From: Coriobacteriia bacterium
GTDB lineage: Bacteria > Actinomycetota > Coriobacteriia > Anaerosomatales > SLCP01
Assembly (NCBI GenBank): GCA_030603745.1
Contig: JAUVXE010000008.1
Span: 1 to 64,000, forward strand
DNA length: 64,000 nt
Reading direction: 5' to 3'
In this document: positions 1-64,000 of the stretch, one piece after another
Position numbering within the stretch: position 1 is the first letter of the stretch
How the letters are laid out: each line of letters begins with the position of its first letter
Notes under the pieces: generated by a model
Databases searched by the model: none
Seen by the model: the letters and a program-made list of their open reading frames with translations, nothing else
What the model was told of the DNA's origin: nothing
Position numbers and translations under genes: made by a program

Positions 1-621
1 CCGCCTGCGACCCCGGACGGCGCCGGACCCGTCGCGCCCGCGACCCCGACCACCGCGCAGCCGGCGGCGCCGCCCGCCGAGCCGGAGTATCGCGAGGTGG
101 CGCGCTCGACCGGGCCGCTCGACCGCGCGCACGTCAAGCGCGCGTGGCCGGCAGTGCTCGCCGAGCTCCGCAAGCGCAAGGCCGCGCGCGCCGCGATCTT
201 CGACGGCACCGAGGTCGACGTGGACGTCGACGGGGAGACCCTCGTGGTGGAGTTCCCCTCGGGCGCCAAGTTCCCGATGCGCCAGGCCGAGGACGCGGAC
301 ACCAAGCAGCTGCTCCGCCACGCGCTCGCCTCGGTGCTGGGCTCGGCGGTGGCGTTCCGCTACCAACTCGGCCGGGGCGCCGTGCGCTCTGCCGCCGAGG
401 AGACCGCCGCCGCTCCCTCCGTGCCCGCGGCCGCGGCCGAGCCGGCGGCGCGCCTCGATGTGCCGCCGGCCGATGGCGGCGACGAGACGACCACCGCCCC
501 GCCCCCGGCGCCGCCGGTCTCCGACGTCGCGCCGCCGGCCGACATCGAGAGCCTGCTCGCCGACCACCTCGGCGCGGAGATGATCGCCGAGCATCCGCAT
601 GAACCCGAAGGGAAGGACTGA
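1..621 (+). CDS. dnaX: DNA polymerase III subunit gamma/tau, C-terminal part (5' end outside window)
   Basis: This is the 3' end of an open frame that runs from the first base. It starts with a Pro/Ala/Thr-rich linker (about 30 residues), then a compact domain (about residues 33-125) with the pattern W-P-x-V-L-x-x-L...K-x-x-x-A typical of the tau C-terminal region, then another Pro/Ala-rich tail ending in an acidic segment. The clamp-loader ATPase part is upstream of the window. The assignment rests mainly on context: the order dnaX-ybaB-recR is one of the most conserved bacterial gene strings, and ybaB follows after only 2 bases. No slippery heptanucleotide for the tau/gamma frameshift is visible in this part. 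A start at GTG 97 would only be an internal codon. Confidence 0.85.
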   Translation, partial: PPATPDGAGPVAPATPTTAQPAAPPAEPEYREVARSTGPLDRAHVKRAWPAVLAELRKRKAARAAIFDGTEVDVDVDGETLVVEFPSGAKFPMRQAEDADTKQLLRHALASVLGSAVAFRYQLGRGAVRSAAEETAAAPSVPAAAAEPAARLDVPPADGGDETTTAPPPAPPVSDVAPPADIESLLADHLGAEMIAEHPHEPEGKD

Positions 622-623
622 AC

Positions 624-938
624 ATGAAGCAGAACCTCCAGAGCATGATGAAGCAGGCCCAGAAGATGCAGGCCGAGATGGCGCGCGTCCAGGAGGAGCT
701 CACGACCGAGAAGGTCGAGGCCTCGGTGGGCGGTGGCGCGGTCAAGGCCGTGATGACGGGCGACCTGCGCCTCGACCGGATCGTCATCGATCCCGCGACC
801 GTCGACCCGGACGATGTCGCGATGCTCGAGGACCTCGTGGCCGCGGCCGTCAACGAAGCGCTTCGCCAGGCTCAGGAGCTCGCGTCGAGCAAGATGGCGG
901 CCGTGACCGGGGGCATGAACATCCCCGGCCTGATGTAG
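624..938 (+). CDS. ybaB: YbaB/EbfC family nucleoid-associated protein
   Basis: A small DNA-binding protein of 104 residues, the usual length for YbaB/EbfC. The N-terminal 30 residues are a Met/Gln/Lys-rich amphipathic helix (MMKQAQKMQAEMARVQEEL pattern). They are followed by the family's central strand region with the Gly-rich VGGGAVKAVMTGDLRL segment, and by a C-terminal helix with ALRQAQEL. Family members form a tweezer-like dimer that binds DNA without strong specificity and often act with RecR/DnaX. It begins 2 bases after dnaX and ends 15 bases before recR, so the three are probably one operon. Confidence 0.93.
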   Translation: MKQNLQSMMKQAQKMQAEMARVQEELTTEKVEASVGGGAVKAVMTGDLRLDRIVIDPATVDPDDVAMLEDLVAAAVNEALRQAQELASSKMAAVTGGMNIPGLM

Positions 939-953
939 CGGCCGTCCGGCAGC

Positions 954-1550
954 ATGCTCTACGCGCCGCCCATCGCCCGCCTGCTCGAGGAGCTCGAACG
1001 GCTCCCCGGGGTCGGCCCCAAGTCCGCGCAGCGGATCGCCTACTTCATCCTGCGCTCCGACGAGCAGGTCGCCGGGCGTCTCGCCGAGGCCCTGCTCGAG
1101 GTCAAGCGCGCCATCCACTTCTGCCCGCGGTGCCACGACTTCGCCGAGGCCGAGCTGTGCGAGGTCTGCGCCGACCCCGAGCGTGACGTCACGATCATCT
1201 GCGTGGTCGAGGAGCCGCGGGACGTGGTCGCCATCGAGCGGACCGGTGAGTACCGCGGCCTCTACCACGTCCTCGGCGGGGTCATCTCGCCGGTCGACGG
1301 GATCGGCCCCGAACAGTTGCGCGTCCGCGAGTTGCTCGACCGTATCGCGGACGGGACCGTGAAGGAGGTGGTCGTGGCCACCAACACCACCGTGGAGGGC
1401 GAGACGACCGCGCTCTACCTCGCGCGGATGCTCAAGCCGCTCGGGGTGCGCGTCACGCGGATCGCGTCCGGACTCCCGGTCGGAGGCGACCTCGAATACG
1501 CCGACGAGGTCACCCTCGGCCGGGCGCTGGAGGCCCGCCGGGAGCTCTAG
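954..1550 (+). CDS. recR: Recombination protein RecR
   Basis: RecR acts with RecF and RecO in loading RecA at gapped DNA. The 198-residue protein has the complete family layout: a helix-hairpin-helix ([11 protein letters not shown], residues 17-27), a four-cysteine zinc finger (C57, C60, C69, C72), and a Toprim domain beginning at about residue 80 with VVEEPRDV and the [10 protein letters not shown] stretch. The start ATG 954 has little Shine-Dalgarno complementarity, as is common inside operons. It lies directly downstream of ybaB and is the last gene of this cluster. Confidence 0.95.
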
Positions 1551-1577
1551 CCGGCGGTGTTGCCAGGATTTTCCGAC

Positions 1578-1646
1578 CGTTCACCGATTGTCTCGGGCCG
1601 GTGACCGCTCCCACACATCCGTCCGCCGCCCGCCGCCCCGTATCCT
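1578..1646 (+). promoter_or_regulatory. Intergenic control region before the 2-oxoacid oxidoreductase operon
   Basis: The 173-base gap between recR and the oxidoreductase genes holds an imperfect inverted repeat (1578-1586 with 1599-1607, 8 of 9 positions) and an AT-richer TATCCT at 1641-1646 that could be a -10 box. No good -35 is visible. A strong Shine-Dalgarno (aaaggggag) stands before the ATG at 1724. Confidence 0.3.
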
Positions 1647-1723
1647 GTTGTGACCTGTCCGCCCCGTCGCGGAGAGCCCCGAACCGAAGGCCCGCACGGC
1701 CGGACACGTAGAAAGGGGAGACC

Positions 1724-2299
1724 ATGCAGCAGCTCACAGAGATCCGCTGGCACGCGCGTGCCGGTCAGGGCGCTGTCACCGCGGCGAAACTCGTCGCAGA
1801 GACCGCGCTTGCTGCGGACCAGTTCATGCAGGCGATGCCGGAGTACGGCCCTGAGCGGATGGGCGCGCCGATCAAGGCGTTCACCCGCATCAGCCCGGAG
1901 CCGATCGACATCCACTGCAACATCGAGCATCCCAACGTGGTGATCGTGCTCGACGACTCGCTCCTCGATGTCGTCAACGTCACCGAGGGGCTCGTCGACG
2001 ACGGTGCGGTCATCGTCAACACCTGCACCCCGCCCGACGCCGTGAAGCGGGCGCTCGGACTCGCCGAGGGCGTCACCGTCGCGTGCGTCGACGCCTCCGG
2101 TATCGCAGTCGACACGATCAAGCGCGACATCCCCAACACGCCGATGGTCGGCGCGCTGGCCAAGGTCACGGGCGCCGTCAGCCTCGACTCGGTCAAGTCG
2201 CTGCTCGTGTCGACCTTCGGCAAGAAGTTCGGCCAGGACATCATCGACGCGAACCTCGCGTCGGTCGACCGCGCATACGAGGAGGTGACGGTGGCATGA
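1724..2299 (+). CDS. porG: 2-oxoacid:ferredoxin oxidoreductase, gamma subunit (pyruvate/2-ketoisovalerate type)
   Basis: The gamma subunit of the four-subunit CoA-dependent oxidoreductase that converts a 2-oxoacid to acyl-CoA and CO2 while reducing ferredoxin. The 191-residue protein opens with the family pattern EIRWHARAGQGAVTAAKLV and continues with the PEYGPERMGAP motif, both hallmarks of PorG. A strong ribosome site precedes ATG 1724. Its stop overlaps the start of the delta-subunit gene (ATGA), and the order gamma-delta-alpha-beta is the classic porGDAB order. Which 2-oxoacid is preferred cannot be read from sequence alone; pyruvate is the most common. Confidence 0.9.
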   Translation: MQQLTEIRWHARAGQGAVTAAKLVAETALAADQFMQAMPEYGPERMGAPIKAFTRISPEPIDIHCNIEHPNVVIVLDDSLLDVVNVTEGLVDDGAVIVNTCTPPDAVKRALGLAEGVTVACVDASGIAVDTIKRDIPNTPMVGALAKVTGAVSLDSVKSLLVSTFGKKFGQDIIDANLASVDRAYEEVTVA

Positions 2300-2631
2300 G
2301 CAAGTGGGATATCTCCGAACTCGACTCCTGGAAGGCCGAGCAGTTCCCGCTCGGAGCGGTGATCCCCGAGTCGGGCAACTCCCGCGACTACGTCACCGGC
2401 GGCTGGCGCAGCGAGCGCCCCGTCAGGGACGCGCAGACGTGCACCGAGTGTCTGCTGTGCTGGATCTTCTGTCCCGACTCGGCGATCCGCGTCGCCGACG
2501 AGAAGCTGGCCGCAGACCCTGACACGTTCAATCTCGACCACTGCAAGGGCTGCGGCATCTGCGCCAACGAGTGCCCGGTGGAGGCCATCACGATGGTCCC
2601 CGAGGGTTGCGAACTCCCGGAGGTGAAGTAG
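2296..2631 (+). CDS. porD: 2-oxoacid:ferredoxin oxidoreductase, delta (ferredoxin-like) subunit
   Basis: A 111-residue electron-transfer subunit carrying two [4Fe-4S] clusters. Two ferredoxin motifs are visible: CTECLLCWIFCP and CKGCGICANECP. The N-terminal part (PESGNSRDYVTGGWRSERP) is the usual PorD leader that packs against the catalytic subunits. The start ATG 2296 overlaps the porG stop by 4 bases, indicating translational coupling. It passes electrons from the thiamine-diphosphate site to soluble ferredoxin. Confidence 0.93.
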   Translation: MSKWDISELDSWKAEQFPLGAVIPESGNSRDYVTGGWRSERPVRDAQTCTECLLCWIFCPDSAIRVADEKLAADPDTFNLDHCKGCGICANECPVEAITMVPEGCELPEVK

Positions 2632-2632
2632 C

Positions 2633-3823
2633 ATGCCCGTCGAGCACAAGACCGTCGCGGCGACCGGCAACAACATGGTCGCCGAGGCGATGCGCCAGTG
2701 CGCGCCCGACGTGGTCGCGGCGTATCCGATCACCCCTCAGACCACCATCGTCGAGGAGTTCGCCCGCTACGTGGCCCAGGGCAAGGTCCGCACCGAGTAC
2801 GTGACGACCGAGTCCGAGCACTCCGCGATGAGCGCGTGTATCGGCGCCTCGGCCGCGGGCGCCCGTGTCATGACCGCCACCTGCGGCCCGGGCCTCGCGA
2901 TGATGTGGGAGATGCTCTACATCGCATCGGGCATGCGCCTGCCGATCGTCATGCTCAACACGAACCGTGCGCTCTCGGCGCCCATCAACATCCACTGCGA
3001 CCACAGCGACGTCATGGGCGCTCGCGACGCGGGCTGGATCCTTCTCTTCGCCGAGACCGCGCAGGAGGCCTACGACAACACGATCATGTCGATCCGGGTC
3101 GCCGAGGACCCCGACGTCCTCCTGCCGGTCATGTCGTGCCTGGACGGCTTCATCACCACGCACTCGATCGACCGGGCCCAGACGATGGACGACGAGAGCG
3201 TGGGCGCGTTCGTGGGCGACTATACTCCGCAAAACGCCCTCCTCGACGCCGACAACCCCGTGAGCCACGGCAACTTCGCCGGCCTCGGCGGCCCGTACTT
3301 CGAGTTCAAGCGCTCGCAGCGTATCGCGATGGACCGCTCCAAGTCCGTCATCGAGCGCGTCGGCGCCGAGTTCGCCGAGCTCTCCGGCCGTCCGTTCGGG
3401 CTCATCGAGACCGACATGATGGACGACGCCGAGGTCGCGATCGTGGTCATCGGCTCGAGCGCCGGCAACGTCCGCCATGTCGCCAAGCAGATGCGCGCCG
3501 AGGGCGTGAAGGCCGGCCTCGTCAAGGTCCGCTGCTTCCGTCCGTTCCCCGCCGCGGAGCTCGCCGCCGCGCTCTCCGGCATGAAGGCCGTCGCGGTCCT
3601 GGACCGCTCCGAGTCCTTCGGCGCCGAGGGCGGCCCGCTGTTCATGGAGACGCGCAGCGCTCTGTACGACCTCGAGCGCCGCGTCCCGGTCGTGAACTAC
3701 ATCTACGGCCTCGGCGGAAGCGACGTGCGCCTCGACCTGATCCGCAGCGTCTATACCGACCTGTCCGACATCGCCGCCGGTGGTGAGGTGCCCGCTGGGC
3801 TCCACTACCTCGGCGCCCGATAG
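2633..3823 (+). CDS. porA: 2-oxoacid:ferredoxin oxidoreductase, alpha subunit
   Basis: The alpha subunit (396 residues) carries the domain that pairs with the beta subunit's cofactor site and the domain for CoA and substrate contacts. The N-terminal segment AAYPITPQTTIVE and the TTESEHSAMSACIGAS motif are diagnostic of PorA. A C-terminal transketolase-like domain contains the VIGSSAGN segment. Length fits the four-subunit enzymes rather than the fused single-chain pyruvate:ferredoxin oxidoreductase. It starts 1 base after porD and is 12 bases from porB. Confidence 0.93.
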   Translation: MPVEHKTVAATGNNMVAEAMRQCAPDVVAAYPITPQTTIVEEFARYVAQGKVRTEYVTTESEHSAMSACIGASAAGARVMTATCGPGLAMMWEMLYIASGMRLPIVMLNTNRALSAPINIHCDHSDVMGARDAGWILLFAETAQEAYDNTIMSIRVAEDPDVLLPVMSCLDGFITTHSIDRAQTMDDESVGAFVGDYTPQNALLDADNPVSHGNFAGLGGPYFEFKRSQRIAMDRSKSVIERVGAEFAELSGRPFGLIETDMMDDAEVAIVVIGSSAGNVRHVAKQMRAEGVKAGLVKVRCFRPFPAAELAAALSGMKAVAVLDRSESFGAEGGPLFMETRSALYDLERRVPVVNYIYGLGGSDVRLDLIRSVYTDLSDIAAGGEVPAGLHYLGAR

Positions 3824-3835
3824 GAGGGAGCGGAC

Positions 3836-4780
3836 ATGGCTAACCTTCGCGAACTCACCCACCGGGAGGACCGCCTCGAGGGCGGGCACCGTCTGTGCGC
3901 CGGATGCGGCGCCTCGATCGCGGTCCGGCAGATCCTGCTGGGAGCCGGCACCGACCCGGTCGTCGCGGGATGCGCGACGAGCTGCCTCGAGGTGTCGACG
4001 TCGATCTACCCGTACTCGTCGTGGAAGACCCCGTTCATCCATAGCGCGTTCGAGAACGCCGCGGCGACGATCTCCGGCGTGGAGGCCGCCTTCAAGGGGC
4101 TCAAGGCCGCCGGGAAGATCCCGGCCGACAAGAAGATGAAGTTCGTCGCGTTCGGCGGCGACGGCGGGACCTACGACATCGGCCTGCAGTCGCTCTCCGG
4201 CGCGATGGAGCGCGGGCACGACATGGTCTACGTCTGCTACGACAACGGCGCCTACATGAACACCGGCATCCAGCGCTCCTCGGCCACGCCCAAGGGCGCC
4301 TGGGCGACGACCGCCGAGGTGGGCGTCGCGCAGCAGGGCAAGACCCAGAAGCGCAAGGACCTCACCTCGATCATCGCCGCGCATGGGGTGCCTTACGTCG
4401 CGCAGGGCTCGATCAGCCACTGGAAGGACCTCACCTCCAAGGCGGAGAAGGCGTTCGCCGTCGACGGTCCCGCGTTCCTGAACGTGCTCGCGACCTGCCC
4501 CCGCGGTTGGCGCAGCGCGTACAACAAGTCGGTCGAGCACGCCAAGCTCGGCGTGCAGACCGGCTACTGGCCGCTGTTCGAGGTCGAGCAGGGCGAGTGG
4601 AAGCTCTCCAGCCCGTGCAAGGCGCTCGTGAAGACCGGCCGCAAGCCGATCGAGGAGTTCCTCAAGCCGCAGGGCCGCTTCCGTCACCTTCTCAAGCCGG
4701 AGAACGCGGAACTGCTCGCCGAGGTCCAGGCTGATGTCGACGCGTACTGGGAGTACCTGCTCAAGCGGTGCGGCGAGTAG
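3836..4780 (+). CDS. porB: 2-oxoacid:ferredoxin oxidoreductase, beta subunit (thiamine diphosphate-binding)
   Basis: The catalytic beta subunit (314 residues) binds thiamine diphosphate and one [4Fe-4S] cluster. The cofactor motif begins GGDGGTYDIG (residues about 104-113) and ends YDNGAYMNTG (about 132-141). Cluster cysteines are visible in CAGCG (residues 21-25), at CATSC near residue 45 and in the C-terminal half. The ribosome site gaggga precedes ATG 3836. A 12-bp stem terminator follows 32 bases after the stop, so the operon ends here. Confidence 0.93.
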   Translation: MANLRELTHREDRLEGGHRLCAGCGASIAVRQILLGAGTDPVVAGCATSCLEVSTSIYPYSSWKTPFIHSAFENAAATISGVEAAFKGLKAAGKIPADKKMKFVAFGGDGGTYDIGLQSLSGAMERGHDMVYVCYDNGAYMNTGIQRSSATPKGAWATTAEVGVAQQGKTQKRKDLTSIIAAHGVPYVAQGSISHWKDLTSKAEKAFAVDGPAFLNVLATCPRGWRSAYNKSVEHAKLGVQTGYWPLFEVEQGEWKLSSPCKALVKTGRKPIEEFLKPQGRFRHLLKPENAELLAEVQADVDAYWEYLLKRCGE

Positions 4781-4812
4781 CGTCTCGCGAACCTGAAGAA
4801 ACCTGCACGTCC

Positions 4813-4844
4813 AGAAGGCCCCCGGAGCGCATCGGGGGCCTTCT
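4813..4844 (+). terminator. Rho-independent-type terminator of the porGDAB operon
   Basis: A perfect 12-bp stem (4813-4824 with 4833-4844) with an 8-base loop, GC-rich at the centre and ending in TTCTTC on the 3' side. The T run is short, as is common in high-GC genomes. It lies between porB and the next gene. Confidence 0.8.
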
Positions 4845-4851
4845 TCGGTGC

Positions 4852-4857
4852 TAGAAT
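4852..4857 (+). promoter_or_regulatory. Possible -10 box (TAGAAT) for the lipoprotein/HD-GYP pair
   Basis: TAGAAT stands out from the GC-rich background 47 bases before the chosen start GTG 4899. No convincing -35 is seen at the right distance. Similar TAGAAT boxes occur at 15182 and 19451. If used, it would exclude the upstream in-frame GTG at 4848 as the start codon. Confidence 0.35.
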
Positions 4858-4898
4858 GGGGCGCATCGAATCGCGACGGGTCCCGGAAAGGGGAGCTC

Positions 4899-5750
4899 GT
4901 GAACCGGAGGCACATGCTTGCAGCCCTGGTCGCTGTGATGATCGTCGTCACCGTCCCCGCGCTCTCCGGCTGCTCCTCCGACCCTGAAGCCACGGCCCCC
5001 CGGCCCCGCTTGCGGATCTCGGGATCGGGCACCTGCATGCCGCTGCTCCGCATCCTCACCTCGGCGTACGAAGCCGACCCCCCGGTCACCTTCGTGTTTC
5101 TGCCCGGACTGCACTCGGGCGGCGGGATCAAGGGCGTCGCGAGCGGCGACCTCGACATCGGCTCGGTCTCGCGCCTCCTCAATCCCGAGGAAGAGGAGCT
5201 CGAGCTCGACTACCTGCGCCTGGCCGATGACGGGCTCGTGATCGCCGTCCACCCGACCGTCACCCTCGACACGCTCACGAGCGACCAGGTCCGCGCCGTC
5301 TACGCCGGCGAACACGAGAGCTGGGCGGAGCTCGGCGGGCCCGACCTGCCCATCGTCATCCTCGACCGCAACGAGGACGAGTCCGCCAAGATCATCCTCC
5401 GCGAGTACGTCCTCGGCGACATGCCCGTGACCGAGCGGGCGATCAGCCTCTTCTACGAGCCGGACATGGTCGACGGCCTCGAGAAGACGCCCGGAGCGAT
5501 CGGCTACTTCTCGCTCGGCTTCGCGATCTCCGAGGAGATCCCGGTGCGCCTCGTCGCGCTCGACGGGGTCGAGGCGAGCGTCTCCACGATCCACGACGGG
5601 AGCTACACCATGGTGCGGCCCCTCGGCATCGTCGTGCAGCGTCCCGCCACGCCGGAGATCGCCGCTTTCGTCGAGTGGCTGGGCTCGGACGAGGCCCGCA
5701 CGCTGATGGAGGAGCGCGGCTACGCGGCTGCCGATACACCTGGTGAGTGA
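4899..5750 (+). CDS. PstS-like substrate-binding lipoprotein
   Basis: An exported lipoprotein of 283 residues. The N-terminus has basic residues, a hydrophobic core and a lipobox LSGC (Cys about residue 25). The mature part follows the phosphate-binding-protein pattern: ISGSGT near the start, then GGGIKGVASGDLDIG, then a stretch about where DRNEDES replaces the usual R-x-x-S-G-T segment. It is at the short end for PstS. No PstC/A/B transporter genes are adjacent; instead it is followed after 3 bases by a membrane HD-GYP sensor, so it may supply ligand information to that sensor rather than feed a transporter. GTG 4899 was chosen because aaaggggag lies at the right distance; an in-frame GTG at 4848 overlaps the likely -10 box. 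The exact ligand is unknown. Confidence 0.75.
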   Translation: MNRRHMLAALVAVMIVVTVPALSGCSSDPEATAPRPRLRISGSGTCMPLLRILTSAYEADPPVTFVFLPGLHSGGGIKGVASGDLDIGSVSRLLNPEEEELELDYLRLADDGLVIAVHPTVTLDTLTSDQVRAVYAGEHESWAELGGPDLPIVILDRNEDESAKIILREYVLGDMPVTERAISLFYEPDMVDGLEKTPGAIGYFSLGFAISEEIPVRLVALDGVEASVSTIHDGSYTMVRPLGIVVQRPATPEIAAFVEWLGSDEARTLMEERGYAAADTPGE

Positions 5751-5753
5751 CGG

Positions 5754-8339
5754 ATGAGACGCGACATCTTCGGCAGGCACCTCTACAACCAGATCGTCGC
5801 CCCGCTCGTGGTCGCCGCGCTCGCGGTCGGGGTGATCGCGACCGTCGTGGCGGTCTACTTCCTTTCCGACCTCACCGAGAGCTGGGTCGACGAGGTGGCG
5901 CAGGGGGCGAGCGCCAACCTGCTCCACCGAATCGACACCCGCTCGAACGCCATGCAGAGCGTCGCCAAGCTCGCCGCTGAGGACCGTCGCCTGCGAGACG
6001 CGCTCCAGGCCGAGGAGTTCACGACGGTCCGCGGCATCCTCACGCAGAGCAACGTCGCGCTCGGGTTCGACAACCTGATGCTCCTTGACTCGGCCGGCAC
6101 CGTGGTCGCGACCACGGGGCTTGCGGGCATCGCCCCTGGGGACGTGATCCTCGCGCAGGCCGACCGCACGTGGGCCGACCTCGCGATGCCGCACCCCGCG
6201 TTCCTCGAGATCGGCGGCACGCTCACCCTGACCGCGATGCAGCCCGTCCTCGGCAGGGGGGAGAGCGTCTACACGCTCTGCCTCTCCGAGGCGATCGACG
6301 AGCGCTTCCTGCTCGACTTGGCGACCGGCGCCGGGGACGCGTTCTGCTTTTACGACGAGGACCTCACCCCGATCGCGTACACCGTGCCGCGTGGCGGCGG
6401 CGAGGGCGAGCGGACCGGCTCCGACCCCGAGCCCCTCCTCGCCGCGGTCTCGAGTCCCGCCGAGGAGATCCAGCGCGCGCTCGAGCAGGCGGTCGAGACC
6501 GGCGAGGGGAGTTCCGTCGTCGCCGTGGCGGGCACGCAGTACCGGGCCACCGCGCGCCGCATCGACCTGCCAAACGACCCGGAGGACGACACGCGGGCCT
6601 ACCTGGTCTCCCTCATCAGTCAACAGGTGAGTGACGACGCCCGCATCACCACGACCAACCTCATCACCATGTGGTCGATCGTCGCGGTCGTCGCGCTGAT
6701 CGGGCTGGGCGGCTGGGTGGCCCGCCGGGTCTCCGAGCCGCTCGTGGCCTTGACCGAGGGCGCCCAGCGCATCGCCGACGGCGACTTCTCGACGAAGATC
6801 CCGCTGCACGGCAAGAACGAGATCGCGGAGCTCGCCGAGAGCTTCAACCAGATGACCGACTCGCTCAAGGACCGCAGCGAGAACCTGACCAAGAAGGTCC
6901 TCGAGCTGGCCACCCTCTACGAGATGAGCCGTGCCCTCGGCGGGACCCTCGACCTCGGCGAGCTGCTCCAGTCGGTCCTCGACTCGGCGCTGCGGATCTT
7001 CGGCGCCGACCTCGGCTACGTCACGATGCGCGACCACGACGCCGGGACGCTCGAGATCCGGGCGCGGAGTGGGGGCGTGCCGGCGCGCGTCGACGACCAG
7101 GCGCTCCGCAACTCCATGTCGGAGTGGGTGATCCGCGAGGCGCGCCCGCTCATCTTCAACCCCTCGGCGGACCGCTCGACCGGCCAGGTCGAGGTGGTGA
7201 CCGGCGCGATGGCGGCACTGTGCGTCCCGCTCATCTCCGCCGAGGGGACCATCGGCGCGATCACCGTGGGCAGTCAGGACCCGGAGTTCCGGTTCACGAG
7301 CGACGACGTGCGGCTGCTGTCGACCATCGCCAACCACGTCACGATCGCGATCGGCAACATCGACCTGTTCTCAAGCCTCCAGGAGGCCTACCTCGCGACC
7401 GTTCGCTCGCTCGCCGCCGCGGTCGACGCGAAGGACCCGTACACGCGCGGCCACTCGGAGGGCGTCGCGGTCTACGCGACCATGATCGCCGAGCGCATGG
7501 GCCTCTCGCACGACCAGCGCATAGCGCTCGAGATGGCGGCGTACCTGCACGACATCGGCAAGATCGGCATCAAGGAGTCCATCCTGCTCAAGCCGGGGCA
7601 GCTCACCGACGACGAGATGTCGCAGATGCGGCACCACCCCCTGATCGGGGCGAACATCCTCAAGCCGGTCGGGTTCCCGTGGCCGATCACGCCGGTCGTC
7701 AGGCACCACCACGAGCGCTGGGACGGCGAGGGCTACCCCGCCGGCCTCAAGGGGGAGGAGATCCCGCTCCTGGCCCGTATCCTCACGGTCGCCGACGCGT
7801 ACGAGGCGATGATCGCGGACCGGCCGTACCGCAAGGGCCGCACGATGGAGGAGGGCGCGGCCGAGCTCAGGCGCTGCGCGGGCACGCAGTTCGATGCCGC
7901 CGTCGTGGACGCGTTCGTCGAGGCCCTCGAGGAGCAGCGGGAGGCGGGCCAGCAGGGTGTGACCGGGCACGAGGAGGAGGTCGGGGCCGACGAGGCCCGG
8001 GCGATCTTCGTCGCGCTCACCGAGGGGATGCTGGTGAGCTTCCGCCGGCTCGGCGGACCGCGGCTGGCGGCCAACGCCGAGAGCGCGCTCAACGGGGAGT
8101 TCTCCCGGGCGGGACTGCCGCTCACCGTCTCGGCCGGGCGGGTGGCGCTCGCGGCCCACGGCCCCGAGCATGACGGGGCGGACCTCGAGCAGATGCGCCG
8201 TGCCCTGCGGCTCCTCGACGAGACCCTCGGCAGCCTCTCCGGCCACTCGTTGGTCGACCACTTCTACGCCGATGCGATGGAGTCGCTCTCCGAACGCATG
8301 CGCCGGCTCACGGTGCATCTGGAGTTCTACCCTGGCTGA
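5754..8339 (+). CDS. Membrane-bound sensor with HAMP, GAF and HD-GYP (c-di-GMP phosphodiesterase) domains
   Basis: An 861-residue protein predicted to hydrolyse cyclic di-GMP in response to an external cue. Order: transmembrane helix (about 14-37), extracytoplasmic sensor (about 40-295, Cache/CHASE-like by architecture only), second transmembrane helix (about 303-322), HAMP (about 323-375), GAF (about 405-545), HD-GYP (about 545-710), and a C-terminal extension of about 130 residues that I do not recognise. The HD-GYP site is intact: GHSEG, HDIGK (H599, D600, K603), HHHERWDGEGYP and VADAYEAM. It starts 3 bases after the lipoprotein gene, so the two are probably co-transcribed and may form one signalling unit. 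Confidence 0.88.
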   Translation: MRRDIFGRHLYNQIVAPLVVAALAVGVIATVVAVYFLSDLTESWVDEVAQGASANLLHRIDTRSNAMQSVAKLAAEDRRLRDALQAEEFTTVRGILTQSNVALGFDNLMLLDSAGTVVATTGLAGIAPGDVILAQADRTWADLAMPHPAFLEIGGTLTLTAMQPVLGRGESVYTLCLSEAIDERFLLDLATGAGDAFCFYDEDLTPIAYTVPRGGGEGERTGSDPEPLLAAVSSPAEEIQRALEQAVETGEGSSVVAVAGTQYRATARRIDLPNDPEDDTRAYLVSLISQQVSDDARITTTNLITMWSIVAVVALIGLGGWVARRVSEPLVALTEGAQRIADGDFSTKIPLHGKNEIAELAESFNQMTDSLKDRSENLTKKVLELATLYEMSRALGGTLDLGELLQSVLDSALRIFGADLGYVTMRDHDAGTLEIRARSGGVPARVDDQALRNSMSEWVIREARPLIFNPSADRSTGQVEVVTGAMAALCVPLISAEGTIGAITVGSQDPEFRFTSDDVRLLSTIANHVTIAIGNIDLFSSLQEAYLATVRSLAAAVDAKDPYTRGHSEGVAVYATMIAERMGLSHDQRIALEMAAYLHDIGKIGIKESILLKPGQLTDDEMSQMRHHPLIGANILKPVGFPWPITPVVRHHHERWDGEGYPAGLKGEEIPLLARILTVADAYEAMIADRPYRKGRTMEEGAAELRRCAGTQFDAAVVDAFVEALEEQREAGQQGVTGHEEEVGADEARAIFVALTEGMLVSFRRLGGPRLAANAESALNGEFSRAGLPLTVSAGRVALAAHGPEHDGADLEQMRRALRLLDETLGSLSGHSLVDHFYADAMESLSERMRRLTVHLEFYPG

Positions 8340-8369
8340 TTCGCGCCGGTCGGGGCCTGCCGGTATACT
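8340..8369 (+). promoter_or_regulatory. Possible promoter of the aspartate-pathway operon
   Basis: TATACT at 8364-8369 is a good -10 box 58 bases before the aspartate kinase start. The best -35 is weak (TTCGCG, 18-base spacer). The 87-base leader is too short for a lysine riboswitch and none was recognised. Confidence 0.4.
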
Positions 8370-8426
8370 GGGCGCCGGTCCCCTGAACCGTCCCGACCTG
8401 CACGAACCTACCCGGAGGCAGCACGA

Positions 8427-9689
8427 ATGGCCCTCGTCGTCACCAAGTTCGGCGGCACATCGGTCGGCAGCACCGAGCGCATCATGGCGGTCGCGCGCCG
8501 GCTCGTGGCCCGCAAGGAGGCGGGCGACCGCGTGGTCGCCGTCGTCTCGGCGATGGGTGACGTGACCGACGAGCTCGTCTCGATGGCCCGCGAGATCTCC
8601 GAAGCGCCTCCCGAGCGGGAGATGGACATGCTGCTCGCCACCGGCGAACAGGTGACCATCGCGCTGCTCGCGATGGCGATCGAGGCCCTCGGCCACGAGG
8701 CCATCTCGTTCACCGGCCCCCAGGTCGGGATCGTCACCGACTCCGGGCACACGAAGGCCAAGATCCTCGAGGTCCGGGCGGACCGGCGCGTGCGAAGCGC
8801 GCTCGACGAGGGCCGGATCGTGATCGTCGCCGGCTTCCAGGGCGTGACGGAGGACGGCCACATCACGACGCTCGGCCGCGGCGGGTCGGACACCACGGCG
8901 GTCGCGGTCGCGGCCGGCATCGGGGCCGACCTCTGCGAGATCTACACCGACGTCGACGGCGTCTACACGGCCGATCCGCGCGTGGTCCCCTCGGCGCGCA
9001 AGATCGACGCCGTGTCCTACGACGAGATGCTCGAGCTCGCGGCGACCGGCGCGCGCGTGCTGCAGCTGCGATCGGTCGAGTTCGCGCGCAACCACGGCGT
9101 GGTCATCCACTGCCGATCGAGCTTCAACGACCGCGAAGGGACGATCGTCAGAGAGGCGGACGAGACGATGGAGCAGGCGATCATCTCCGGTGTCAGCCAC
9201 GACACCTCGGAGGCCAAGGTCACGATCAGGGACGTCCCCGACCGCCCGGGCGTGGCGGCGTCGGTCTTCGGGATGCTCGCCGATGCGAACGTCAACGTCG
9301 ACATGATCATCCAGAACGTGTCGGAGTCGGGCACCACCGACATCTCGTTCACCACGCCCGTCGAGGATCTCGTTCGCGCCCGCCGCGCCACCGCCGAGGT
9401 CGTCGCCGAGCTCGGAGCGCGGAGCTGGAACGTCGACGAGTCGGTCGCGAAGGTCTCGCTGGTCGGTGCGGGCATGAAGACGCATCCTGGTGTCGCTGCG
9501 CAGATGTTCCGCGCGCTCGCCGACGCGGGCGTGAACCTCGACATGATCTCGACCTCGTCGATCCGCATCTCGTGCGTGATCGCCGCCGAGGATGTCGAGC
9601 GCGCGGTCCGCGCGCTACACTCGAGTTTCGGACTGGACAGTGACGAGATCCACGCCGAGGTGTCCCCGGCGTGCGGCGAGGGAGCGTGA
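8427..9689 (+). CDS. lysC: Aspartate kinase
   Basis: Phosphorylates L-aspartate, the first step towards lysine/diaminopimelate, threonine and methionine. The 420-residue length fits the monofunctional enzymes of actinobacteria. The N-terminus VTKFGGTSVGS is the kinase signature, GRGGSDTTAVA is the nucleotide-binding loop, and the C-terminal region (about 265-415) holds two ACT domains (DRPGVAASVFGML and GAGMKTHPGVAAQMF), so feedback inhibition by end products is expected. The gene continues into asd with a 2-base gap. In many actinobacteria an internal start produces a separate beta subunit; this cannot be decided here. Confidence 0.95.
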   Translation: MALVVTKFGGTSVGSTERIMAVARRLVARKEAGDRVVAVVSAMGDVTDELVSMAREISEAPPEREMDMLLATGEQVTIALLAMAIEALGHEAISFTGPQVGIVTDSGHTKAKILEVRADRRVRSALDEGRIVIVAGFQGVTEDGHITTLGRGGSDTTAVAVAAGIGADLCEIYTDVDGVYTADPRVVPSARKIDAVSYDEMLELAATGARVLQLRSVEFARNHGVVIHCRSSFNDREGTIVREADETMEQAIISGVSHDTSEAKVTIRDVPDRPGVAASVFGMLADANVNVDMIIQNVSESGTTDISFTTPVEDLVRARRATAEVVAELGARSWNVDESVAKVSLVGAGMKTHPGVAAQMFRALADAGVNLDMISTSSIRISCVIAAEDVERAVRALHSSFGLDSDEIHAEVSPACGEGA

Positions 9690-9691
9690 CG

Positions 9692-10717
9692 ATGGTGTGG
9701 GAGAGGCCGATGCCGGCGAGGCCGGTCGTCGCCGTCGCCGGCGCGACCGGTGCCGTGGGGCGCGAGATGCTCACCGTCCTCGAGCAGCGATCGTTCCCCG
9801 CGTCGCGTGTGGTCGCGCTCGCCTCCAAGCGGAGCGCGGGCACCGTGCTTCCGTTCGGCGATGGTGAACTGGTGGTCGAAGAGCTCACCGAGGCGTCGTT
9901 CCGGGGCGTCGACATCGCGCTGTTCAGCGCGGGAGCCTCGGTCTCGAAGCGGTTCCGCGAGGCGGTCACCGACGCCGGGTGTGTGATGATCGACAACTCC
10001 TCGGCGTTCCGGATGGAAGACGGTGTCCCGCTCGTCGTGCCCGAGGTCAACGGCGCTGACCTCGCCACGCACGCCGGGGTGGTCGCGAACCCGAACTGCT
10101 CGACGATCCAGCTCGTGGTCGCGCTCGCGCCTCTGCATGCGAGGTGCCCGATCAGGCGGGTCGTGGTCGCGACCTATCAGGCCGCCTCAGGCGCCGGGGC
10201 TGCGGCGATGCGGGAGCTCCACGAGCAGACACGCGATGTCCTCGACGGCAACCCCATCGAGCCCGAGGAGTTCGTGCACCGCATCGCCTTCAACTGCATC
10301 CCGCAGATCGACGTGTTCCTCGACGACGGCTCCACCAAGGAGGAGTGGAAGATGGTCGCCGAGACCAAGAAGATCATGCACGCGCCCGACCTCGCGGTGA
10401 GCGCGACGTGCGTACGCGTGCCCGTTCTCCGGTGCCACTCCGAGGCGGTGAACGTCGAGTTCACCCGGGCGTTCGGCCTCGAGGAGGTGCGGGAGGCACT
10501 CGCGGCCGCTCCCGGCGTGGCGCTTCTCGACGACCCCGCCGAGTCGCTCTATCCCATGCCGGCCGATCTCGAGGGCACCGACGACACCTACATCGGCCGA
10601 CTGAGGGTCGACCCGACCGTGCCGAGCGGCATCTCGATGTGGGTCGTGGCGGACCAGTTGCGAAAAGGGGCCGCGCTCAACGCGGTGCAGATAGCGGAGG
10701 CGCTCCTGGACGGCTGA
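9692..10717 (+). CDS. asd: Aspartate-semialdehyde dehydrogenase
   Basis: Reduces aspartyl phosphate to aspartate semialdehyde with NADPH. The nucleotide-binding motif GATGAVGREML is at the N-terminus, the catalytic cysteine lies in NPNCSTIQ, and HRIAFNCIPQID and the downstream active-site region are present. The start is uncertain: ATG 9692 gives 341 residues and uses the gcgagggag region as ribosome site; in-frame GTG 9671, GTG 9686 and ATG 9710 are alternatives. It follows aspartate kinase directly, and the products act in succession. Confidence 0.94.
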   Translation: MVWERPMPARPVVAVAGATGAVGREMLTVLEQRSFPASRVVALASKRSAGTVLPFGDGELVVEELTEASFRGVDIALFSAGASVSKRFREAVTDAGCVMIDNSSAFRMEDGVPLVVPEVNGADLATHAGVVANPNCSTIQLVVALAPLHARCPIRRVVVATYQAASGAGAAAMRELHEQTRDVLDGNPIEPEEFVHRIAFNCIPQIDVFLDDGSTKEEWKMVAETKKIMHAPDLAVSATCVRVPVLRCHSEAVNVEFTRAFGLEEVREALAAAPGVALLDDPAESLYPMPADLEGTDDTYIGRLRVDPTVPSGISMWVVADQLRKGAALNAVQIAEALLDG

Positions 10718-10754
10718 GCCGGGAGCGGGGGGAACCGGAGCTTAGGGGGTTCAC

Positions 10755-11462
10755 GTGTACGAGCAGGCAACCGCACCGAGCGGCACCGATGAACGTGTGC
10801 TCGTGGTGGAGGACGACCGGACGATCGCGCGCTTCGTCGAGCTCGAGCTGATGCACGCCGGGTACCGGGTCCAGAAGGCCGCCGACGGCAACGAGGCGCT
10901 GGCCGCGATCGAGGCCGAGGAGCCCGATCTGCTCATCCTCGACCTGATGCTTCCGGGGCTCGACGGGCTCGAGGTCGCCCGGCGCCTTCGCGAGGAGGGT
11001 CGAACGATGCCGATCCTGATGCTCACCGCGCGGGCCGAGACGCACGACGTGGTGTCGGGCTTCGATGCGGGGGCCGACGACTACCTCAAGAAGCCCTTCG
11101 AGGTCCCCGAGTTGATCTCGCGCGTGCGCGCCCTGCTCAAGCGCACCGAGCGCGACCGGGGAAGCTCGGTCTACTCGGCGGCGGGGATCGACGTCGACCT
11201 CGACTCGCGGCGCGCGGCGCTCGACGGCACCCCGCTCGACCTCACCGCGAAAGAGTTCGACCTGCTCGCCTACCTGGTCCGGCATGCCGGACGGGTGATC
11301 TCCCGTGACGAGATCCTTGAGAAGGTCTGGGGCGAGGGGCGGTCGACCGACAGCAACGTGATCGAGGTCTTCGTCTGCCACCTGCGCAACAAGATCGGCG
11401 ACCGCGAGAACACCGTGATCCAGACGATCAGGGGTGTGGGGTACTTCTTCGCAAGGAGTTAG
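10755..11462 (+). CDS. OmpR/PhoB-family response regulator
   Basis: A 235-residue transcription factor. The receiver domain (about 14-130) has the acidic pair E19/D20-D21, phosphoacceptor D63 in LILDLMLPG and the conserved Lys in KKPF. The C-terminal winged-helix DNA-binding domain (about 140-233) ends with the typical TIRGVGYFF. GTG 10755 has taggggg at ideal spacing. The gene ends immediately before the histidine kinase start (TAG then ATG), so the pair is translated together. The target genes are not evident from this window. Confidence 0.93.
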   Translation: MYEQATAPSGTDERVLVVEDDRTIARFVELELMHAGYRVQKAADGNEALAAIEAEEPDLLILDLMLPGLDGLEVARRLREEGRTMPILMLTARAETHDVVSGFDAGADDYLKKPFEVPELISRVRALLKRTERDRGSSVYSAAGIDVDLDSRRAALDGTPLDLTAKEFDLLAYLVRHAGRVISRDEILEKVWGEGRSTDSNVIEVFVCHLRNKIGDRENTVIQTIRGVGYFFARS

Positions 11463-12941
11463 ATGTACCGCTCCTCGCTCAGGACATGGCTGCTGCTCGT
11501 CTCGGTGTTCTTCGCGCTGCTCGTGATCGGCGGCGTGGCGCTTGCGACGTACGTGGTCGTGTCCGACGGGATGTCCGTCGTCGCGCACGACGCGGCCGTC
11601 GGACTCGCGCGCAGCGCCTCTGAGCTCGCCAAGGTCGCGTCGACCGAGGCGTCACTCGAGTCGGCCGCCGAGGGCCTCTCGGGCGAGGAGCGCGACCGCG
11701 AGGCCGAGCGGCGCTTCCTGCGCCGTATCCCCGACCTCTTCCGGTCGGGCCGGCTCGCCGAGGGGGAGTACGCGTTTTACGGCGCCGACCTGAGGGAGCC
11801 GTTCTGGTTCAGCGCCGAGGAGGCGGTCATCGCCGCGCCGGAGTCCCGCGAGGAGGCGGTGCGGCACGGCAGGGTGGTGGAGTCATCGGTCGCCGGGGGA
11901 GGGTTGCTCGCCGGGTTCGTGGGGCCCGCTCGCCTCGGCGTGTACGTGATCCACGTCCCGATCGACATCCCAGGAGGTGGCCGGGCGGTCATCGACGTCT
12001 CGTACTTCCCCGACCGGGAGGAGGCCGTGATCGATTCGATCCGCGTGCCGATGGCGGTGCTCGCCGGTTCGGCGATGCTCATCATGGTGCTCATGATGCA
12101 GACGAGCATGGGGTGGGTGCTCCGGCTCGTGAACGAGCTGCGGCAGGCCGCGGACTCGGTCGACGCCGATCAGCTCGACGTGCGGCTCCCGGAACACGGC
12201 GAGCACGAGATCAGCGACCTCGCGCGTTCCATCAACCGGCTGATCGACCGGCTCCAGCGGCGCGCCGACATCCAGACGCGTTTCGTCGCCGACGCGTCGC
12301 ACGAACTGGCCACGCCGGTGGCGGGCATCCGGGGCTACACGAACATCCTGCGCGCCTGGGGCGGCGAGGACCCCGAGGTGCGCGACGAGGCGATCGCCGC
12401 GATCGACCGCGAGTCACGCCGGATGGCGCGGCTCTGCGGCGACCTGCTCTCGCTCGTGCGGACTGACACGGTGAGCGCCGTGAACCGCGTCCGCTTCGAC
12501 GCGAACGCGGTCGCACGGGAGGTCCTCGCCGCCTCGGCGACGCGCTACCAGGGCAAGGACCTCGAGATCGACGGTCCCGGACCCGGGCAGCTCATGGTCG
12601 TGGGCGACCCCGACCGGCTCGAAGACGTGCTGTCGGTCCTCGTCGACAACGCCTGCAAGTACACGCCTCCCGGCGGGCGTGTCTCGCTCGACACGCGGGT
12701 AGCGCGGGAGTGGGCGGTATTCGAGGTGCGCGACACCGGCATCGGGATCCCCGAGGCCGACCTGCCGGTGATCTTCGAGCGGTTCTACCGCTCCGACGAG
12801 TCCCGCTCCAAGGAGACGGGCGGCTTCGGTCTCGGCCTCGCCATCGCCAAGGCCTCCATCGAGGCGATGGGCGGGGAGATCGGGGTGCAGAGCGCCCCGG
12901 GCTTCGGTTCGCTCTTCGTCGTGCGGGTCCCGCGCGCGTAG
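11463..12941 (+). CDS. Membrane sensor histidine kinase, partner of the preceding response regulator
   Basis: 492 residues: transmembrane helix (about 10-32), extracytoplasmic sensor of about 160 residues, second helix (about 195-215), HAMP (about 216-268), HisKA with phospho-acceptor H280 in ASHELATPVAGI, and HATPase_c (about 385-490) with N box DNACKYTPPGG and G boxes DTGIGIP and GFGLGLAIAK. The sensor segment shows no recognisable motif. It is contiguous with the OmpR-type regulator gene, so the two form a cognate pair. Confidence 0.93.
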   Translation: MYRSSLRTWLLLVSVFFALLVIGGVALATYVVVSDGMSVVAHDAAVGLARSASELAKVASTEASLESAAEGLSGEERDREAERRFLRRIPDLFRSGRLAEGEYAFYGADLREPFWFSAEEAVIAAPESREEAVRHGRVVESSVAGGGLLAGFVGPARLGVYVIHVPIDIPGGGRAVIDVSYFPDREEAVIDSIRVPMAVLAGSAMLIMVLMMQTSMGWVLRLVNELRQAADSVDADQLDVRLPEHGEHEISDLARSINRLIDRLQRRADIQTRFVADASHELATPVAGIRGYTNILRAWGGEDPEVRDEAIAAIDRESRRMARLCGDLLSLVRTDTVSAVNRVRFDANAVAREVLAASATRYQGKDLEIDGPGPGQLMVVGDPDRLEDVLSVLVDNACKYTPPGGRVSLDTRVAREWAVFEVRDTGIGIPEADLPVIFERFYRSDESRSKETGGFGLGLAIAKASIEAMGGEIGVQSAPGFGSLFVVRVPRA

Positions 12942-13013
12942 GCCGCCGGTCGCTCAAGGCCGGGTCCGGCGCGACCGATACCCGATACGAGGGTAGCCGA
13001 CGCCGGGGGCCAG

Positions 13014-15161
13014 ATGACGGACCGTCCAGACGACGCGCTGCTCCACGCCGTGTTCTCCGGCAAGGAGTGGCGTGAGGCAGCCGATGCCATGTTCGAGGTC
13101 GCCGGTGCGGCGATCGTCGTCAGCCTACCCTCCGACGGCAGCGCGCTCTATGCTTCGCCGAGGTGCGCGTACTGCGCGCTGATCCATCCCGCCGAGGGGG
13201 TGGGGATGACGGGCGGCTGGGGGTGCCTCGGCAGGACCGGCGAGGTCGGGACGGGTGCGACCACATGCTTCTCCGGCCTGCCCTGTCAGGTCGCTGCCGT
13301 GAGCTACACCGGTGTCCAGCTGGCGCACCTGACCGTGGGAGGGTTCGTCTCGACCACGCGCGAGCGCAAGCGGATGTTCGAACGCCTGCTCTCCCTCGGC
13401 GTCGCCGAGGCCGATGCGTGCCACGCGGTGCGCGACATCCCGGTCGTCCCGCGCAGGAAGGCCGAATCGCTCGTGACCGCCCTGCGCGTCCACGCCGAGA
13501 GTCTCATCGCGCGGGCGTACGAGTCCCGGGGGTCGGCCGACCGGATGCGGGAGCTCGAGGTCTTCCTCGACGCTGGCCGCGAGTTCCTCGAGCTCGGGCA
13601 CGGTGAGGACGAGCTCGAGCACCGCATCCTCGCGCGGGCGCTCCTCGTCGTGGGAGCCGAGCGGGGGCGGCTCGTCCTCCGGCGTCCGGGCACGGACCTG
13701 GCCGACGTGGTCGCGGTCGCCGGCGAGAGCGACGGTCTCGTGGAGGGCGACGTGCTCAGGCTCGGGGAGGTCGTCGAGGGTCGCGTGCTCGCGAGCGGCA
13801 ACAGCGTCATCGTCACCGGCCGCGAGGGGACGGAGGCCGGGCGAGCCGGCCGCGGCGAGACCGCGACGGTGTCGATCGGCCTGCGGCGGCCCGAGGGCTG
13901 TCTCGGCGCCTTCACGATCCACGGCGTCGTCACGCACGGGCCTGCGACGCGCGAGGCGATGCGGCTCCTCGAGCGGTTCGCGACCGTCGCGGCGACGGTG
14001 CTCGAGAACACGCGGAGCGACCGCGAGGCCCGTCGCTCGCTGCGCGAGATGGTGCACCTCGACGCCTTCGCCCGCACGCTCGCGGCGTGCTCCACGTGCG
14101 ACGAGGTCGCCGAGGTCGCCATACCGGTGCTGCACCACATCCTCGACGCGGGCGTGTGCGGTATCGCGCTCACCGCGTGGCGCCTGGACAAGGTGCACGT
14201 CAGTGTCTATACCACCGTCACGCGCGAGGTCCTCTCGGCGGTGATCGGCGAAGCCACCGGCCGGGACGTCGCCGCCGAGCCGTTCGCGGCCGTGCGCGCC
14301 ACGACGGTCGGCGGGGAGATCCTCGACGCCGCGGACGGTGACCACGCGACCGCCGGCGACGCGGACGGCCCCGTGCTCTCGGTGCCGCTCTCGGTCCGCG
14401 GGACCGTGGTCGGCTACGCCTTCGCCGCACTTCCCTCGGCGGGCAGGTTCGTCGCCGCCGACCAGCGCGGCGTGGAGTCGGCGACGGCACACATCGCGTG
14501 CGCCCTCGACCGCGCGGCCGAGTGGGAGCTGCTGCGGGCCGACCACGCCAAGACGATCGCGGCGCTCGCGGCGGCCCTCGACTCCGCCGAGCGGGTGGAC
14601 CGTGGCCACACCGACCGCATCGCCGAGTACGCGATCGCCCTCGGCCGCGAGCTCGGCCTGCCCTCAGACGAGCTCCGCTCGCTGCACTTCGCCGCGGTCG
14701 TGCACGATATCGGGACGGTCGGGGTGGACGCCCGCCTGCTCGACAAGGCCGGCCCGCTGACCGCCGAGGAGCGCGCGGAGGTCCAGCGGCACGTGCACGT
14801 GGGGGCGGACATCATCGGCCAGTTGCAGTTCCTCGAGGACGTCACGCCGGTCGTCCGCCACCATCACGAGCGCTGGGACGGGTCCGGCTACCCCGCGGGG
14901 CTTGATGGCGAGCGCATCCCGATGCTGGCGCGGCTGCTGGCGGTCGTCGACGCGTTCGACGCGATGACGTCGCCGAGGCCCTACCGGCCGCAGTTGACCC
15001 TGGCCGAGGCACGCGCGGAGCTCGCGCGCGGCGCGGGAACGCAGTTCGACCCGGGCGCGGTCCAGGCGTTCGTGGCGGTGCTGGACCGGCAGGCGCTCGC
15101 GGGGATGACCGGACTGCTCGCGACCCGGCACGCCGGTGACGGGCGACACCTGCCCGCCTGA
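13014..15161 (+). CDS. Soluble PocR-like/GAF/HD-GYP protein with altered HD motif
   Basis: A 715-residue cytoplasmic signalling protein without membrane segments. The N-terminal region (about 20-165) resembles PocR sensory domains and is cysteine rich (C51, C54, C71, C85, C91), which could mean metal, haem or Fe-S ligation. GAF-like segments cover about 180-340 and 345-505. The HD-GYP domain (about 515-700) keeps RGHTDR, VHDIG (H564, D565), RHVHVGA, HHHERWDGSGYP and VVDAFDAM. The usual Lys after HDIG is Thr (T568), where the other HD-GYP protein in this window has K603. The metal ligands are present but catalysis could be altered. It stands alone between the two-component pair and the transporter gene. 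Confidence 0.85.
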   Translation: MTDRPDDALLHAVFSGKEWREAADAMFEVAGAAIVVSLPSDGSALYASPRCAYCALIHPAEGVGMTGGWGCLGRTGEVGTGATTCFSGLPCQVAAVSYTGVQLAHLTVGGFVSTTRERKRMFERLLSLGVAEADACHAVRDIPVVPRRKAESLVTALRVHAESLIARAYESRGSADRMRELEVFLDAGREFLELGHGEDELEHRILARALLVVGAERGRLVLRRPGTDLADVVAVAGESDGLVEGDVLRLGEVVEGRVLASGNSVIVTGREGTEAGRAGRGETATVSIGLRRPEGCLGAFTIHGVVTHGPATREAMRLLERFATVAATVLENTRSDREARRSLREMVHLDAFARTLAACSTCDEVAEVAIPVLHHILDAGVCGIALTAWRLDKVHVSVYTTVTREVLSAVIGEATGRDVAAEPFAAVRATTVGGEILDAADGDHATAGDADGPVLSVPLSVRGTVVGYAFAALPSAGRFVAADQRGVESATAHIACALDRAAEWELLRADHAKTIAALAAALDSAERVDRGHTDRIAEYAIALGRELGLPSDELRSLHFAAVVHDIGTVGVDARLLDKAGPLTAEERAEVQRHVHVGADIIGQLQFLEDVTPVVRHHHERWDGSGYPAGLDGERIPMLARLLAVVDAFDAMTSPRPYRPQLTLAEARAELARGAGTQFDPGAVQAFVAVLDRQALAGMTGLLATRHAGDGRHLPA

Positions 15162-15187
15162 CCGGCCCGAGGGGCGTGTGGTAGAAT
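15158..15187 (+). promoter_or_regulatory. Predicted promoter for the queT-like/hydrogenase-GGDEF unit
   Basis: CTGACC (15158-15163), 18-base spacer, TAGAAT (15182-15187). It lies 30 bases before the TTG start of the transporter gene. No preQ1 riboswitch was recognised in the leader, which would be very short. Confidence 0.5.
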
Positions 15188-15216
15188 CCGCGCACTTCGA
15201 CTCGGGGGAGCCACCG

Positions 15217-15822
15217 TTGAACAGGACTCGCTACATCGCCCAGGCGGGAGTCATCGCCGCGGTGCACGCCGCCGCCACCATCGCCGTGCTGCAGATGCCC
15301 GCGCAGCTCGGGTGGGGGCCGATCCAGCTGCGCGTGAGCGAGGCGCTCACCGTGGTCGCGCTCTTCACCCCGGCCGCGGTCCCCGGACTCACTCTCGGGA
15401 CGGCGGCGGCGAACGCCGTGCTGGTCGCGCAGGTGGGCCCGGTGGGCCTGCTCGACGTGCTCTTCGGCTCGCTGGCGACGCTGCTGGGGGCCGTGTGGAC
15501 GTGGCGGTTCCGTCGTCGCCGGATGCTCGCGCTCGCGGGCCCGGTCATCGCCAACGCGCTCATCGTCCCGGCCTACCTTCCGTTCGTCCTCGCGGCGCTC
15601 GGCTTCGCCCAGGAGCCGTTCTTGGGAATAGATGTGAGCAGTGGCTGGTTCGCGGCGTACGCGGTCGGGGTCGTCACCGTGGGCCTCGGCCAGGCGGTCG
15701 TCCTCTACGGTCTTGGACTGCCGCTTGCGACGATGCTCGGCCGCATCGACCTCGCCGGCCTTGCCGGCGGCACCGGGGACGGGCGGAAGGGCGGAGAGGT
15801 CCGCTGGCGATGGAAGCGCTGA
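15217..15822 (+). CDS. queT: QueT family (queuosine-precursor type) membrane transporter
   Basis: A hydrophobic protein of 201 residues with about six membrane segments. The N-terminal pattern IAQAGVIAAVHAAAT and the segments LRVSEALTVVALFTP and GTAAANAV fit the QueT/DUF988 family, the S component of energy-coupling-factor transporters linked to queuosine precursors. No ECF A or T components are adjacent. The TTG at 15217 was chosen because gggggag stands 6 bases before it; in-frame GTG 15178 would lie upstream of the -10 box. The stop overlaps the next gene by 13 bases. Confidence 0.75.
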   Translation: MNRTRYIAQAGVIAAVHAAATIAVLQMPAQLGWGPIQLRVSEALTVVALFTPAAVPGLTLGTAAANAVLVAQVGPVGLLDVLFGSLATLLGAVWTWRFRRRRMLALAGPVIANALIVPAYLPFVLAALGFAQEPFLGIDVSSGWFAAYAVGVVTVGLGQAVVLYGLGLPLATMLGRIDLAGLAGGTGDGRKGGEVRWRWKR

Positions 15823-17645
15823 ACAGGGACGGGAACGGACGCGAGGTGACCTCCCCGGCTGGGGACCCCGCGACCCGGGGGTTTCTCATCGAGAGCTCCC
15901 CGGGGCGCTGCCTCGCGTGCTGGGCGTGCGTCCGCGCGTGCCCGGCACGCGCGATCCGGGTCGTCGACCACCGCGCGGAGATCGTCGAGGACCGCTGCAT
16001 CGAGTGCGGCGCGTGTGTCGGCGTGTGCGGGAGGGACGGCCACGTCGTGCGGGACGACCTTCCGCACGTGCGCGACCTCCTGGCGAGCGGCCGGCCGGTG
16101 GTGGCGCTGCTCGCGACCGAGTTCGTGGCGGCGATGCACCCGGCCACGCCCGCCGAGGTCGAGCGCGCGCTCGAGCGAGCGGGCTTCTACGCGGTCGAGA
16201 CCACCCTCCTCGGCGAGGAGCTCGTCGCGCTCTCCTACGAGCACGCGCACGCGCGCGCCACGGCGCCGGTGGTGTTGCGCTCGACCTGTCCGGTCGCCGT
16301 GTCGTGGGTGCGGCGGTTCCGGCCGTCGCTGGTTGGCGCGCTCGCGCCCATCATCCCGCCCTACATCGCTCAGGCGCGGCTCGTGCGGGCCCTCTATCCC
16401 GCGGACGTCGCCATCGTCTACGTCTCGCCGTGCTACGCGCGCAAGGACGAGATCGCCGATCCGCAACTCGCGGGGGCCGTCGACGTCGCGATCGACTTCG
16501 AGGAGCTCAAAGCACTCATCGGCTCGGCCGCCACGCCGATGGCGGCCGTCCCGCCGCCGTGCTCTGGGTCGCGACGCCCGGCGCCCGTGAAGGAGCTCTC
16601 GCTCACCGACGGCTACCCGCGCCGCACCCTTGTCGAACACGACATGACCTCGCAAGACGTCGTGGCGGTCCGCGGCGTCAAGGCCATCGACGACCTGCTC
16701 GGCGCGGTCGAGCGGGGGGAGGTCGGCCCACTCGTGGTCGATATGCTCTACTGCGACGGGTGTGTCGACGGTCCCGCGACCGGCTCGGAGCTGTCGGTCT
16801 TCGCGAAACGGACGGTGCTCGCCAACGCCGGCCGCGCCACGCCCCGGACCACGGTGGACACGCGCAAGCTGCTCGCGCATCTCCCGGCGGTGGAGACCGT
16901 CCGCTCGTTCACGGCGTCCCCCGCACTCATGCGGGTGTTCGACGACGCCCAGATCGATGCGTGCCTCGCCGAGGGGGAGTTCGAGAGCCGCGACGTGCTG
17001 CTCGACTGCGGGGCATGCGGCTACGAGACGTGCGTCGAGCACGCGGTCGCGGTCCTCGACCACGATTCGACGTGGGACATGTGCTTCCCGCTCCAGCGCA
17101 AGCGTCTCGAGCGGACGAACGAGGCCCTCGAGCGCTCGGCCACGCTCGACTCGCTCACGGGCCTGTGGAACCGGCGCGTGTTCTCGGAACGGCTCGAGGC
17201 CGAGGTGGCGCGAAACGCCCGCTACGGCACGGACGTCACGCTGCTCATGATCGACCTCGATGCGTTCAAGGAGGTCAACGACGGCTACGGGCACACCGTC
17301 GGGGACGCGGTCCTCGGCGAGGTCGCCCGCATCATGCGCGACACGGTCCGCGAGACCGACGTACCGGCGCGCTACGGCGGCGACGAGTTCGCACTCATCC
17401 TGCCCGGTATCGGCAAGACCGCCGGCTACGCGGTCGCCGAGAAGCTGCGCGCCCTCATCGCCGCCGCGGCGGTGCCCACGGACGGCGCGCGTGGCGGTGA
17501 CACGGTCTCGACGACCGTCTCGGTCGGGCTCGCCTCGGCGGGGGGGAGCACGACCAGCGCCTCGTCACTGGTCGAGGCGGCCGACCGGGCCCTCTACCGG
17601 GCCAAGGCGCACGGGCGTGACCAGGTCAGGATCGCACCGGACTGA
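15810..17645 (+). CDS. Ferredoxin/[FeFe]-hydrogenase-like/GGDEF fusion (putative redox- or H2-sensing diguanylate cyclase)
   Basis: A 611-residue fusion. Residues 34-73 bind two [4Fe-4S] clusters (C34, C37, C40, C44; C63, C66, C69, C73). Residues about 95-370 are a hydrogenase large-subunit C-terminal-like domain: the L1 motif is reduced to STCP (C160; the first Cys of TSCCP is Thr), L2 is SPCYARKDE (C208), and L3 is DMLYCDGCVDGP (C315, C318; C-x2-C, not the catalytic C-x3-C). This short form resembles what I recall of sensory (group C) HydS-type proteins. A third cluster motif (C400, C403, C408, C425) follows. Residues 445-611 are GGDEF with an intact GGDEF site (523-527) and an RxxD inhibitory site (R514-D517). 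I infer c-di-GMP synthesis controlled by electron flow or H2. ATG 15810 has ggagagg 10 bases upstream. Confidence 0.87.
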   Translation: MEALNRDGNGREVTSPAGDPATRGFLIESSPGRCLACWACVRACPARAIRVVDHRAEIVEDRCIECGACVGVCGRDGHVVRDDLPHVRDLLASGRPVVALLATEFVAAMHPATPAEVERALERAGFYAVETTLLGEELVALSYEHAHARATAPVVLRSTCPVAVSWVRRFRPSLVGALAPIIPPYIAQARLVRALYPADVAIVYVSPCYARKDEIADPQLAGAVDVAIDFEELKALIGSAATPMAAVPPPCSGSRRPAPVKELSLTDGYPRRTLVEHDMTSQDVVAVRGVKAIDDLLGAVERGEVGPLVVDMLYCDGCVDGPATGSELSVFAKRTVLANAGRATPRTTVDTRKLLAHLPAVETVRSFTASPALMRVFDDAQIDACLAEGEFESRDVLLDCGACGYETCVEHAVAVLDHDSTWDMCFPLQRKRLERTNEALERSATLDSLTGLWNRRVFSERLEAEVARNARYGTDVTLLMIDLDAFKEVNDGYGHTVGDAVLGEVARIMRDTVRETDVPARYGGDEFALILPGIGKTAGYAVAEKLRALIAAAAVPTDGARGGDTVSTTVSVGLASAGGSTTSASSLVEAADRALYRAKAHGRDQVRIAPD

Positions 17646-17657
17646 TCGGAGGCGACG

Positions 17658-18680
17658 ATGCGCACCGCAGCGCTCTGGCAGGCCGAGGAGGGCCGCGTCC
17701 GGTGCGCGCTCTGCCCGTGGCGCTGCCTCATCGCCGAGGGACACGCAGGGGTCTGCGGCGTGCGGGTCAACGTCTCCGGCCGGCTCGTCGCCACCACGTA
17801 CGGCACGGTCTCCTCGGTCGCGGTGGACCCGATCGAGAAGAAGCCCGTCTTCCACTACCGTCCCGGCTCGGCGGTGCTCTCGCTCGGGAGCGTCGGGTGC
17901 ACGATGCGCTGCGGCCACTGCCAGAACTGGCGGATCAGCCGCGCGCGGCCGGACGACGGGTCGGTCCCTTCGCGGCAGCTCGAACCCTCCGACGTCGTCG
18001 CCCTCGCCCGCGAGCACGGGTGCCCGGGGGTGGCCTTCACCTACAACGAGCCGGTCATCTGGGCCGAGTTCGTGCGCGACGTCTCCGAGCTCTGCCGCGC
18101 CGAGGGGCTCTTCACCGTGATGGTCACGAACGGCTACATCACGCCCGAGGGACTGGACTTCCTCGGCGAGTGGATCGACGTCTGGCGCGTCGATGTCAAA
18201 GGGGCGACCGACGAGGTCTACCGGGAGCTCTGCCACGTGCCCTCGCCCGGGCCCGTGTTCGCCGCAGCGGAGCGCGCGAAGGAGCGGTGGGGGATGCACG
18301 TCGAGGTCGTGACCAACGTGGTGCCCACGGTCAACGACGACCCGGACCAGATCCGCGCGATCGCGCGCTGGATCGTCGGCGTCCTCGGGCCGGACACGCC
18401 GTGGCATCTTACCCGCTTCATCCCCTACCTCGACTTCTCGCACCTCGAGCCCACGCCGGTCGAGACGCTGCGCGAGGCCGCCGGCATCGGGCGGGAGGAG
18501 GGGGTGCGCTTCGTCTACCTCGGCAACGTCTCGGAACCGGGCGCCGAGGACACCGTCTGCCCCCGCTGCGGGGCGACGGCGATCGCGCGGAAGGGGTACA
18601 CCATAGTGAAGCACACGACGCGCGACGGAGCGTGCGCGCGGTGCGGGACGGGGCTCGGGATCGTCGGAGAGGGGGCGTGA
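17658..18680 (+). CDS. amrS: AmmeMemoRadiSam-type radical SAM enzyme
   Basis: A 340-residue radical SAM protein of the pyruvate-formate-lyase-activase-like group named for the AmmeMemoRadiSam system. The cluster-binding motif is CTMRCGHC, preceded by the N-terminal CALCPWRC segment and the family's GVCGVRVN. A C-terminal CPRCG...C..C pair suggests a small zinc-ribbon end. The usual partner genes (MEMO1- and AMMECR1-like) are not in this window. It follows the hydrogenase-GGDEF gene after 12 bases, and its TGA stop overlaps the next ATG by 1 base. The reaction of this family is not well established. Confidence 0.87.
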   Translation: MRTAALWQAEEGRVRCALCPWRCLIAEGHAGVCGVRVNVSGRLVATTYGTVSSVAVDPIEKKPVFHYRPGSAVLSLGSVGCTMRCGHCQNWRISRARPDDGSVPSRQLEPSDVVALAREHGCPGVAFTYNEPVIWAEFVRDVSELCRAEGLFTVMVTNGYITPEGLDFLGEWIDVWRVDVKGATDEVYRELCHVPSPGPVFAAAERAKERWGMHVEVVTNVVPTVNDDPDQIRAIARWIVGVLGPDTPWHLTRFIPYLDFSHLEPTPVETLREAAGIGREEGVRFVYLGNVSEPGAEDTVCPRCGATAIARKGYTIVKHTTRDGACARCGTGLGIVGEGA

Positions 18681-19435
18681 TGGCCCAGCGGCATGCGCAC
18701 GACCATCGGGGACCGGGGCACGAGCACGACCTGCCCGCACGCCCCCGGGTACTCGTGTTCTTCGACTACGCCTGCCCCTTCTGCTACGTCGACCAGCACC
18801 GGTTCGAGGCGCTGCAACGCGAGATCGACTTCGAGATCGTGCTCGTGCCGTTCGAGCTGCGGCCCGAGCTCGACGAGCCGGTCGACCTCGCCGAGGCCGG
18901 CACGGGGCCCTCCGACCGGGTCGACGAGTACCTCGAGCGTCTCGCCGAGAAGGAGGGCTTCGCCTTCCGGCAGCCCGCGCTGCTGCCCAACACCCACCGC
19001 GCGATCGTCCTCGGCGAGGTCGCCCGGGACCGGGGGTCGGCCATCCACCTCGCCGTGCACCACGCGATCTTCTCGGCGTACTTCGGCGAGGGGCTCGACA
19101 TCGACGACGTGGACGTGCTGGTCGCGATCGCCGCCGAGGAGGGCATCGAGCGAGAGGAGCTCGAGGCGGCGTGGCGGGAGGGGACCTACGACGAGCGCAT
19201 CCACGAGTTCCGCCACCTCGCGCTCCACCTCGGCCTCGACGCGACACCCGCGGCGATCATCTGCAACGAGCTGCTGATCGGCTCGCGTCCGTCCGGCGTG
19301 TTGCGGGAGGCCCTGCAGCGGTGCGGGTCGCGTCTGCAGGCCGCGCGCGAGGCGGGATCCGGCGACACGGCGGACGATACGGCCGCGGCCGCGTCGCCCG
19401 CCGCAAAGGGCGCTCGCGCGCCCGGGGACGCGTGA
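18680..19435 (+). CDS. DsbA/FrnE-like oxidoreductase
   Basis: A 251-residue thioredoxin-fold protein of the DSBA/2-hydroxychromene isomerase group. The active-site pair is CPFC (C32, C35) in the pattern FFDYACPFCYVDQHRFE. The middle is helical, as in FrnE, and the ATPAAI segment near residue 192 carries the cis-proline region. There is no signal peptide, so it should be cytoplasmic. Two oddities: a His-rich N-terminal tail (H5, H7, H9, H14, H16) that may bind metal, and a disordered Ala-rich C-terminal tail. It is translationally coupled to the radical SAM gene. Confidence 0.82.
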   Translation: MAQRHAHDHRGPGHEHDLPARPRVLVFFDYACPFCYVDQHRFEALQREIDFEIVLVPFELRPELDEPVDLAEAGTGPSDRVDEYLERLAEKEGFAFRQPALLPNTHRAIVLGEVARDRGSAIHLAVHHAIFSAYFGEGLDIDDVDVLVAIAAEEGIEREELEAAWREGTYDERIHEFRHLALHLGLDATPAAIICNELLIGSRPSGVLREALQRCGSRLQAAREAGSGDTADDTAAAASPAAKGARAPGDA

Positions 19436-19450
19436 GCGGTGCCAAAGCGG

Positions 19451-19456
19451 TAGAAT
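19451..19456 (+). promoter_or_regulatory. Possible -10 box for the glycosyltransferase operon
   Basis: TAGAAT in the 78-base gap before the GTG at 19514, in the sequence context gcggtagaatcgggg. No clear -35 is seen. It resembles the boxes at 4852 and 15182. Confidence 0.35.
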
Positions 19457-19513
19457 CGGGGTGCGCGCGGCACCGTCGCGCAGCTCCGGCGAACCGATCG
19501 AAGGCGGCACCAC

Positions 19514-20764
19514 GTGACACCCTGCGTGATCATCCCCACGTTCTGGACGCGTCGTCGCGGACGCGTGCCCGATAACCTGCTCGCGGTCTACGATCACCCC
19601 ACCCCGATCGACTCAGACGGCACGCTCCCGGCCTGCCTGAGGTCGCTCGAGGAGGTCGAGGGCCTTGGCCGCGTGATCGTCACGGTCGCGACGACCGATC
19701 CGGCGATCGAGCACGCCGCCGAGGACCGGGTCCGGCAGATCCTCGCCGACTTCCCCGGTGTCGACGCGCTCGTCTTCGGGCCCGCCGAGCTCGGCTCGCT
19801 CCACCGCCGCCTCGAGCAGATCGAGTTCGCCGACATGATCCCCGGCGTGAGCCTCGTGGGATACGGCGCCGCCCGCAACGTCGGCCTGATCGCCGCGGCC
19901 ATCCTCGGCTGCGACACGGTGCTCTTCATCGACGACGACCAGATCATCGACGACCCCGGTTTCATCAGAAAGGCGATGGAGGGCATCGGCGAGCCGTACA
20001 AGGGCGGCAACCGGCGCATCCTCGCCAAGACCGGCTACTACACCGACGAGGCCGGCAACTACCAGCGCCACGAGGAGCCCCACTTCGCCGACATGTTCTG
20101 GCGCCGGGACGACGCGTTCAACGAGGCGCTCTCCATGGTGGACCGCCCGCCGAGGATCACGCCCTCCTCGATCGCGTTCGGCGGATGCCTCGCGCTGCAC
20201 CGCGACATGTTCTGCAACGTCTCGTTCGACCCGTGGGTCGTGCGCGGCGAGGACGTCGACTACGTCATCAACGCGCGCATGCACGGCGGTGACGTCTTCC
20301 TCGACGGCGAGTGGTCGCTCATCCACAAGCCGCCGAGGCTCTCCAGCGAGGCGCTGCAGTTCCGGCAGGACGTCTACCGCTTCATCTACGAGCATCGCAA
20401 GCTCGAGTTCGCGAAGTCGCAGGTCGACCTGCGCCAGGTGACGCCTGAGTCGATGGCGCCCTATCCGGGCCCGTTCATCTCCTCGAGCGTGACGTGGCGG
20501 GCGGTCCTCACCGCGCTGCTGCGCGGCGTCTCGCGCAAGGAGGGCGGCCGCTACTTGCGTGTCGCGCGGGTCGCCCTCAAGGACGCCTCGGACTACGCCC
20601 GTGAGAACTGCCAGGGATACTTCGACTTCCAGCGCCGCTGGCCGCTGCTGATGGACCGCATCTGGAACGATGTCGCGCTCAAGTCCCTCTTCACGGGCGA
20701 GCGCCGCATGGACCGGAGCGCCATCACGGGCCGCTTCCCGATGGTCCGCGGCGAAGACCGGTGA
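19514..20764 (+). CDS. Family 2-like (GT-A fold) glycosyltransferase
   Basis: A 416-residue cytoplasmic enzyme. The N-terminus TPCVIIPTFW fits the first strand of GT-A glycosyltransferases, and FIDDDQIIDD (about residues 138-147) supplies the DxD metal/nucleotide-sugar site. A GGCLALHRDMF segment and a later W-V-V-R-G-E-D motif correspond to the acceptor side and the ED motif. It has no transmembrane segment. The acceptor and sugar are unknown. The gene starts with GTG (aaggcgg upstream), and its end overlaps the TauE gene by 4 bases (GTGA). Confidence 0.7.
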   Translation: MTPCVIIPTFWTRRRGRVPDNLLAVYDHPTPIDSDGTLPACLRSLEEVEGLGRVIVTVATTDPAIEHAAEDRVRQILADFPGVDALVFGPAELGSLHRRLEQIEFADMIPGVSLVGYGAARNVGLIAAAILGCDTVLFIDDDQIIDDPGFIRKAMEGIGEPYKGGNRRILAKTGYYTDEAGNYQRHEEPHFADMFWRRDDAFNEALSMVDRPPRITPSSIAFGGCLALHRDMFCNVSFDPWVVRGEDVDYVINARMHGGDVFLDGEWSLIHKPPRLSSEALQFRQDVYRFIYEHRKLEFAKSQVDLRQVTPESMAPYPGPFISSSVTWRAVLTALLRGVSRKEGGRYLRVARVALKDASDYARENCQGYFDFQRRWPLLMDRIWNDVALKSLFTGERRMDRSAITGRFPMVRGEDR

Positions 20765-21552
20765 CCGGGGCGTTCGTCGCCGCCGGGGTGGGCCTCGTCG
20801 CCGGGGCGCTCTCCGGCGCGTTCGGCGTGGGCGGCGGCGTGGTGACCACGCCCGCCATCCGCTTGCTCCTCGGCTATCCCGAGCTGATCGCGGTGGGCAC
20901 GCCGCTGCCGGTCATCCTGCCCACGGCGCTCGCCGGCGCGCTCACCCATCTGCGCAAGGGGAGCGCCGACCTGCGCCTCGGGCTCGTGCTCGGTCTGTGG
21001 GGGATGCCCGCCTCGGTCGTGGGTGCGCTCATGAGCCGCGTGCTCGGCGGCACGGTGGTGCTGCTCCTGACCGCCGTCGTGGTCGTGGTGGCCGCCGTCG
21101 ACATGCTCCGTCCCGCCCCCGCCCCCGCCCCCGCCCCGCGTCGGCCGGCGTCGCCGGGCCACGCCGCACACGCCCCCGCCCCCGCCCCGCTGCCGCGGGT
21201 CGCGGCGATCGGCGCGACGACCGGCGTCTACTCCGGCCTTCTCGGCCTCGGGGGCGGCTTCGTTCTCGTCCCGATGCTCCGCCGGTTCGCCGGCCAGTCC
21301 GTGAAGGCCGCGATCGGCACGAGCCTCGTGGCCGTGGCGATGTTCGCGATCCCCGGCTCGATCACCCACTGGGCGATCGGCAATGTCGACGTATCGCTCG
21401 CGCTCGCGCTCTGCGTGGGCGTGATCCCGGGCGCGGTGCTCGGCGCCCGGCTGACCGTGGCCGCCTCCGAGACTCACGTCCGCACCGCTTTCGCGCTCTT
21501 CCTCGGCGCGGTCGGGGTCGTCCTCGGCGTGAACGAGCTGGGGCTGCTGTGA
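20761..21552 (+). CDS. TauE/SafE family membrane permease
   Basis: 263 residues with about eight membrane helices in two repeats, each containing the family's G-x-G-G-G signature: FGVGGGVVTTPAI (about 21-33) and LGLGGGFVLVPML (about 161-173). Family members move sulfite, sulfonates or other organic anions. The cytoplasmic loop between the halves is unusually Pro/Ala rich, encoded by CCCCCG repeats. GTG 20761 overlaps the preceding stop and the GTGA at the end overlaps the next gene, so the three genes are coupled. Confidence 0.88.
   Translation: MTGAFVAAGVGLVAGALSGAFGVGGGVVTTPAIRLLLGYPELIAVGTPLPVILPTALAGALTHLRKGSADLRLGLVLGLWGMPASVVGALMSRVLGGTVVLLLTAVVVVVAAVDMLRPAPAPAPAPRRPASPGHAAHAPAPAPLPRVAAIGATTGVYSGLLGLGGGFVLVPMLRRFAGQSVKAAIGTSLVAVAMFAIPGSITHWAIGNVDVSLALALCVGVIPGAVLGARLTVAASETHVRTAFALFLGAVGVVLGVNELGLL
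21112..21190 (+). repeat. CCCCCG hexanucleotide tracts inside the TauE gene
   Basis: Two runs of CCCCCG-type units (21112-21139 and 21171-21190) encode alternating Pro-Ala in the inter-repeat loop of the permease. The opposite strand has four or more G runs spaced by one base (GGGGGC units), a G-quadruplex-forming pattern. Such tracts are prone to copy-number change; six-base units keep the frame. Confidence 0.75.
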
Positions 21553-22391
21553 GCTCCGGGACCCTGCACCCGGCGAACGAGGCCGAGGCGGCGCGGGTGT
21601 GGCCCGCCGTGGCGGCCGCGCACCTGTTCGACTCCCGCGCCCGGTTCGAGCGGTTCCACGCCGAGGCGCCCTGGCGCGTGCACGTCACCGACCAGGGGGA
21701 GGCCGTCGTCTTCGAGCGGTGGCGCGCCCACCTCGAGGTGCTGGCGCTCAAAGGCCTCTGGGCCGCTCCCGGCCGCGTGCCCGCCGTGGTGCGCGCCGCC
21801 GCGCGCGTCGCGGCCGGTCAGGGGTTCTCGACCCTGCTGAGCCCCCTCGTGGCCGAGGAGGCCGCCTCGGCCTACCGGGCCGCGGGCATGGCGGACCACG
21901 CGGCAGTGGTCGTGCTGCGCTACGACCGTCACGCGTCGCCGCCGCTCGACGCCTCACCCCCGGCCGGGACCGTGCTTCGCCGCGCGCTCCCGGCAGACCT
22001 CGCCTCCGTCGCCCGCATCGACGCGGCCTGCTTCGACGCGTTCTGGCGCTACGACCCCGACCGCCTCGCCGGCTACCTCGTGGAGGACCGGCTCATGGTC
22101 GCCGAGGAGGACGGGCAGGTCATCGGCTATACTCTGTCCACGCTCGTGCGAGAGAGCGCGACGATCGGCCGTCTCGCCGTCGATCCCGCCGCGCGGAGGC
22201 GGGGCATCGGCAAGGCGTTGCTGGCCGACGCGCTCTCATACCTGGCCCGGACCGGGGCGGGCAGCGTGAGCCTGTGCACCCAGGAGGAGAATCGTGCGTC
22301 CCGGGAGCTCTACCGGTCGGTGGGGCTCCGCGAGCTGCAGGGGCGCCTGCTCTTCCTGACCTGTCCTACCGGGGCCGGCGCGAGAGAGTGA
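21549..22391 (+). CDS. GNAT family N-acetyltransferase
   Basis: A 280-residue protein. The C-terminal 150 residues are a complete GNAT domain: ALPADLASVARIDAACF at its start and the acetyl-CoA loop VDPAARRRGIGKALL near residue 215 (R-x-x-G-I-G). The N-terminal 130 residues look like a diverged second GNAT-like fold lacking the CoA motif. The acceptor is unknown. GTG 21549 overlaps the TauE stop (GTGA). It is followed after 7 bases by the LytS-type kinase gene, so the operon may extend through to 24864. Confidence 0.82.
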   Translation: MSSGTLHPANEAEAARVWPAVAAAHLFDSRARFERFHAEAPWRVHVTDQGEAVVFERWRAHLEVLALKGLWAAPGRVPAVVRAAARVAAGQGFSTLLSPLVAEEAASAYRAAGMADHAAVVVLRYDRHASPPLDASPPAGTVLRRALPADLASVARIDAACFDAFWRYDPDRLAGYLVEDRLMVAEEDGQVIGYTLSTLVRESATIGRLAVDPAARRRGIGKALLADALSYLARTGAGSVSLCTQEENRASRELYRSVGLRELQGRLLFLTCPTGAGARE

Positions 22392-22398
22392 GGCCAGC

Positions 22399-23718
22399 GT
22401 GACGCCGAGGCGGACGATACTCTTCGACTCCCTGCTGCTCTTCGCCGTCACCGTGCTCGCGATCGTGGCCGGCTGGGTCCTCATCGTCGCCGACACTCCG
22501 GCGTGGGTGCTCTCCGCCTCGCTCGCGGGCCTCACGCTCATCGCGATGGGCAGCGTGGTCGCGCGCTGGGTCAGCCGTCCGGACCACCTCAAGGCGATGC
22601 AGTCCGACAGCATCCTCGATATCGCCAACCGCAGCCTGTCTCACCTTCGCAAGGGGCTCGACGCCGAGACCGCCGGCGAGGTGTGCCGCCTCGCCCTGAT
22701 GCGGACCGAGGCCGCGGCCGTCGCGATCACCGACACCGAGCAGATCCTCGGCTTCGCGGGCCTCGGCGAGGACCACCACGCCGTTGGCGGGCCGATCCTC
22801 ACGCGTGGTACGCGCGAGGCGATCGAGCTGAACGAGCATCGCATCCTCGAGAGCCGCGCCGACATCGGGTGCCCGGAGCGCAGCTGTCTGTTGCGCGCGG
22901 CGATCGTCGTCCCGCTCGAGATGCGGGGCAGGCCCGTCGGCACGCTCAAGTTCTACTACACGACCCGACGCCTGCTCAACGAGACGCAGGTCGCGATGGC
23001 CGAGGGGCTCGCGCGCCTGCTCTCCACGCAACTCGAGCTCTCCGAGCTCGACCGCCAGACCGAGCTCGCCTGCCGCATGGAGCTCAAGGCGCTGCAGGCG
23101 CAGATCCACCCCCACTTCCTCTTCAACACCATCAACACGATCGCGATGCTCATCCGCACCGACCCCGACCGGGCTCGCGGGCTCCTCCGGGACTTCGCGC
23201 GCTTCTACCGGCGGACCCTCGAGGCGAGCGAGGAGCTCGTCCCGCTCCAGCAGGAGATCGAGTTCGTGCGTACCTACCTCACCTTCGAGGAGGCGCGCTT
23301 CGGCGATCGGCTCGAGGTCGCCGAGGACATCGACCCGTCGGTGCTCGCGGTCTACGTGCCCTCCTTCGCGGTCCAGCCCATCGTCGAGAACGCGGTGCAG
23401 CACGGCATGAAGGCCGAGGGCGTCCTGCACATCGGCATCACGGCGCGCCGGACCGCCGACCGGGTGACGGTCGAGGTCACCGACGACGGGATCGGCATGT
23501 CGCCCGACGACGTGGACCGGGTCTTCGAGCCGGGATTCGGCAAGGGGCTAGGAATCGCGCTGAAAAACGTGGACGATAGACTGAAGGGCCACTACGGTCC
23601 CGACTCCGGCCTCACCGTCACGAGCGAGGAAGGGTCCGGGACCCGGGTCTGCATCGCGATCGAGCCCGTGTACGCCGAGGGAGGTGTCGATGACGCTCAA
23701 GGCTCTGGTGGTCGATGA
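22399..23718 (+). CDS. LytS-family sensor histidine kinase
   Basis: 439 residues: two N-terminal membrane helices (about 10-60), a GAF-like sensor domain (about 75-215), the HisKA_7TM-type His_kinase domain with the motif IHPHFLFNTINTI (phospho-acceptor probably H239), and HATPase_c (about 330-435) with PIVENAVQHGMK and DDGIGMS. It lacks the 5-TM LytS domain, so the signal is likely intracellular and sensed by the GAF domain. The end overlaps the LytTR regulator gene by 29 bases. In other bacteria such pairs often control organic-acid uptake; the acetate-type symporter 2.4 kb downstream is a candidate target. Confidence 0.9.
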   Translation: MTPRRTILFDSLLLFAVTVLAIVAGWVLIVADTPAWVLSASLAGLTLIAMGSVVARWVSRPDHLKAMQSDSILDIANRSLSHLRKGLDAETAGEVCRLALMRTEAAAVAITDTEQILGFAGLGEDHHAVGGPILTRGTREAIELNEHRILESRADIGCPERSCLLRAAIVVPLEMRGRPVGTLKFYYTTRRLLNETQVAMAEGLARLLSTQLELSELDRQTELACRMELKALQAQIHPHFLFNTINTIAMLIRTDPDRARGLLRDFARFYRRTLEASEELVPLQQEIEFVRTYLTFEEARFGDRLEVAEDIDPSVLAVYVPSFAVQPIVENAVQHGMKAEGVLHIGITARRTADRVTVEVTDDGIGMSPDDVDRVFEPGFGKGLGIALKNVDDRLKGHYGPDSGLTVTSEEGSGTRVCIAIEPVYAEGGVDDAQGSGGR

Positions 23719-24400
23719 CGAGGCTCCGGCGCGCTCCGAGCTCCGCTACCTGCTCGACGAGGCGGGCGGCGTCGAGGTCGTGGGGGAGGCGTCGAACGCC
23801 TCCGAGGCCTTCCAGCTCATCAAGGCGATCCCCTACGACGTGGTCTTCCTCGACATCGACATGCCCGGACTCTCCGGCGTGCAGCTCGCCGAGACCCTGA
23901 CCGAGCTCGAGCGTCAGCCTTCGATCGTGTTCGTGACCGCACACAGCGAGCACGCGGTGAAGGCGTTCGAGGTCGCCGCCTCGGACTACCTCGTCAAACC
24001 GGTCGAGCTCGACCGGCTGCGCACGGCCATCGCCCGCCTCGCCCCGGCCCAGCACGAGGGTGCGCGGGTGGAGCGGGTCCCGGTCGAGAAGGCCGGCAAG
24101 AAGCTGTTGCTGCAGGTCGAGGACATCTTCTACATCATGGCCAAGGACGACTACTCCTACCTCCACACGGACTCGGAGCGCTACCTTTCGACGATCTCCC
24201 TGGCGCAACTGGAGCGAAAGCTCGACCCGAGCGGCTTCTTCCGGGTCCACCGGCGCTTCCTCGTCAACCTCGCCCGCGTGCGCGAGGTCGTGCCGATGTA
24301 CGGCGGTACGCTGCTGCTGACCCTCGACGACACCGAGGGCACCCAGGTGCCGGTCTCGCGCCGCCGCGTGCCGGCGCTCAAGAAGGCGATCGGCCTCTGA
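23690..24400 (+). CDS. LytTR-family response regulator
   Basis: 236 residues: receiver domain (1-118) with D9/D10, phosphoacceptor D55 (VVFLDIDMPG) and the Lys in VKPVEL, followed by a LytTR DNA-binding domain (about 135-235) with FYIMAKDDYSYLHT and FFRVHRRFLVNLARV. ATG 23690 has gagggagg 5 bases upstream; GTG 23684 in the same frame is less likely. It overlaps its kinase partner, and its stop overlaps the next gene's start by 1 base. LytTR proteins bind pairs of imperfect direct repeats; none was identified with confidence. Confidence 0.92.
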   Translation: MTLKALVVDDEAPARSELRYLLDEAGGVEVVGEASNASEAFQLIKAIPYDVVFLDIDMPGLSGVQLAETLTELERQPSIVFVTAHSEHAVKAFEVAASDYLVKPVELDRLRTAIARLAPAQHEGARVERVPVEKAGKKLLLQVEDIFYIMAKDDYSYLHTDSERYLSTISLAQLERKLDPSGFFRVHRRFLVNLARVREVVPMYGGTLLLTLDDTEGTQVPVSRRRVPALKKAIGL

Positions 24401-24864
24401 TGCGTCTCGAGGCGCCCGCGCTCCTCGGCGTGATCTCGGACACCCACGGCGAGCTGCACGAGGCCGTGAGCGACGTCTTCGCCGGGGTCGACCTCGTCAT
24501 CCATGCGGGAGATATCGGCACCGAGTCGATCCTCGCCGAGCTCGAGCTGCTGGCGCCGGTCGTGGCCGTGCGCGGCAACACCGACGAGGCCCGCTGGGCC
24601 GAGACCCTTCCGTCGAGCGCCCGCGTCCGCGTGGGCGCCACGGTGGTCGAGGTCGCACACGACCCCTGCGCACCCGCTCCGCCCGACGCCGATGTGGTGG
24701 TCCGGGGGCACACCCACCGCCCGCGCCTCGAGGCGCTTCCCGGCGTCCTGCACGTCAACCCGGGCTCGGCGAGCCGTCCGCGGACACAGCGCCGGGTGCC
24801 CACCGTCGCGCTGCTGGCCCTCGGCGAGGGACCGCCTCGCGCGCGGATCGTGGAGCTCGTCTGA
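24400..24864 (+). CDS. YfcE/MJ0936-type metallophosphoesterase
   Basis: A compact 154-residue calcineurin-like phosphodiesterase. Metal-site motifs in order: ISDTHGEL (about residues 10-17), HAGDIGT (about 33-39), VRGNTDE (about 57-63), a His in the EVAHDP region, and GHTHRPR (about 106-112). Family members hydrolyse simple phosphodiesters, but natural substrates are often unknown. The start overlaps the LytTR stop by 1 base. Confidence 0.9.
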   Translation: MRLEAPALLGVISDTHGELHEAVSDVFAGVDLVIHAGDIGTESILAELELLAPVVAVRGNTDEARWAETLPSSARVRVGATVVEVAHDPCAPAPPDADVVVRGHTHRPRLEALPGVLHVNPGSASRPRTQRRVPTVALLALGEGPPRARIVELV

Positions 24865-25136
24865 GAGGGAGGGCCGTCCCCGTCCGTCCGCCGCGGGTAC
24901 GCGGGTTCCGGTGAGAGAGCCGCTTCGTGCCGCGAGCGGCGCATCCCGGGCGGTGAACGGTGGAGTCGCACGGGCCCCGCGCCGTCCGCCGCCGTCCGCC
25001 GCCGCGAGCCCCCCTTCCGCCGACTGATGGCTCCCGCATGCCGCAGATGCATCGCTTCCCCGTCCCACCAGGCATATCGTCACGGTGGGACGTGTGTACC
25101 GGGGACCGTGAGGTTCCCATCAGGGAGGTGAAACGC
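24865..25136 (+). promoter_or_regulatory. 272-base intergenic region with inverted repeat before the stress-protein/symporter operon
   Basis: It holds a perfect 9-bp inverted repeat, cgtcccacc (25061-25069) with ggtgggacg (25084-25092), whose 14-base centre contains CATATC, the most AT-rich spot and a possible -10 box. A second small hairpin (25102-25107 with 25112-25117, one G-U pair) stands just before the ribosome site gggaggtg. The upstream part (about 24980-25010) is low-complexity CCGTCCGCCG repeats with no convincing gene. The repeat could be an operator or an RNA hairpin in the leader. Confidence 0.5.
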
Positions 25137-25631
25137 ATGAAGGTCTGCATCAGAGGCGCAGCAGAGGACGTCAAGCTCAGCGACATCCAGGACGTGTGCG
25201 TCGACATCAACCGCATCCTCGTGCCGACGGACGGCTCCGAGCCGTCGGTCGCGGCGACCGAGTACGCGGTCATCCTCGGCAAGACGTTCGACGCGACGGT
25301 CAAGGCCATCTACGTCGACACCGGATACGAGGCGCTCGAGTATCCCGAGGAAGCGATGGACGAGGAGCTCTTCGAGGGGGTCCACCCCTCGATCAAGGGA
25401 CTCGTCATCGCCAAGACGATGTGCGAGCGCAACGGCGTCGCGTGTGACGTCGAGATCGTGAAGGGCGGCGTGGCCAAGCGGATCGTCGCGACGGCGATCG
25501 AGTGGGAGGCCGACCTGATCGTGTGCGGCGACACCGGCAGGACCGGACTGAAGCGCATCGCGCTCGGGTCGGTCGCCGAGACGGTCGTCAAGGGGTCCCC
25601 GATCCCGGTCCTGGTCGTCAAGAACGACTGA
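25137..25631 (+). CDS. Universal stress protein (UspA family)
   Basis: A 164-residue single-domain protein. The N-terminal strand NRILVPTDGSEPS and the C-terminal GDTGRTGLKRIALGSVAETVVKG segment form the nucleotide-binding loop pattern G-x2-G-x9-G-S of ATP-binding UspA proteins. An extension of about 20 residues precedes the domain. ATG 25137 has gggaggtg 6 bases upstream. It stands directly before the small membrane protein and the symporter, an arrangement often seen with solute transporters; a role in regulating them is inference. Confidence 0.9.
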   Translation: MKVCIRGAAEDVKLSDIQDVCVDINRILVPTDGSEPSVAATEYAVILGKTFDATVKAIYVDTGYEALEYPEEAMDEELFEGVHPSIKGLVIAKTMCERNGVACDVEIVKGGVAKRIVATAIEWEADLIVCGDTGRTGLKRIALGSVAETVVKGSPIPVLVVKND

Positions 25632-25706
25632 TCCGCGGCCGCCTGAGGAGGCTGCCCGTCCGAAGTGCCGCCTTTGGGGCGGTGGAGAGTGAAGGAGGTG
25701 GAGGAG

Positions 25707-26084
25707 ATGGCGAACAGTGGCGATACGGTCGTGCGTACGGGAAGTGGCGTACAGGTCCAGCACGGCAACCACATCGACACGATCGAGAGCGTCGACCTGG
25801 TCTTTCGTGCCCAGCGCAAGCTCAGTTTCTCGTACGGCCTGGTCTTCTTCGTGGTCACCCTGGCCATCCCGGCCATGTCGGTGTGGTGGAAGACCTGGTA
25901 CGCCGTCCCCGTCTGGGGCGGCTTCACCGCGAACTACCTGTTCGTGTCCCTGCTCTACTACCTGTTCCTGTGGGGACTGAGCTGGACCTACATCAGAAAG
26001 GCCGATGCGCTGGACGAGCGTCTCTCGCACATGGCCGATGAGATCGCGGCCGCCACGGCCGTGGCGCCGGCAGGAGGTGAGTGA
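25707..26084 (+). CDS. DUF485-like small membrane subunit of the symporter
   Basis: A 125-residue protein with two transmembrane helices (about 49-70 and 76-98) preceded by the pattern VFRAQRKLSFSY and followed by a charged IRKADALDERLSHM tail. This matches DUF485/YjcH-type partners that are almost always encoded next to acetate-type sodium/solute symporters. ATG 25707 lies 5 bases after a strong ribosome site (ggaggtggagg). The symporter gene starts 1 base after its stop. It is probably a small subunit or chaperone of the transporter. Confidence 0.8.
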   Translation: MANSGDTVVRTGSGVQVQHGNHIDTIESVDLVFRAQRKLSFSYGLVFFVVTLAIPAMSVWWKTWYAVPVWGGFTANYLFVSLLYYLFLWGLSWTYIRKADALDERLSHMADEIAAATAVAPAGGE

Positions 26085-26085
26085 C

Positions 26086-27927
26086 GTGGGTAACCTGAAC
26101 GTGATCGCGATCGTCATGGTCATCGCCGTCACCGTCTTCACCGTCGGTCTGGCGATCTTCGTACGACGTTTCACCCGTACCACCGCGGACTTCTATCTGG
26201 CGGGACGCAAGGTCGGCACCATCGCGAACGCCTCGGCGATCTCCGGCGACTACCTGTCGGCGGCGTCGTTCCTCGGCGTGGCGGCGGCCGTCTACGCGTC
26301 CGGTCTCGACGGCGTCTGGTTCGCGGCAGGGTTCGCGGGCGGGTTCATCGTCGTCGTGCTCTTCATCGCCTCGGCGCTCCGCCGATTCGGCGAGTACACC
26401 GTGGCGGACTTCGCCTACGGGCGCTTCGGCTCCGACCGGATCCGGCTCGTGACCGTGGTCATGGTGCTGCTCACGAGCCTCTTCTACATGGCGCCCCAGA
26501 TGTATGGCGCGGGCACCACGTGGACGGTGCTCGTGGGCGCGGGGATCTTCGGGCTCTCGCCCTACAACACCGGCGTCCTGATCGTCTCCCTCATCATCAT
26601 GTTCTACGTCATGGTGGGCGGCATGAAGGGCACCACGCTCAACCAGATCTTCCAGTTCTGGTGGTTGTGGACCGCCATGTTCCTCGTCGTCGTCTTCGCG
26701 TTCACCGTGGGCAAGTTCAGCTACCCCGACGCGCTCGCCGAGGTGACCGCCGAGAACCACCGCGACGTGCGGATGGTGAGCGTGGCGGACCTCACCGCCG
26801 ACGACGGCGCGCTGCTCGCGACCGCCGAGGGCGCGATGAGCTCCGAGGCCTTCGCCGCGGTCGAGGCCGCCGTCGAGGCCGGCGACCCCGAGGCGACGAT
26901 CGGCATCCTCGTCCCGGCGACCAACAAGCTCCACGAGCTGCGTGACATGTTCTTCAACGAGCCCGGTCACCGCTACAACGGCCTCGACCAGTTCTCGATG
27001 GTGCTCGCGCTCGTGCTCGGCACGGCGGGCCTGCCGCACATCCTCAACCGCTACTACACGAACCCCTCGGGTGCGGCGGCGCGCAGGTCGACCTTCTGGG
27101 TGCTCATCTTCATCGGCACCTTCTACATCCTCGCGCCGATCGCCGGTCTGGCGGGCAAGCTCATCATCGATGACGCCTGGCGTGCCGGCACCGCTCCCAC
27201 GAACGCCGCATACGTCGACGGCCTGCTCGCCCGCTCCGACGCGATCATGCCGACCCTGGCGCAGATCCTCGGCGGGGAGTGGCTCATGGGCGCGGTCGCC
27301 GCGGGCGCGTTCGCCGCGATGTTCTCGACCACCGGTGGCCTGCTGATCGCCTCGGCGTCGGCCGTGGGGCACGACGTCTACGAGAAGTACGTCAACGCGA
27401 ACGCCTCCGAGGCCCGGAAGGTCTTCGTAGGCAAGGCATCGGTGCTCTTCTTCGCGCTCGTCGCGCTCGGCATCGGCATCGGTATTCCGGCGGTCGGCCT
27501 CGACAAGGCGTACCCGGCACTGATCGCCATGATGGTGACCTGGGCGTTCTCGCTCGGTGCCGGCGCGTTCGTGCCGATGCTGCTCACCGGCATCTGGTGG
27601 CGGCAGACCACCGAACGTGGTGCCATCGCCGGCATGATCGTCGGTGGCGGCGGTTCGCTCTTCTTCATCTTCATGAACGTCCTGAAGCAGCTCGGTCACC
27701 TCGGTGACAGCGGCGTCCTGCCCTTCCTCGGAAGTCTGACCTTCCCGACGCTGTTCACGTTCCCCGCGGCCGTGCTCACCATCGTGCTGGTGAGCAAGAT
27801 CGACGGCCAGCTTCCCAAGAACGTGGACGAGATCTGGATGCGCATCCACGGCACGGCGAGCGAGCGCCACGAGAAGGAGCTCGGTCTCGACAAGGTGGGT
27901 GGCATGTTCTCGGGCGGTCAGAAGTAA
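26086..27927 (+). CDS. actP: Sodium/solute symporter, cation-acetate (ActP) type
   Basis: A 613-residue membrane protein with about 13 helices, of the SSS family. Typical segments: FYLAGRKVG near residue 37, ISGDYLSAASFLG near 56, the GTAGLPHILNRYYT motif near 310, and SAVGHDVYEKY near 425. These match monocarboxylate (acetate/pyruvate) symporters. It is longer than the usual 550 residues because of a hydrophilic, acidic insertion at about residues 215-290, before the GLPHI segment. GTG 26086 has aggagg 8 bases upstream. Substrate is inferred from family and from the DUF485 partner. Confidence 0.88.
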   Translation: MGNLNVIAIVMVIAVTVFTVGLAIFVRRFTRTTADFYLAGRKVGTIANASAISGDYLSAASFLGVAAAVYASGLDGVWFAAGFAGGFIVVVLFIASALRRFGEYTVADFAYGRFGSDRIRLVTVVMVLLTSLFYMAPQMYGAGTTWTVLVGAGIFGLSPYNTGVLIVSLIIMFYVMVGGMKGTTLNQIFQFWWLWTAMFLVVVFAFTVGKFSYPDALAEVTAENHRDVRMVSVADLTADDGALLATAEGAMSSEAFAAVEAAVEAGDPEATIGILVPATNKLHELRDMFFNEPGHRYNGLDQFSMVLALVLGTAGLPHILNRYYTNPSGAAARRSTFWVLIFIGTFYILAPIAGLAGKLIIDDAWRAGTAPTNAAYVDGLLARSDAIMPTLAQILGGEWLMGAVAAGAFAAMFSTTGGLLIASASAVGHDVYEKYVNANASEARKVFVGKASVLFFALVALGIGIGIPAVGLDKAYPALIAMMVTWAFSLGAGAFVPMLLTGIWWRQTTERGAIAGMIVGGGGSLFFIFMNVLKQLGHLGDSGVLPFLGSLTFPTLFTFPAAVLTIVLVSKIDGQLPKNVDEIWMRIHGTASERHEKELGLDKVGGMFSGGQK

Positions 27928-27968
27928 CCCCCGGCCAGAGGCTCCACCCCCGGGAGCTTATTGGAATC

Positions 27969-28005
27969 GCGGACCCGACCCCTACGTCCCGGGGGTCGGG
28001 TCCGC
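27969..28005. terminator. Bidirectional terminator between symporter and pgi
   Basis: A perfect 14-bp stem (27969-27982 with 27992-28005), 9-base loop. It lies 41 bases after the symporter stop and 72 bases from the end of the convergent pgi gene. There is no long T run on either side. Confidence 0.75.
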
Positions 28006-28077
28006 ACCTGTCTCGGGAGCCATCCGGCCACAGGGCGCGACCAGGCGGGCCACTCCGGTAGGGAGACCGGGGCTGCC

Positions 28078-29730
28078 TCAGGCGCGCTGCCGCGAGAAGG
28101 AGGCGATCTCGCGGGCGAGCAGTTCGACCGCCTCGCCGGAGTCGGGCAGGTCGAGCCGCAGGACCGGCCGGCGGCGCGAGGCGAGCGTGACGAGGTCCCC
28201 CTCGGCCTGGGCGCGGTAGAGCTGGCCGAGGGAGAACCCGCGCTCCGGGATGGCGATGTCGGTACGGCTGCGCACGGTCACGATCAGGAACGAGCCCGTC
28301 GCGGGACCGCCCTTGTGGAGCTGGCCGGTCGAGTGGAGGTAGCGGGGCCCCGTCTCGACGCAGACCGGCACGCCGAGCGCCGTGGAGGCGTCCGCCGAGG
28401 CGGCGCGCAGAGCGTCGAGTGCGGGCCCTTCGGGCAGGTAGACCAGGAGCGCGAGGTAGTCCCGGCCCGCCGCGAGACCGCCGAGGAGCGGGTGGAGCGC
28501 GCCGGCGAGGTCTCGGGGCGGTGCCGTGTCCTCGAGGGCGCCCGCGAAGGTGGGCCACACCCCGCCGAGGTCGCAGCAGGCGGCCGGGATCGGAAGCGTC
28601 TGCTCGAGCACCCCGGTGGTCGCTTCCTTGGCCTCGGCGACGTTGGGCTCGTCGAACGGGTTCACGCCGAGGAGGAATCCGGTGAGCGCCACGGCGTACT
28701 CCCAGCGCACGAACTCGCCGCCGAGGCCGGCCGGCCCGTCGAGCACGTGCTCCATCACCGGCACCCCCGCCGCGCGTGCCGCGTCGGCGTGCGAGGCGCA
28801 TGCGGCGTCCGAGGGCTCGCGCAGCACCAGGAGCGTGCGGTCCGCGCCGTACGTCGAGGCCGGCACGCGGCCGTCCTCGAGCACCGGCAGGATGCCGACC
28901 CCCTGCTTGCCGGTCGACTCGGCGACCAGCTGCTCGACCCACAGGCCGAACGTCGCGTACCGGGGGGAGGCCACGAAGGTGAGCTTGTCCCGGCCGGCCG
29001 CATGGTTGTCGGCCATCCACGCCGCGAGCGCGGCCGCCGGGTTGTCCTCGGCGGGATGGCGGCACGCCTGCTCCATCCGGGCGGCGTCCTCGATCATCGG
29101 CGCGAGGTCGACGCCGGCGATGCCGGTGGGCGTGAGGCCGAACACCGAGAGCGCGGAGAATCGGCCGCCCACGTTGGCGGGCGCCGAGACGGCGATGCGC
29201 ATGACGTCCTTCTGGCGCAGGCGCTCGAGCGGCGAGCCGGGGTCGGTCACCACCACGAAGCGCTTGCCGGCGGCCACGCGCCCGAGCGCGTCGTCCATCC
29301 ATCCGCGGAGGATCGCGTAGAGCGAGAGCGGCTCGATGGTCGAGCCGGACTTGCTCGCCAGAACGAACGCGGCGGTCGCGGGGGAGAGCCGCTCCATGAG
29401 CGGCACGAGCACGTCGGGCGAGGTCGTGTCGAGCACGTGCAGCGCGGGGGAGTCCGCCGGCGAGCCGAGGACCGCGTCGATGACGAGCGGCGCGAGCGAG
29501 CTGCCCCCCATGCCGAGGAGCACCACGTCGGTCACCCCCTCCTCCGCGAGCTGCGACGCGAGGTTCGCCACGAGCGGGAGGCGGGCCGAGGCCTTCTCGG
29601 CGAGGTCGGTCCAGCCGAGCCGCTGCATGATCGGCTGCCGCAGGTCGACGTCGTCGGTGAAGAGCGTGGGGTCGCGTTCGACGAGGCGGGCGATCGCCCC
29701 GGACTCGGTCAGGCGGGTCAGAGCGTCCAT
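28078..29730 (-). CDS. pgi: Glucose-6-phosphate isomerase
   Basis: 550 residues with two SIS domains. The N-terminal half has LLGMGGSSLAP and the segment VLASKSGSTIEPLS; SGST is the sugar-phosphate loop. ASKSGSTIE and the C-terminal STGQLHKGGP are the family signatures, the latter with the His/Lys that act in ring opening and isomerisation. The sequence resembles the isomerase part of transaldolase-isomerase fusions, but no transaldolase domain is present. ATG 29730 follows gaggagg at 7 bases; the open frame continues upstream but that part is antisense-like and overlaps the transporter gene. Confidence 0.9.
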   Translation of the reverse strand: MDALTRLTESGAIARLVERDPTLFTDDVDLRQPIMQRLGWTDLAEKASARLPLVANLASQLAEEGVTDVVLLGMGGSSLAPLVIDAVLGSPADSPALHVLDTTSPDVLVPLMERLSPATAAFVLASKSGSTIEPLSLYAILRGWMDDALGRVAAGKRFVVVTDPGSPLERLRQKDVMRIAVSAPANVGGRFSALSVFGLTPTGIAGVDLAPMIEDAARMEQACRHPAEDNPAAALAAWMADNHAAGRDKLTFVASPRYATFGLWVEQLVAESTGKQGVGILPVLEDGRVPASTYGADRTLLVLREPSDAACASHADAARAAGVPVMEHVLDGPAGLGGEFVRWEYAVALTGFLLGVNPFDEPNVAEAKEATTGVLEQTLPIPAACCDLGGVWPTFAGALEDTAPPRDLAGALHPLLGGLAAGRDYLALLVYLPEGPALDALRAASADASTALGVPVCVETGPRYLHSTGQLHKGGPATGSFLIVTVRSRTDIAIPERGFSLGQLYRAQAEGDLVTLASRRRPVLRLDLPDSGEAVELLAREIASFSRQRA

Positions 29731-29783
29731 CGCGCGCCTCCTCGGCAGGTCCGGTCGTGAGAGGACCTCTCGAGTATAGCCCG

Positions 29784-30737
29784 TCAGATGCGCGACGGTG
29801 GGTCGCCGAGGGGCTCGTCGGTCGCGGTCACGGGGACCGGCGGGCCCTCGACGGTCGCGGCGCGCGAGGGCGCGAGCCGGGCGACGACCACGCCCGCGGT
29901 GACCACGAGCGCGCCGCCGAGCAGGGTCGTCGCGGTCGCGCGCTCGCCGAGGAAGAGCGCCGCGAACGCCACGGCGCTCACCGGCTCGGCGTAGGTGATG
30001 ATGGCGGCCCGGTCGGCGGGCACGAGGCGCAGCCCCGTCAGGAAGAGCGCCCCCGTGAACGCCGTGTGCACCACGCCGAGCGTCGCGAGCGCGCCCCACT
30101 CCACCGCGCTGGCAGGTCCGGCGAGCAGGAGCGCGGCCGGCAGCAGCAGCACCGCCGCGGCGAGGTACTCCCCGAGCATGTAGGTGCTCGCCGGCACGCC
30201 CTTGAGCAGCCGCTTCACGAACACGATCAGGAACGCGTAGGTGACCGAGGAGGCGACGGCGAGCCCGGCGCCGAGGAGATGCCGCCCGTCGTCGAGGGAG
30301 AGGTCCTGCGGGCCGACGATCACCGCGGTGCCGAGGAGCGCGAGCGCGAGCGGGGCGACGATGCGCCGGTCGAAGGGCCGGCGGGCTACGAGCGGAGCGA
30401 GCACGGCCACGAACACCGGGCCGAGGTAGCCGAGCAGCACCGCGACCGCGACCTTCGTGAGGGTGAGCGCCGCGAGGAAGAGCACCCAGTTCAGCGCGAG
30501 GAGCGCGCCCATGCCCGCGATGGCGAGCCGCAGGCGCGGCGAGAGGGTGAGCAGCTCGCCGAGGCGCCCCCGCCACGCGAGATACGCGCCGATGGCGAGT
30601 GCGGCGAAGAGGACGCGCCAGAACACGATGACCGCGGGGTGCGCCTCGGTGGCGCGGACGAGGAGCGCGATCGACCCCCACACGGTCGCCGCCGTGACGA
30701 TCCGCAGGTATCCGGAGGTCGCCGATGGCCCGTTCAT
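29784..30737 (-). CDS. EamA-family (DMT) membrane transporter
   Basis: 317 residues with ten predicted helices in two EamA repeats (about 10-140 and 150-285). Typical segments are VFWRVLFAALAIGAYL in the first half and YAEPVSAVAFAALFLGE in the second. Members export or import amino acids, nucleosides or other metabolites; the substrate cannot be predicted. It lies between hypE and pgi on the same strand. The C-terminal 35 residues are a soluble Pro-rich tail. Confidence 0.87.
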   Translation of the reverse strand: MNGPSATSGYLRIVTAATVWGSIALLVRATEAHPAVIVFWRVLFAALAIGAYLAWRGRLGELLTLSPRLRLAIAGMGALLALNWVLFLAALTLTKVAVAVLLGYLGPVFVAVLAPLVARRPFDRRIVAPLALALLGTAVIVGPQDLSLDDGRHLLGAGLAVASSVTYAFLIVFVKRLLKGVPASTYMLGEYLAAAVLLLPAALLLAGPASAVEWGALATLGVVHTAFTGALFLTGLRLVPADRAAIITYAEPVSAVAFAALFLGERATATTLLGGALVVTAGVVVARLAPSRAATVEGPPVPVTATDEPLGDPPSRI

Positions 30738-30778
30738 CTGTCCCTGCCGTCCCTCATCGCACGGCGTGCGCGCGACCG

Positions 30779-31792
30779 TCAGCAGATCCTCGGGAGCTGC
30801 TCGCCCACGAGCATGTCCATGATGCGGGTCGCGCCGAAGGCCGTGCGGACGTAGACCTTGCCCGCGGGGCCCTCGGCGACCTCGCCGATCACCGCGGCAT
30901 CCTCACCGTAGGGAGCGGCGCGCATCGCCTCGAGCGCGGCCTCGGCCTCCCCGGCGGGGACGACGGCGACCATCTTGCCCTCGTTCGCGACCTGGAAGAC
31001 GTCGTAACCGAGCATCTCGCACGCGCCGCGGACCTGTTCGCGCACGGGGACCGAGGGTTCGTCGACGGTGATCGAGACGCCCGAGGCGCTCGCGAGCTCG
31101 TTGAGCGCCGAGGCGAGCCCGCCGCGCGTGGGGTCGCGGAAGCAGCGCACGCCGGGCGCGGCCTCGAGCACCGCGGCGACGAGGTGGTTGAGGGGCGCCG
31201 CGTCGGAGCGCAGGTCGGTGGAGAACTCGAGCCCCTCACGCACCGAGACCACCGTGATCCCGTGGTCGCCGAGGGTCCCGGAGAGCAGCACCACGTCGCC
31301 GGGACGGCAGTTCGCGCCCGAGAGCTCCACGCCCTCGGCCAGCGCACCCACGCCGGCGGTGTTGAGGTAGATGCCGTCGCCATGCCCGCGCTCCACGACC
31401 TTGGTGTCGCCGGTGACGATGCGCACGCCGGCCTCCTCGGCGGCAGCGCGCATCGAGTCGAGTACCCCGCGCAGGACCGAGACGGGCAGCCCCTCCTCGA
31501 GGACGAAGCCGACCGAGAGGTAGAGCGGCCGTGCGCCCGAGGTCGCGACGTCGTTCACCGTGCCGCAGACGGCGAGCCGGCCGATGTCGGCCCCGGGGAA
31601 GGTGAGCGGGGAGACCACGTAGGTGTCGGTCGACATCGCGATGCGGGTGCCGGGCAGGTCGAGCGCGGTCGCGTCGTCGAGCGCCGGGGTGCCCGAGCCG
31701 GCGAACCCGGTCACGAACACCTCGTCGATGAGGCGGCGCATGAGCGTGCCGCCGCTGCCGTGTGCGAGCAGGATCGTCTCGTCGGTCGCCAT
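30779..31792 (-). CDS. hypE: Hydrogenase maturation protein HypE
   Basis: 337 residues. HypE dehydrates the carbamoyl group on its C-terminal cysteine to a thiocyanate, the source of the cyanide ligands of [NiFe] hydrogenases. The protein ends in the diagnostic PRIC (C337). The N-terminal LAHGSGGTLMRRLI and the ATP-binding FGATRIM and GDTKVVERG segments match the family. ATG 31792 has gagaggga upstream. It belongs to the run hypF-hypC-hypD-hypE. No [NiFe]-hydrogenase structural genes are in the window. Confidence 0.95.
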   Translation of the reverse strand: MATDETILLAHGSGGTLMRRLIDEVFVTGFAGSGTPALDDATALDLPGTRIAMSTDTYVVSPLTFPGADIGRLAVCGTVNDVATSGARPLYLSVGFVLEEGLPVSVLRGVLDSMRAAAEEAGVRIVTGDTKVVERGHGDGIYLNTAGVGALAEGVELSGANCRPGDVVLLSGTLGDHGITVVSVREGLEFSTDLRSDAAPLNHLVAAVLEAAPGVRCFRDPTRGGLASALNELASASGVSITVDEPSVPVREQVRGACEMLGYDVFQVANEGKMVAVVPAGEAEAALEAMRAAPYGEDAAVIGEVAEGPAGKVYVRTAFGATRIMDMLVGEQLPRIC

Positions 31793-31830
31793 GGGGTCCC
31801 TCTCTCAGGTGAAGGCGCGGGGCGCGGGCC

Positions 31831-32922
31831 TCACGCCGTGCCGTAGTCGGTGTAGCGGTAGTAGGCCGCGCACGAGCCCTCCGAGGAGACCATGCACGGC
31901 CCCACGGGGTGCTCGGGCACGCACGCGGTGCCGAAGAGGCGGCACTCGTACGGCAGCACGACGCCGCGCAGGACCTCGCCGCACTGGCAGCCCGCGATCT
32001 CGACGGGCGGCTCGGGCGAGACGGGCACGCGGAGGAGCGCGTCGAACGTCGCGTACTCCTCGCGGATGGCGAGCCCCGTGCTCGGGATGACGCCGATACC
32101 GCGCCACTCGGCGTCGGCCGGCTCGAAGACCTCCTCGATCATCGCCCGCGCCGTGGGGTTGCCCTCCTCCGGGACGCTTCGCGTGTAGCCGATCTCGACG
32201 GCCGCGCGTCCCTCGGCGAGCTGGGAGACGAGCATCCACACGCCCTGCAAGACGTCGACCGGCTCGAAGCCGGTGATGACGCTCGGCACGCGGTACTCCT
32301 CGGCGAGGAACCGGTAGGGCGCAAGGCCGATGATCGCCGAGACGTGACCGGGGAGGATGAGGCCCTCGACCGCGACCTCGGGGTCGTTGACGAGCGCGCC
32401 GAGCGCGGCGGGGACGGTCTTGTGCGCGGAGAAGACCGAGAAGTTGCCGAGGCCCGCCGCGTGCGCGCGCTTGATCGCGGCCGCGATGAGCGGCGCGGTC
32501 GTCTCGAAGCCCACGCCGATGAAGACGATATGCCGCTCGGGCTCGCGCTCGGCGAGCGCGAGGGCGTCGAGCGGAGAGTAGATGACGCGGACGTCGTGGC
32601 CGTCGGCCTTCTCGCGGCTGAGGGATGAACGGGAGCCGGGGACCTTCATCATGTCGCCGAAGGTCGCCACGGTCACGCCGGGCTGGCGCGCGAACTCGAT
32701 CGCGGTGTCGATGTCGGCGTTGCTGGTGACGCACACCGGACATCCGGGGCCGGAGAGCAGGCGGACCGAGTCGGGAAGGACGTCGCGCAGGCCGTTCTTG
32801 GCGATGGCGACGGTGTGGGTCCCGCAGACCTCCATGAGCGTCATGGGCCGCGTCGCGGTGGCGGTGATGCGGTCGATCAGGCGCCGCGCGAGCGCCGGGT
32901 CGCGAAAGACGTCGAGGTCCAC
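31831..32922 (-). CDS. hypD: Hydrogenase maturation protein HypD
   Basis: 363 residues. HypD with HypC builds the Fe(CN)2CO unit of [NiFe] hydrogenases. Visible motifs: MEVCGTHTVAI (about 35-45), LLSGPGCPVCVT (about 70-81) and the C-terminal cysteine-rich part (CQCGEVL, ECRLFGTACVPEHP, SSEGSCAAYYRY) that holds the [4Fe-4S] cluster. It begins with GTG 32922 after aggggtgatc, 4 bases from the hypC stop. Confidence 0.95.
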   Translation of the reverse strand: MDLDVFRDPALARRLIDRITATATRPMTLMEVCGTHTVAIAKNGLRDVLPDSVRLLSGPGCPVCVTSNADIDTAIEFARQPGVTVATFGDMMKVPGSRSSLSREKADGHDVRVIYSPLDALALAEREPERHIVFIGVGFETTAPLIAAAIKRAHAAGLGNFSVFSAHKTVPAALGALVNDPEVAVEGLILPGHVSAIIGLAPYRFLAEEYRVPSVITGFEPVDVLQGVWMLVSQLAEGRAAVEIGYTRSVPEEGNPTARAMIEEVFEPADAEWRGIGVIPSTGLAIREEYATFDALLRVPVSPEPPVEIAGCQCGEVLRGVVLPYECRLFGTACVPEHPVGPCMVSSEGSCAAYYRYTDYGTA

Positions 32923-32926
32923 GCGA

Positions 32927-33160
32927 TCACCCCTCGGCCGAATCGATGAACTCGATCTGCTCGATCAGCTCCATCGTCTCGCGGGCGAACTGCTCGTCGA
33001 CCACCTGGATCGCGAAGCCGGCATGGACGAGCACGTGGTCCCCCACGACCGCGTCGGGGACGAGGTCGAGGCTGACGTGGCGGGTGACTCCCATGATGTC
33101 GACCTCGGCCATGTTGAGCTCGCCGACCGACTTGACCTGGGCGGGGATCGCTAGACACAT
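32927..33160 (-). CDS. hypC: Hydrogenase assembly chaperone HypC
   Basis: A 77-residue chaperone starting MCLAIPAQV; Cys2 is the residue that binds the iron precursor. The remainder (VTRHVSLDLVPDAVVGDHVLVHAGFAI) is typical. ATG 33160 was chosen over upstream in-frame codons because the Met-Cys start is obligatory in the family and aaggaggt stands 8 bases upstream. Confidence 0.95.
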   Translation of the reverse strand: MCLAIPAQVKSVGELNMAEVDIMGVTRHVSLDLVPDAVVGDHVLVHAGFAIQVVDEQFARETMELIEQIEFIDSAEG

Positions 33161-33201
33161 GTGCGGACTACCTCCTTGTGCGGCCGGGCCGGTGCCCGGT
33201 C

Positions 33202-35565
33202 TCAGACCTCGTGCCGTCTCGCCCAGGCGACGACCGCCTGTCCGAACGAGACGGAGCCGTCGCTCACCGGGAGCAGACGGTGCGTCAGCGGGACGAGGCC
33301 GGCGTCCGTGAGTCCCCGCCATGAAGCCTCGAGTACCGATCGGTTGAGGAAGACGCCGCCTGCGAGCGCGACGTGGCGCGTGCCCGCCCGGGCGGCGAAG
33401 GTCTTCCCGAGCACGACTATACAGGCGGCCACCGCACGATGGAAGCGGGCGGCGACCACTCCGGGCGGCACGCCGCTCGCGAGGTCGGCGAGCACGGCCT
33501 CGAGCACGGGCCGCTGGTCGACCAGCGTGGGCGCCTCGCCCCGGAGGGTGAACTCGTAGGCGCCGGAGGCCGCCGGGTCCTGGATCGCCTCGAGCTCGAT
33601 GGCCGCCTGGCCCTCGTAGAGCGCGTCGTCGCGGACGCCCGAAAGCGCGGCCACCGCGTCGAACAGGCGGCCCATCGAGGAGGTCGGAGGGGAGTTGACC
33701 CCGCGCTCGACCATGCGGCGCAGGAGGGCCTCCTCGCCCTCGGCGAGCCTGCCGAGCAGCGGCGCGGCCCCCGGGTGTTCGAGGAGCGCCGGGTCTGCGC
33801 CGAGCAGGGTGCCCACCGCCATGCGCGCCGGCCGGCGGATGGCCGCCGCGCCCCCGGGCAGGGGCACCTCGGCGAGGTGGGCGACCCGGTCGAAGCGCTC
33901 GAGTGTCGCGACGAGCACCTCACCGCCCCAGATGTGGCCGTCGGACCCGAACCCCGTGCCGTCGAAGGCGATGCCCACCACCGGTTCGGTGATCCCGTGC
34001 TCGGCCGCGACCCCCGCGATGTGGGCGTGGTGGTGCTGGACCCCGACCATCGGCAGTCCGAGGGTCTGCGCGTACTTGGTCGAGAGATACTCCGGGTGCA
34101 GGTCGTGGGCGACGAGTGCCGGGCGCACGCGGAAGAGGCGGCGGTAGAGCTCGAGCGTGTCCTCGAAGTGTTCGAGCGTCTGGGCGTTCTCGAGGTCTCC
34201 GATGTGCTGCGACACGAACGCGTGGGACCCGCGGACGAGCGTGAAGGTGTTCTTCTGCTCCGGTCCCACGGCGAGCAGATGGATGTCGGAGCTGAAGGGG
34301 AGCGTGACCGGGTGCGGCGCGTAGCCCCGGGCCCGGCGCACGGGCGCGGGGCCGAAGGAGGCCTGGCGCACCACGGAGTCGTCGTAGCGTGAGCGGATGG
34401 GCCGGTCGTGCAGGAGGAACGCGTCGGCGATCGAGGCGAGGCGCGCCATCGCCTCGGCGTTCTCGGTCGCGATCGGCTCGTCTGACAGGTTGCCCGAGGT
34501 CATCACCAGCGGTCGGCCCGCGCCCGCGAGCAGGAGGTGGTGCAGCGGGGTGTAGGGCAGCATGAGGCCGAGCTCGGGCAGGCCGCCGGCCACGGAGGGA
34601 GCGAGCGCGCCGGCGCCCGGCGTGCGGCGAGCGAGCACGATGGGCCGCACCGTGCCCGCCAGCGACTCCTCCTCCTCGGCGGAGAGGTCGCAGAGCTCAC
34701 GGGCCGAGGCGAGATCGGGGACCATGACCGCGAGCGGCTTGCCCCAGCGGTGCTTCCGCTCGCGCAGCCGCGACACGGCGGCCTCATCGGTCGCGTCACA
34801 CGCGAGGTGGAACCCGCCGAGACCCTTGATCGCCAGCACCGCGCCTGACCGGAGCAGCTCGCAGGCCGTCTCGATGACCGCGTCCGAGCGGGAACGCTCA
34901 GCCTCCACGTCACGGTCGGGACGGGGCGCGCGGGCGGCGGGCTCGTCCCAGCGGACGCGGGCGGGGACGCGGGCGGGCCGTGCGGGGTCCGGCGAGGGCT
35001 CGAGGTAGAGGCGCGGCCCGCAGGCGAAGCACGCGTCGGGCTGGGCGTGGAAGCGGCGATCCGCGGGCGAGGCGTACTCGGCGGCGCATGAGGGGCACAT
35101 CTCGAACGCCGCCATGGCGGTGCTGGGCCGGTCGTAGGGCACGTCGTCGATGATGGTGAAGCGCGGGCCGCAGTTCGTGCAGTTGATGAAGGGATAGCGA
35201 AAACGGCGGTCCGCCGGGTCGGTGAGCTCCGCGACGCACGCCGGGCAGGTGGCGATGTCGGGCGAGACGAGCGTCATCGCGCCCGCGACCTCCTCGGACG
35301 CGACGATCTCGAAGCCGGTGAGCGGTGCGGGCTCGACCTCCTCGGCGACGATCGACTCGATCACGGCCATGGGCGGCGCGAGGGCCCGGACGGCGTCGGC
35401 GAACCCGTGGACCGCGTCAGGGTCGCCCTGCACGAGCGCGAAGACGCCCTCCGAGGAGTTGCGCACCCAGCCGGCGAGGCCTCGTTCGCGGGCGAGGGTG
35501 TAGACGAACGGCCGGAACCCGACCCCCTGGACGACGCCGGTGATGTGGAGCGAGAGCGCGCGCAT
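33202..35565 (-). CDS. hypF: Carbamoyltransferase HypF
   Basis: 787 residues with all four expected parts: acylphosphatase-like domain (about 1-90, ITGVVQGVGFRPFVY), two zinc-finger modules with C-x2-C...C-x2-C pairs (about 105-185, INCTNCGPRFT and ACFACGPRL), a YrdC-like domain (about 225-400, IKGLGGFHLACDA), and a Kae1-like domain (about 410-787, VQHHHAHIAGVAAEHG and GIAFDGTGFGSDG). It makes the carbamoyl group passed to HypE. ATG 35565 or GTG 35568 can be the start. It runs straight on from the zinc-ribbon protein gene 14 bases upstream. Confidence 0.95.
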   Translation of the reverse strand: MRALSLHITGVVQGVGFRPFVYTLARERGLAGWVRNSSEGVFALVQGDPDAVHGFADAVRALAPPMAVIESIVAEEVEPAPLTGFEIVASEEVAGAMTLVSPDIATCPACVAELTDPADRRFRYPFINCTNCGPRFTIIDDVPYDRPSTAMAAFEMCPSCAAEYASPADRRFHAQPDACFACGPRLYLEPSPDPARPARVPARVRWDEPAARAPRPDRDVEAERSRSDAVIETACELLRSGAVLAIKGLGGFHLACDATDEAAVSRLRERKHRWGKPLAVMVPDLASARELCDLSAEEEESLAGTVRPIVLARRTPGAGALAPSVAGGLPELGLMLPYTPLHHLLLAGAGRPLVMTSGNLSDEPIATENAEAMARLASIADAFLLHDRPIRSRYDDSVVRQASFGPAPVRRARGYAPHPVTLPFSSDIHLLAVGPEQKNTFTLVRGSHAFVSQHIGDLENAQTLEHFEDTLELYRRLFRVRPALVAHDLHPEYLSTKYAQTLGLPMVGVQHHHAHIAGVAAEHGITEPVVGIAFDGTGFGSDGHIWGGEVLVATLERFDRVAHLAEVPLPGGAAAIRRPARMAVGTLLGADPALLEHPGAAPLLGRLAEGEEALLRRMVERGVNSPPTSSMGRLFDAVAALSGVRDDALYEGQAAIELEAIQDPAASGAYEFTLRGEAPTLVDQRPVLEAVLADLASGVPPGVVAARFHRAVAACIVVLGKTFAARAGTRHVALAGGVFLNRSVLEASWRGLTDAGLVPLTHRLLPVSDGSVSFGQAVVAWARRHEV

Positions 35566-35578
35566 CACGCCGGGCCCG

Positions 35579-36271
35579 TCACAGGCCGTCGGCGGGAGCG
35601 CAGCGAGGGGCCTCGGTGCTCGTGGCGAAGCGGTTGTTGATCAGCACGAACAGCCGGTACGCCTGATCGAGGAGGACCATGGACTGCTCGGACAGCTTCT
35701 CGTCGATGGTCTCGCGCGGGCCGTTGAAGGGGGAGTCGTGGATGAACGCGTTGCGGGCGGCGCGGACCTCCCTCCAGCGCGCGGGGAAGTCGGCGTGGCC
35801 GAGCTCGGCCGCGGCTTCCTCGAACTGCTCACCGGTCAGGTGCGGGAAGAGCCGCCCGATCCGGCCGCCGATGGCGCGCTGGCCGTCGAGCACCACCTCG
35901 CGCACGGTGACGTCGGCACCGCGGGCGGCGAGGATGCGGTCGATGATGTCTTCGAGGATCGCCTCGAGGAACGCGGCGACGAGGATCACGACGATCTCCG
36001 ACTCGCCTTCGGTGTGGTAGCGCCTGATCCGGCCGTCGAGCCGGCGGAGCCGGTCGGTGGGGAAGACCCGACGCGAGTCGCCGGGATGCCCGCAGAACGG
36101 GCACTCGCGCTCGCCCGCGCCGAAGCGCAGGTCCGCCGAGAGGAACCCGCAGGCGGGACACTCGAAGTAGGTGGGGGCGCCACCGCCGGGAGCGAGCGGC
36201 GCCTCGCCGGAGGCGGCGCCGGTCGCCGCGGGCTCCCTCGGCGGGTGCTTCTGTGAACGCTTCTTGCTCAC
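35579..36271 (-). CDS. Zinc-ribbon protein with HEPN-like motif, function unknown
   Basis: 230 residues. After a basic, Ala-rich N-terminus (about 1-35), a zinc ribbon is formed by C38/C41 and C57/C60. The rest (about 80-215) is all-helical and contains RNAFIH (R173 to H178), which fits the R-x4-6-H pattern of HEPN ribonuclease/toxin folds with the favoured polar residue after Arg. An acidic E-D-x-x-D-R helix lies near residue 107. I do not recognise a named family. It stands 14 bases upstream of hypF and shares its strand, but no link to hydrogenase maturation is known. Start is GTG 36271. Confidence 0.6.
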   Translation of the reverse strand: MSKKRSQKHPPREPAATGAASGEAPLAPGGGAPTYFECPACGFLSADLRFGAGERECPFCGHPGDSRRVFPTDRLRRLDGRIRRYHTEGESEIVVILVAAFLEAILEDIIDRILAARGADVTVREVVLDGQRAIGGRIGRLFPHLTGEQFEEAAAELGHADFPARWREVRAARNAFIHDSPFNGPRETIDEKLSEQSMVLLDQAYRLFVLINNRFATSTEAPRCAPADGL

Positions 36272-36295
36272 CTCGGGCCGGCGGTGTCGCGAGGC

Positions 36296-36571
36296 CTAGA
36301 CGCGCGAGACGGTGACGCCGTCGTCGGGTCGGGCGTCGGCCGAGCCGACCGCGGTCTCAAGTTTCGCGCGCGCCTCTCCGAGCAGCACCGTGGCCTGGGC
36401 GACCGCGGCGCTCGACACGTCGAGGTTCGCGTGGTCGGCGAGGTGGTGGATCTGCTCGAGCCACTTCTGCGCTTGCGCGACGGTCTCATCGGCCTGCGCG
36501 ATCATGAGCTTCAGTTGGCCGACGTGGATCCCTGTCTCACAGATGGCGATCAGCTCCTCTACATGTGTCAT
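36296..36571 (-). CDS. Conserved-looking small helical protein, unknown function
   Basis: 91 residues from ATG 36571 (GTG 36577 is an alternative). It is predicted to be almost entirely helical: the heptad-like IAQADETVAQAQKWLEQIHHLA and AQATVLLGEARAKLETA stretches suggest a small helical bundle or coiled coil. It has no cysteines apart from one near the start, no signal peptide and no membrane segment. The coding pattern agrees with its neighbours and it lies in line with trxA upstream and the zinc-ribbon gene downstream, which supports a real gene. Confidence 0.55.
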   Translation of the reverse strand: MTHVEELIAICETGIHVGQLKLMIAQADETVAQAQKWLEQIHHLADHANLDVSSAAVAQATVLLGEARAKLETAVGSADARPDDGVTVSRV

Positions 36572-36637
36572 GTGCACGGCGCGTCCGAACGGCGCGCCGG
36601 CCGCGTTCGCCGGACGTGGCGGTCTCCAGGGCCCGGG

Positions 36638-36967
36638 CTAGCCGAGCCAGGGGGCGAGCTCCTCGACCAGACGCTTCTTGGGCATCGCGCCCACGAGCTT
36701 CTTGACGACCTGGCCCTCGCTGAAGACGAGGAGCGTGGGGATCGAGAGGATCTCGTACTTCGTGGCGGTGCCGGGATTCTCGTCGACGTTGAGCTTGCCG
36801 ACGACCAGCTTGCCGGCGTACTCCTCGGCGACCTCTTTGAGCACGGGCTCCATCATGCGGCACGGGCCGCACCACGGCGCCCAGAAGTCGAGCAGCACGG
36901 GCTTGTCCGAACCCGCGACGTCGGTCTCGAAGCCGGCGTCCGTCACCTGGATCAACGCGTCACTCAT
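36638..36967 (-). CDS. trxA: Thioredoxin
   Basis: A standard 109-residue thioredoxin with WCGPC (C33, C36), cis-proline in SIPTLLVF and no signal peptide. It reduces cytoplasmic disulfides. The ribosome site aggagacagggg precedes ATG 36967. The thioredoxin reductase gene lies 42 bases upstream on the same strand, so the pair is probably co-transcribed. Confidence 0.95.
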   Translation of the reverse strand: MSDALIQVTDAGFETDVAGSDKPVLLDFWAPWCGPCRMMEPVLKEVAEEYAGKLVVGKLNVDENPGTATKYEILSIPTLLVFSEGQVVKKLVGAMPKKRLVEELAPWLG

Positions 36968-37009
36968 ACCCCTGTCTCCTTCCGTGGAGCCCCATCGGTC
37001 CGTTCTGGA

Positions 37010-37948
37010 TCAGATCGAGCATACCTTGTCGTCGACGTACCGGAGCGCCTCGAACGCTGCCGACGCACCCTTGGCGGCCGCGGTGATGACCTGCTTGAGC
37101 TCGGAGTCGGTCACGTCGCCCGCGGCGTAGAGCCCCGGCCATGACGTGCGCCCGTCATGGTCTATCTTGATGTACCCGTTCTCGTCGAGCGCGACATCGT
37201 CGGCGACGAGCGCGTTGACCGGGTCGACCCCGACGAAGATGAACACGCCGTCGAGGGTGAGCACGAGGTCTTCCTCGCCGGCGGTGGAGGCGAGCGTCAC
37301 GCTCGTCACCTTGGAGCCGTCGCCGCCGATCTCGGTGACCACCCGGCTCCACACCATCTCGATCTTCTCGTTCTCGAAGCAGCGCTCCTGGATGCACTTG
37401 GTCGCGCGCAGCTCGTCGCGGCGGTGGATGAGGTAGACCTTCGCCGCGAACTTGGTGAGGAAGAGCGCCTCCTCGACCGCCGCGTCGCCCCCGCCCACCA
37501 CGCAGACGGTCTTGTCGCGGTAGAGCGCCCCGTCGCAGGTGGCGCACCACGAGACGCCGCGACCGGTGTACTCCGCCTCGCCGGGGACCCCGAGCTTCTT
37601 GGGCAGCGCGCCGGTGGCGACGATGACCGCCTTGGCGAGATACTCGTCGCCGTCCTCGGTCGAGAGGGCGAAGTCGAGGTCGACGGGGCGGATCGACGTC
37701 ACGTCGGTGAAGGGCTTGACCTCGGCGCCGAACTCCTCGGCCTGAGCGAGCATCAGGTCGCCGAGCTCCTGTCCGGACAGGCCCTTGGGGAACCCGGGAT
37801 AGTTCTCCACCCAGTCGGTCGTGACGATCTGCCCGCCGGGGATGCCGCGCTCGAAGACGACGGTTCGCGCACGCGCGCGTGCGGCGTAGAGGGCCGCGGT
37901 CAGTCCGGCGGGACCGGCGCCGATGATGGCGATGTCGACAGGGATCAT
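37010..37948 (-). CDS. trxB: Thioredoxin reductase
   Basis: 312-residue low-molecular-weight flavoprotein. FAD motif GAGPAGLTAALYAAR (about 10-24), active-site CATC (C135, C138), NADP motif VVGGGDAAVEEA (about 146-157), and the C-terminal FAD segment LYAAGDV. NAD(P)H preference cannot be settled from the sequence. Its start lies 1 base after the upstream PIN/TPR gene's stop, so the order PIN/TPR-trxB-trxA is one unit. Confidence 0.95.
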   Translation of the reverse strand: MIPVDIAIIGAGPAGLTAALYAARARARTVVFERGIPGGQIVTTDWVENYPGFPKGLSGQELGDLMLAQAEEFGAEVKPFTDVTSIRPVDLDFALSTEDGDEYLAKAVIVATGALPKKLGVPGEAEYTGRGVSWCATCDGALYRDKTVCVVGGGDAAVEEALFLTKFAAKVYLIHRRDELRATKCIQERCFENEKIEMVWSRVVTEIGGDGSKVTSVTLASTAGEEDLVLTLDGVFIFVGVDPVNALVADDVALDENGYIKIDHDGRTSWPGLYAAGDVTDSELKQVITAAAKGASAAFEALRYVDDKVCSI

Positions 37949-37949
37949 G

Positions 37950-39065
37950 CTAGAACGTGCCTCCTTCGGGGAGCGGTTGACCCGCGGCTGCGGCCTCCTC
38001 GCGGACCTGCTCGAGCGCCGCGGCGGCGTCGCGGTTGACGGCGAGGGTGCGCTCGTCGCCGGTCTGGGTGAGCTCGACCACGCGCGCGAACTGGGTGGCC
38101 GCGGCGGTGAACTCCTGGCGGCCCCGCCAGTAGAACACGCCGAGGTTGAAGTTGGCCTGCAGGTGGTCGGGCTCCTGCTCGAGCACGCGCAGCGCCTCCT
38201 GGATCGCGCGGTCGGTCTGGCCGCTGTAGAAGTACGCGCCGGCGAGGTTGGCGCGTACGTCGACGGCGTCGGCGCGAAGGTCGAGGTAGCGCTCGTAGTG
38301 GCGGATGGCCAGCGTCGCGTAGCGTACGTCGCCGGTGCTCAGGCGCAGGTCGTAGTAGAGGTTCGCGAGCGACAGGCGGGCGTCGAGGTCGGCGTCGTTC
38401 TGGTCGAGCGCGGTGAGGTAGTCGAGGATGCGCTGCTGGTCGGCGGGCAGCTGCTCACGGAACTCGGTCGGCACCGCCGTGGGCGCGCCGGTGCGCGCGC
38501 CGGGGCCCCACACGGTCAGCACGATGATCGCGGCGAACACCGCGAGCGAGGTCGCGAGGATGCTGAGCGGTACTCGGTAGCGCTGGAACGGCCGGATGAT
38601 GTAGCGCTTGGCGAAGCCCCCGTCGGGTCCCTCGGAGTGGCGTTCGACCTCGATGCCGAAGGTCTGCGCCTTGAGCAGCATGTTGAGGTCGTTCGTCAGC
38701 AGCGTGATCTCGCCCGCGGGGAGCCGTGAGGCCATCTGGTAGGCGACCGCGAGGATGCGGTCGTCGGCGTTGCGCGTGCCGAGTCCCTCGGGCAGGTCCC
38801 CCTCGGAGTCGAGCGGGACCACGCGGACCACGCCGCCGTCGGGCAGCTCCACGCCCTCGATCAGGTTCCCCTGCTCGGAGAGCTCGAACAGCGTGCGGCT
38901 GACCTCGCGGCCGCGGAAGCGGAGGTCCGGATCGACGCGCGAGGTCTTGAGCTTGTCGAGTTCGCCGAGGACGGTCTCGGGGATGGCCAGCTCGGCGTCG
39001 GGGAACGCGAGCAGCGTGCCCGGATCGGCGAGGAGCACGTTGGTGTCGATGACGATCGTCTTCAT
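37950..39065 (-). CDS. PIN-domain protein with transmembrane helix and TPR repeats
   Basis: 371 residues in an unusual order. Residues 1-145 are a PIN domain like the one found in front of PhoH2/YlaK proteins: IDTNVLL with D7, ELDKLK with E35, RNADDRIL with D101/D102, and LLTNDLNML with D126, so the four-acid nuclease site is complete. One transmembrane helix follows (about 166-187). Residues about 215-345 form several TPR-like helical repeats (LANLYYDL, NLAGAYFYSGQTDRAIQEAL, NFNLGVFYWRG), probably outside the membrane, where they would bind a protein partner. The TPR part may instead be cytoplasmic if topology is reversed. RNA as substrate is inferred from the PIN family. Confidence 0.82.
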   Translation of the reverse strand: MKTIVIDTNVLLADPGTLLAFPDAELAIPETVLGELDKLKTSRVDPDLRFRGREVSRTLFELSEQGNLIEGVELPDGGVVRVVPLDSEGDLPEGLGTRNADDRILAVAYQMASRLPAGEITLLTNDLNMLLKAQTFGIEVERHSEGPDGGFAKRYIIRPFQRYRVPLSILATSLAVFAAIIVLTVWGPGARTGAPTAVPTEFREQLPADQQRILDYLTALDQNDADLDARLSLANLYYDLRLSTGDVRYATLAIRHYERYLDLRADAVDVRANLAGAYFYSGQTDRAIQEALRVLEQEPDHLQANFNLGVFYWRGRQEFTAAATQFARVVELTQTGDERTLAVNRDAAAALEQVREEAAAAGQPLPEGGTF

Positions 39066-39077
39066 CGGCTCTCGTTC

Positions 39078-39434
39078 CTAGCGCACCGGTCGGGTCTCGT
39101 AGTGCTCGAGCACGGGAGGCGTGTCGAGCGGCTCTCCCGCGATAAGCGCGAGCACCCTCCCGTAGACGAGGGTGCCCTCGATCTCGGCGCGCGCCCACAC
39201 CTGCACCCGCGTGCCGTCCTGGTCGTAGAGGTAGACCTCGACCCCCCGCGCTGCCGCCGCTGCCGCCGCGGCCCTGCCGGCGGTGTTGCGATCGCCCCGC
39301 GTGCCGGCGGCGACGTCGGCCGCCTCCCTGGTCGCCTCGACCAGTTCGCGACGGGTGTTCACGAAGGCGCCGAGGTCGTTGACGAAGACCGCGGCCAGCG
39401 CGAGTACGACCGCGATCACGATGATCTTCTTCAT
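39078..39434 (-). CDS. Small membrane-anchored protein, TadE-like, unknown function
   Basis: 118 residues from ATG 39434 (MKKIIVIAVVLALAAVF). One N-terminal membrane helix with short cytoplasmic end; the remaining region, exposed outside, contains V-N-T-R-R-E-L, an Ala-rich stretch and a strand-rich end (VEVYLYDQDGTRVQVWARAEIEG). The general form resembles TadE-like minor pilins of Flp pili, but no other tad gene is near. Upstream in-frame ATG 39500 gives a longer product; MKKI is preferred as the typical start. It lies 12 bases before the PIN/TPR gene. Confidence 0.55.
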   Translation of the reverse strand: MKKIIVIAVVLALAAVFVNDLGAFVNTRRELVEATREAADVAAGTRGDRNTAGRAAAAAAAARGVEVYLYDQDGTRVQVWARAEIEGTLVYGRVLALIAGEPLDTPPVLEHYETRPVR

Positions 39435-39471
39435 GTCGGTCCCGTCACCGCCTTCGCCGAAGAGGTCCCTG

Positions 39472-41460
39472 TCAGCGCATCTTACCAGCATCGAAGGCAC
39501 GCACGCGCCTCCGGATGTAGACGAGGAGGCCGAGCAGGAGCAGCGCCACCCCGCCCACCACCGCGAGCCGGTCGAGATACGACGCCCGCACGGTGCTCGA
39601 AGCGCTGTCCAGCAGCACCTCGCCGGCCCAGAGTTCCATCTCGAGGCGGCCCGAGAGCGAGGAGCGGAGGTCGACGCTCACGGTGTGGAGGTTCTCTTGC
39701 GGCCGGACGCTCAGCAGTTCCGTCCCGCCGCCGGGGAGGTGCACGTCGCCGGCTCTGACGACGAGCCTGATCGAGAGGTCCTTCGCCGTGCCGTTCGCCA
39801 CGCTCACCGGGACGTCGCCGCGCGCGCCCGGAAGCGTGACGTCCTTGACGGTGAGCGTCACCTGGTCGAGAAGCTCCGACGCCCCGCGGACCGCCGCCGC
39901 GGCGAAGGCCCGTCCCCGGTCCGCCATGCTCCAGCTCCCGTCGGGTCCCGCCCACCGCGCGCTCTGCGCGACGAGCGAGACCTCGTTGATCGCGGCGACA
40001 TCCGGGTCGGTGACGCCGGCGGCCGCCTCGAGCGCGACGGCGTAGCGCCTCGCCTCGACGACCTCCGAGGGGTAGCCCGCGGGCGCGACCGTGGAGGCGC
40101 TCACCTGCGCGGGCGGCTCGAGCGTCCCGTTGGGCGGGGCGGCGGCTGCGCTCGAGGCCGTGACCACGTCGGCCCAGGGCACCGAGGAGATCACCGTCGC
40201 CAGTGAGAGCACGCGCTCCACGGCATGGTTGCGTCCCGGTCCGGCCTCCACGGCCGCGACCAGCGGCACCGTCGCCTCCTCGGACACCGCGCGGTCGAAC
40301 ACGCGCATCAGCGCCGGCGTCGTGTCGGTGGCCGGGAGACGCGCGGTCAGCCGCTCGTCGGCGACCAGGCCGAGGACCTTCGAACCCTCGAGGCCCCAGA
40401 CCCCCCCGGCGACCGTCTCCTCGTCGCTCGGGGTGAGCGGTCCCGGATCGAGCAGCGCCCACGCGATGTCGCGCTCGGCGAGCACATCGAGCGCTCCGGG
40501 CGGCATCGCGTCACCGACGACCGCGGTACCCGCCGAGGGGGACGTCTCGAGCGCGGCCAGGTACGCCGACCGGGAGTGCGCGTAGTGCACGCCGAGGTCG
40601 AGCAGGGCGCCCGTCTCGACGAGCATGCCGATGTCGGGGTCGCCGTACGGGACGTCGAGGAGCTCGAGACGCCCGGTCGCGACGGCCTCGCGCAACAGGT
40701 CGAGGGCGGCGGCGTAGCGTCGCGGCGTCTCGTCCTCGGCCGGGACGTCCACGAGTCCCGCCGGCCCGGACAGCGTGTATCCGGAGGCGACGCGCGACCA
40801 CGCGTCGAGCGTCATCCCGGGGATGCCGAGGGTGAGGCGCAGGCGCGGGTCGTCAACGACCGCCCCGGCGACCAGGGCGACCTGATCGAGCGCCGTGCCT
40901 GGCGCGGCCGGGTCGACGACGAAGTTGCCCGCGGGATCGATCCCGGGTGCCTCGGCGACGCGGATCACCAGCGCCACGGGGGTGACGGCGGGGCGGGGCG
41001 CGTGGAGGAGCAGGTGGCCCTCGACGACGCGCTCCCTCGGCTCGCCGACCTCGGTCCGGACCCGGATCTCGTACGGGTAGGCCGCCGCCGGGAGGGAGAG
41101 GTCCGCGAGCTCCCGCGTGAACTCGGCCGTCACCGTCCCCGTCTCGACGTCGCTGCGCACCTCGGTACGCTGGAAGAGCAGCGCGCCGGACGGGCGCCGC
41201 AGCTGGAAGCGGACCTCGAGGTAGGGGGTCGGCTCCTCGACCCGCACCTCGGCGCGGACCGTGAACGCGCCGTCGGTTGGGAGCGAGGGCGGTCCCGCGT
41301 CCACGCCGACCCCTGCGCCCGTGCTGCCTTCGGCGCTCGACGGCGGGGTCGCGTGCGTTCCGGGGGGCACCGCGAACAGGCCGGCCAGCAGGAGGCCGGC
41401 CAGCAGGGCGAGAAGGGTGCGGCGTGCGGTGCGGCGCCACGTCCCGGAGAGGGTGCGCAT
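39472..41460 (-). CDS. Large exported single-pass membrane protein, unknown function
   Basis: 662 residues. A signal peptide (about 1-37, [19 protein letters not shown]) starts the protein; a C-terminal membrane helix (about 635-655, [16 protein letters not shown]) is followed by basic RRRVRAF. The exported part begins with an Ig-like strand-rich region (about 55-165), then a central domain (about 170-480) with repeated TIM-barrel-like stretches ([28 protein letters not shown]), which resembles polysaccharide-deacetylase/glycosidase-type folds of actinobacterial membrane proteins (DUF6049-like). No catalytic residues can be assigned. It is divergent from lon. Confidence 0.65.
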
Positions 41461-41527
41461 CCGGTCGACTCCCGGTCCCGATCCCGCGTCCGGCCTCGAC
41501 TCAGGCACCGCGCGGGACGTGTATCGT

Positions 41528-41553
41528 CCATTCGAATGGGGCAGAATGATTAT
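41528..41553. promoter_or_regulatory. Palindrome in the divergent promoter region of lon
   Basis: A perfect 12-bp palindrome ccattcgaatgg (41528-41539) followed by AT-richer agaatgattat, with possible -10 boxes CAGAAT (41542) or GATTAT (41548) for lon. The region is shared with the minus-strand gene that starts at 41460. No HspR-type repeat (CTTGA-N-TCAAG) is present, so lon is probably under different control from dnaK. Confidence 0.4.
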
Positions 41554-41590
41554 CGCACGGCGTCGTGCCGAGGAAAGGAACCACACCGGA

Positions 41591-43972
<2,382 letters not shown>

Positions 43973-44035
43973 GCACCGCGTTCGCTTGTGTCCGCGTCAA
44001 AGACGCCCGCCAGTCGACCGACGGAGGCAGCCCCG

Positions 44036-44764
44036 GTGAGCCTGACGACCGATACGAGCGTTCAGGCCGCGCCATCCAGGCCGCGGCTGCGCATCGCCGT
44101 GCGTGCCCTCGGAAACGTGCTCATCGGCCTGTCGCTGGGGCTGCTCTTCTACTACTTCGCCACCGACCTCATCACGCGGGGCGCCCAGGAGTCGCTCCTC
44201 GCCGAGGCCGCGGAGCTCGGGACGGTGGGGGCGCCGTCGCCCGACCGCGTCCTCGACGAGCCTGAGCCCGGCGCCACCGGCTGGGAGACGTGGATCGAGG
44301 AGGACATCGCGTTCTGGCGCGGGGTCGGCGACCACGAGGTCTTCGGCCGGCTCGTGATCGAGCGGATGGGCCTCGACGCGATCGTGGTGCGCGGGGTCGA
44401 CCGCGAGGCGCTCAAGCTCGGGCCGGGCTGGATGCCCTACACCGACGTGCCCGCACAGACCGGCAACGTGGGCATCGCCGCGCACCGGACGACCTACGGC
44501 GCGCCGTTCCGGCGCCTCGACGAGCTCGTGCCGGGTGACCGCGTCGAGTTCTACTCGCCCTTCCGACGGTACGTCTACGAGGTCCAGCGGCAGTTCACGG
44601 TCACGCCGGACCAGGTCGAGGTGGTCCGCTCGACCGAGGAGCCCACGCTCACGCTCTCCGCGTGCCACCCGCCCTACAGCGCGCGGTACCGCCTGATCGT
44701 CCAGGCGACGCTCGTCGAGATGCAGCGACTCGACACTGACGCGGGCGTGCCGTCGGCGCCGTAG
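44036..44764 (+). CDS. Class E-like sortase (first of two paralogues)
   Basis: 242 residues from GTG 44036 (ggagg 8 bases upstream; GTG 43988 is a possible longer start). One N-terminal membrane helix (about 25-45) and a sortase domain with catalytic His150 (GNVGIAAHRTTYGAPF), Cys210 (TLSAC) and Arg in ARYRLIV. The pattern H...TLxxC...R is the sortase triad. It would cleave surface proteins at an LPXTG-like signal and attach them. A close paralogue lies at 45860, with a metallopeptidase gene in between on the other strand. No sortase substrate gene is recognised here. Confidence 0.87.
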   Translation: MSLTTDTSVQAAPSRPRLRIAVRALGNVLIGLSLGLLFYYFATDLITRGAQESLLAEAAELGTVGAPSPDRVLDEPEPGATGWETWIEEDIAFWRGVGDHEVFGRLVIERMGLDAIVVRGVDREALKLGPGWMPYTDVPAQTGNVGIAAHRTTYGAPFRRLDELVPGDRVEFYSPFRRYVYEVQRQFTVTPDQVEVVRSTEEPTLTLSACHPPYSARYRLIVQATLVEMQRLDTDAGVPSAP

Positions 44765-44791
44765 CGTCCCGGTGCGGACCGATCATACAGG

Positions 44792-44819
44792 GAGGCCCGG
44801 CGGGTGTCCGCCGGGCCTC
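44792..44819. terminator. Terminator downstream of the first sortase gene
   Basis: A perfect 12-bp stem (44792-44803 with 44808-44819), loop GTGT, 27 bases after the sortase stop. It is symmetric and could stop transcription from both directions. Confidence 0.8.
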
Positions 44820-44829
44820 TCGTGGTCTC

Positions 44830-44873
44830 GCATCGGTGGCCGACCGTCCGGTCGAATCGCCACCGCCCGATGC
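44830..44873 (-). terminator. Three-tier nested hairpin at the 3' end of the metallopeptidase gene
   Basis: Outer stem 44830-44836 with 44867-44873, middle stem 44835-44840 with 44859-44864, inner stem 44841-44846 with 44849-44854. It touches the stop codon of the minus-strand gene and probably terminates it. Together with the 44792-44819 hairpin, it fills the whole gap between the converging genes. Confidence 0.6.
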
Positions 44874-45538
44874 TAGAGGCGGAAGTCGCCTGCGTTGCTG
44901 GGCGGCACGGCCTCGCCCCAGTTGATCTGGCCGTTGTGGTGCCAGTCGATGATGTGCCAGATCTCGTGGTCGATGATGCGCTCGAGGCTCGCGGTGTGGT
45001 TCGGGTTGATGATGATCCGCTTGGACTTGTAGTAGACGATCGCCTGCGGGTTGCCGCGGGTGTCGCCGAACTCGACGGTCGTGCCGGAGACGTACTTCCA
45101 GGTGCGGGCACGGTTCGCGAGGATGGAGCGGGCCTGGGCGAGCTTGTCGCCGCTCGAGGCCTGTGCGGCCGGCGCCGAGGCCTGGGTCGCCGAGCCGGAG
45201 GCGGGGCGGGACGCGGTGCTCGTGCCCGAGGTCCGGGTCGAGGTCGAGCGCGTGGCGCTCTTCGCCACGACCGGCTTGGGCAGCGGCGCCTTCGCCTTGG
45301 CGGGACGCTTGGAGGCCTGGGTGAAGAAGGCGACGTCCGCCTCGGGGGCGGCGATCTTCTCGGCGCGCGTGACCGGCACGTCGACCGGGACGAGCACCGA
45401 GGCGAACTTGGCCGAGATCGAGGCCGCCCGGGCATCCACGAGCACGGACGCCATCGCGGGAGCGGCTCCTACGGCGAGCGCGGCGGTGAGGACCACCGCG
45501 ACGAGCCGGGTCATGTGCGTGCGCTTGCTGGACTTCAT
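44873..45538 (-). CDS. Secreted zinc metallopeptidase-like protein (HExxH), c-di-GMP riboswitch candidate in leader
   Basis: 221 residues from ATG 45538 (aaggggt upstream). A signal peptide (about 1-30, VVLTAALAVGAAPAMA) leads a mature protein with a Ser/Thr/Ala/Lys-rich linker (about 70-130). The C-terminal domain (about 135-221) contains HEIWHIIDW (H191, E192, H195), the zinc-peptidase motif, with E209 (NWGE) as a possible third ligand. The chain ends 26 residues after H195, shorter than in usual gluzincins. It sits opposite two flanking sortase genes, and the mRNA leader contains an apparent c-di-GMP-I aptamer plus a hairpin over the ribosome site. Substrate is unknown; cell-wall or surface-protein processing is inference. 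Confidence 0.75.
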   Translation of the reverse strand: MKSSKRTHMTRLVAVVLTAALAVGAAPAMASVLVDARAASISAKFASVLVPVDVPVTRAEKIAAPEADVAFFTQASKRPAKAKAPLPKPVVAKSATRSTSTRTSGTSTASRPASGSATQASAPAAQASSGDKLAQARSILANRARTWKYVSGTTVEFGDTRGNPQAIVYYKSKRIIINPNHTASLERIIDHEIWHIIDWHHNGQINWGEAVPPSNAGDFRL

Positions 45539-45542
45539 CGTC

Positions 45543-45570
45543 GTGCACCCCTTACGAGCCTGGTGTGCAC
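45543..45570 (-). promoter_or_regulatory. Leader hairpin covering the ribosome site of the metallopeptidase gene
   Basis: gtgcac (45565-45570) pairs with gtgcac (45543-45548), extended by two more pairs past one mismatch. The ribosome site aaggggt is in the 3' arm, 5-10 bases before the ATG at 45538. If formed, it would hide the ribosome site, a suitable output for the aptamer upstream. Confidence 0.5.
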
Positions 45571-45572
45571 AT

Positions 45573-45614
45573 CGGCCCGGATCCCTCCCTGTGGCGTTGG
45601 GTGGGACCGGGCCG
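45573..45614 (-). promoter_or_regulatory. Leader hairpin between aptamer and ribosome site
   Basis: An 8-bp perfect stem (45573-45580 with 45607-45614) extended by 4 bp (45582-45585 with 45603-45606) past a bulged base. Placed between the aptamer and the ribosome-site hairpin, it may be an expression-platform element; it lacks a U run, so it is not an obvious intrinsic terminator. Confidence 0.4.
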
Positions 45615-45640
45615 AGGCTATCCGACCAGATCTCGTACCC

Positions 45641-45724
45641 GGCGGTCCGGCTGTCTTGGGAGGTGAGCCCTCCGGTAGACCCGTGACTTTGCGAAGCGCG
45701 CCTTTCGGCGTGCCGTGCCTTTAT
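45641..45724 (-). ncRNA. Putative c-di-GMP-I (GEMM-I) riboswitch aptamer
   Basis: Reading the minus strand 5' to 3' from 45724, the core GEMM-I elements appear in order: GGCA, a hairpin closed by a GAAA tetraloop (cgccgaaaggcg), then CGCAAAGUCACGGGUCU, a second hairpin (GGAGG-GCUCA-CCUCC within GUCU...AGAC), then AGCCGGACCGCC. From memory the family consensus is GCAAAGCCACGGG...AGCCGGGUUGCC, so there are few differences. The GAAA tetraloop and internal-loop (ACC/CA) hairpin fit the tertiary docking. It lies about 100 bases before the metallopeptidase start on the same strand. A covariance-model search has not been run. Confidence 0.78.
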
Positions 45725-45750
45725 CGGGGGAGTCCGATGACGATGTGCGA

Positions 45751-45828
45751 CTGTCAACTTCCGTACACGGGGTATATCGGCACGAGGGGCGCGCGGCATT
45801 AGCGCCTTCTGTAACATCCGTCACAGAA
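45751..45828. promoter_or_regulatory. Divergent control region between the metallopeptidase and second sortase genes
   Basis: The region 45539-45859 has no gene; its minus-strand part is the metallopeptidase leader. On the plus strand CTGTCA (45751-45756), a 16-base spacer and TATATC (45773-45778) may form the sortase promoter. TTGACA (45752-45757, minus strand) is a perfect -35 for the metallopeptidase, though its -10 is unclear. An inverted repeat, ttctgtaac (45807-45815) with gtcacagaa (45820-45828), one mismatch, could be an operator. Confidence 0.4.
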
Positions 45829-45859
45829 ACCGGGGCATCCGTTATGCTCCGCGGAGCGC

Positions 45860-46597
45860 ATGAGAGGAGTCGGCCAGGTGGATACCGGTGCCGCCGCCGG
45901 AGCGGCCCACGCCGCACGGCTCGCGCCGGGGCGCACGCTCATGCGGGCCCTCGGCAACGTGCTGCTCGGTTTCGCCCTCGGCATACTCTCGTACTACCTG
46001 ATCACCGACCTCGTCACCCGTCTGGGTCAAGGAGAGCTGCGCGACGAGCTGGCGGCCCTCGGCACCGCGGGATCGCCCTCGCCCGATCGTCTGGCCGGCG
46101 AGGGGGGCGGCTTCGACTGGGAGGGATGGGACGCCGAGGACCGCGCGTACTGGGAGGCGCTGCCCGTGGGCGGGGTCTTCGGCAGGCTCGTGATCGAGGA
46201 GGCCGGCGTCGACGCGGTCGTGCTCAAGGGCACGTCACGAGAGACCCTCAAGCGCGGGCCGGGCTGGATCACCTACACCGACCTCCCCGGGCCGACCGGC
46301 AACGCGGCGATCTCCGGTCATCGGACCACCTACGGCGCGCCGTTCCGCCGGTTGGACGCCCTCGGCGCCGGTGATACCATCTACTTCTACTCGCCGTACC
46401 GGCGCTACGCCTACGAGGTGACCGAGTCGTTCTCCGTCACTCCGGACCGGGTCGAGGTCGTGGCCTCGACCGCCGAGCCGCGGATGACGCTCACGGCGTG
46501 CGATCCGCCGTACAGCGCCCGGTACCGCCTGATCGTATGGTCGGACCTCGTCGAGGTCGCCAGGCTCGCAGACACCCCGGCCGAGGCCGGACGGTAG
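45860..46597 (+). CDS. Class E-like sortase (second paralogue)
   Basis: 245 residues from ATG 45860 (GTG 45878 is also possible). One N-terminal membrane helix (about 30-52), then a sortase domain with catalytic His154 (AISGHRTTYGAPF), Cys214 (TLTAC) and Arg in ARYRLIV. It is clearly a paralogue of the sortase at 44036: both share RALGNVL, the LGT-x-G-x-PSPDR linker and PYSARYRLIV. The gene starts 16 bases before the downstream epimerase and so may be in one operon with it. Confidence 0.88.
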   Translation: MRGVGQVDTGAAAGAAHAARLAPGRTLMRALGNVLLGFALGILSYYLITDLVTRLGQGELRDELAALGTAGSPSPDRLAGEGGGFDWEGWDAEDRAYWEALPVGGVFGRLVIEEAGVDAVVLKGTSRETLKRGPGWITYTDLPGPTGNAAISGHRTTYGAPFRRLDALGAGDTIYFYSPYRRYAYEVTESFSVTPDRVEVVASTAEPRMTLTACDPPYSARYRLIVWSDLVEVARLADTPAEAGR

Positions 46598-46612
46598 GGA
46601 CGGAGTGGTCGG

Positions 46613-47548
46613 ATGCGCGTGTTGGTCACCGGTGGCGCCGGTTTCATCGGCGCGAATCTCGTGCAGTCGCTCGTCGGAGCCCACGAGGTCGGGGTGATCG
46701 ACGACCTGTCGACCGGCCGTCCCGAGAACCTGCATCCCATGAGCTGGACGCGCACGCTCGACATCCTCGACGAGCGGCTTCCCTCGGCGGTCGCCGAGTT
46801 CGCCCCCGACGCGGTGGTCCATCTCGCGGCCCAGTCGAGCGTCCCCCGCTCCCTCGTCGACCCCGACTTCGACTGGCGCGTCAACGTCGACGGCACCCGC
46901 GCGGTCGCCGCCGCGGCCATCGAGGCCGGCGTGAGCAGGTTCATCTCCGCCTCCTCGGCGGCGGTCTACGGGGCCCCGGCCGAGGTGCCGCTCACGGAGT
47001 GCTCCCAGAAGGGCCCGGCCAACCCGTACGGGAGCTCGAAGCTCGCCGCCGAGCAGGTCCTCGCCGAGGAGCTCGCGGGCACGCCGGTCGACTTCGCGTC
47101 GTTCCGCTTCTCCAACGTCTACGGCCCGCGGCAGGACGCGCACGGGGAGGGCGGCGTGATCGCCGCCTTCTGCGGGGCGCTCGCCGCCGGGCAGACCCCC
47201 CAGATCCACGGCGACGGCACGCAGACCCGCGACTTCATCTACGTCGGTGACGTCGTGGCCGCGATCACGGTGGCCCTCGCTCACGAGGGGCGCTTGCGGG
47301 AGGCCGACGCGTGCGGCCCCGCGTACAACATCTCGACGGGGGAGGAGACCTCGGTCGTCGCCATCGCCGAGGCGCTCAGGCCGGTGGCGTCGTTCTTCGG
47401 CGAGTACGAGCGGGTGTCGCCCCGGCCCGCGGACGTCGCGCGCAGCGCGCTCGACGCCTCGAAGGCGCGCGACGTGTTCGCGTGGGACGCGCGGGTTCCG
47501 CTCCCGGCGGGTCTCGCCGTCACCTACCGCTGGTTCGCGCGCGCATGA
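46613..47548 (+). CDS. NAD-dependent sugar epimerase/dehydratase (GalE/UDP-glucose 4-epimerase type)
   Basis: 311-residue extended short-chain dehydrogenase. Rossmann motif GGAGFIGANLV (about 7-17), HLAAQSSV (about 71-78), SSAAVYG (Ser/Thr of the triad) and catalytic Y-x3-K in YGSSK. This fits UDP-glucose 4-epimerases and related nucleotide-sugar epimerases; exact substrate is undecided. It follows the second sortase gene closely. Its stop overlaps the ATG at 47545. Confidence 0.85.
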   Translation: MRVLVTGGAGFIGANLVQSLVGAHEVGVIDDLSTGRPENLHPMSWTRTLDILDERLPSAVAEFAPDAVVHLAAQSSVPRSLVDPDFDWRVNVDGTRAVAAAAIEAGVSRFISASSAAVYGAPAEVPLTECSQKGPANPYGSSKLAAEQVLAEELAGTPVDFASFRFSNVYGPRQDAHGEGGVIAAFCGALAAGQTPQIHGDGTQTRDFIYVGDVVAAITVALAHEGRLREADACGPAYNISTGEETSVVAIAEALRPVASFFGEYERVSPRPADVARSALDASKARDVFAWDARVPLPAGLAVTYRWFARA

Positions 47549-47562
47549 GCGGGAGGGAGCCG

Positions 47563-48114
47563 ATGTCGCCGGCCGACGACGTGCGCGAGCTCGCCGACGC
47601 CTATGCACGCAAGGTCGACGCGGAGCTCGCCGCCGCCGATCGGGAGGCGCCCGGGTCGGACGTCGTGCCGAGCTCCGGCGACCCGTACGCCGTCGTGATG
47701 CTCGTCAAGGGCGACCCCGGACCGGCCGAGGTCGCGGGCGGGGCAGCGCTGTCCGGGCCCGACGGGGAGGCCGCGCGCAAGGCGCTGCTCGCGCTCGGGT
47801 TCGAGGAGGACGAGGTGTTCGCGACCGTCGCCCGTCCCGAGGCGGGGATCGATCCCGCGGCCCTCGCCCGGCGGTTGCGCCTGCAGGTCGAGGCGGTCGA
47901 CCCGTTCGCGGTGGTCGCCCTCGACGGCGTGGCCGCCGAGATCCTCGCCGCCGCCTTCGGGCTTGCCCGGGTGCCGTTCGGGCGCGAGATCCGCACATTG
48001 GGCCGGGTGCTCGTCGCGGTCGACGGGCTCGAGGCCTCCCTCGGCGATCCGCCGGCCAAGCAGCGCGTCTGGCAGCACTTCCAGGCGCTCGGCCCGCGCG
48101 AGCCCGCCCTGTAA
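47563..48114 (+). CDS. Uracil-DNA glycosylase-like protein lacking the catalytic and Fe-S residues
   Basis: 183 residues from ATG 47563 (gggaggg upstream); ATG 47545 overlapping the previous stop is the alternative. The overall pattern follows family-4 UDG: DPYAVVMLVKGDPGPAEVAGGAALSG is arranged like the GEAPG...G-x-PFVG loop, then ARKALLALGF, EVFATV, and a C-terminal PPAKQRVWQHFQAL like the end of UDG proteins. But the cysteines that bind the [4Fe-4S] cluster are absent (there is no cysteine), and the HPS motif is replaced by VDGLEASL. It is therefore probably not an active glycosylase. The relationship is my reading of a weak pattern. Confidence 0.55.
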   Translation: MSPADDVRELADAYARKVDAELAAADREAPGSDVVPSSGDPYAVVMLVKGDPGPAEVAGGAALSGPDGEAARKALLALGFEEDEVFATVARPEAGIDPAALARRLRLQVEAVDPFAVVALDGVAAEILAAAFGLARVPFGREIRTLGRVLVAVDGLEASLGDPPAKQRVWQHFQALGPREPAL

Positions 48115-48131
48115 CAGGCGGGCGGGAAGCG

Positions 48132-48320
48132 TCAGTCCTCCTCGATCTCCGGGATCGCGCCCATCGGGCACTCCTCCATGCACGCCGCGCAGGCGGTGCA
48201 GTCGTCGTCGTTGACGGCGACGGCGACGTCGCCCACGAGCTCGAGCACGCCCTCGGGACATGCGTCCACGCAGATCCCGCAGGCGGAGCAGTCGTCGGCC
48301 TCGATGATCGGTCGGGGCAT
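48132..48320 (-). CDS. Ferredoxin, 2[4Fe-4S] type
   Basis: A 62-residue low-potential ferredoxin with two motifs, CSACGICVDACP and CTACAACMEECP, and a typical length. It probably accepts electrons from the 2-oxoacid oxidoreductase in this window or from other anaerobic redox enzymes. It has its own predicted promoter and stands divergent to dnaK. Confidence 0.95.
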   Translation of the reverse strand: MPRPIIEADDCSACGICVDACPEGVLELVGDVAVAVNDDDCTACAACMEECPMGAIPEIEED

Positions 48321-48374
48321 CGATCCTCCCTCGTCACACGGCGTACGGGCGGTCGGCCGCCCCGGTCTCGCCGT

Positions 48375-48403
48375 ACGTTAACCGCCGTCGCGCGCGGTGT
48401 AAA
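48375..48403 (-). promoter_or_regulatory. Predicted promoter of the ferredoxin gene
   Basis: Minus strand TTTACA (48398-48403), a 17-base spacer and TAACGT (48375-48380), 55 bases before the ferredoxin start. Nearby cgtacgg (48342-48348) and ccgtacg (48371-48377) form an inverted repeat in the leader. Confidence 0.5.
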
Positions 48404-48459
48404 GAGGCAGGGTTTACCTTCCGGCCGTGCGTGGGTATAGACGGGGTGTTAGCATGAAA

Positions 48460-48489
48460 CTTGACAACGACGCACTCAGATTCTAGGAT
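48460..48489 (+). promoter_or_regulatory. dnaK promoter with HspR-type (HAIR-like) operator
   Basis: TTGACA (48461-48466), 17-base spacer, TAGGAT (48484-48489): a strong sigma-70-type promoter. Over it lies CTTGACA-N7-ACTCAGA (48460-48480), which matches the HspR-associated inverted repeat CTTGAGT-N7-ACTCAAG at 10 of 14 positions including the spacer length. The hspR gene is in the same operon, so self-repression released on heat shock is likely. Confidence 0.75.
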
Positions 48490-48571
48490 TCGGCTCCATC
48501 GGTACCAGGGTGGACCGGACGTGATTCCACGCGCCCGCCCGGGCGCGTCCGTCATGAGAGGAGAGCGACAG

Positions 48572-50485
<1,914 letters not shown>

Positions 50486-50487
50486 TC

Positions 50488-51069
50488 ATGCGCAAGGCAC
50501 CGAAAGAGCCCGCGGACACCGGGTCCGACGCGCCCTTCGATCCCGAGCTCGAGAGCGACCTCGGCGCGGAACTCGAGTTGCGCGGGGACCAGCTGCTCGC
50601 GGAGCTCGAGGCCGCCCGCGACGAGGCGGCGACGCACCGCGAGACCGCCCAGCGCGTGCAGGCGGAGTTCGAGAACTTCCGCAAGCGCATGACGCGCGAC
50701 CATGGCGACGCGGTGAAGCGCGCCGGCGAGCGGATCATCGGCGAGTTGCTGCCGGTGATCGACAACCTGGAGCGTGCGATCTCACACGCGACCGGGGAGG
50801 GCGATACGGCCGGCGAGCTGCTCGCCGGGGTGCAGATGGTCCACGGGCAGCTGCTCGACGTGCTGGCCAAGGAGGGAGTCGTCGTCGACGACCCCTCCGG
50901 CCGGCCCTTCGACGCGCTCGCGCACCAGGCGGTGGGGCAGCACGAGGACCCGGCGCTGCCGGAGGGCACCGTGGTCGAGGTCTACCAGAAGGGCTACGAG
51001 CTGCACGGCAGGACGATCCGGCCCGCGATGGTCGTGGTCTCGACCGGAGGCCCCGCGCCCAAGGAGTGA
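50488..51069 (+). CDS. grpE: Nucleotide exchange factor GrpE
   Basis: 193 residues. A disordered acidic N-terminus, a long coiled coil (about 30-75, AARDEAATHRETAQRVQAEFENFRKR form), and the C-terminal beta domain with PFDALAHQAVG and VYQKGYELHGRTIRPAMVVV. It releases ADP from DnaK. It starts 2 bases after dnaK. Confidence 0.95.
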   Translation: MRKAPKEPADTGSDAPFDPELESDLGAELELRGDQLLAELEAARDEAATHRETAQRVQAEFENFRKRMTRDHGDAVKRAGERIIGELLPVIDNLERAISHATGEGDTAGELLAGVQMVHGQLLDVLAKEGVVVDDPSGRPFDALAHQAVGQHEDPALPEGTVVEVYQKGYELHGRTIRPAMVVVSTGGPAPKE

Positions 51070-51078
51070 TCCGAGCCG

Positions 51079-52221
51079 ATGCCGGCCACCAAGAACTACT
51101 ACGACATCCTCGGCGTGAAGAAGGACGCCTCGGCCGACGAGATCAAGAAGGCCTTCCGCCGCCTCGCGCGCAAGCATCATCCCGACACGGGCGGCTCGGA
51201 GGACAAGTTCAAGGAGCTCAACGAGGCGTACGAGGTCCTCTCGGATGCCGAGAAACGCGCGCAGTACGACCAGTACGGGGCGTACTTCGGCGGCGGCATG
51301 CCACCGGGCGGTGGCGGTCCGGGCGGCGCGGGCGCGGGATGGCCGGGAGGCGGGGGCGTCCACTACCAGCACGTCGATCTCGGCGACCTCGGGGACCTGG
51401 GCGACGTGTTCGGGAGCGTGTTCGGTGGAGGGTTCGGCGGGGCGCGGACCGCAGGGCGCGCGGCCGGGAGGTCGGCGCAGCGGGGACGCGACCTGACCTA
51501 CGAGATCACGCTCGACTTCGACGAGGCGCTGCAGGGCATCTCGACCAAGGTCGACGTCCAGCGGGCCGAGCGGTGCGCGACGTGCAAAGGGTCGGGCGCC
51601 CGGCCGGGCACCTCGCCGGTGACCTGCCCCACGTGCGGCGGCGCCGGGCACGTGAGCGAGGGCCAGGGCATGTTCGCGTTCTCGCGGCCCTGTCCGCGGT
51701 GCGGAGGCGAGGGCACGGTCATCGAGTCGCCGTGCTCGACCTGCAAGGGCAAGGGCACGGTGGTGAAGGTCAAGCCGGTCACGGTCAACGTGCCGCCGGG
51801 CGTGACCGACGGCGGGAAGCTGCGCTTCAAAGGCAAGGGCGAACCTGGACAGGGAGGCGCGCCGGCGGGCGACCTGTACGTGGTCACCCACATCCGGAAG
51901 CACCCGTACTTCCGGCGCGAGGGCGCCGACGTGTGGATGGACCTGCCGGTGACCATCGACGAGGCGGCGCTCGGGGCCGAGGTGAGGATCCCGGTCCCCG
52001 GGGGCGGCAAGGTCAAGCTCAAGGTCGCGCCCGGGACCCAGGACGGGGCGGTCCACCACCTCTCCGGCAAGGGGGCGCCCAAGCTCAAGGGGAGCGGCAC
52101 CGGCGACCTGAAGGTCCGTACCCGGGTGGTCGTCCCGGAGAAGCTGACCGCCGAGCAGAAGGAGCTGTTGAAGCGGTTCGCCTCCTCCCGCGGCGAGGAC
52201 GTGCGGGCGCACATCGTCTGA
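51079..52221 (+). CDS. dnaJ: Chaperone protein DnaJ
   Basis: 380 residues. J domain (1-70) with HPD in KHHPDTGG, a Gly-rich linker, a zinc-binding domain with four C-x2-C-x-G-x-G modules ([32 protein letters not shown]) and the C-terminal client domain. It recruits clients to DnaK. It lies 9 bases after grpE. Confidence 0.95.
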
Positions 52222-52288
52222 GTGACGTGGGGCGGTCGCGGTGTCAGGGCCGGCCCGACGCGCATGAGGTTCTTGAAAGGACGGAGCG

Positions 52289-52690
52289 GTGGCGACACGA
52301 GGAGACAGGGCGAACCGGCGGCCGCTGTACATGATCAGCGTCGCCGCCGAGCTGGCCGGCATGCACCCGCAGACGCTGCGGATCTACGAGCGAAAGCAGC
52401 TCATCCGTCCGCAGCGCTCGGCCGGGAACACCCGCCTCTACTCCGAGGCCGACATCGAGCGCCTGCGCACGATCCAGCATCTCACCCAGGTGGAGGGGAT
52501 CAACCTGGCCGGGGTCGAGCGGATCCTCGGCCTGCAGCGCGAGGTCGAGCGGCTCCGCGAGGAGCTCGACCGGGTGAGCGGGCACGCGGCGGAGATGCGC
52601 AAGCGTGTCGAGGACGCTCCCCGGCCGGCGTACAAGGCGGAGATCGTGATGGTGCGCCGGGGCTCGCTCGTCCGGAGGGTCGACGGATGA
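52289..52690 (+). CDS. hspR: Heat-shock repressor HspR (MerR family)
   Basis: 133 residues. MerR-type helix-turn-helix at the N-terminus ([24 protein letters not shown], with the TLRIYE signature), followed by the [16 protein letters not shown] wing and a coiled-coil dimerisation helix (about 80-110). HspR represses the dnaK operon from the inverted repeats named after it and uses DnaK as co-repressor; such an element is present at 48460. GTG 52289 has aaggacggagcg upstream. It overlaps the small ORF at its stop. Confidence 0.93.
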
Positions 52691-52800
52691 CGACCACCCG
52701 CCACAAGACCTGGTGGATCGTCGTGGCGGTGGTGCTGCTGGTCGCCCTCGGCCTGACGCGGGTCGCGGGCGCTCTGATCCGACTGTTCGGCGGCGGGTAG
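52687..52800 (+). CDS. Small single-pass membrane protein in the heat-shock operon
   Basis: 37 residues: [10 protein letters not shown], a hydrophobic helix (about 11-30, [20 protein letters not shown]) and a short C-terminal [11 protein letters not shown] 52687 overlaps the hspR stop (ATGA), and clpB starts 25 bases after its stop, so it would be translated with the operon. I recognise no family. Its short length means it could be missed by gene callers. Confidence 0.55.
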
Positions 52801-52825
52801 ACAGCGAGAAGGAGTCTGAGGACAG

Positions 52826-55411
<2,586 letters not shown>

Positions 55412-55445
55412 GGGCCGTGCCCGTTTCGGATAGAGGTGTCAGTGG

Positions 55446-55480
55446 TTGCCTGGCCCCCTCGCCATGGCGGGGCCAGGCAA
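55446..55480 (+). promoter_or_regulatory. Long hairpin between clpB and the small heat-shock gene
   Basis: A perfect 12-bp stem, ttgcctggcccc (55446-55457) with ggggccaggcaa (55469-55480), with an 11-base loop containing the palindrome gccatggc. It ends 7 bases before the ribosome site of hsp20 (ggaggtga, 55488-55495). It may end clpB transcription, act as an operator, or be a structured leader; there is no T run. Confidence 0.6.
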
Positions 55481-55502
55481 GGACAGTGGAGGTGATGTGA
55501 CC

Positions 55503-55967
55503 ATGGCGATCATGCGTTGGGACCCGTTCGGCGAGATGCTGCGCATGCAGCGGGATATGGACCGCATCTTCTCGAGGATGGGCAGCGGAGAGGGCCGGAG
55601 CGGCGAGACCACCTCGGCAGTCGCGTGGATGCCCAAGATCGACGTGAAGACCAAGGGCGACGACATCGTCGTGCGCGCGGAGTTGCCCGGCATCGATCCC
55701 GCCGGGGTCGATATCGAGGTGACCGACGGCGTGCTCACCATCAGGGGCGAGCGCAAGGTCGAGGAGGAGCGCGAGGACGAGGGCTGGCTCATCCGCGAGT
55801 CGAGCTGGGGCACCTTCGAGCGCTCGATGGTCCTGCCCGAGGGCGTGGACCCGGGTGCGATCAGCGCCGACTACGCCGACGGCATCCTCGAGGTGCACGT
55901 GCCCAAGGCGCTCGAGGCCGCCAAGCCCAAGACCACCAAGATCGCGATCGGCGGAGGCGCGGAGTAG
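55503..55967 (+). CDS. hsp20: Small heat-shock protein (Hsp20/alpha-crystallin)
   Basis: 154 residues. N-terminus MAIMRWDPFGEMLRMQRDMDR is typical; an alpha-crystallin domain follows (about 38-140) with WMPKIDVK, the ELPGIDPAGVDIEV strand region and the diagnostic AdYADGILEVHVPK-like end (here ADYADGILEVHVPK). ATG 55503 was chosen because ggaggtga is 7 bases upstream; ATG 55512 is possible. Follows clpB by 91 bases. Confidence 0.93.
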   Translation: MAIMRWDPFGEMLRMQRDMDRIFSRMGSGEGRSGETTSAVAWMPKIDVKTKGDDIVVRAELPGIDPAGVDIEVTDGVLTIRGERKVEEEREDEGWLIRESSWGTFERSMVLPEGVDPGAISADYADGILEVHVPKALEAAKPKTTKIAIGGGAE

Positions 55968-55996
55968 CGTCTCCGTGCGGCGCGCGGGTCGTCTCG

Positions 55997-56023
55997 CAAG
56001 GGCCCCGGATCCCGGGGCCCTTG
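55997..56023 (+). terminator. Terminator after hsp20
   Basis: A perfect 12-bp stem (55997-56008 with 56012-56023) with a 3-base loop, 29 bases after the stop. It is GC-rich and followed by ggcatctc rather than a T run. Confidence 0.75.
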
Positions 56024-56110
56024 GCATCTCCCGGCCGGGGAGCGCGCGAGATGTCCGCACCGTCCGCCGAGCCGGGGCGGCCGCTCGCGGAACGCACCCC
56101 GGCGGTGCGG

Positions 56111-56139
56111 TTCACGCACCCGGGTTTCCCGTCCATAGT
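56111..56139 (+). promoter_or_regulatory. Possible promoter of the MFS transporter gene
   Basis: TTCACG (56111-56116), 17-base spacer, CATAGT (56134-56139), about 85 bases before the ATG at 56224. The rest of the 200-base gap shows nothing further apart from the ribosome site gggaggga. Confidence 0.4.
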
Positions 56140-56223
56140 GGAGCACACTCGTCCGGCGGCCCACGGGGGTGGCGCAGCCGGGCACCTATCGCATCGTCAG
56201 ACCCAACGGGAGGGACGACCGTC

Positions 56224-57540
56224 ATGGGCCAGGGCGTGACGCTCACGCGTGGCTGGATAGTCACGCTTGCCGGTCTCGGCATCAACCTCGCGCTCGGCGT
56301 GCTCTACGCCTGGAGCGTCATCGCCAAGCAGCTGACCGCCGAGTGGGGCTGGTCGGCGGGTCAGGCGAGCCTGCCGTATGCGATAGCCGTCGGGGTGTTC
56401 GCGCTCTCGATGGTCTTCGCCGGTCGCGCGCAGGACCGCTTCGGCCCGCGGCTCGTCGCCACCATCGGCGGCGTGTTCACGGGAGGCGGACTGCTGGTCG
56501 CGAGCCTGGCGACGCCGGAGCGCACCTGGCCGATCGTCGTGGGCTTCGGCCTGTTCGCCGGTCTCGGTATCGGGCTCGGGTACGCGTCGGCGACGCCCGC
56601 CGCCGTCAAGTGGTTCCCCCCGCATCGCAAGGGCCTGATCACCGGACTCGTGGTGGCCGGCTTCGGGCTCGCGAGCGTCTACATCGCGCCGCTCACGAGC
56701 GTCCTGCTCGCCTCGGCGGGCATCGCGGGCACCTTCCGGGTGCTCGGCGTCGCGTTCGTCATCGCGTGCGTAGGCCTCGCGCAGCTGCTCGCCAACCCGC
56801 CCGCAGGGTTCGTGCCCGCCGGCACGAGGGCCCCCGCGCCGCGCATCGCCGTCGCGAACGGCACCGCGATCGAGTCCGAGGCGCCGGAGGACGGCGGGCA
56901 ACGCGACTTCGACTGGCGCGAGATGGTCCGCACCCGCCAGTTCGCCCTGCTCTGGCTCATGTACGCCTTCTCGGCGTTCGCCGGTCTGATGATCATCGGT
57001 CACATGGCCAAGATCGCCGCCGTCCAGCTGAGCGGCGTGGAACTCGGCTTCGTGCTCGTGGCGGTGCTCGCGATCGGCAACGCCCTCGGGCGGGTGGTGG
57101 CAGGGATCGTCTCGGACCGCATCGGCGGGATCAAGACGATGCTCGTGGTGTTCGTCGCGCAGGCGGCGCTCATGGGCGCCCTCGCGTTCTCGGCGACCCC
57201 GCTCGCGCTCATGCCGGTCGCGGCCGCCGTCGGCTTCTGCTACGGCGCGAACCTCTCGCTCTTCCCCTCGACGACCGCCGGCTACTTCGGCACGAAGCAC
57301 CTCGGCGTGAACTACGGGCTCGTCTTCACCGCATGGGGCGTGGGCGGCGTGTTCGGCTCGCTCACGGCGGGTTCGATCGTCGACTCCACCGGCACGTACG
57401 CGGTGGCCTACGGCGCGGCAGCGGTGCTCTGCATCGTGGCGGCGGCCCTGACCTTGGTCACCAAGCCTCCCGCGCCCCGCTCCGCCGCCGCGCCCGCGAC
57501 CGAGCTGCGTCCTGCCGAGGCGGGCGCGAAGGCGGCCTAG
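56224..57540 (+). CDS. OFA-family MFS transporter
   Basis: 438 residues with 12 membrane helices. The first helix GWIVTLAGLGINLALGVLYAWSV and the PSTTAGYFGTKHLGVNYGLVFTAWGVGG segment in the second half are typical of the oxalate/formate antiporter (OFA) family. Substrates are organic anions, but in most family members are unknown. The stop overlaps the stop of the convergent regulator gene by 4 bases (CTAG). Confidence 0.87.
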   Translation: MGQGVTLTRGWIVTLAGLGINLALGVLYAWSVIAKQLTAEWGWSAGQASLPYAIAVGVFALSMVFAGRAQDRFGPRLVATIGGVFTGGGLLVASLATPERTWPIVVGFGLFAGLGIGLGYASATPAAVKWFPPHRKGLITGLVVAGFGLASVYIAPLTSVLLASAGIAGTFRVLGVAFVIACVGLAQLLANPPAGFVPAGTRAPAPRIAVANGTAIESEAPEDGGQRDFDWREMVRTRQFALLWLMYAFSAFAGLMIIGHMAKIAAVQLSGVELGFVLVAVLAIGNALGRVVAGIVSDRIGGIKTMLVVFVAQAALMGALAFSATPLALMPVAAAVGFCYGANLSLFPSTTAGYFGTKHLGVNYGLVFTAWGVGGVFGSLTAGSIVDSTGTYAVAYGAAAVLCIVAAALTLVTKPPAPRSAAAPATELRPAEAGAKAA

Positions 57541-57926
57541 ACCGGCGGAGTCTCCCTCTCGCCGAGGAGGACCGCGACCCGGGCGCGCAGCTCGTCCTTG
57601 TCGAACGGCTTGACGAGATAGTCGGCCGCGCCGATCCCCTCGGCGTGCGCGATATCTCCCTCTCCGGCCGCGGTGGTGAGCATCATCACCGGACACGGCG
57701 AGGCGCCGGACGCCTCGAGGCGTTCGAGAACCTCGAACCCCGACATCCCCGGCATCACGAGGTCGAGCAGCAGGAGGTCGGGAGGGTCGGTCGCGAGTGC
57801 GGCGAGCGCGGACGGCCCGTCGGCGGCCTCGTCGACGGTGTAGCCCACCGTCGTGAGCGCGGCCTTCACGAGCGTGCGGATGAACCCGTTGTCGTCCGCG
57901 ACCAGTATCCGCGCGGGTCTCGTCAT
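57537..57926 (-). CDS. Stand-alone response regulator (receiver domain only)
   Basis: 129 residues consisting of one receiver domain: D11/D12, phosphoacceptor D55 (LLLLDLVMPGMSG) and the Lys in VKPFDKDEL. It has no output domain, as in CheY/Spo0F-type proteins. It is divergent from the large hybrid kinase at 58054, a probable partner. Confidence 0.9.
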   Translation of the reverse strand: MTRPARILVADDNGFIRTLVKAALTTVGYTVDEAADGPSALAALATDPPDLLLLDLVMPGMSGFEVLERLEASGASPCPVMMLTTAAGEGDIAHAEGIGAADYLVKPFDKDELRARVAVLLGERETPPV

Positions 57927-58053
57927 GGGGCACCCCCGGTTCCTCCTGCGTGTATACCCACGCGCGGGACTCGGGATCGCGGCGCGCCCGGGGCAGGGGA
58001 CGGCGCCCGGCCGTCGAAGATGAGGGGAGCAGCCCCGTGCAGCGGGAGGCTCG

Positions 58054-60237
58054 ATGCCGGACTCGACGCGTCAGAACCGGTCGGAGTTCCACATCCGGGC
58101 CCTCATGGCGAACGCCTCCGAGGGCTTCGTGGTCGTGGACCCCGGGGGTGTCGTGCGCGTCGCGAACGAGGCGGCGGCGCGGATGTTTCGCGTCGAGCGT
58201 TCCGAGGCGGTGGGCGCCCCGATCGAGTCCCTCGGCTGCCCTGGACTCGCCGAGGCGGTGCGCTGCTCGCTCGCGTGTGACCCGCCCACCCCTACCTCCG
58301 TGGTCGTCACGCCCGGCGACTCCGTGCTGACCTGCCGGCTCGCGCCCTTCGGCGCGGATGAGGACGCAGGGGTGGAGGACGCCGGAGTCGCGGTGGTCGT
58401 GAGGGACGACACCGAGCTCATCCGGCAACAGGACCACGCCGAGGCGATCCTCGCGGGTGCGGGCGACGGGCTGATCGTCTTCGCGCCCGACAGCAGGGTG
58501 ACCTACGTGAACCCCGCGGCCGTCGAGCTCCTCGGGCCGGCCGCCTCCGAGGCGGTGGGCACCCGGGCCTCGCTCGCCGACATCGTGGGCGTCGAGGCCA
58601 TCGCCGCCCTCGACGGCGCCGGCAAGCTCACGGCGGGCGAGGTCGCCGAGGTCACCCTCACCGAGCCGGAGCACCGCGTGCTCGAGGTGCGCACCAACCC
58701 CGTGGTCGACCGGACGGGGCGCTCGCTCGGGTGCGTGAGCACGTTGCACGACGTGACCGCTGCGCGCGAGATCGCCGTGATGAAGAACGAGTTCGTCTCG
58801 ATGGTCAGTCATGAGCTGCGCACCCCGCTCACCTCGATCAAGGGGTACGTCGACCTCATCGTCGACGGCGACGCAGGGGAGATCAACGAGATACAGCGCG
58901 AGTTCCTCGGTATCGTGCAGGAGAACTCCGACCGGCTGGTCTCTCTCATCAACGACCTGCTCGACATCTCGCGGATCGAGTCGGGGCGCGTGCACCTCAA
59001 GATCGAGCCGCTCGACGTGGCCGAGGTGATCGAGGGAGTCGTCGACACGTTCCGCACCGTCGCCGACGCGCAGGGCGTCACGCTCGAGTGGCACGTCGCC
59101 CGGGGGCTGCCCAAGATGGCGGGCGACCGCGACCGCGCGGGGCAGGTGCTGATGAACCTCGTGAGCAACGCGATCAAGTACTCGCCCGGCGGCGGGACGG
59201 CGAGGATCGAGGCGCACCGGCACGGCGGCGAGGTCGTCATCTCGGTCGCCGACAGCGGCATCGGGATCTCGGAGGAGGACCAGCGCCAGCTGTTCACCAA
59301 GTTCTTCCGGGTCGACTCGTCGCTGACCCGTGAGATCGGCGGTACGGGGCTGGGGCTGTCGATCTGCAAGAGCGTGGTCGAGCTGCAGGGAGGAAGGATC
59401 TGGGCCACGAGCACGTCGGGGGAGGGGTCGACCTTCGCCTTCACGGTGCCGGTGGCGCCCGAGGAGCTCGTACGCACCCCCGACGTCGCGGGACCAGCCC
59501 GGGCCTCGGGCACGGTGCTCGTCATCGACCACGACCCCGAGATCGCCGACCTCGTAGAGGCCTACCTGCGCAAGCGCGGCTACGACGTGGTCAAGGCCAC
59601 GAGCGCCGCCGAGGCGCGGGCGCGCGTCGCCGAGGCGTCGCCGTGCCTGATCACCCTCGACGTCATGCTCGACGACGTCGACGGGTTCGAGCTGCTCCAG
59701 CAGCTCAAGGACGACCCGTCGACCGCCGAGGTGCCGATCCTGGTCCTCTCCATCGTCTGCGACGAGGGCAAGAGCCTGCGCCTCGGCGCGGCGGACTACC
59801 TCGAGAAGCCGATCGACCAGACTCGGCTCATGCGCATCGTCGACGGCCTCGTGGGCATCAAAGAGTCGCCACTCGCGGTGGTGGCCGACGACGACCGGCA
59901 CATCGTCGACGTGCTCGCGCGCCTGCTTCGCAACAAGGGCTTCGCGGTCGCCAAGGCGTATAACGGGCGCGAGACGATGGCCGCCGTGGAGCGCCGCACG
60001 CCCGACCTGATCCTGCTCGATCTCAAGATGCCGGTGATGGACGGGTATCAGGTGATCCAGGAGATCAAGACCCATCCGCGGACCTCGGAGATACCGATCG
60101 TGGTGATGACGGCTCACCGCATCGACCACGATCGCATCGACCTGCTCAAACTCACGGCCGGGCAGGTCAGCAAGCCGTTCAGCGCCGAGCAACTGGCCGA
60201 GCGCGTGGAGCGGATCCTCGACGAGGGGGTGGTGTAG
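58054..60237 (+). CDS. Cytoplasmic hybrid histidine kinase with two PAS and two receiver domains
   Basis: 727 residues, no membrane segment. Order: PAS (about 10-125), PAS (about 130-240), HisKA with H253 (MVSHELRTPLTSIKGY), HATPase_c (about 355-475; NAIKYSPGGG, DSGIGIS, GTGLGLSICK), receiver 1 (about 485-605; D536) and receiver 2 (about 610-720; D656). Receiver 1 departs slightly from consensus around its C-terminal Lys (LEKPIDQ still present). Two more stand-alone receiver genes follow at 3 and 11 bases, suggesting one phosphorelay unit. Confidence 0.92.
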   Translation: MPDSTRQNRSEFHIRALMANASEGFVVVDPGGVVRVANEAAARMFRVERSEAVGAPIESLGCPGLAEAVRCSLACDPPTPTSVVVTPGDSVLTCRLAPFGADEDAGVEDAGVAVVVRDDTELIRQQDHAEAILAGAGDGLIVFAPDSRVTYVNPAAVELLGPAASEAVGTRASLADIVGVEAIAALDGAGKLTAGEVAEVTLTEPEHRVLEVRTNPVVDRTGRSLGCVSTLHDVTAAREIAVMKNEFVSMVSHELRTPLTSIKGYVDLIVDGDAGEINEIQREFLGIVQENSDRLVSLINDLLDISRIESGRVHLKIEPLDVAEVIEGVVDTFRTVADAQGVTLEWHVARGLPKMAGDRDRAGQVLMNLVSNAIKYSPGGGTARIEAHRHGGEVVISVADSGIGISEEDQRQLFTKFFRVDSSLTREIGGTGLGLSICKSVVELQGGRIWATSTSGEGSTFAFTVPVAPEELVRTPDVAGPARASGTVLVIDHDPEIADLVEAYLRKRGYDVVKATSAAEARARVAEASPCLITLDVMLDDVDGFELLQQLKDDPSTAEVPILVLSIVCDEGKSLRLGAADYLEKPIDQTRLMRIVDGLVGIKESPLAVVADDDRHIVDVLARLLRNKGFAVAKAYNGRETMAAVERRTPDLILLDLKMPVMDGYQVIQEIKTHPRTSEIPIVVMTAHRIDHDRIDLLKLTAGQVSKPFSAEQLAERVERILDEGVV

Positions 60238-60240
60238 CCG

Positions 60241-60621
60241 ATGGCCCGGATCCTGGTCGTGGACGACGAGCCGCATATCGTCCGGCTGGTCGCCTTCTCG
60301 CTCGAGAAGCGGGGACACGAGGTCCGCACCGCGCCGGACGCCCCGAGCGGTCTGGCCCTCGCCGCCGAGTGGCTCCCGGACCTCATCCTCATGGACGTGA
60401 TGATGCCGGTGATGACCGGGCTCGAGGCGCTCGACCGGCTCAAGACCGGGGCGGCCACCTGCGAGATACCGGTCGTGATGCTCTCGGCGAAGAGCCAACA
60501 CTACGAGCAGGAAGAGGGAGTACGGCGGGGCGCGACGAAGTACATCTGCAAACCGTTCACGCCGAGCGCGCTGGCCGACGAGGTCGCATCGGTGCTGGAC
60601 GGGGACGTTCCTGAGACGTAA
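60241..60621 (+). CDS. Stand-alone response regulator (receiver domain)
   Basis: 126-residue single receiver domain: VVDDEPHIV start, phosphoacceptor D52 (LILMDVMMPVMTG), Lys in CKPFTPSAL. No output domain. It starts 3 bases after the hybrid kinase. Confidence 0.92.
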   Translation: MARILVVDDEPHIVRLVAFSLEKRGHEVRTAPDAPSGLALAAEWLPDLILMDVMMPVMTGLEALDRLKTGAATCEIPVVMLSAKSQHYEQEEGVRRGATKYICKPFTPSALADEVASVLDGDVPET

Positions 60622-60632
60622 GGGGTGACGCA

Positions 60633-61091
60633 GTGGCAAGGAAGATCCTGGCGGTCGACGACGAGCCGTCCATCGTGCGGCTCGTGAGCGCGGCGCTGAC
60701 CGCGCGCGGGTACGAGGTCGTGACCGCGGCCGACGGCGAGGAGGCGCTTGCCAAGGTCGCCGAGGAGCGTCCCGACCTCATCGTCTGCGACATCATGATG
60801 CCGAGGATGGACGGACGCGAGGTCGCGCGGCGTCTGGCGGCGGACCCCGTCACGCGCAAGATCCCGCTCATCTTCCTCTCGGCCATCGGTGACCTCGACG
60901 ACCAGCTCGACACGTTGCAGGAGGGCGGCCAGGAGTATCTCACCAAGCCGTTCAACCCCGCCGAGCTCGCCTCCTACGTCGAGGCGATGCTCGACCCGGA
61001 TCGTGCCGACGAGGTCGCCAAGCTGCGCCAGCAGCACGTGGGCAAGCTCCGGGCGATGACCAACATCATGCATCGGCGCCAGGGGTCGTGA
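60633..61091 (+). CDS. Stand-alone response regulator with C-terminal helix
   Basis: 152 residues: receiver domain (about 1-122; D53 in LIVCDIMMPRMDG, Lys in TKPFNPAEL) plus a 30-residue helical tail (EVAKLRQQHVGKLRAMTNIM) that may bind a partner. It begins with GTG 60633 after the previous gene; aaggggtga stands upstream. Output target unknown. Confidence 0.9.
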   Translation: MARKILAVDDEPSIVRLVSAALTARGYEVVTAADGEEALAKVAEERPDLIVCDIMMPRMDGREVARRLAADPVTRKIPLIFLSAIGDLDDQLDTLQEGGQEYLTKPFNPAELASYVEAMLDPDRADEVAKLRQQHVGKLRAMTNIMHRRQGS

Positions 61092-61155
61092 CGCGCGGGT
61101 ATATCCTCGGTGTCTGTCGTGAGAGGATGACGCCTGCGGAGGCTCGACCGAAGGG

Positions 61156-62727
61156 GTGAGGGCGGCGGAACGGTCACCGGCAGGGTCGCCGTTCGAGGTG
61201 GCTGGCGAACTCATGCGACGCCGGAGCAGGCTCGCTCCGATCCTGCTCGTCACGGCGGCGACAGTCGTCTTCCTGCCGCTCAGGCCCTACCTGGACAGCC
61301 GGCACTGGGGCTGGCCGTACCTGCTCATCGTCGGGACGGTGGCGGGTACCGCAGGGGTGGGCGCGGCGATCATCGCCGCGGCACTCTCGTTCCTCGCGTG
61401 GAACTTCTTCTTCATCCCTCCTTATCACACGTTCATCGTCGCCGACCCGCAAGACCTCGTGCAGTTGCTCGTCTATCTTGTGGTCGCGACCGCCGTGGGT
61501 CTGCAGACCGGCCGACTGCGGGACAGGGAGGCTGTGGCTCACCGTGAGGAGCGGTACGCCGAGGCGCTCAATCGGCTGTCGGCAGGCCTGGTGTCGGGCG
61601 GATCGCTCGCCGAGATCGCCGCTCTCGCAGACGCGGAGGTCAGATACGTGCTGCCCGGAGCGGTGTCGGGCGTGTGGGTATCCGACTCGGACGGCGCGCT
61701 GCGTTCGGCGTCGGGCACCCCGGGGGACGAGCCTCCGGCCGCCGTGCGCATCGCCCTCGAGCAGGACGTCGCGTACGGGTTGCCGCCGTATCCGTCATCG
61801 TCGGAGCCCGGCCGGTTGCCTCGGCGCGCCCCTGGGTCTGCGCCCGGAGAGGTCGCGATCCCGCTGCGGTCAGTTCGTTCCAACGAGGGCGTGCTGCACG
61901 TCCGGATCGCCTCGTCCGAATCGCTCGATGACCACGAGGCCTCGTTCCTCGTCTCCATCGCCCACCTCCTCGCGGCGTTCCTCGAGGCCCGTCACCTGGC
62001 CCGCATCGCCAACACGGCCGTCGCGGCCCGTGAAGCGGAGCGTCTCAGGGCCGCGCTCGTCTCCTCGGTCTCGCATGAGCTGAAGACCCCGCTCGCGGCG
62101 GTCACTGCCGCCGTCACCGACCTGCTCGAACCCGATGTCGGCTTCGACGAGCCGACGGTTCGAGCGCGCCTCGCCGGCGCCGTGATGGATCTCGGTCGGC
62201 TCGACACCGCCATCGCGGACCTGCTCGACGCCTCGCGGCTCGAAGCACGGGCGTGGGCCCCGCGAAAGGATGTCTACGAGATCGGCGAGATCGTGGGCGA
62301 TGTGCTGTCTCGGCTCACCGAACAACAGCGTGAACGGGTGAGGCTGGCGATCCCTGTCGGCCTGCCCACCGTCCACGTCGACTTCGTGCAGGTCTCACGG
62401 GCCATCGCGCACGTTGTCGACAACGCCTTGAGATACTCGGAAGGCGAGATCGAGGTCGGGGCACGCGTCGGGGGCGAGGACATACTCGAGTGCTGGGTCT
62501 CAGACACCGGTCACGGCATCGCCGAGGAGGACCGGGAGCACGTGTTCGAGAAGTTCTTCCGAGGGGCCGCGGGACGAGCGTCGAAGTCGAGCACAGGGCT
62601 CGGGCTCGCCATCACGCGGGATCTCCTCCAGGCCAACGGTGGAGCCATATCCATCGAAGCGACGGAGTCGGGAGGTGCGCGCATGCGCATATCGCTGCCG
62701 ATGGTGGATGCGTGCGTAGATGGCTGA
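61156..62727 (+). CDS. KdpD-like sensor histidine kinase (DUF4118 membrane domain, no N-terminal KdpD part)
   Basis: 523 residues from GTG 61156; GTG 61198 and ATG 61213 are possible shorter starts, none with an ideal ribosome site. Four membrane helices (about 25-115) contain the KdpD/DUF4118 pattern AWNFFFIPPYHTF. Then GAF-like sensing region (about 135-280), HisKA with H307 (SVSHELKTPLAAV) and HATPase_c (about 405-520; DNALRYSEG, DTGHGIAEEDREHVFEKFF, STGLGLAITR). It lacks the N-terminal KdpD/Usp domain of full-length KdpD. Its stop overlaps the regulator gene by 8 bases. With the nearby TrkH gene it may respond to K+ or osmotic state. Confidence 0.87.
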   Translation: MRAAERSPAGSPFEVAGELMRRRSRLAPILLVTAATVVFLPLRPYLDSRHWGWPYLLIVGTVAGTAGVGAAIIAAALSFLAWNFFFIPPYHTFIVADPQDLVQLLVYLVVATAVGLQTGRLRDREAVAHREERYAEALNRLSAGLVSGGSLAEIAALADAEVRYVLPGAVSGVWVSDSDGALRSASGTPGDEPPAAVRIALEQDVAYGLPPYPSSSEPGRLPRRAPGSAPGEVAIPLRSVRSNEGVLHVRIASSESLDDHEASFLVSIAHLLAAFLEARHLARIANTAVAAREAERLRAALVSSVSHELKTPLAAVTAAVTDLLEPDVGFDEPTVRARLAGAVMDLGRLDTAIADLLDASRLEARAWAPRKDVYEIGEIVGDVLSRLTEQQRERVRLAIPVGLPTVHVDFVQVSRAIAHVVDNALRYSEGEIEVGARVGGEDILECWVSDTGHGIAEEDREHVFEKFFRGAAGRASKSSTGLGLAITRDLLQANGGAISIEATESGGARMRISLPMVDACVDG

Positions 62728-63418
62728 GGCGCCCCGAAGAACGAGCGTGCTCGTCGTCGATGACGAGATACAGATCCAGCGGGCCATGCGCACGATCCTC
62801 GAGACACGCGGCTACGAGGTGGTTCTCGCGGGCACCGCTCAGGAGGCCCTCGACCGACTCATGGACGGCACGCCTGACCTCGTCGTCCTCGATGTGATGC
62901 TGCCGGACATGAGCGGTATCGAACTGTGTGAGCGCATGCGTACGTGGCTCGCCGTCCCGGTGCTCATGCTGAGCGTGCGGTCAGGCGAGTGCGACAAGAT
63001 CGACGCGCTCGAGTCGGGCGCGGACGACTACCTCACGAAGCCGTTCTCCGCGGGGGAGTTCGTCGCACGCGTCAAGGCGCTCCTGCGCAGGTCGCGCGGC
63101 ATGCCGACCACGCCTCCGGTCCTCAAGCTCGACGGCCTGATCATCGATCTTTCGGCCCGCCGGGTGACTCGGGGCGGGGAAGAGGTGTCGCTCACGCCGA
63201 TCGAGTTCGCGATCCTCGGTCTGCTCGTGCAGCACGCCGACCGGGTCGTCACCTGGGACCAGATCCGCGACGTGGTGTGGGGGGCGGAGTGCATCGTGGA
63301 TGCGGCGACGATGCGGGTGCACGTGAGCAACCTCCGCAAGAAGATCGAGTCCCACCCCGCCGTCCCGCGCCACGTGCTCACCGAGCCCGGGGTCGGGCTT
63401 CGACTCACCACCCGGTAA
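62720..63418 (+). CDS. KdpE-like OmpR-family response regulator
   Basis: 232 residues: receiver domain (about 8-125; D58 in LVVLDVMLPDMSG, Lys in TKPFSAGEF) and winged-helix domain (about 135-230) ending in RHVLTEPGVGLRL, the KdpE-like end. It overlaps the kinase gene. Tandem repeats 8 bases after its stop are a likely binding site for this type of regulator and lead into the potassium-transport genes. Confidence 0.9.
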   Translation: MAEAPRRTSVLVVDDEIQIQRAMRTILETRGYEVVLAGTAQEALDRLMDGTPDLVVLDVMLPDMSGIELCERMRTWLAVPVLMLSVRSGECDKIDALESGADDYLTKPFSAGEFVARVKALLRRSRGMPTTPPVLKLDGLIIDLSARRVTRGGEEVSLTPIEFAILGLLVQHADRVVTWDQIRDVVWGAECIVDAATMRVHVSNLRKKIESHPAVPRHVLTEPGVGLRLTTR

Positions 63419-63425
63419 GGGCGGT

Positions 63426-63460
63426 CTTTGCGCGAACTTTGCGGCCGAGCGGGCTACCTT
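63426..63460 (+). promoter_or_regulatory. Tandem CTTTGCG repeats and -10 box before the potassium-transport genes
   Basis: Two direct CTTTGCG copies (63426-63432 and 63437-63443), 11 bp apart, about one helix turn, as OmpR/PhoB-family dimers prefer. TACCTT (63455-63460) may be the -10 box; the second repeat covers the -35 position. It lies just downstream of the KdpE-like gene. Confidence 0.5.
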
Positions 63461-63532
63461 CATGCGAACTGAGCGGACACGCGCGTACCATCGGTTGGTC
63501 TAAGGAGTCCGCCCAGGCGATCGGAGCACGGC

Positions 63533-63673
63533 ATGTCTCGCAGTACGCGTGAGCCGACCGGCGTTCGCATGGCGCGCCCGCTCGGGGCGATGGGCATCGA
63601 GGTCTGCGGCGTTGCCGTCCTGGCACTCGCGGCGTTCCTGATCGAGATGCTGGCCAGGTGGGCCGCGAGATGA
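63533..63673 (+). CDS. Small membrane protein coupled to trkH
   Basis: 46 residues: MSRSTREPTGVRMARPLGAM, then one hydrophobic helix (about 22-40, EVCGVAVLALAAFLIEML) and a short basic end. ATG 63533 overlaps nothing upstream; the stop overlaps the trkH start (ATGA). No ribosome site is strong (cggagcacgg). It may be a KdpF-like or other accessory peptide of the transporter, but no family is recognised. Confidence 0.5.
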   Translation: MSRSTREPTGVRMARPLGAMGIEVCGVAVLALAAFLIEMLARWAAR

Positions 63674-64000
63674 TCCGGCCGCGGCTTGAGGACCATGTCC
63701 TCATCGCGTCCTACACCGGCCGGGTCGTCGTTGGCGTAGGGCTCCTCATGTGCGCGCCGTTGCTGACGGCGCTGTTGTTCGCCGAGTGGGAGGTCGCGGT
63801 CGATTTCGGGATCGGCATCTCCTTGTGCGTGGTGGTCGGGCTCGGCCTTCAGGCGCTCTTCTCTACCCGCCGAGAACTCAGGCGCAGGCACGCGCTCGTG
63901 GTGGTGTCGGTGGCCTGGCTTCTGTCAGCCGCCCTCGGTGCGACCCCTTTCTGGCTCTCGGGGCACATGGGCTCCTGGTTGAACGGGATCTTCGACGTGA
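63670..64000 (+). CDS. trkH: TrkH-family potassium uptake protein, N-terminal part (3' end outside window)
   Basis: The first 110 residues of a membrane protein. Start MIRPRLEDHVLIASYTGRVVVGVGLLMC and the later GATPFWLSGHMGSWLNGIFDV segment resemble TrkH/KtrB, where LPF-x-L-S-G precedes the first pore loop. About three membrane helices are seen. ATG 63670 overlaps the stop of the preceding small ORF. It is the likely target of the KdpDE-like pair just upstream. The filter glycines lie beyond the window. Confidence 0.8.
   Translation, partial: MIRPRLEDHVLIASYTGRVVVGVGLLMCAPLLTALLFAEWEVAVDFGIGISLCVVVGLGLQALFSTRRELRRRHALVVVSVAWLLSAALGATPFWLSGHMGSWLNGIFDV

Follow-up and report, generated by a model that had tools for sequence, protein, structure and literature searches.

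The window analysed here is a 64,000-nucleotide stretch of DNA from a Coriobacteriia bacterium of the order Anaerosomatales. It encodes a protein in which an [FeFe]-hydrogenase-like region is fused to a GGDEF domain. The fusion gene, its parts and its neighbours are as follows.

13014-15161, + strand: gene for a PocR-GAF-HD-GYP protein (Pfam), a probable c-di-GMP phosphodiesterase, encoded two genes ahead of the fusion
15136-15822, + strand: gene for a QueT-like transporter (Pfam PF06177), with a 13-base overlap with the fusion gene
15793-15799, + strand: GGAGAGG, a ribosome-binding-site-like box ten bases upstream of the ATG at 15810 (sequence)
15810-17645, + strand: FeFe-hydrogenase-like/GGDEF fusion gene (P0001), 611 amino acids (open reading frame, Pfam domains, orthologues)
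15897-16037, + strand: 2[4Fe-4S] ferredoxin domain with cysteines 34, 37, 40, 44, 63, 66, 69 and 73 (Pfam Fer4 dicluster, amino acids 30-76)
16098-16775, + strand: H-domain, Fe_hyd_lg_C (Pfam PF02906, amino acids 97-322, E 3e-27, 96 bits)
16281-16292, + strand: loop L1, S158 T159 C160 P161, with T159 at the position of CpI C299, the proton-transfer cysteine (alignment)
16425-16451, + strand: loop L2, S206 P207 C208 Y A R211 K D E214, with R211 at the position of CpI K358 (alignment)
16740-16775, + strand: loop L3, D311 M L Y C315 D G C318 V D G P, with a CX2C motif (alignment)
17001-17090, + strand: FeS domain, C400-x2-C403-x4-C408-x16-C425 (Pfam PF04060, amino acids 398-427)
17085-17144, + strand: signalling helix 426-445, from C425 into the GGDEF domain (AlphaFold2 model, pLDDT about 90 here)
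17139-17624, + strand: GGDEF diguanylate cyclase domain (Pfam, amino acids 444-605, E 3e-45, 154 bits)
17349-17360, + strand: RETD (RxxD), amino acids 514-517, inhibitory c-di-GMP site (sequence)
17376-17390, + strand: GGDEF catalytic motif, amino acids 523-527 (sequence)
17658-18680, + strand: gene for an AmmeMemoRadiSam system radical SAM enzyme (TIGR04337, 309 bits), 12 bases downstream of the fusion

An initial annotation had described one chain made of a 2[4Fe-4S] ferredoxin, an H-domain, a third Fe-S motif and a GGDEF domain with I-site. The reading frame and motifs bear this out, and Pfam returned Fer4 dicluster, Fe_hyd_lg_C, PF04060 and GGDEF. NCBIfam matches to FeFe_hydrog_B1 (117 bits) and FeFe_hydrog_A (48 bits) were both under the cut-off. 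Foldseek searches with the AlphaFold2 model (mean pLDDT 85) paired its N-terminal region with structures of D. desulfuricans hydrogenase (DdHydAB 8ryh, E 4e-17) and HydA1, and its C-terminal region with PleD, WspR and DgcB. No PAS domain was matched by Pfam, and in the model helix 426-445 leads directly into the GGDEF domain. Judged from its sequence, the output domain carries an intact diguanylate cyclase motif, and cyclase activity is predicted for it. The protein ends in RIAPD after the GGDEF domain, and the C-terminal tryptophan targeting signal of Nar1/CIAO3 is absent. Its H-domain is the single one above the cut-off in the window's genome.

Of 69 genomes sampled from the window's order, 63 had an orthologue, nearly always with one match each and mostly at 47-66% identity. 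The 29 best order orthologues are all full-length fusions with the same domain order, so the fusion is no product of chance or assembly; we ruled out both, as it is kept across families and phyla. The architecture, for which a survey had been proposed, was also present in other actinobacterial classes and in the Gemmatimonadota. Of 366 genomes sampled across the actinobacterial phylum, 33 matching genomes lie outside the window's order, and the 20 of these that we inspected carried 18 GGDEF fusions and 2 kinase fusions. Among Gemmatimonadota, the fusion's family was detected in 82/395 genomes at E 3e-68 or better. In our trees, all GGDEF fusions share one origin (100/100) and adjoin kinase-fused sensory hydrogenases (support 98/86 in a smaller set, bootstrap 88-95 in a larger one), and on this evidence the GGDEF fusion is an old family with a single origin. 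Stand-alone group A and group-D-like sequences sat on long branches, and only the placement beside kinase-fused members was relied on. The phylogeny thus agrees with the initial assignment to putative sensory [FeFe] hydrogenases, beside kinase- and PAS-fused members, with the label group C resting on motif and architecture, as the trees held no HydDB reference sequences.

The surroundings of the fusion are the QueT and AmmeMemoRadiSam genes, with no hydrogenase operon. Across 20 order genomes inspected, the order RR-HK-(PocR-HD-GYP)-QueT-[fusion]-AmmeMemoRadiSam-DsbA-glycosyltransferase was mostly held: the QueT-like gene was the upstream neighbour and the AmmeMemoRadiSam gene the downstream neighbour in 20/20, and the PocR-GAF-HD-GYP gene was present in about half. 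Several fusion loci in other actinobacterial classes have an aspartokinase, Asd, AmmeMemoRadiSam or an HK2-LytTR pair close by. The AmmeMemoRadiSam gene is conserved beside the fusion even in some of these classes.

Alignment of the H-site confirmed the four [4Fe-4S]H cysteines named initially, C160 in L1, C208 in L2 and C315 and C318 in L3, together with threonine in place of the first L1 cysteine and a shortened L3. Catalytic relatives have one more residue in this last loop, which in the window protein reads CX2C instead of their CX3C. In the HydF-positive, kinase-fused L174 and L175, L3 reads LCCNGC, and the extra cysteine is absent from the window protein. For that reason we also considered that L3 is merely shifted and not shortened, and rejected this, as counting to C318 from the D/E before it gave a true one-residue shortening in both the window protein and L174/L175. 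K358 of CpI contacts a cyanide of the [2Fe] site. At this position all 31 order orthologues have arginine, versus lysine in each of the ten related hydrogenases and sensors used for comparison. The lysine is retained in three actinobacterial fusions (L231, L232 and L234), which suggests that other members of the family may be genuine H2-sensing cyclases. The four H-site cysteines and T159 were retained in 31/31 order orthologues, in which all 16 Fe-S ligands are invariant, and all four H-site cysteines were held by 49/49 actinobacterial fusions examined. Identity within the order is 65% for the H-domain versus 53% for the GGDEF domain.

According to PMC12752695, all three maturases are needed for H-cluster assembly in vivo. 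The general Fe-S machinery suffices for the cubane half, and the [2Fe] half requires HydE, HydF and HydG (PMC6212873 and PMC12752695). Our maturase test covered HydF and HydG, neither of which was found in the window's genome (98.5% complete). HydF was detected in 0/69 order genomes, while the same search picked it up in 70 genomes elsewhere in the class, and HydG was detected in 0/17 order genomes tested. The HydG negative is weaker than the HydF negative because in the HydF-positive genome G300 the HydG model reached no more than 57 bits. There (G300:C32:11672-13954), HydF adjoins a highly divergent HydG-like gene (57 bits, 20% identity), which means that HydG models may miss Coriobacteriia versions. 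None of the 82 Gemmatimonadota genomes carrying the fusion's family had HydF. Among all 395, HydF was found in two, G406 and G414, which have no GGDEF fusion at the family's score and carry kinase-fused relatives instead; the HydF-positive, kinase-fused L174 of this phylum sits between HydA and HydE-HydG-HydF. The HydF genome searches spanned the window's class and the Gemmatimonadota; for other actinobacterial classes blast covered the fusion neighbourhoods (9-20 kb), where the lack of maturases is weak evidence. As the known assembly line for the [2Fe] centre is missing in these bacteria, the protein is probably an iron-sulfur redox sensor. It had been proposed that the fusion turns H2 or redox state straight into c-di-GMP: the redox half of this proposal survives, while the H2 half is not supported, given the maturase searches and the arginine.

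We then compared the two phyla for retention of the sites. In 42 Gemmatimonadota fusions examined in detail, a non-random sample of best hits and selected divergent ones, four H-site cysteines were present in 13, one or none in 29, and two or three in 0. This all-or-almost-none pattern is what would be expected of a discardable cluster site. The Cx2Cx4Cx16C site was intact in 41 of these 42, in 31/31 order orthologues and in 18/18 other actinobacterial fusions. The eight ferredoxin cysteines were present in 31/31 order orthologues and retained in 36/42 Gemmatimonadota, where the remainder were mostly gaps at sequence ends, and the motif in the latter was GGDEF in 41 and GGDEM in one. The hydrogenase domain model of Pfam still matched a relative with zero H-site cysteines at 46.6 bits, and the predicted fold of this relative was confident (pLDDT 88). 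The order shows the opposite, fixing the H-site while GGDEF varies: in 11/31 orthologues, which form family f2 (L097, L099, L101, L102, L104, L105 and L109-L113), the GGDEF motif is degenerate (VADQF, TGDQF, GDRF) with RxxD retained. These orthologues are possibly c-di-GMP receptors rather than cyclases. The near-invariant core of the family is the ferredoxin and the FeS domain.

We propose, with a probability of roughly 0.6, that the window protein descends from a hydrogenase, does without the maturases and couples the sensing of redox state or oxidants by Fe-S clusters to c-di-GMP. The sensor half would be a retired [FeFe] hydrogenase that presumably lacks [2Fe], and the signal would be an altered redox state, oxidative damage or the occupancy of its Fe-S clusters. 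These clusters, chiefly the C425-ligated one where the signalling helix starts, would set the geometry of the GGDEF dimer. The signal would travel from C425 through helix 426-445, a step suggested by the structural model, to the GGDEF dimer and switch c-di-GMP synthesis, and RETD would give product inhibition. The absence of HydF, the arginine at the K358 position, the CX2C form of L3, the discarded H-site with a kept FeS site and the non-hydrogenase locus all point to this reading. Eukaryotic Nar1, which is without [2Fe] because maturases are lacking (PMC12621388), offers a precedent for a hydrogenase-like protein of this kind. In TamHydS, the redox state of the C-terminal cluster is unaltered by H2 (PMC13104023), which fits poorly with a C-terminal cluster relaying H2 and has no bearing on other signals. 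Against our reading, the strict retention of four H-site cysteines in Actinomycetota indicates that the site matters there, and the degenerate GGDEF in 11/31 order orthologues indicates that cyclase activity is no constant output. The lysine at the K358 position of L231, L232 and L234 also counts against it, and maturation by some other route is conceivable. For the family as a whole, we see slightly better than even odds that an [FeFe]-hydrogenase sensor was stripped of its organometallic cofactor and remade, at phylum depth, as an Fe-S redox sensor that drives a diguanylate cyclase directly. This would be a bacterial counterpart of Nar1, and living relatives would show stages in the decay of the hydrogenase site.

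One alternative, drawn from the initial annotation, is a genuine H2 sensor: H2 would bind to an H-cluster carried by the H-domain, and the resulting change of state would drive c-di-GMP synthesis. The four H-site cysteines in 49/49 actinobacterial fusions and the HydF-positive kinase-fused sensors in the sister group are consistent with this; group C/D enzymes sharing the loss of Cys299 still turn over H2, as does TamHydS, which shares the Met353-to-Ser change (PMC8163306), and cultured relatives from OPB41, to which the window's order probably corresponds, oxidise H2, via [NiFe] enzymes (PMC9686372). With HydF in 0/69 and HydG in 0/17 order genomes, with arginine in 31/31 and a CX2C L3, and with relatives that retain the remaining architecture without any H-site cysteine, we nevertheless judge an H2 sensor very unlikely. 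The same cysteines could hold a cubane that itself senses O2, NO or iron status, with the ferredoxin and FeS domain being structural and the protein acting as a bacterial Nar1-like sensor of cluster occupancy. Their strict conservation in the window's order despite the missing maturases argues for this, as does the Nar1 precedent. However, the site is gone in 29/42 Gemmatimonadota fusions while FeS, ferredoxin and GGDEF remain, so that the cubane cannot be the sensor in that branch, and we consider this explanation unlikely. The stepwise loss of the H-site in Gemmatimonadota and the degenerate GGDEF of family f2 would also suit an N-terminal part that is a structural relic or a docking platform (for a redox partner, for example), with a cyclase that is constitutive or otherwise regulated. 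We give this little credence, since the H-domain is better conserved than GGDEF within the order and invariance of 16 Fe-S ligands in 31/31 orthologues is unexpected of a relic.

The window protein can be compared with several described proteins. Nearest in the tree are the group C putative sensory [FeFe] hydrogenases (T. maritima HydS, M2f; HydDB C1-C3), which share the plan of ferredoxin, H-domain, Cx2Cx4Cx16C cluster and signalling module and likewise lack Cys299. Their known outputs, however, are PAS/kinase, chemotaxis or phosphatase modules and not GGDEF, and most related group C genomes here are HydF-positive, whereas the window protein has arginine at the K358 position, a CX2C L3 and no PAS. 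In HydDB, group C enzymes are kinase-, chemotaxis- or phosphatase-linked, and the only diguanylate-cyclase class is [NiFe] group 2c (PMC5037454); this putative class also ties a hydrogenase to c-di-GMP, but with a [NiFe] enzyme of unrelated fold. A full-text literature search, with most subscription papers outside its coverage, gave no relevant report of an [FeFe] hydrogenase with GGDEF or c-di-GMP, in line with the initial annotation, to which no characterised direct GGDEF fusion was known. Group D putative sensory enzymes (TamHydS, M2e) share the Cx2Cx4Cx16C C-terminus, and serine replaces Met353 in TamHydS (PMC8163306), compared with S206 in the window protein. Unlike the fusion, TamHydS has no fused output domain and is catalytically active once given [2Fe]; the short group-D-like proteins L127, L129 and L134 branch apart from the fusions. 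Nar1/CIAO3/IOP1 are similar in being hydrogenase-like, with Fe-S clusters, no [2Fe] and no maturases (PMC12621388). They differ as eukaryotic Fe-S assembly factors with neither a Cx2Cx4Cx16C domain nor GGDEF. Some bacterial hemerythrin-domain sensors are linked to c-di-GMP enzymes, but these are diiron proteins, neither Fe-S-based nor hydrogenase-derived. As redox or oxygen sensors they resemble the fusion in coupling iron-based sensing to signalling enzymes (PMC9388753). Because the group C plan and descent come with absent maturases and no PAS, a better name for the protein than sensory hydrogenase is hydrogenase-derived Fe-S diguanylate cyclase.

The signalling route of sensory [FeFe] hydrogenases is unsettled (PMC13104023), and their label as H2 sensors rests on their domains. 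The fusions provide a natural series, in which sensor and output, a simple enzyme, share one chain and the hydrogenase site is intact, reworked or gone; this makes each cluster's share in signalling directly testable. Domain matching may score a 'sensory [FeFe] hydrogenase' in genomes without any H-cluster, and looking for HydF is an easy way to screen for this. In the widespread anaerobic order of the window, the fusion suggests a conserved connection by which redox state acts on c-di-GMP.

Other sensors and H-domain relatives were observed during these searches. The Gemmatimonadota operon L235 (G406:C176:5000-21438) reads HydA, kinase-fused FeFe sensor, response regulator, HydE-like, HydG and HydF, with HydA and HydE named by eye from sequence, and is a good candidate for genuine H2 sensing. 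In genome G309, of the window's class, an FeFe sensor is fused to PAS, histidine kinase and receiver domains (L128:156-3107, - strand); neither HydF nor HydG was found in this genome, and L128 is another possible maturase-less sensor. Finally, L176-L181 of the Gemmatimonadota (for example L178:1151-2827, + strand; 24.5 bits to PF02906) are stand-alone, strongly diverged H-domain relatives without ferredoxin or GGDEF, which have proline-rich tails and, in several cases, a C-terminal hydrophobic stretch.
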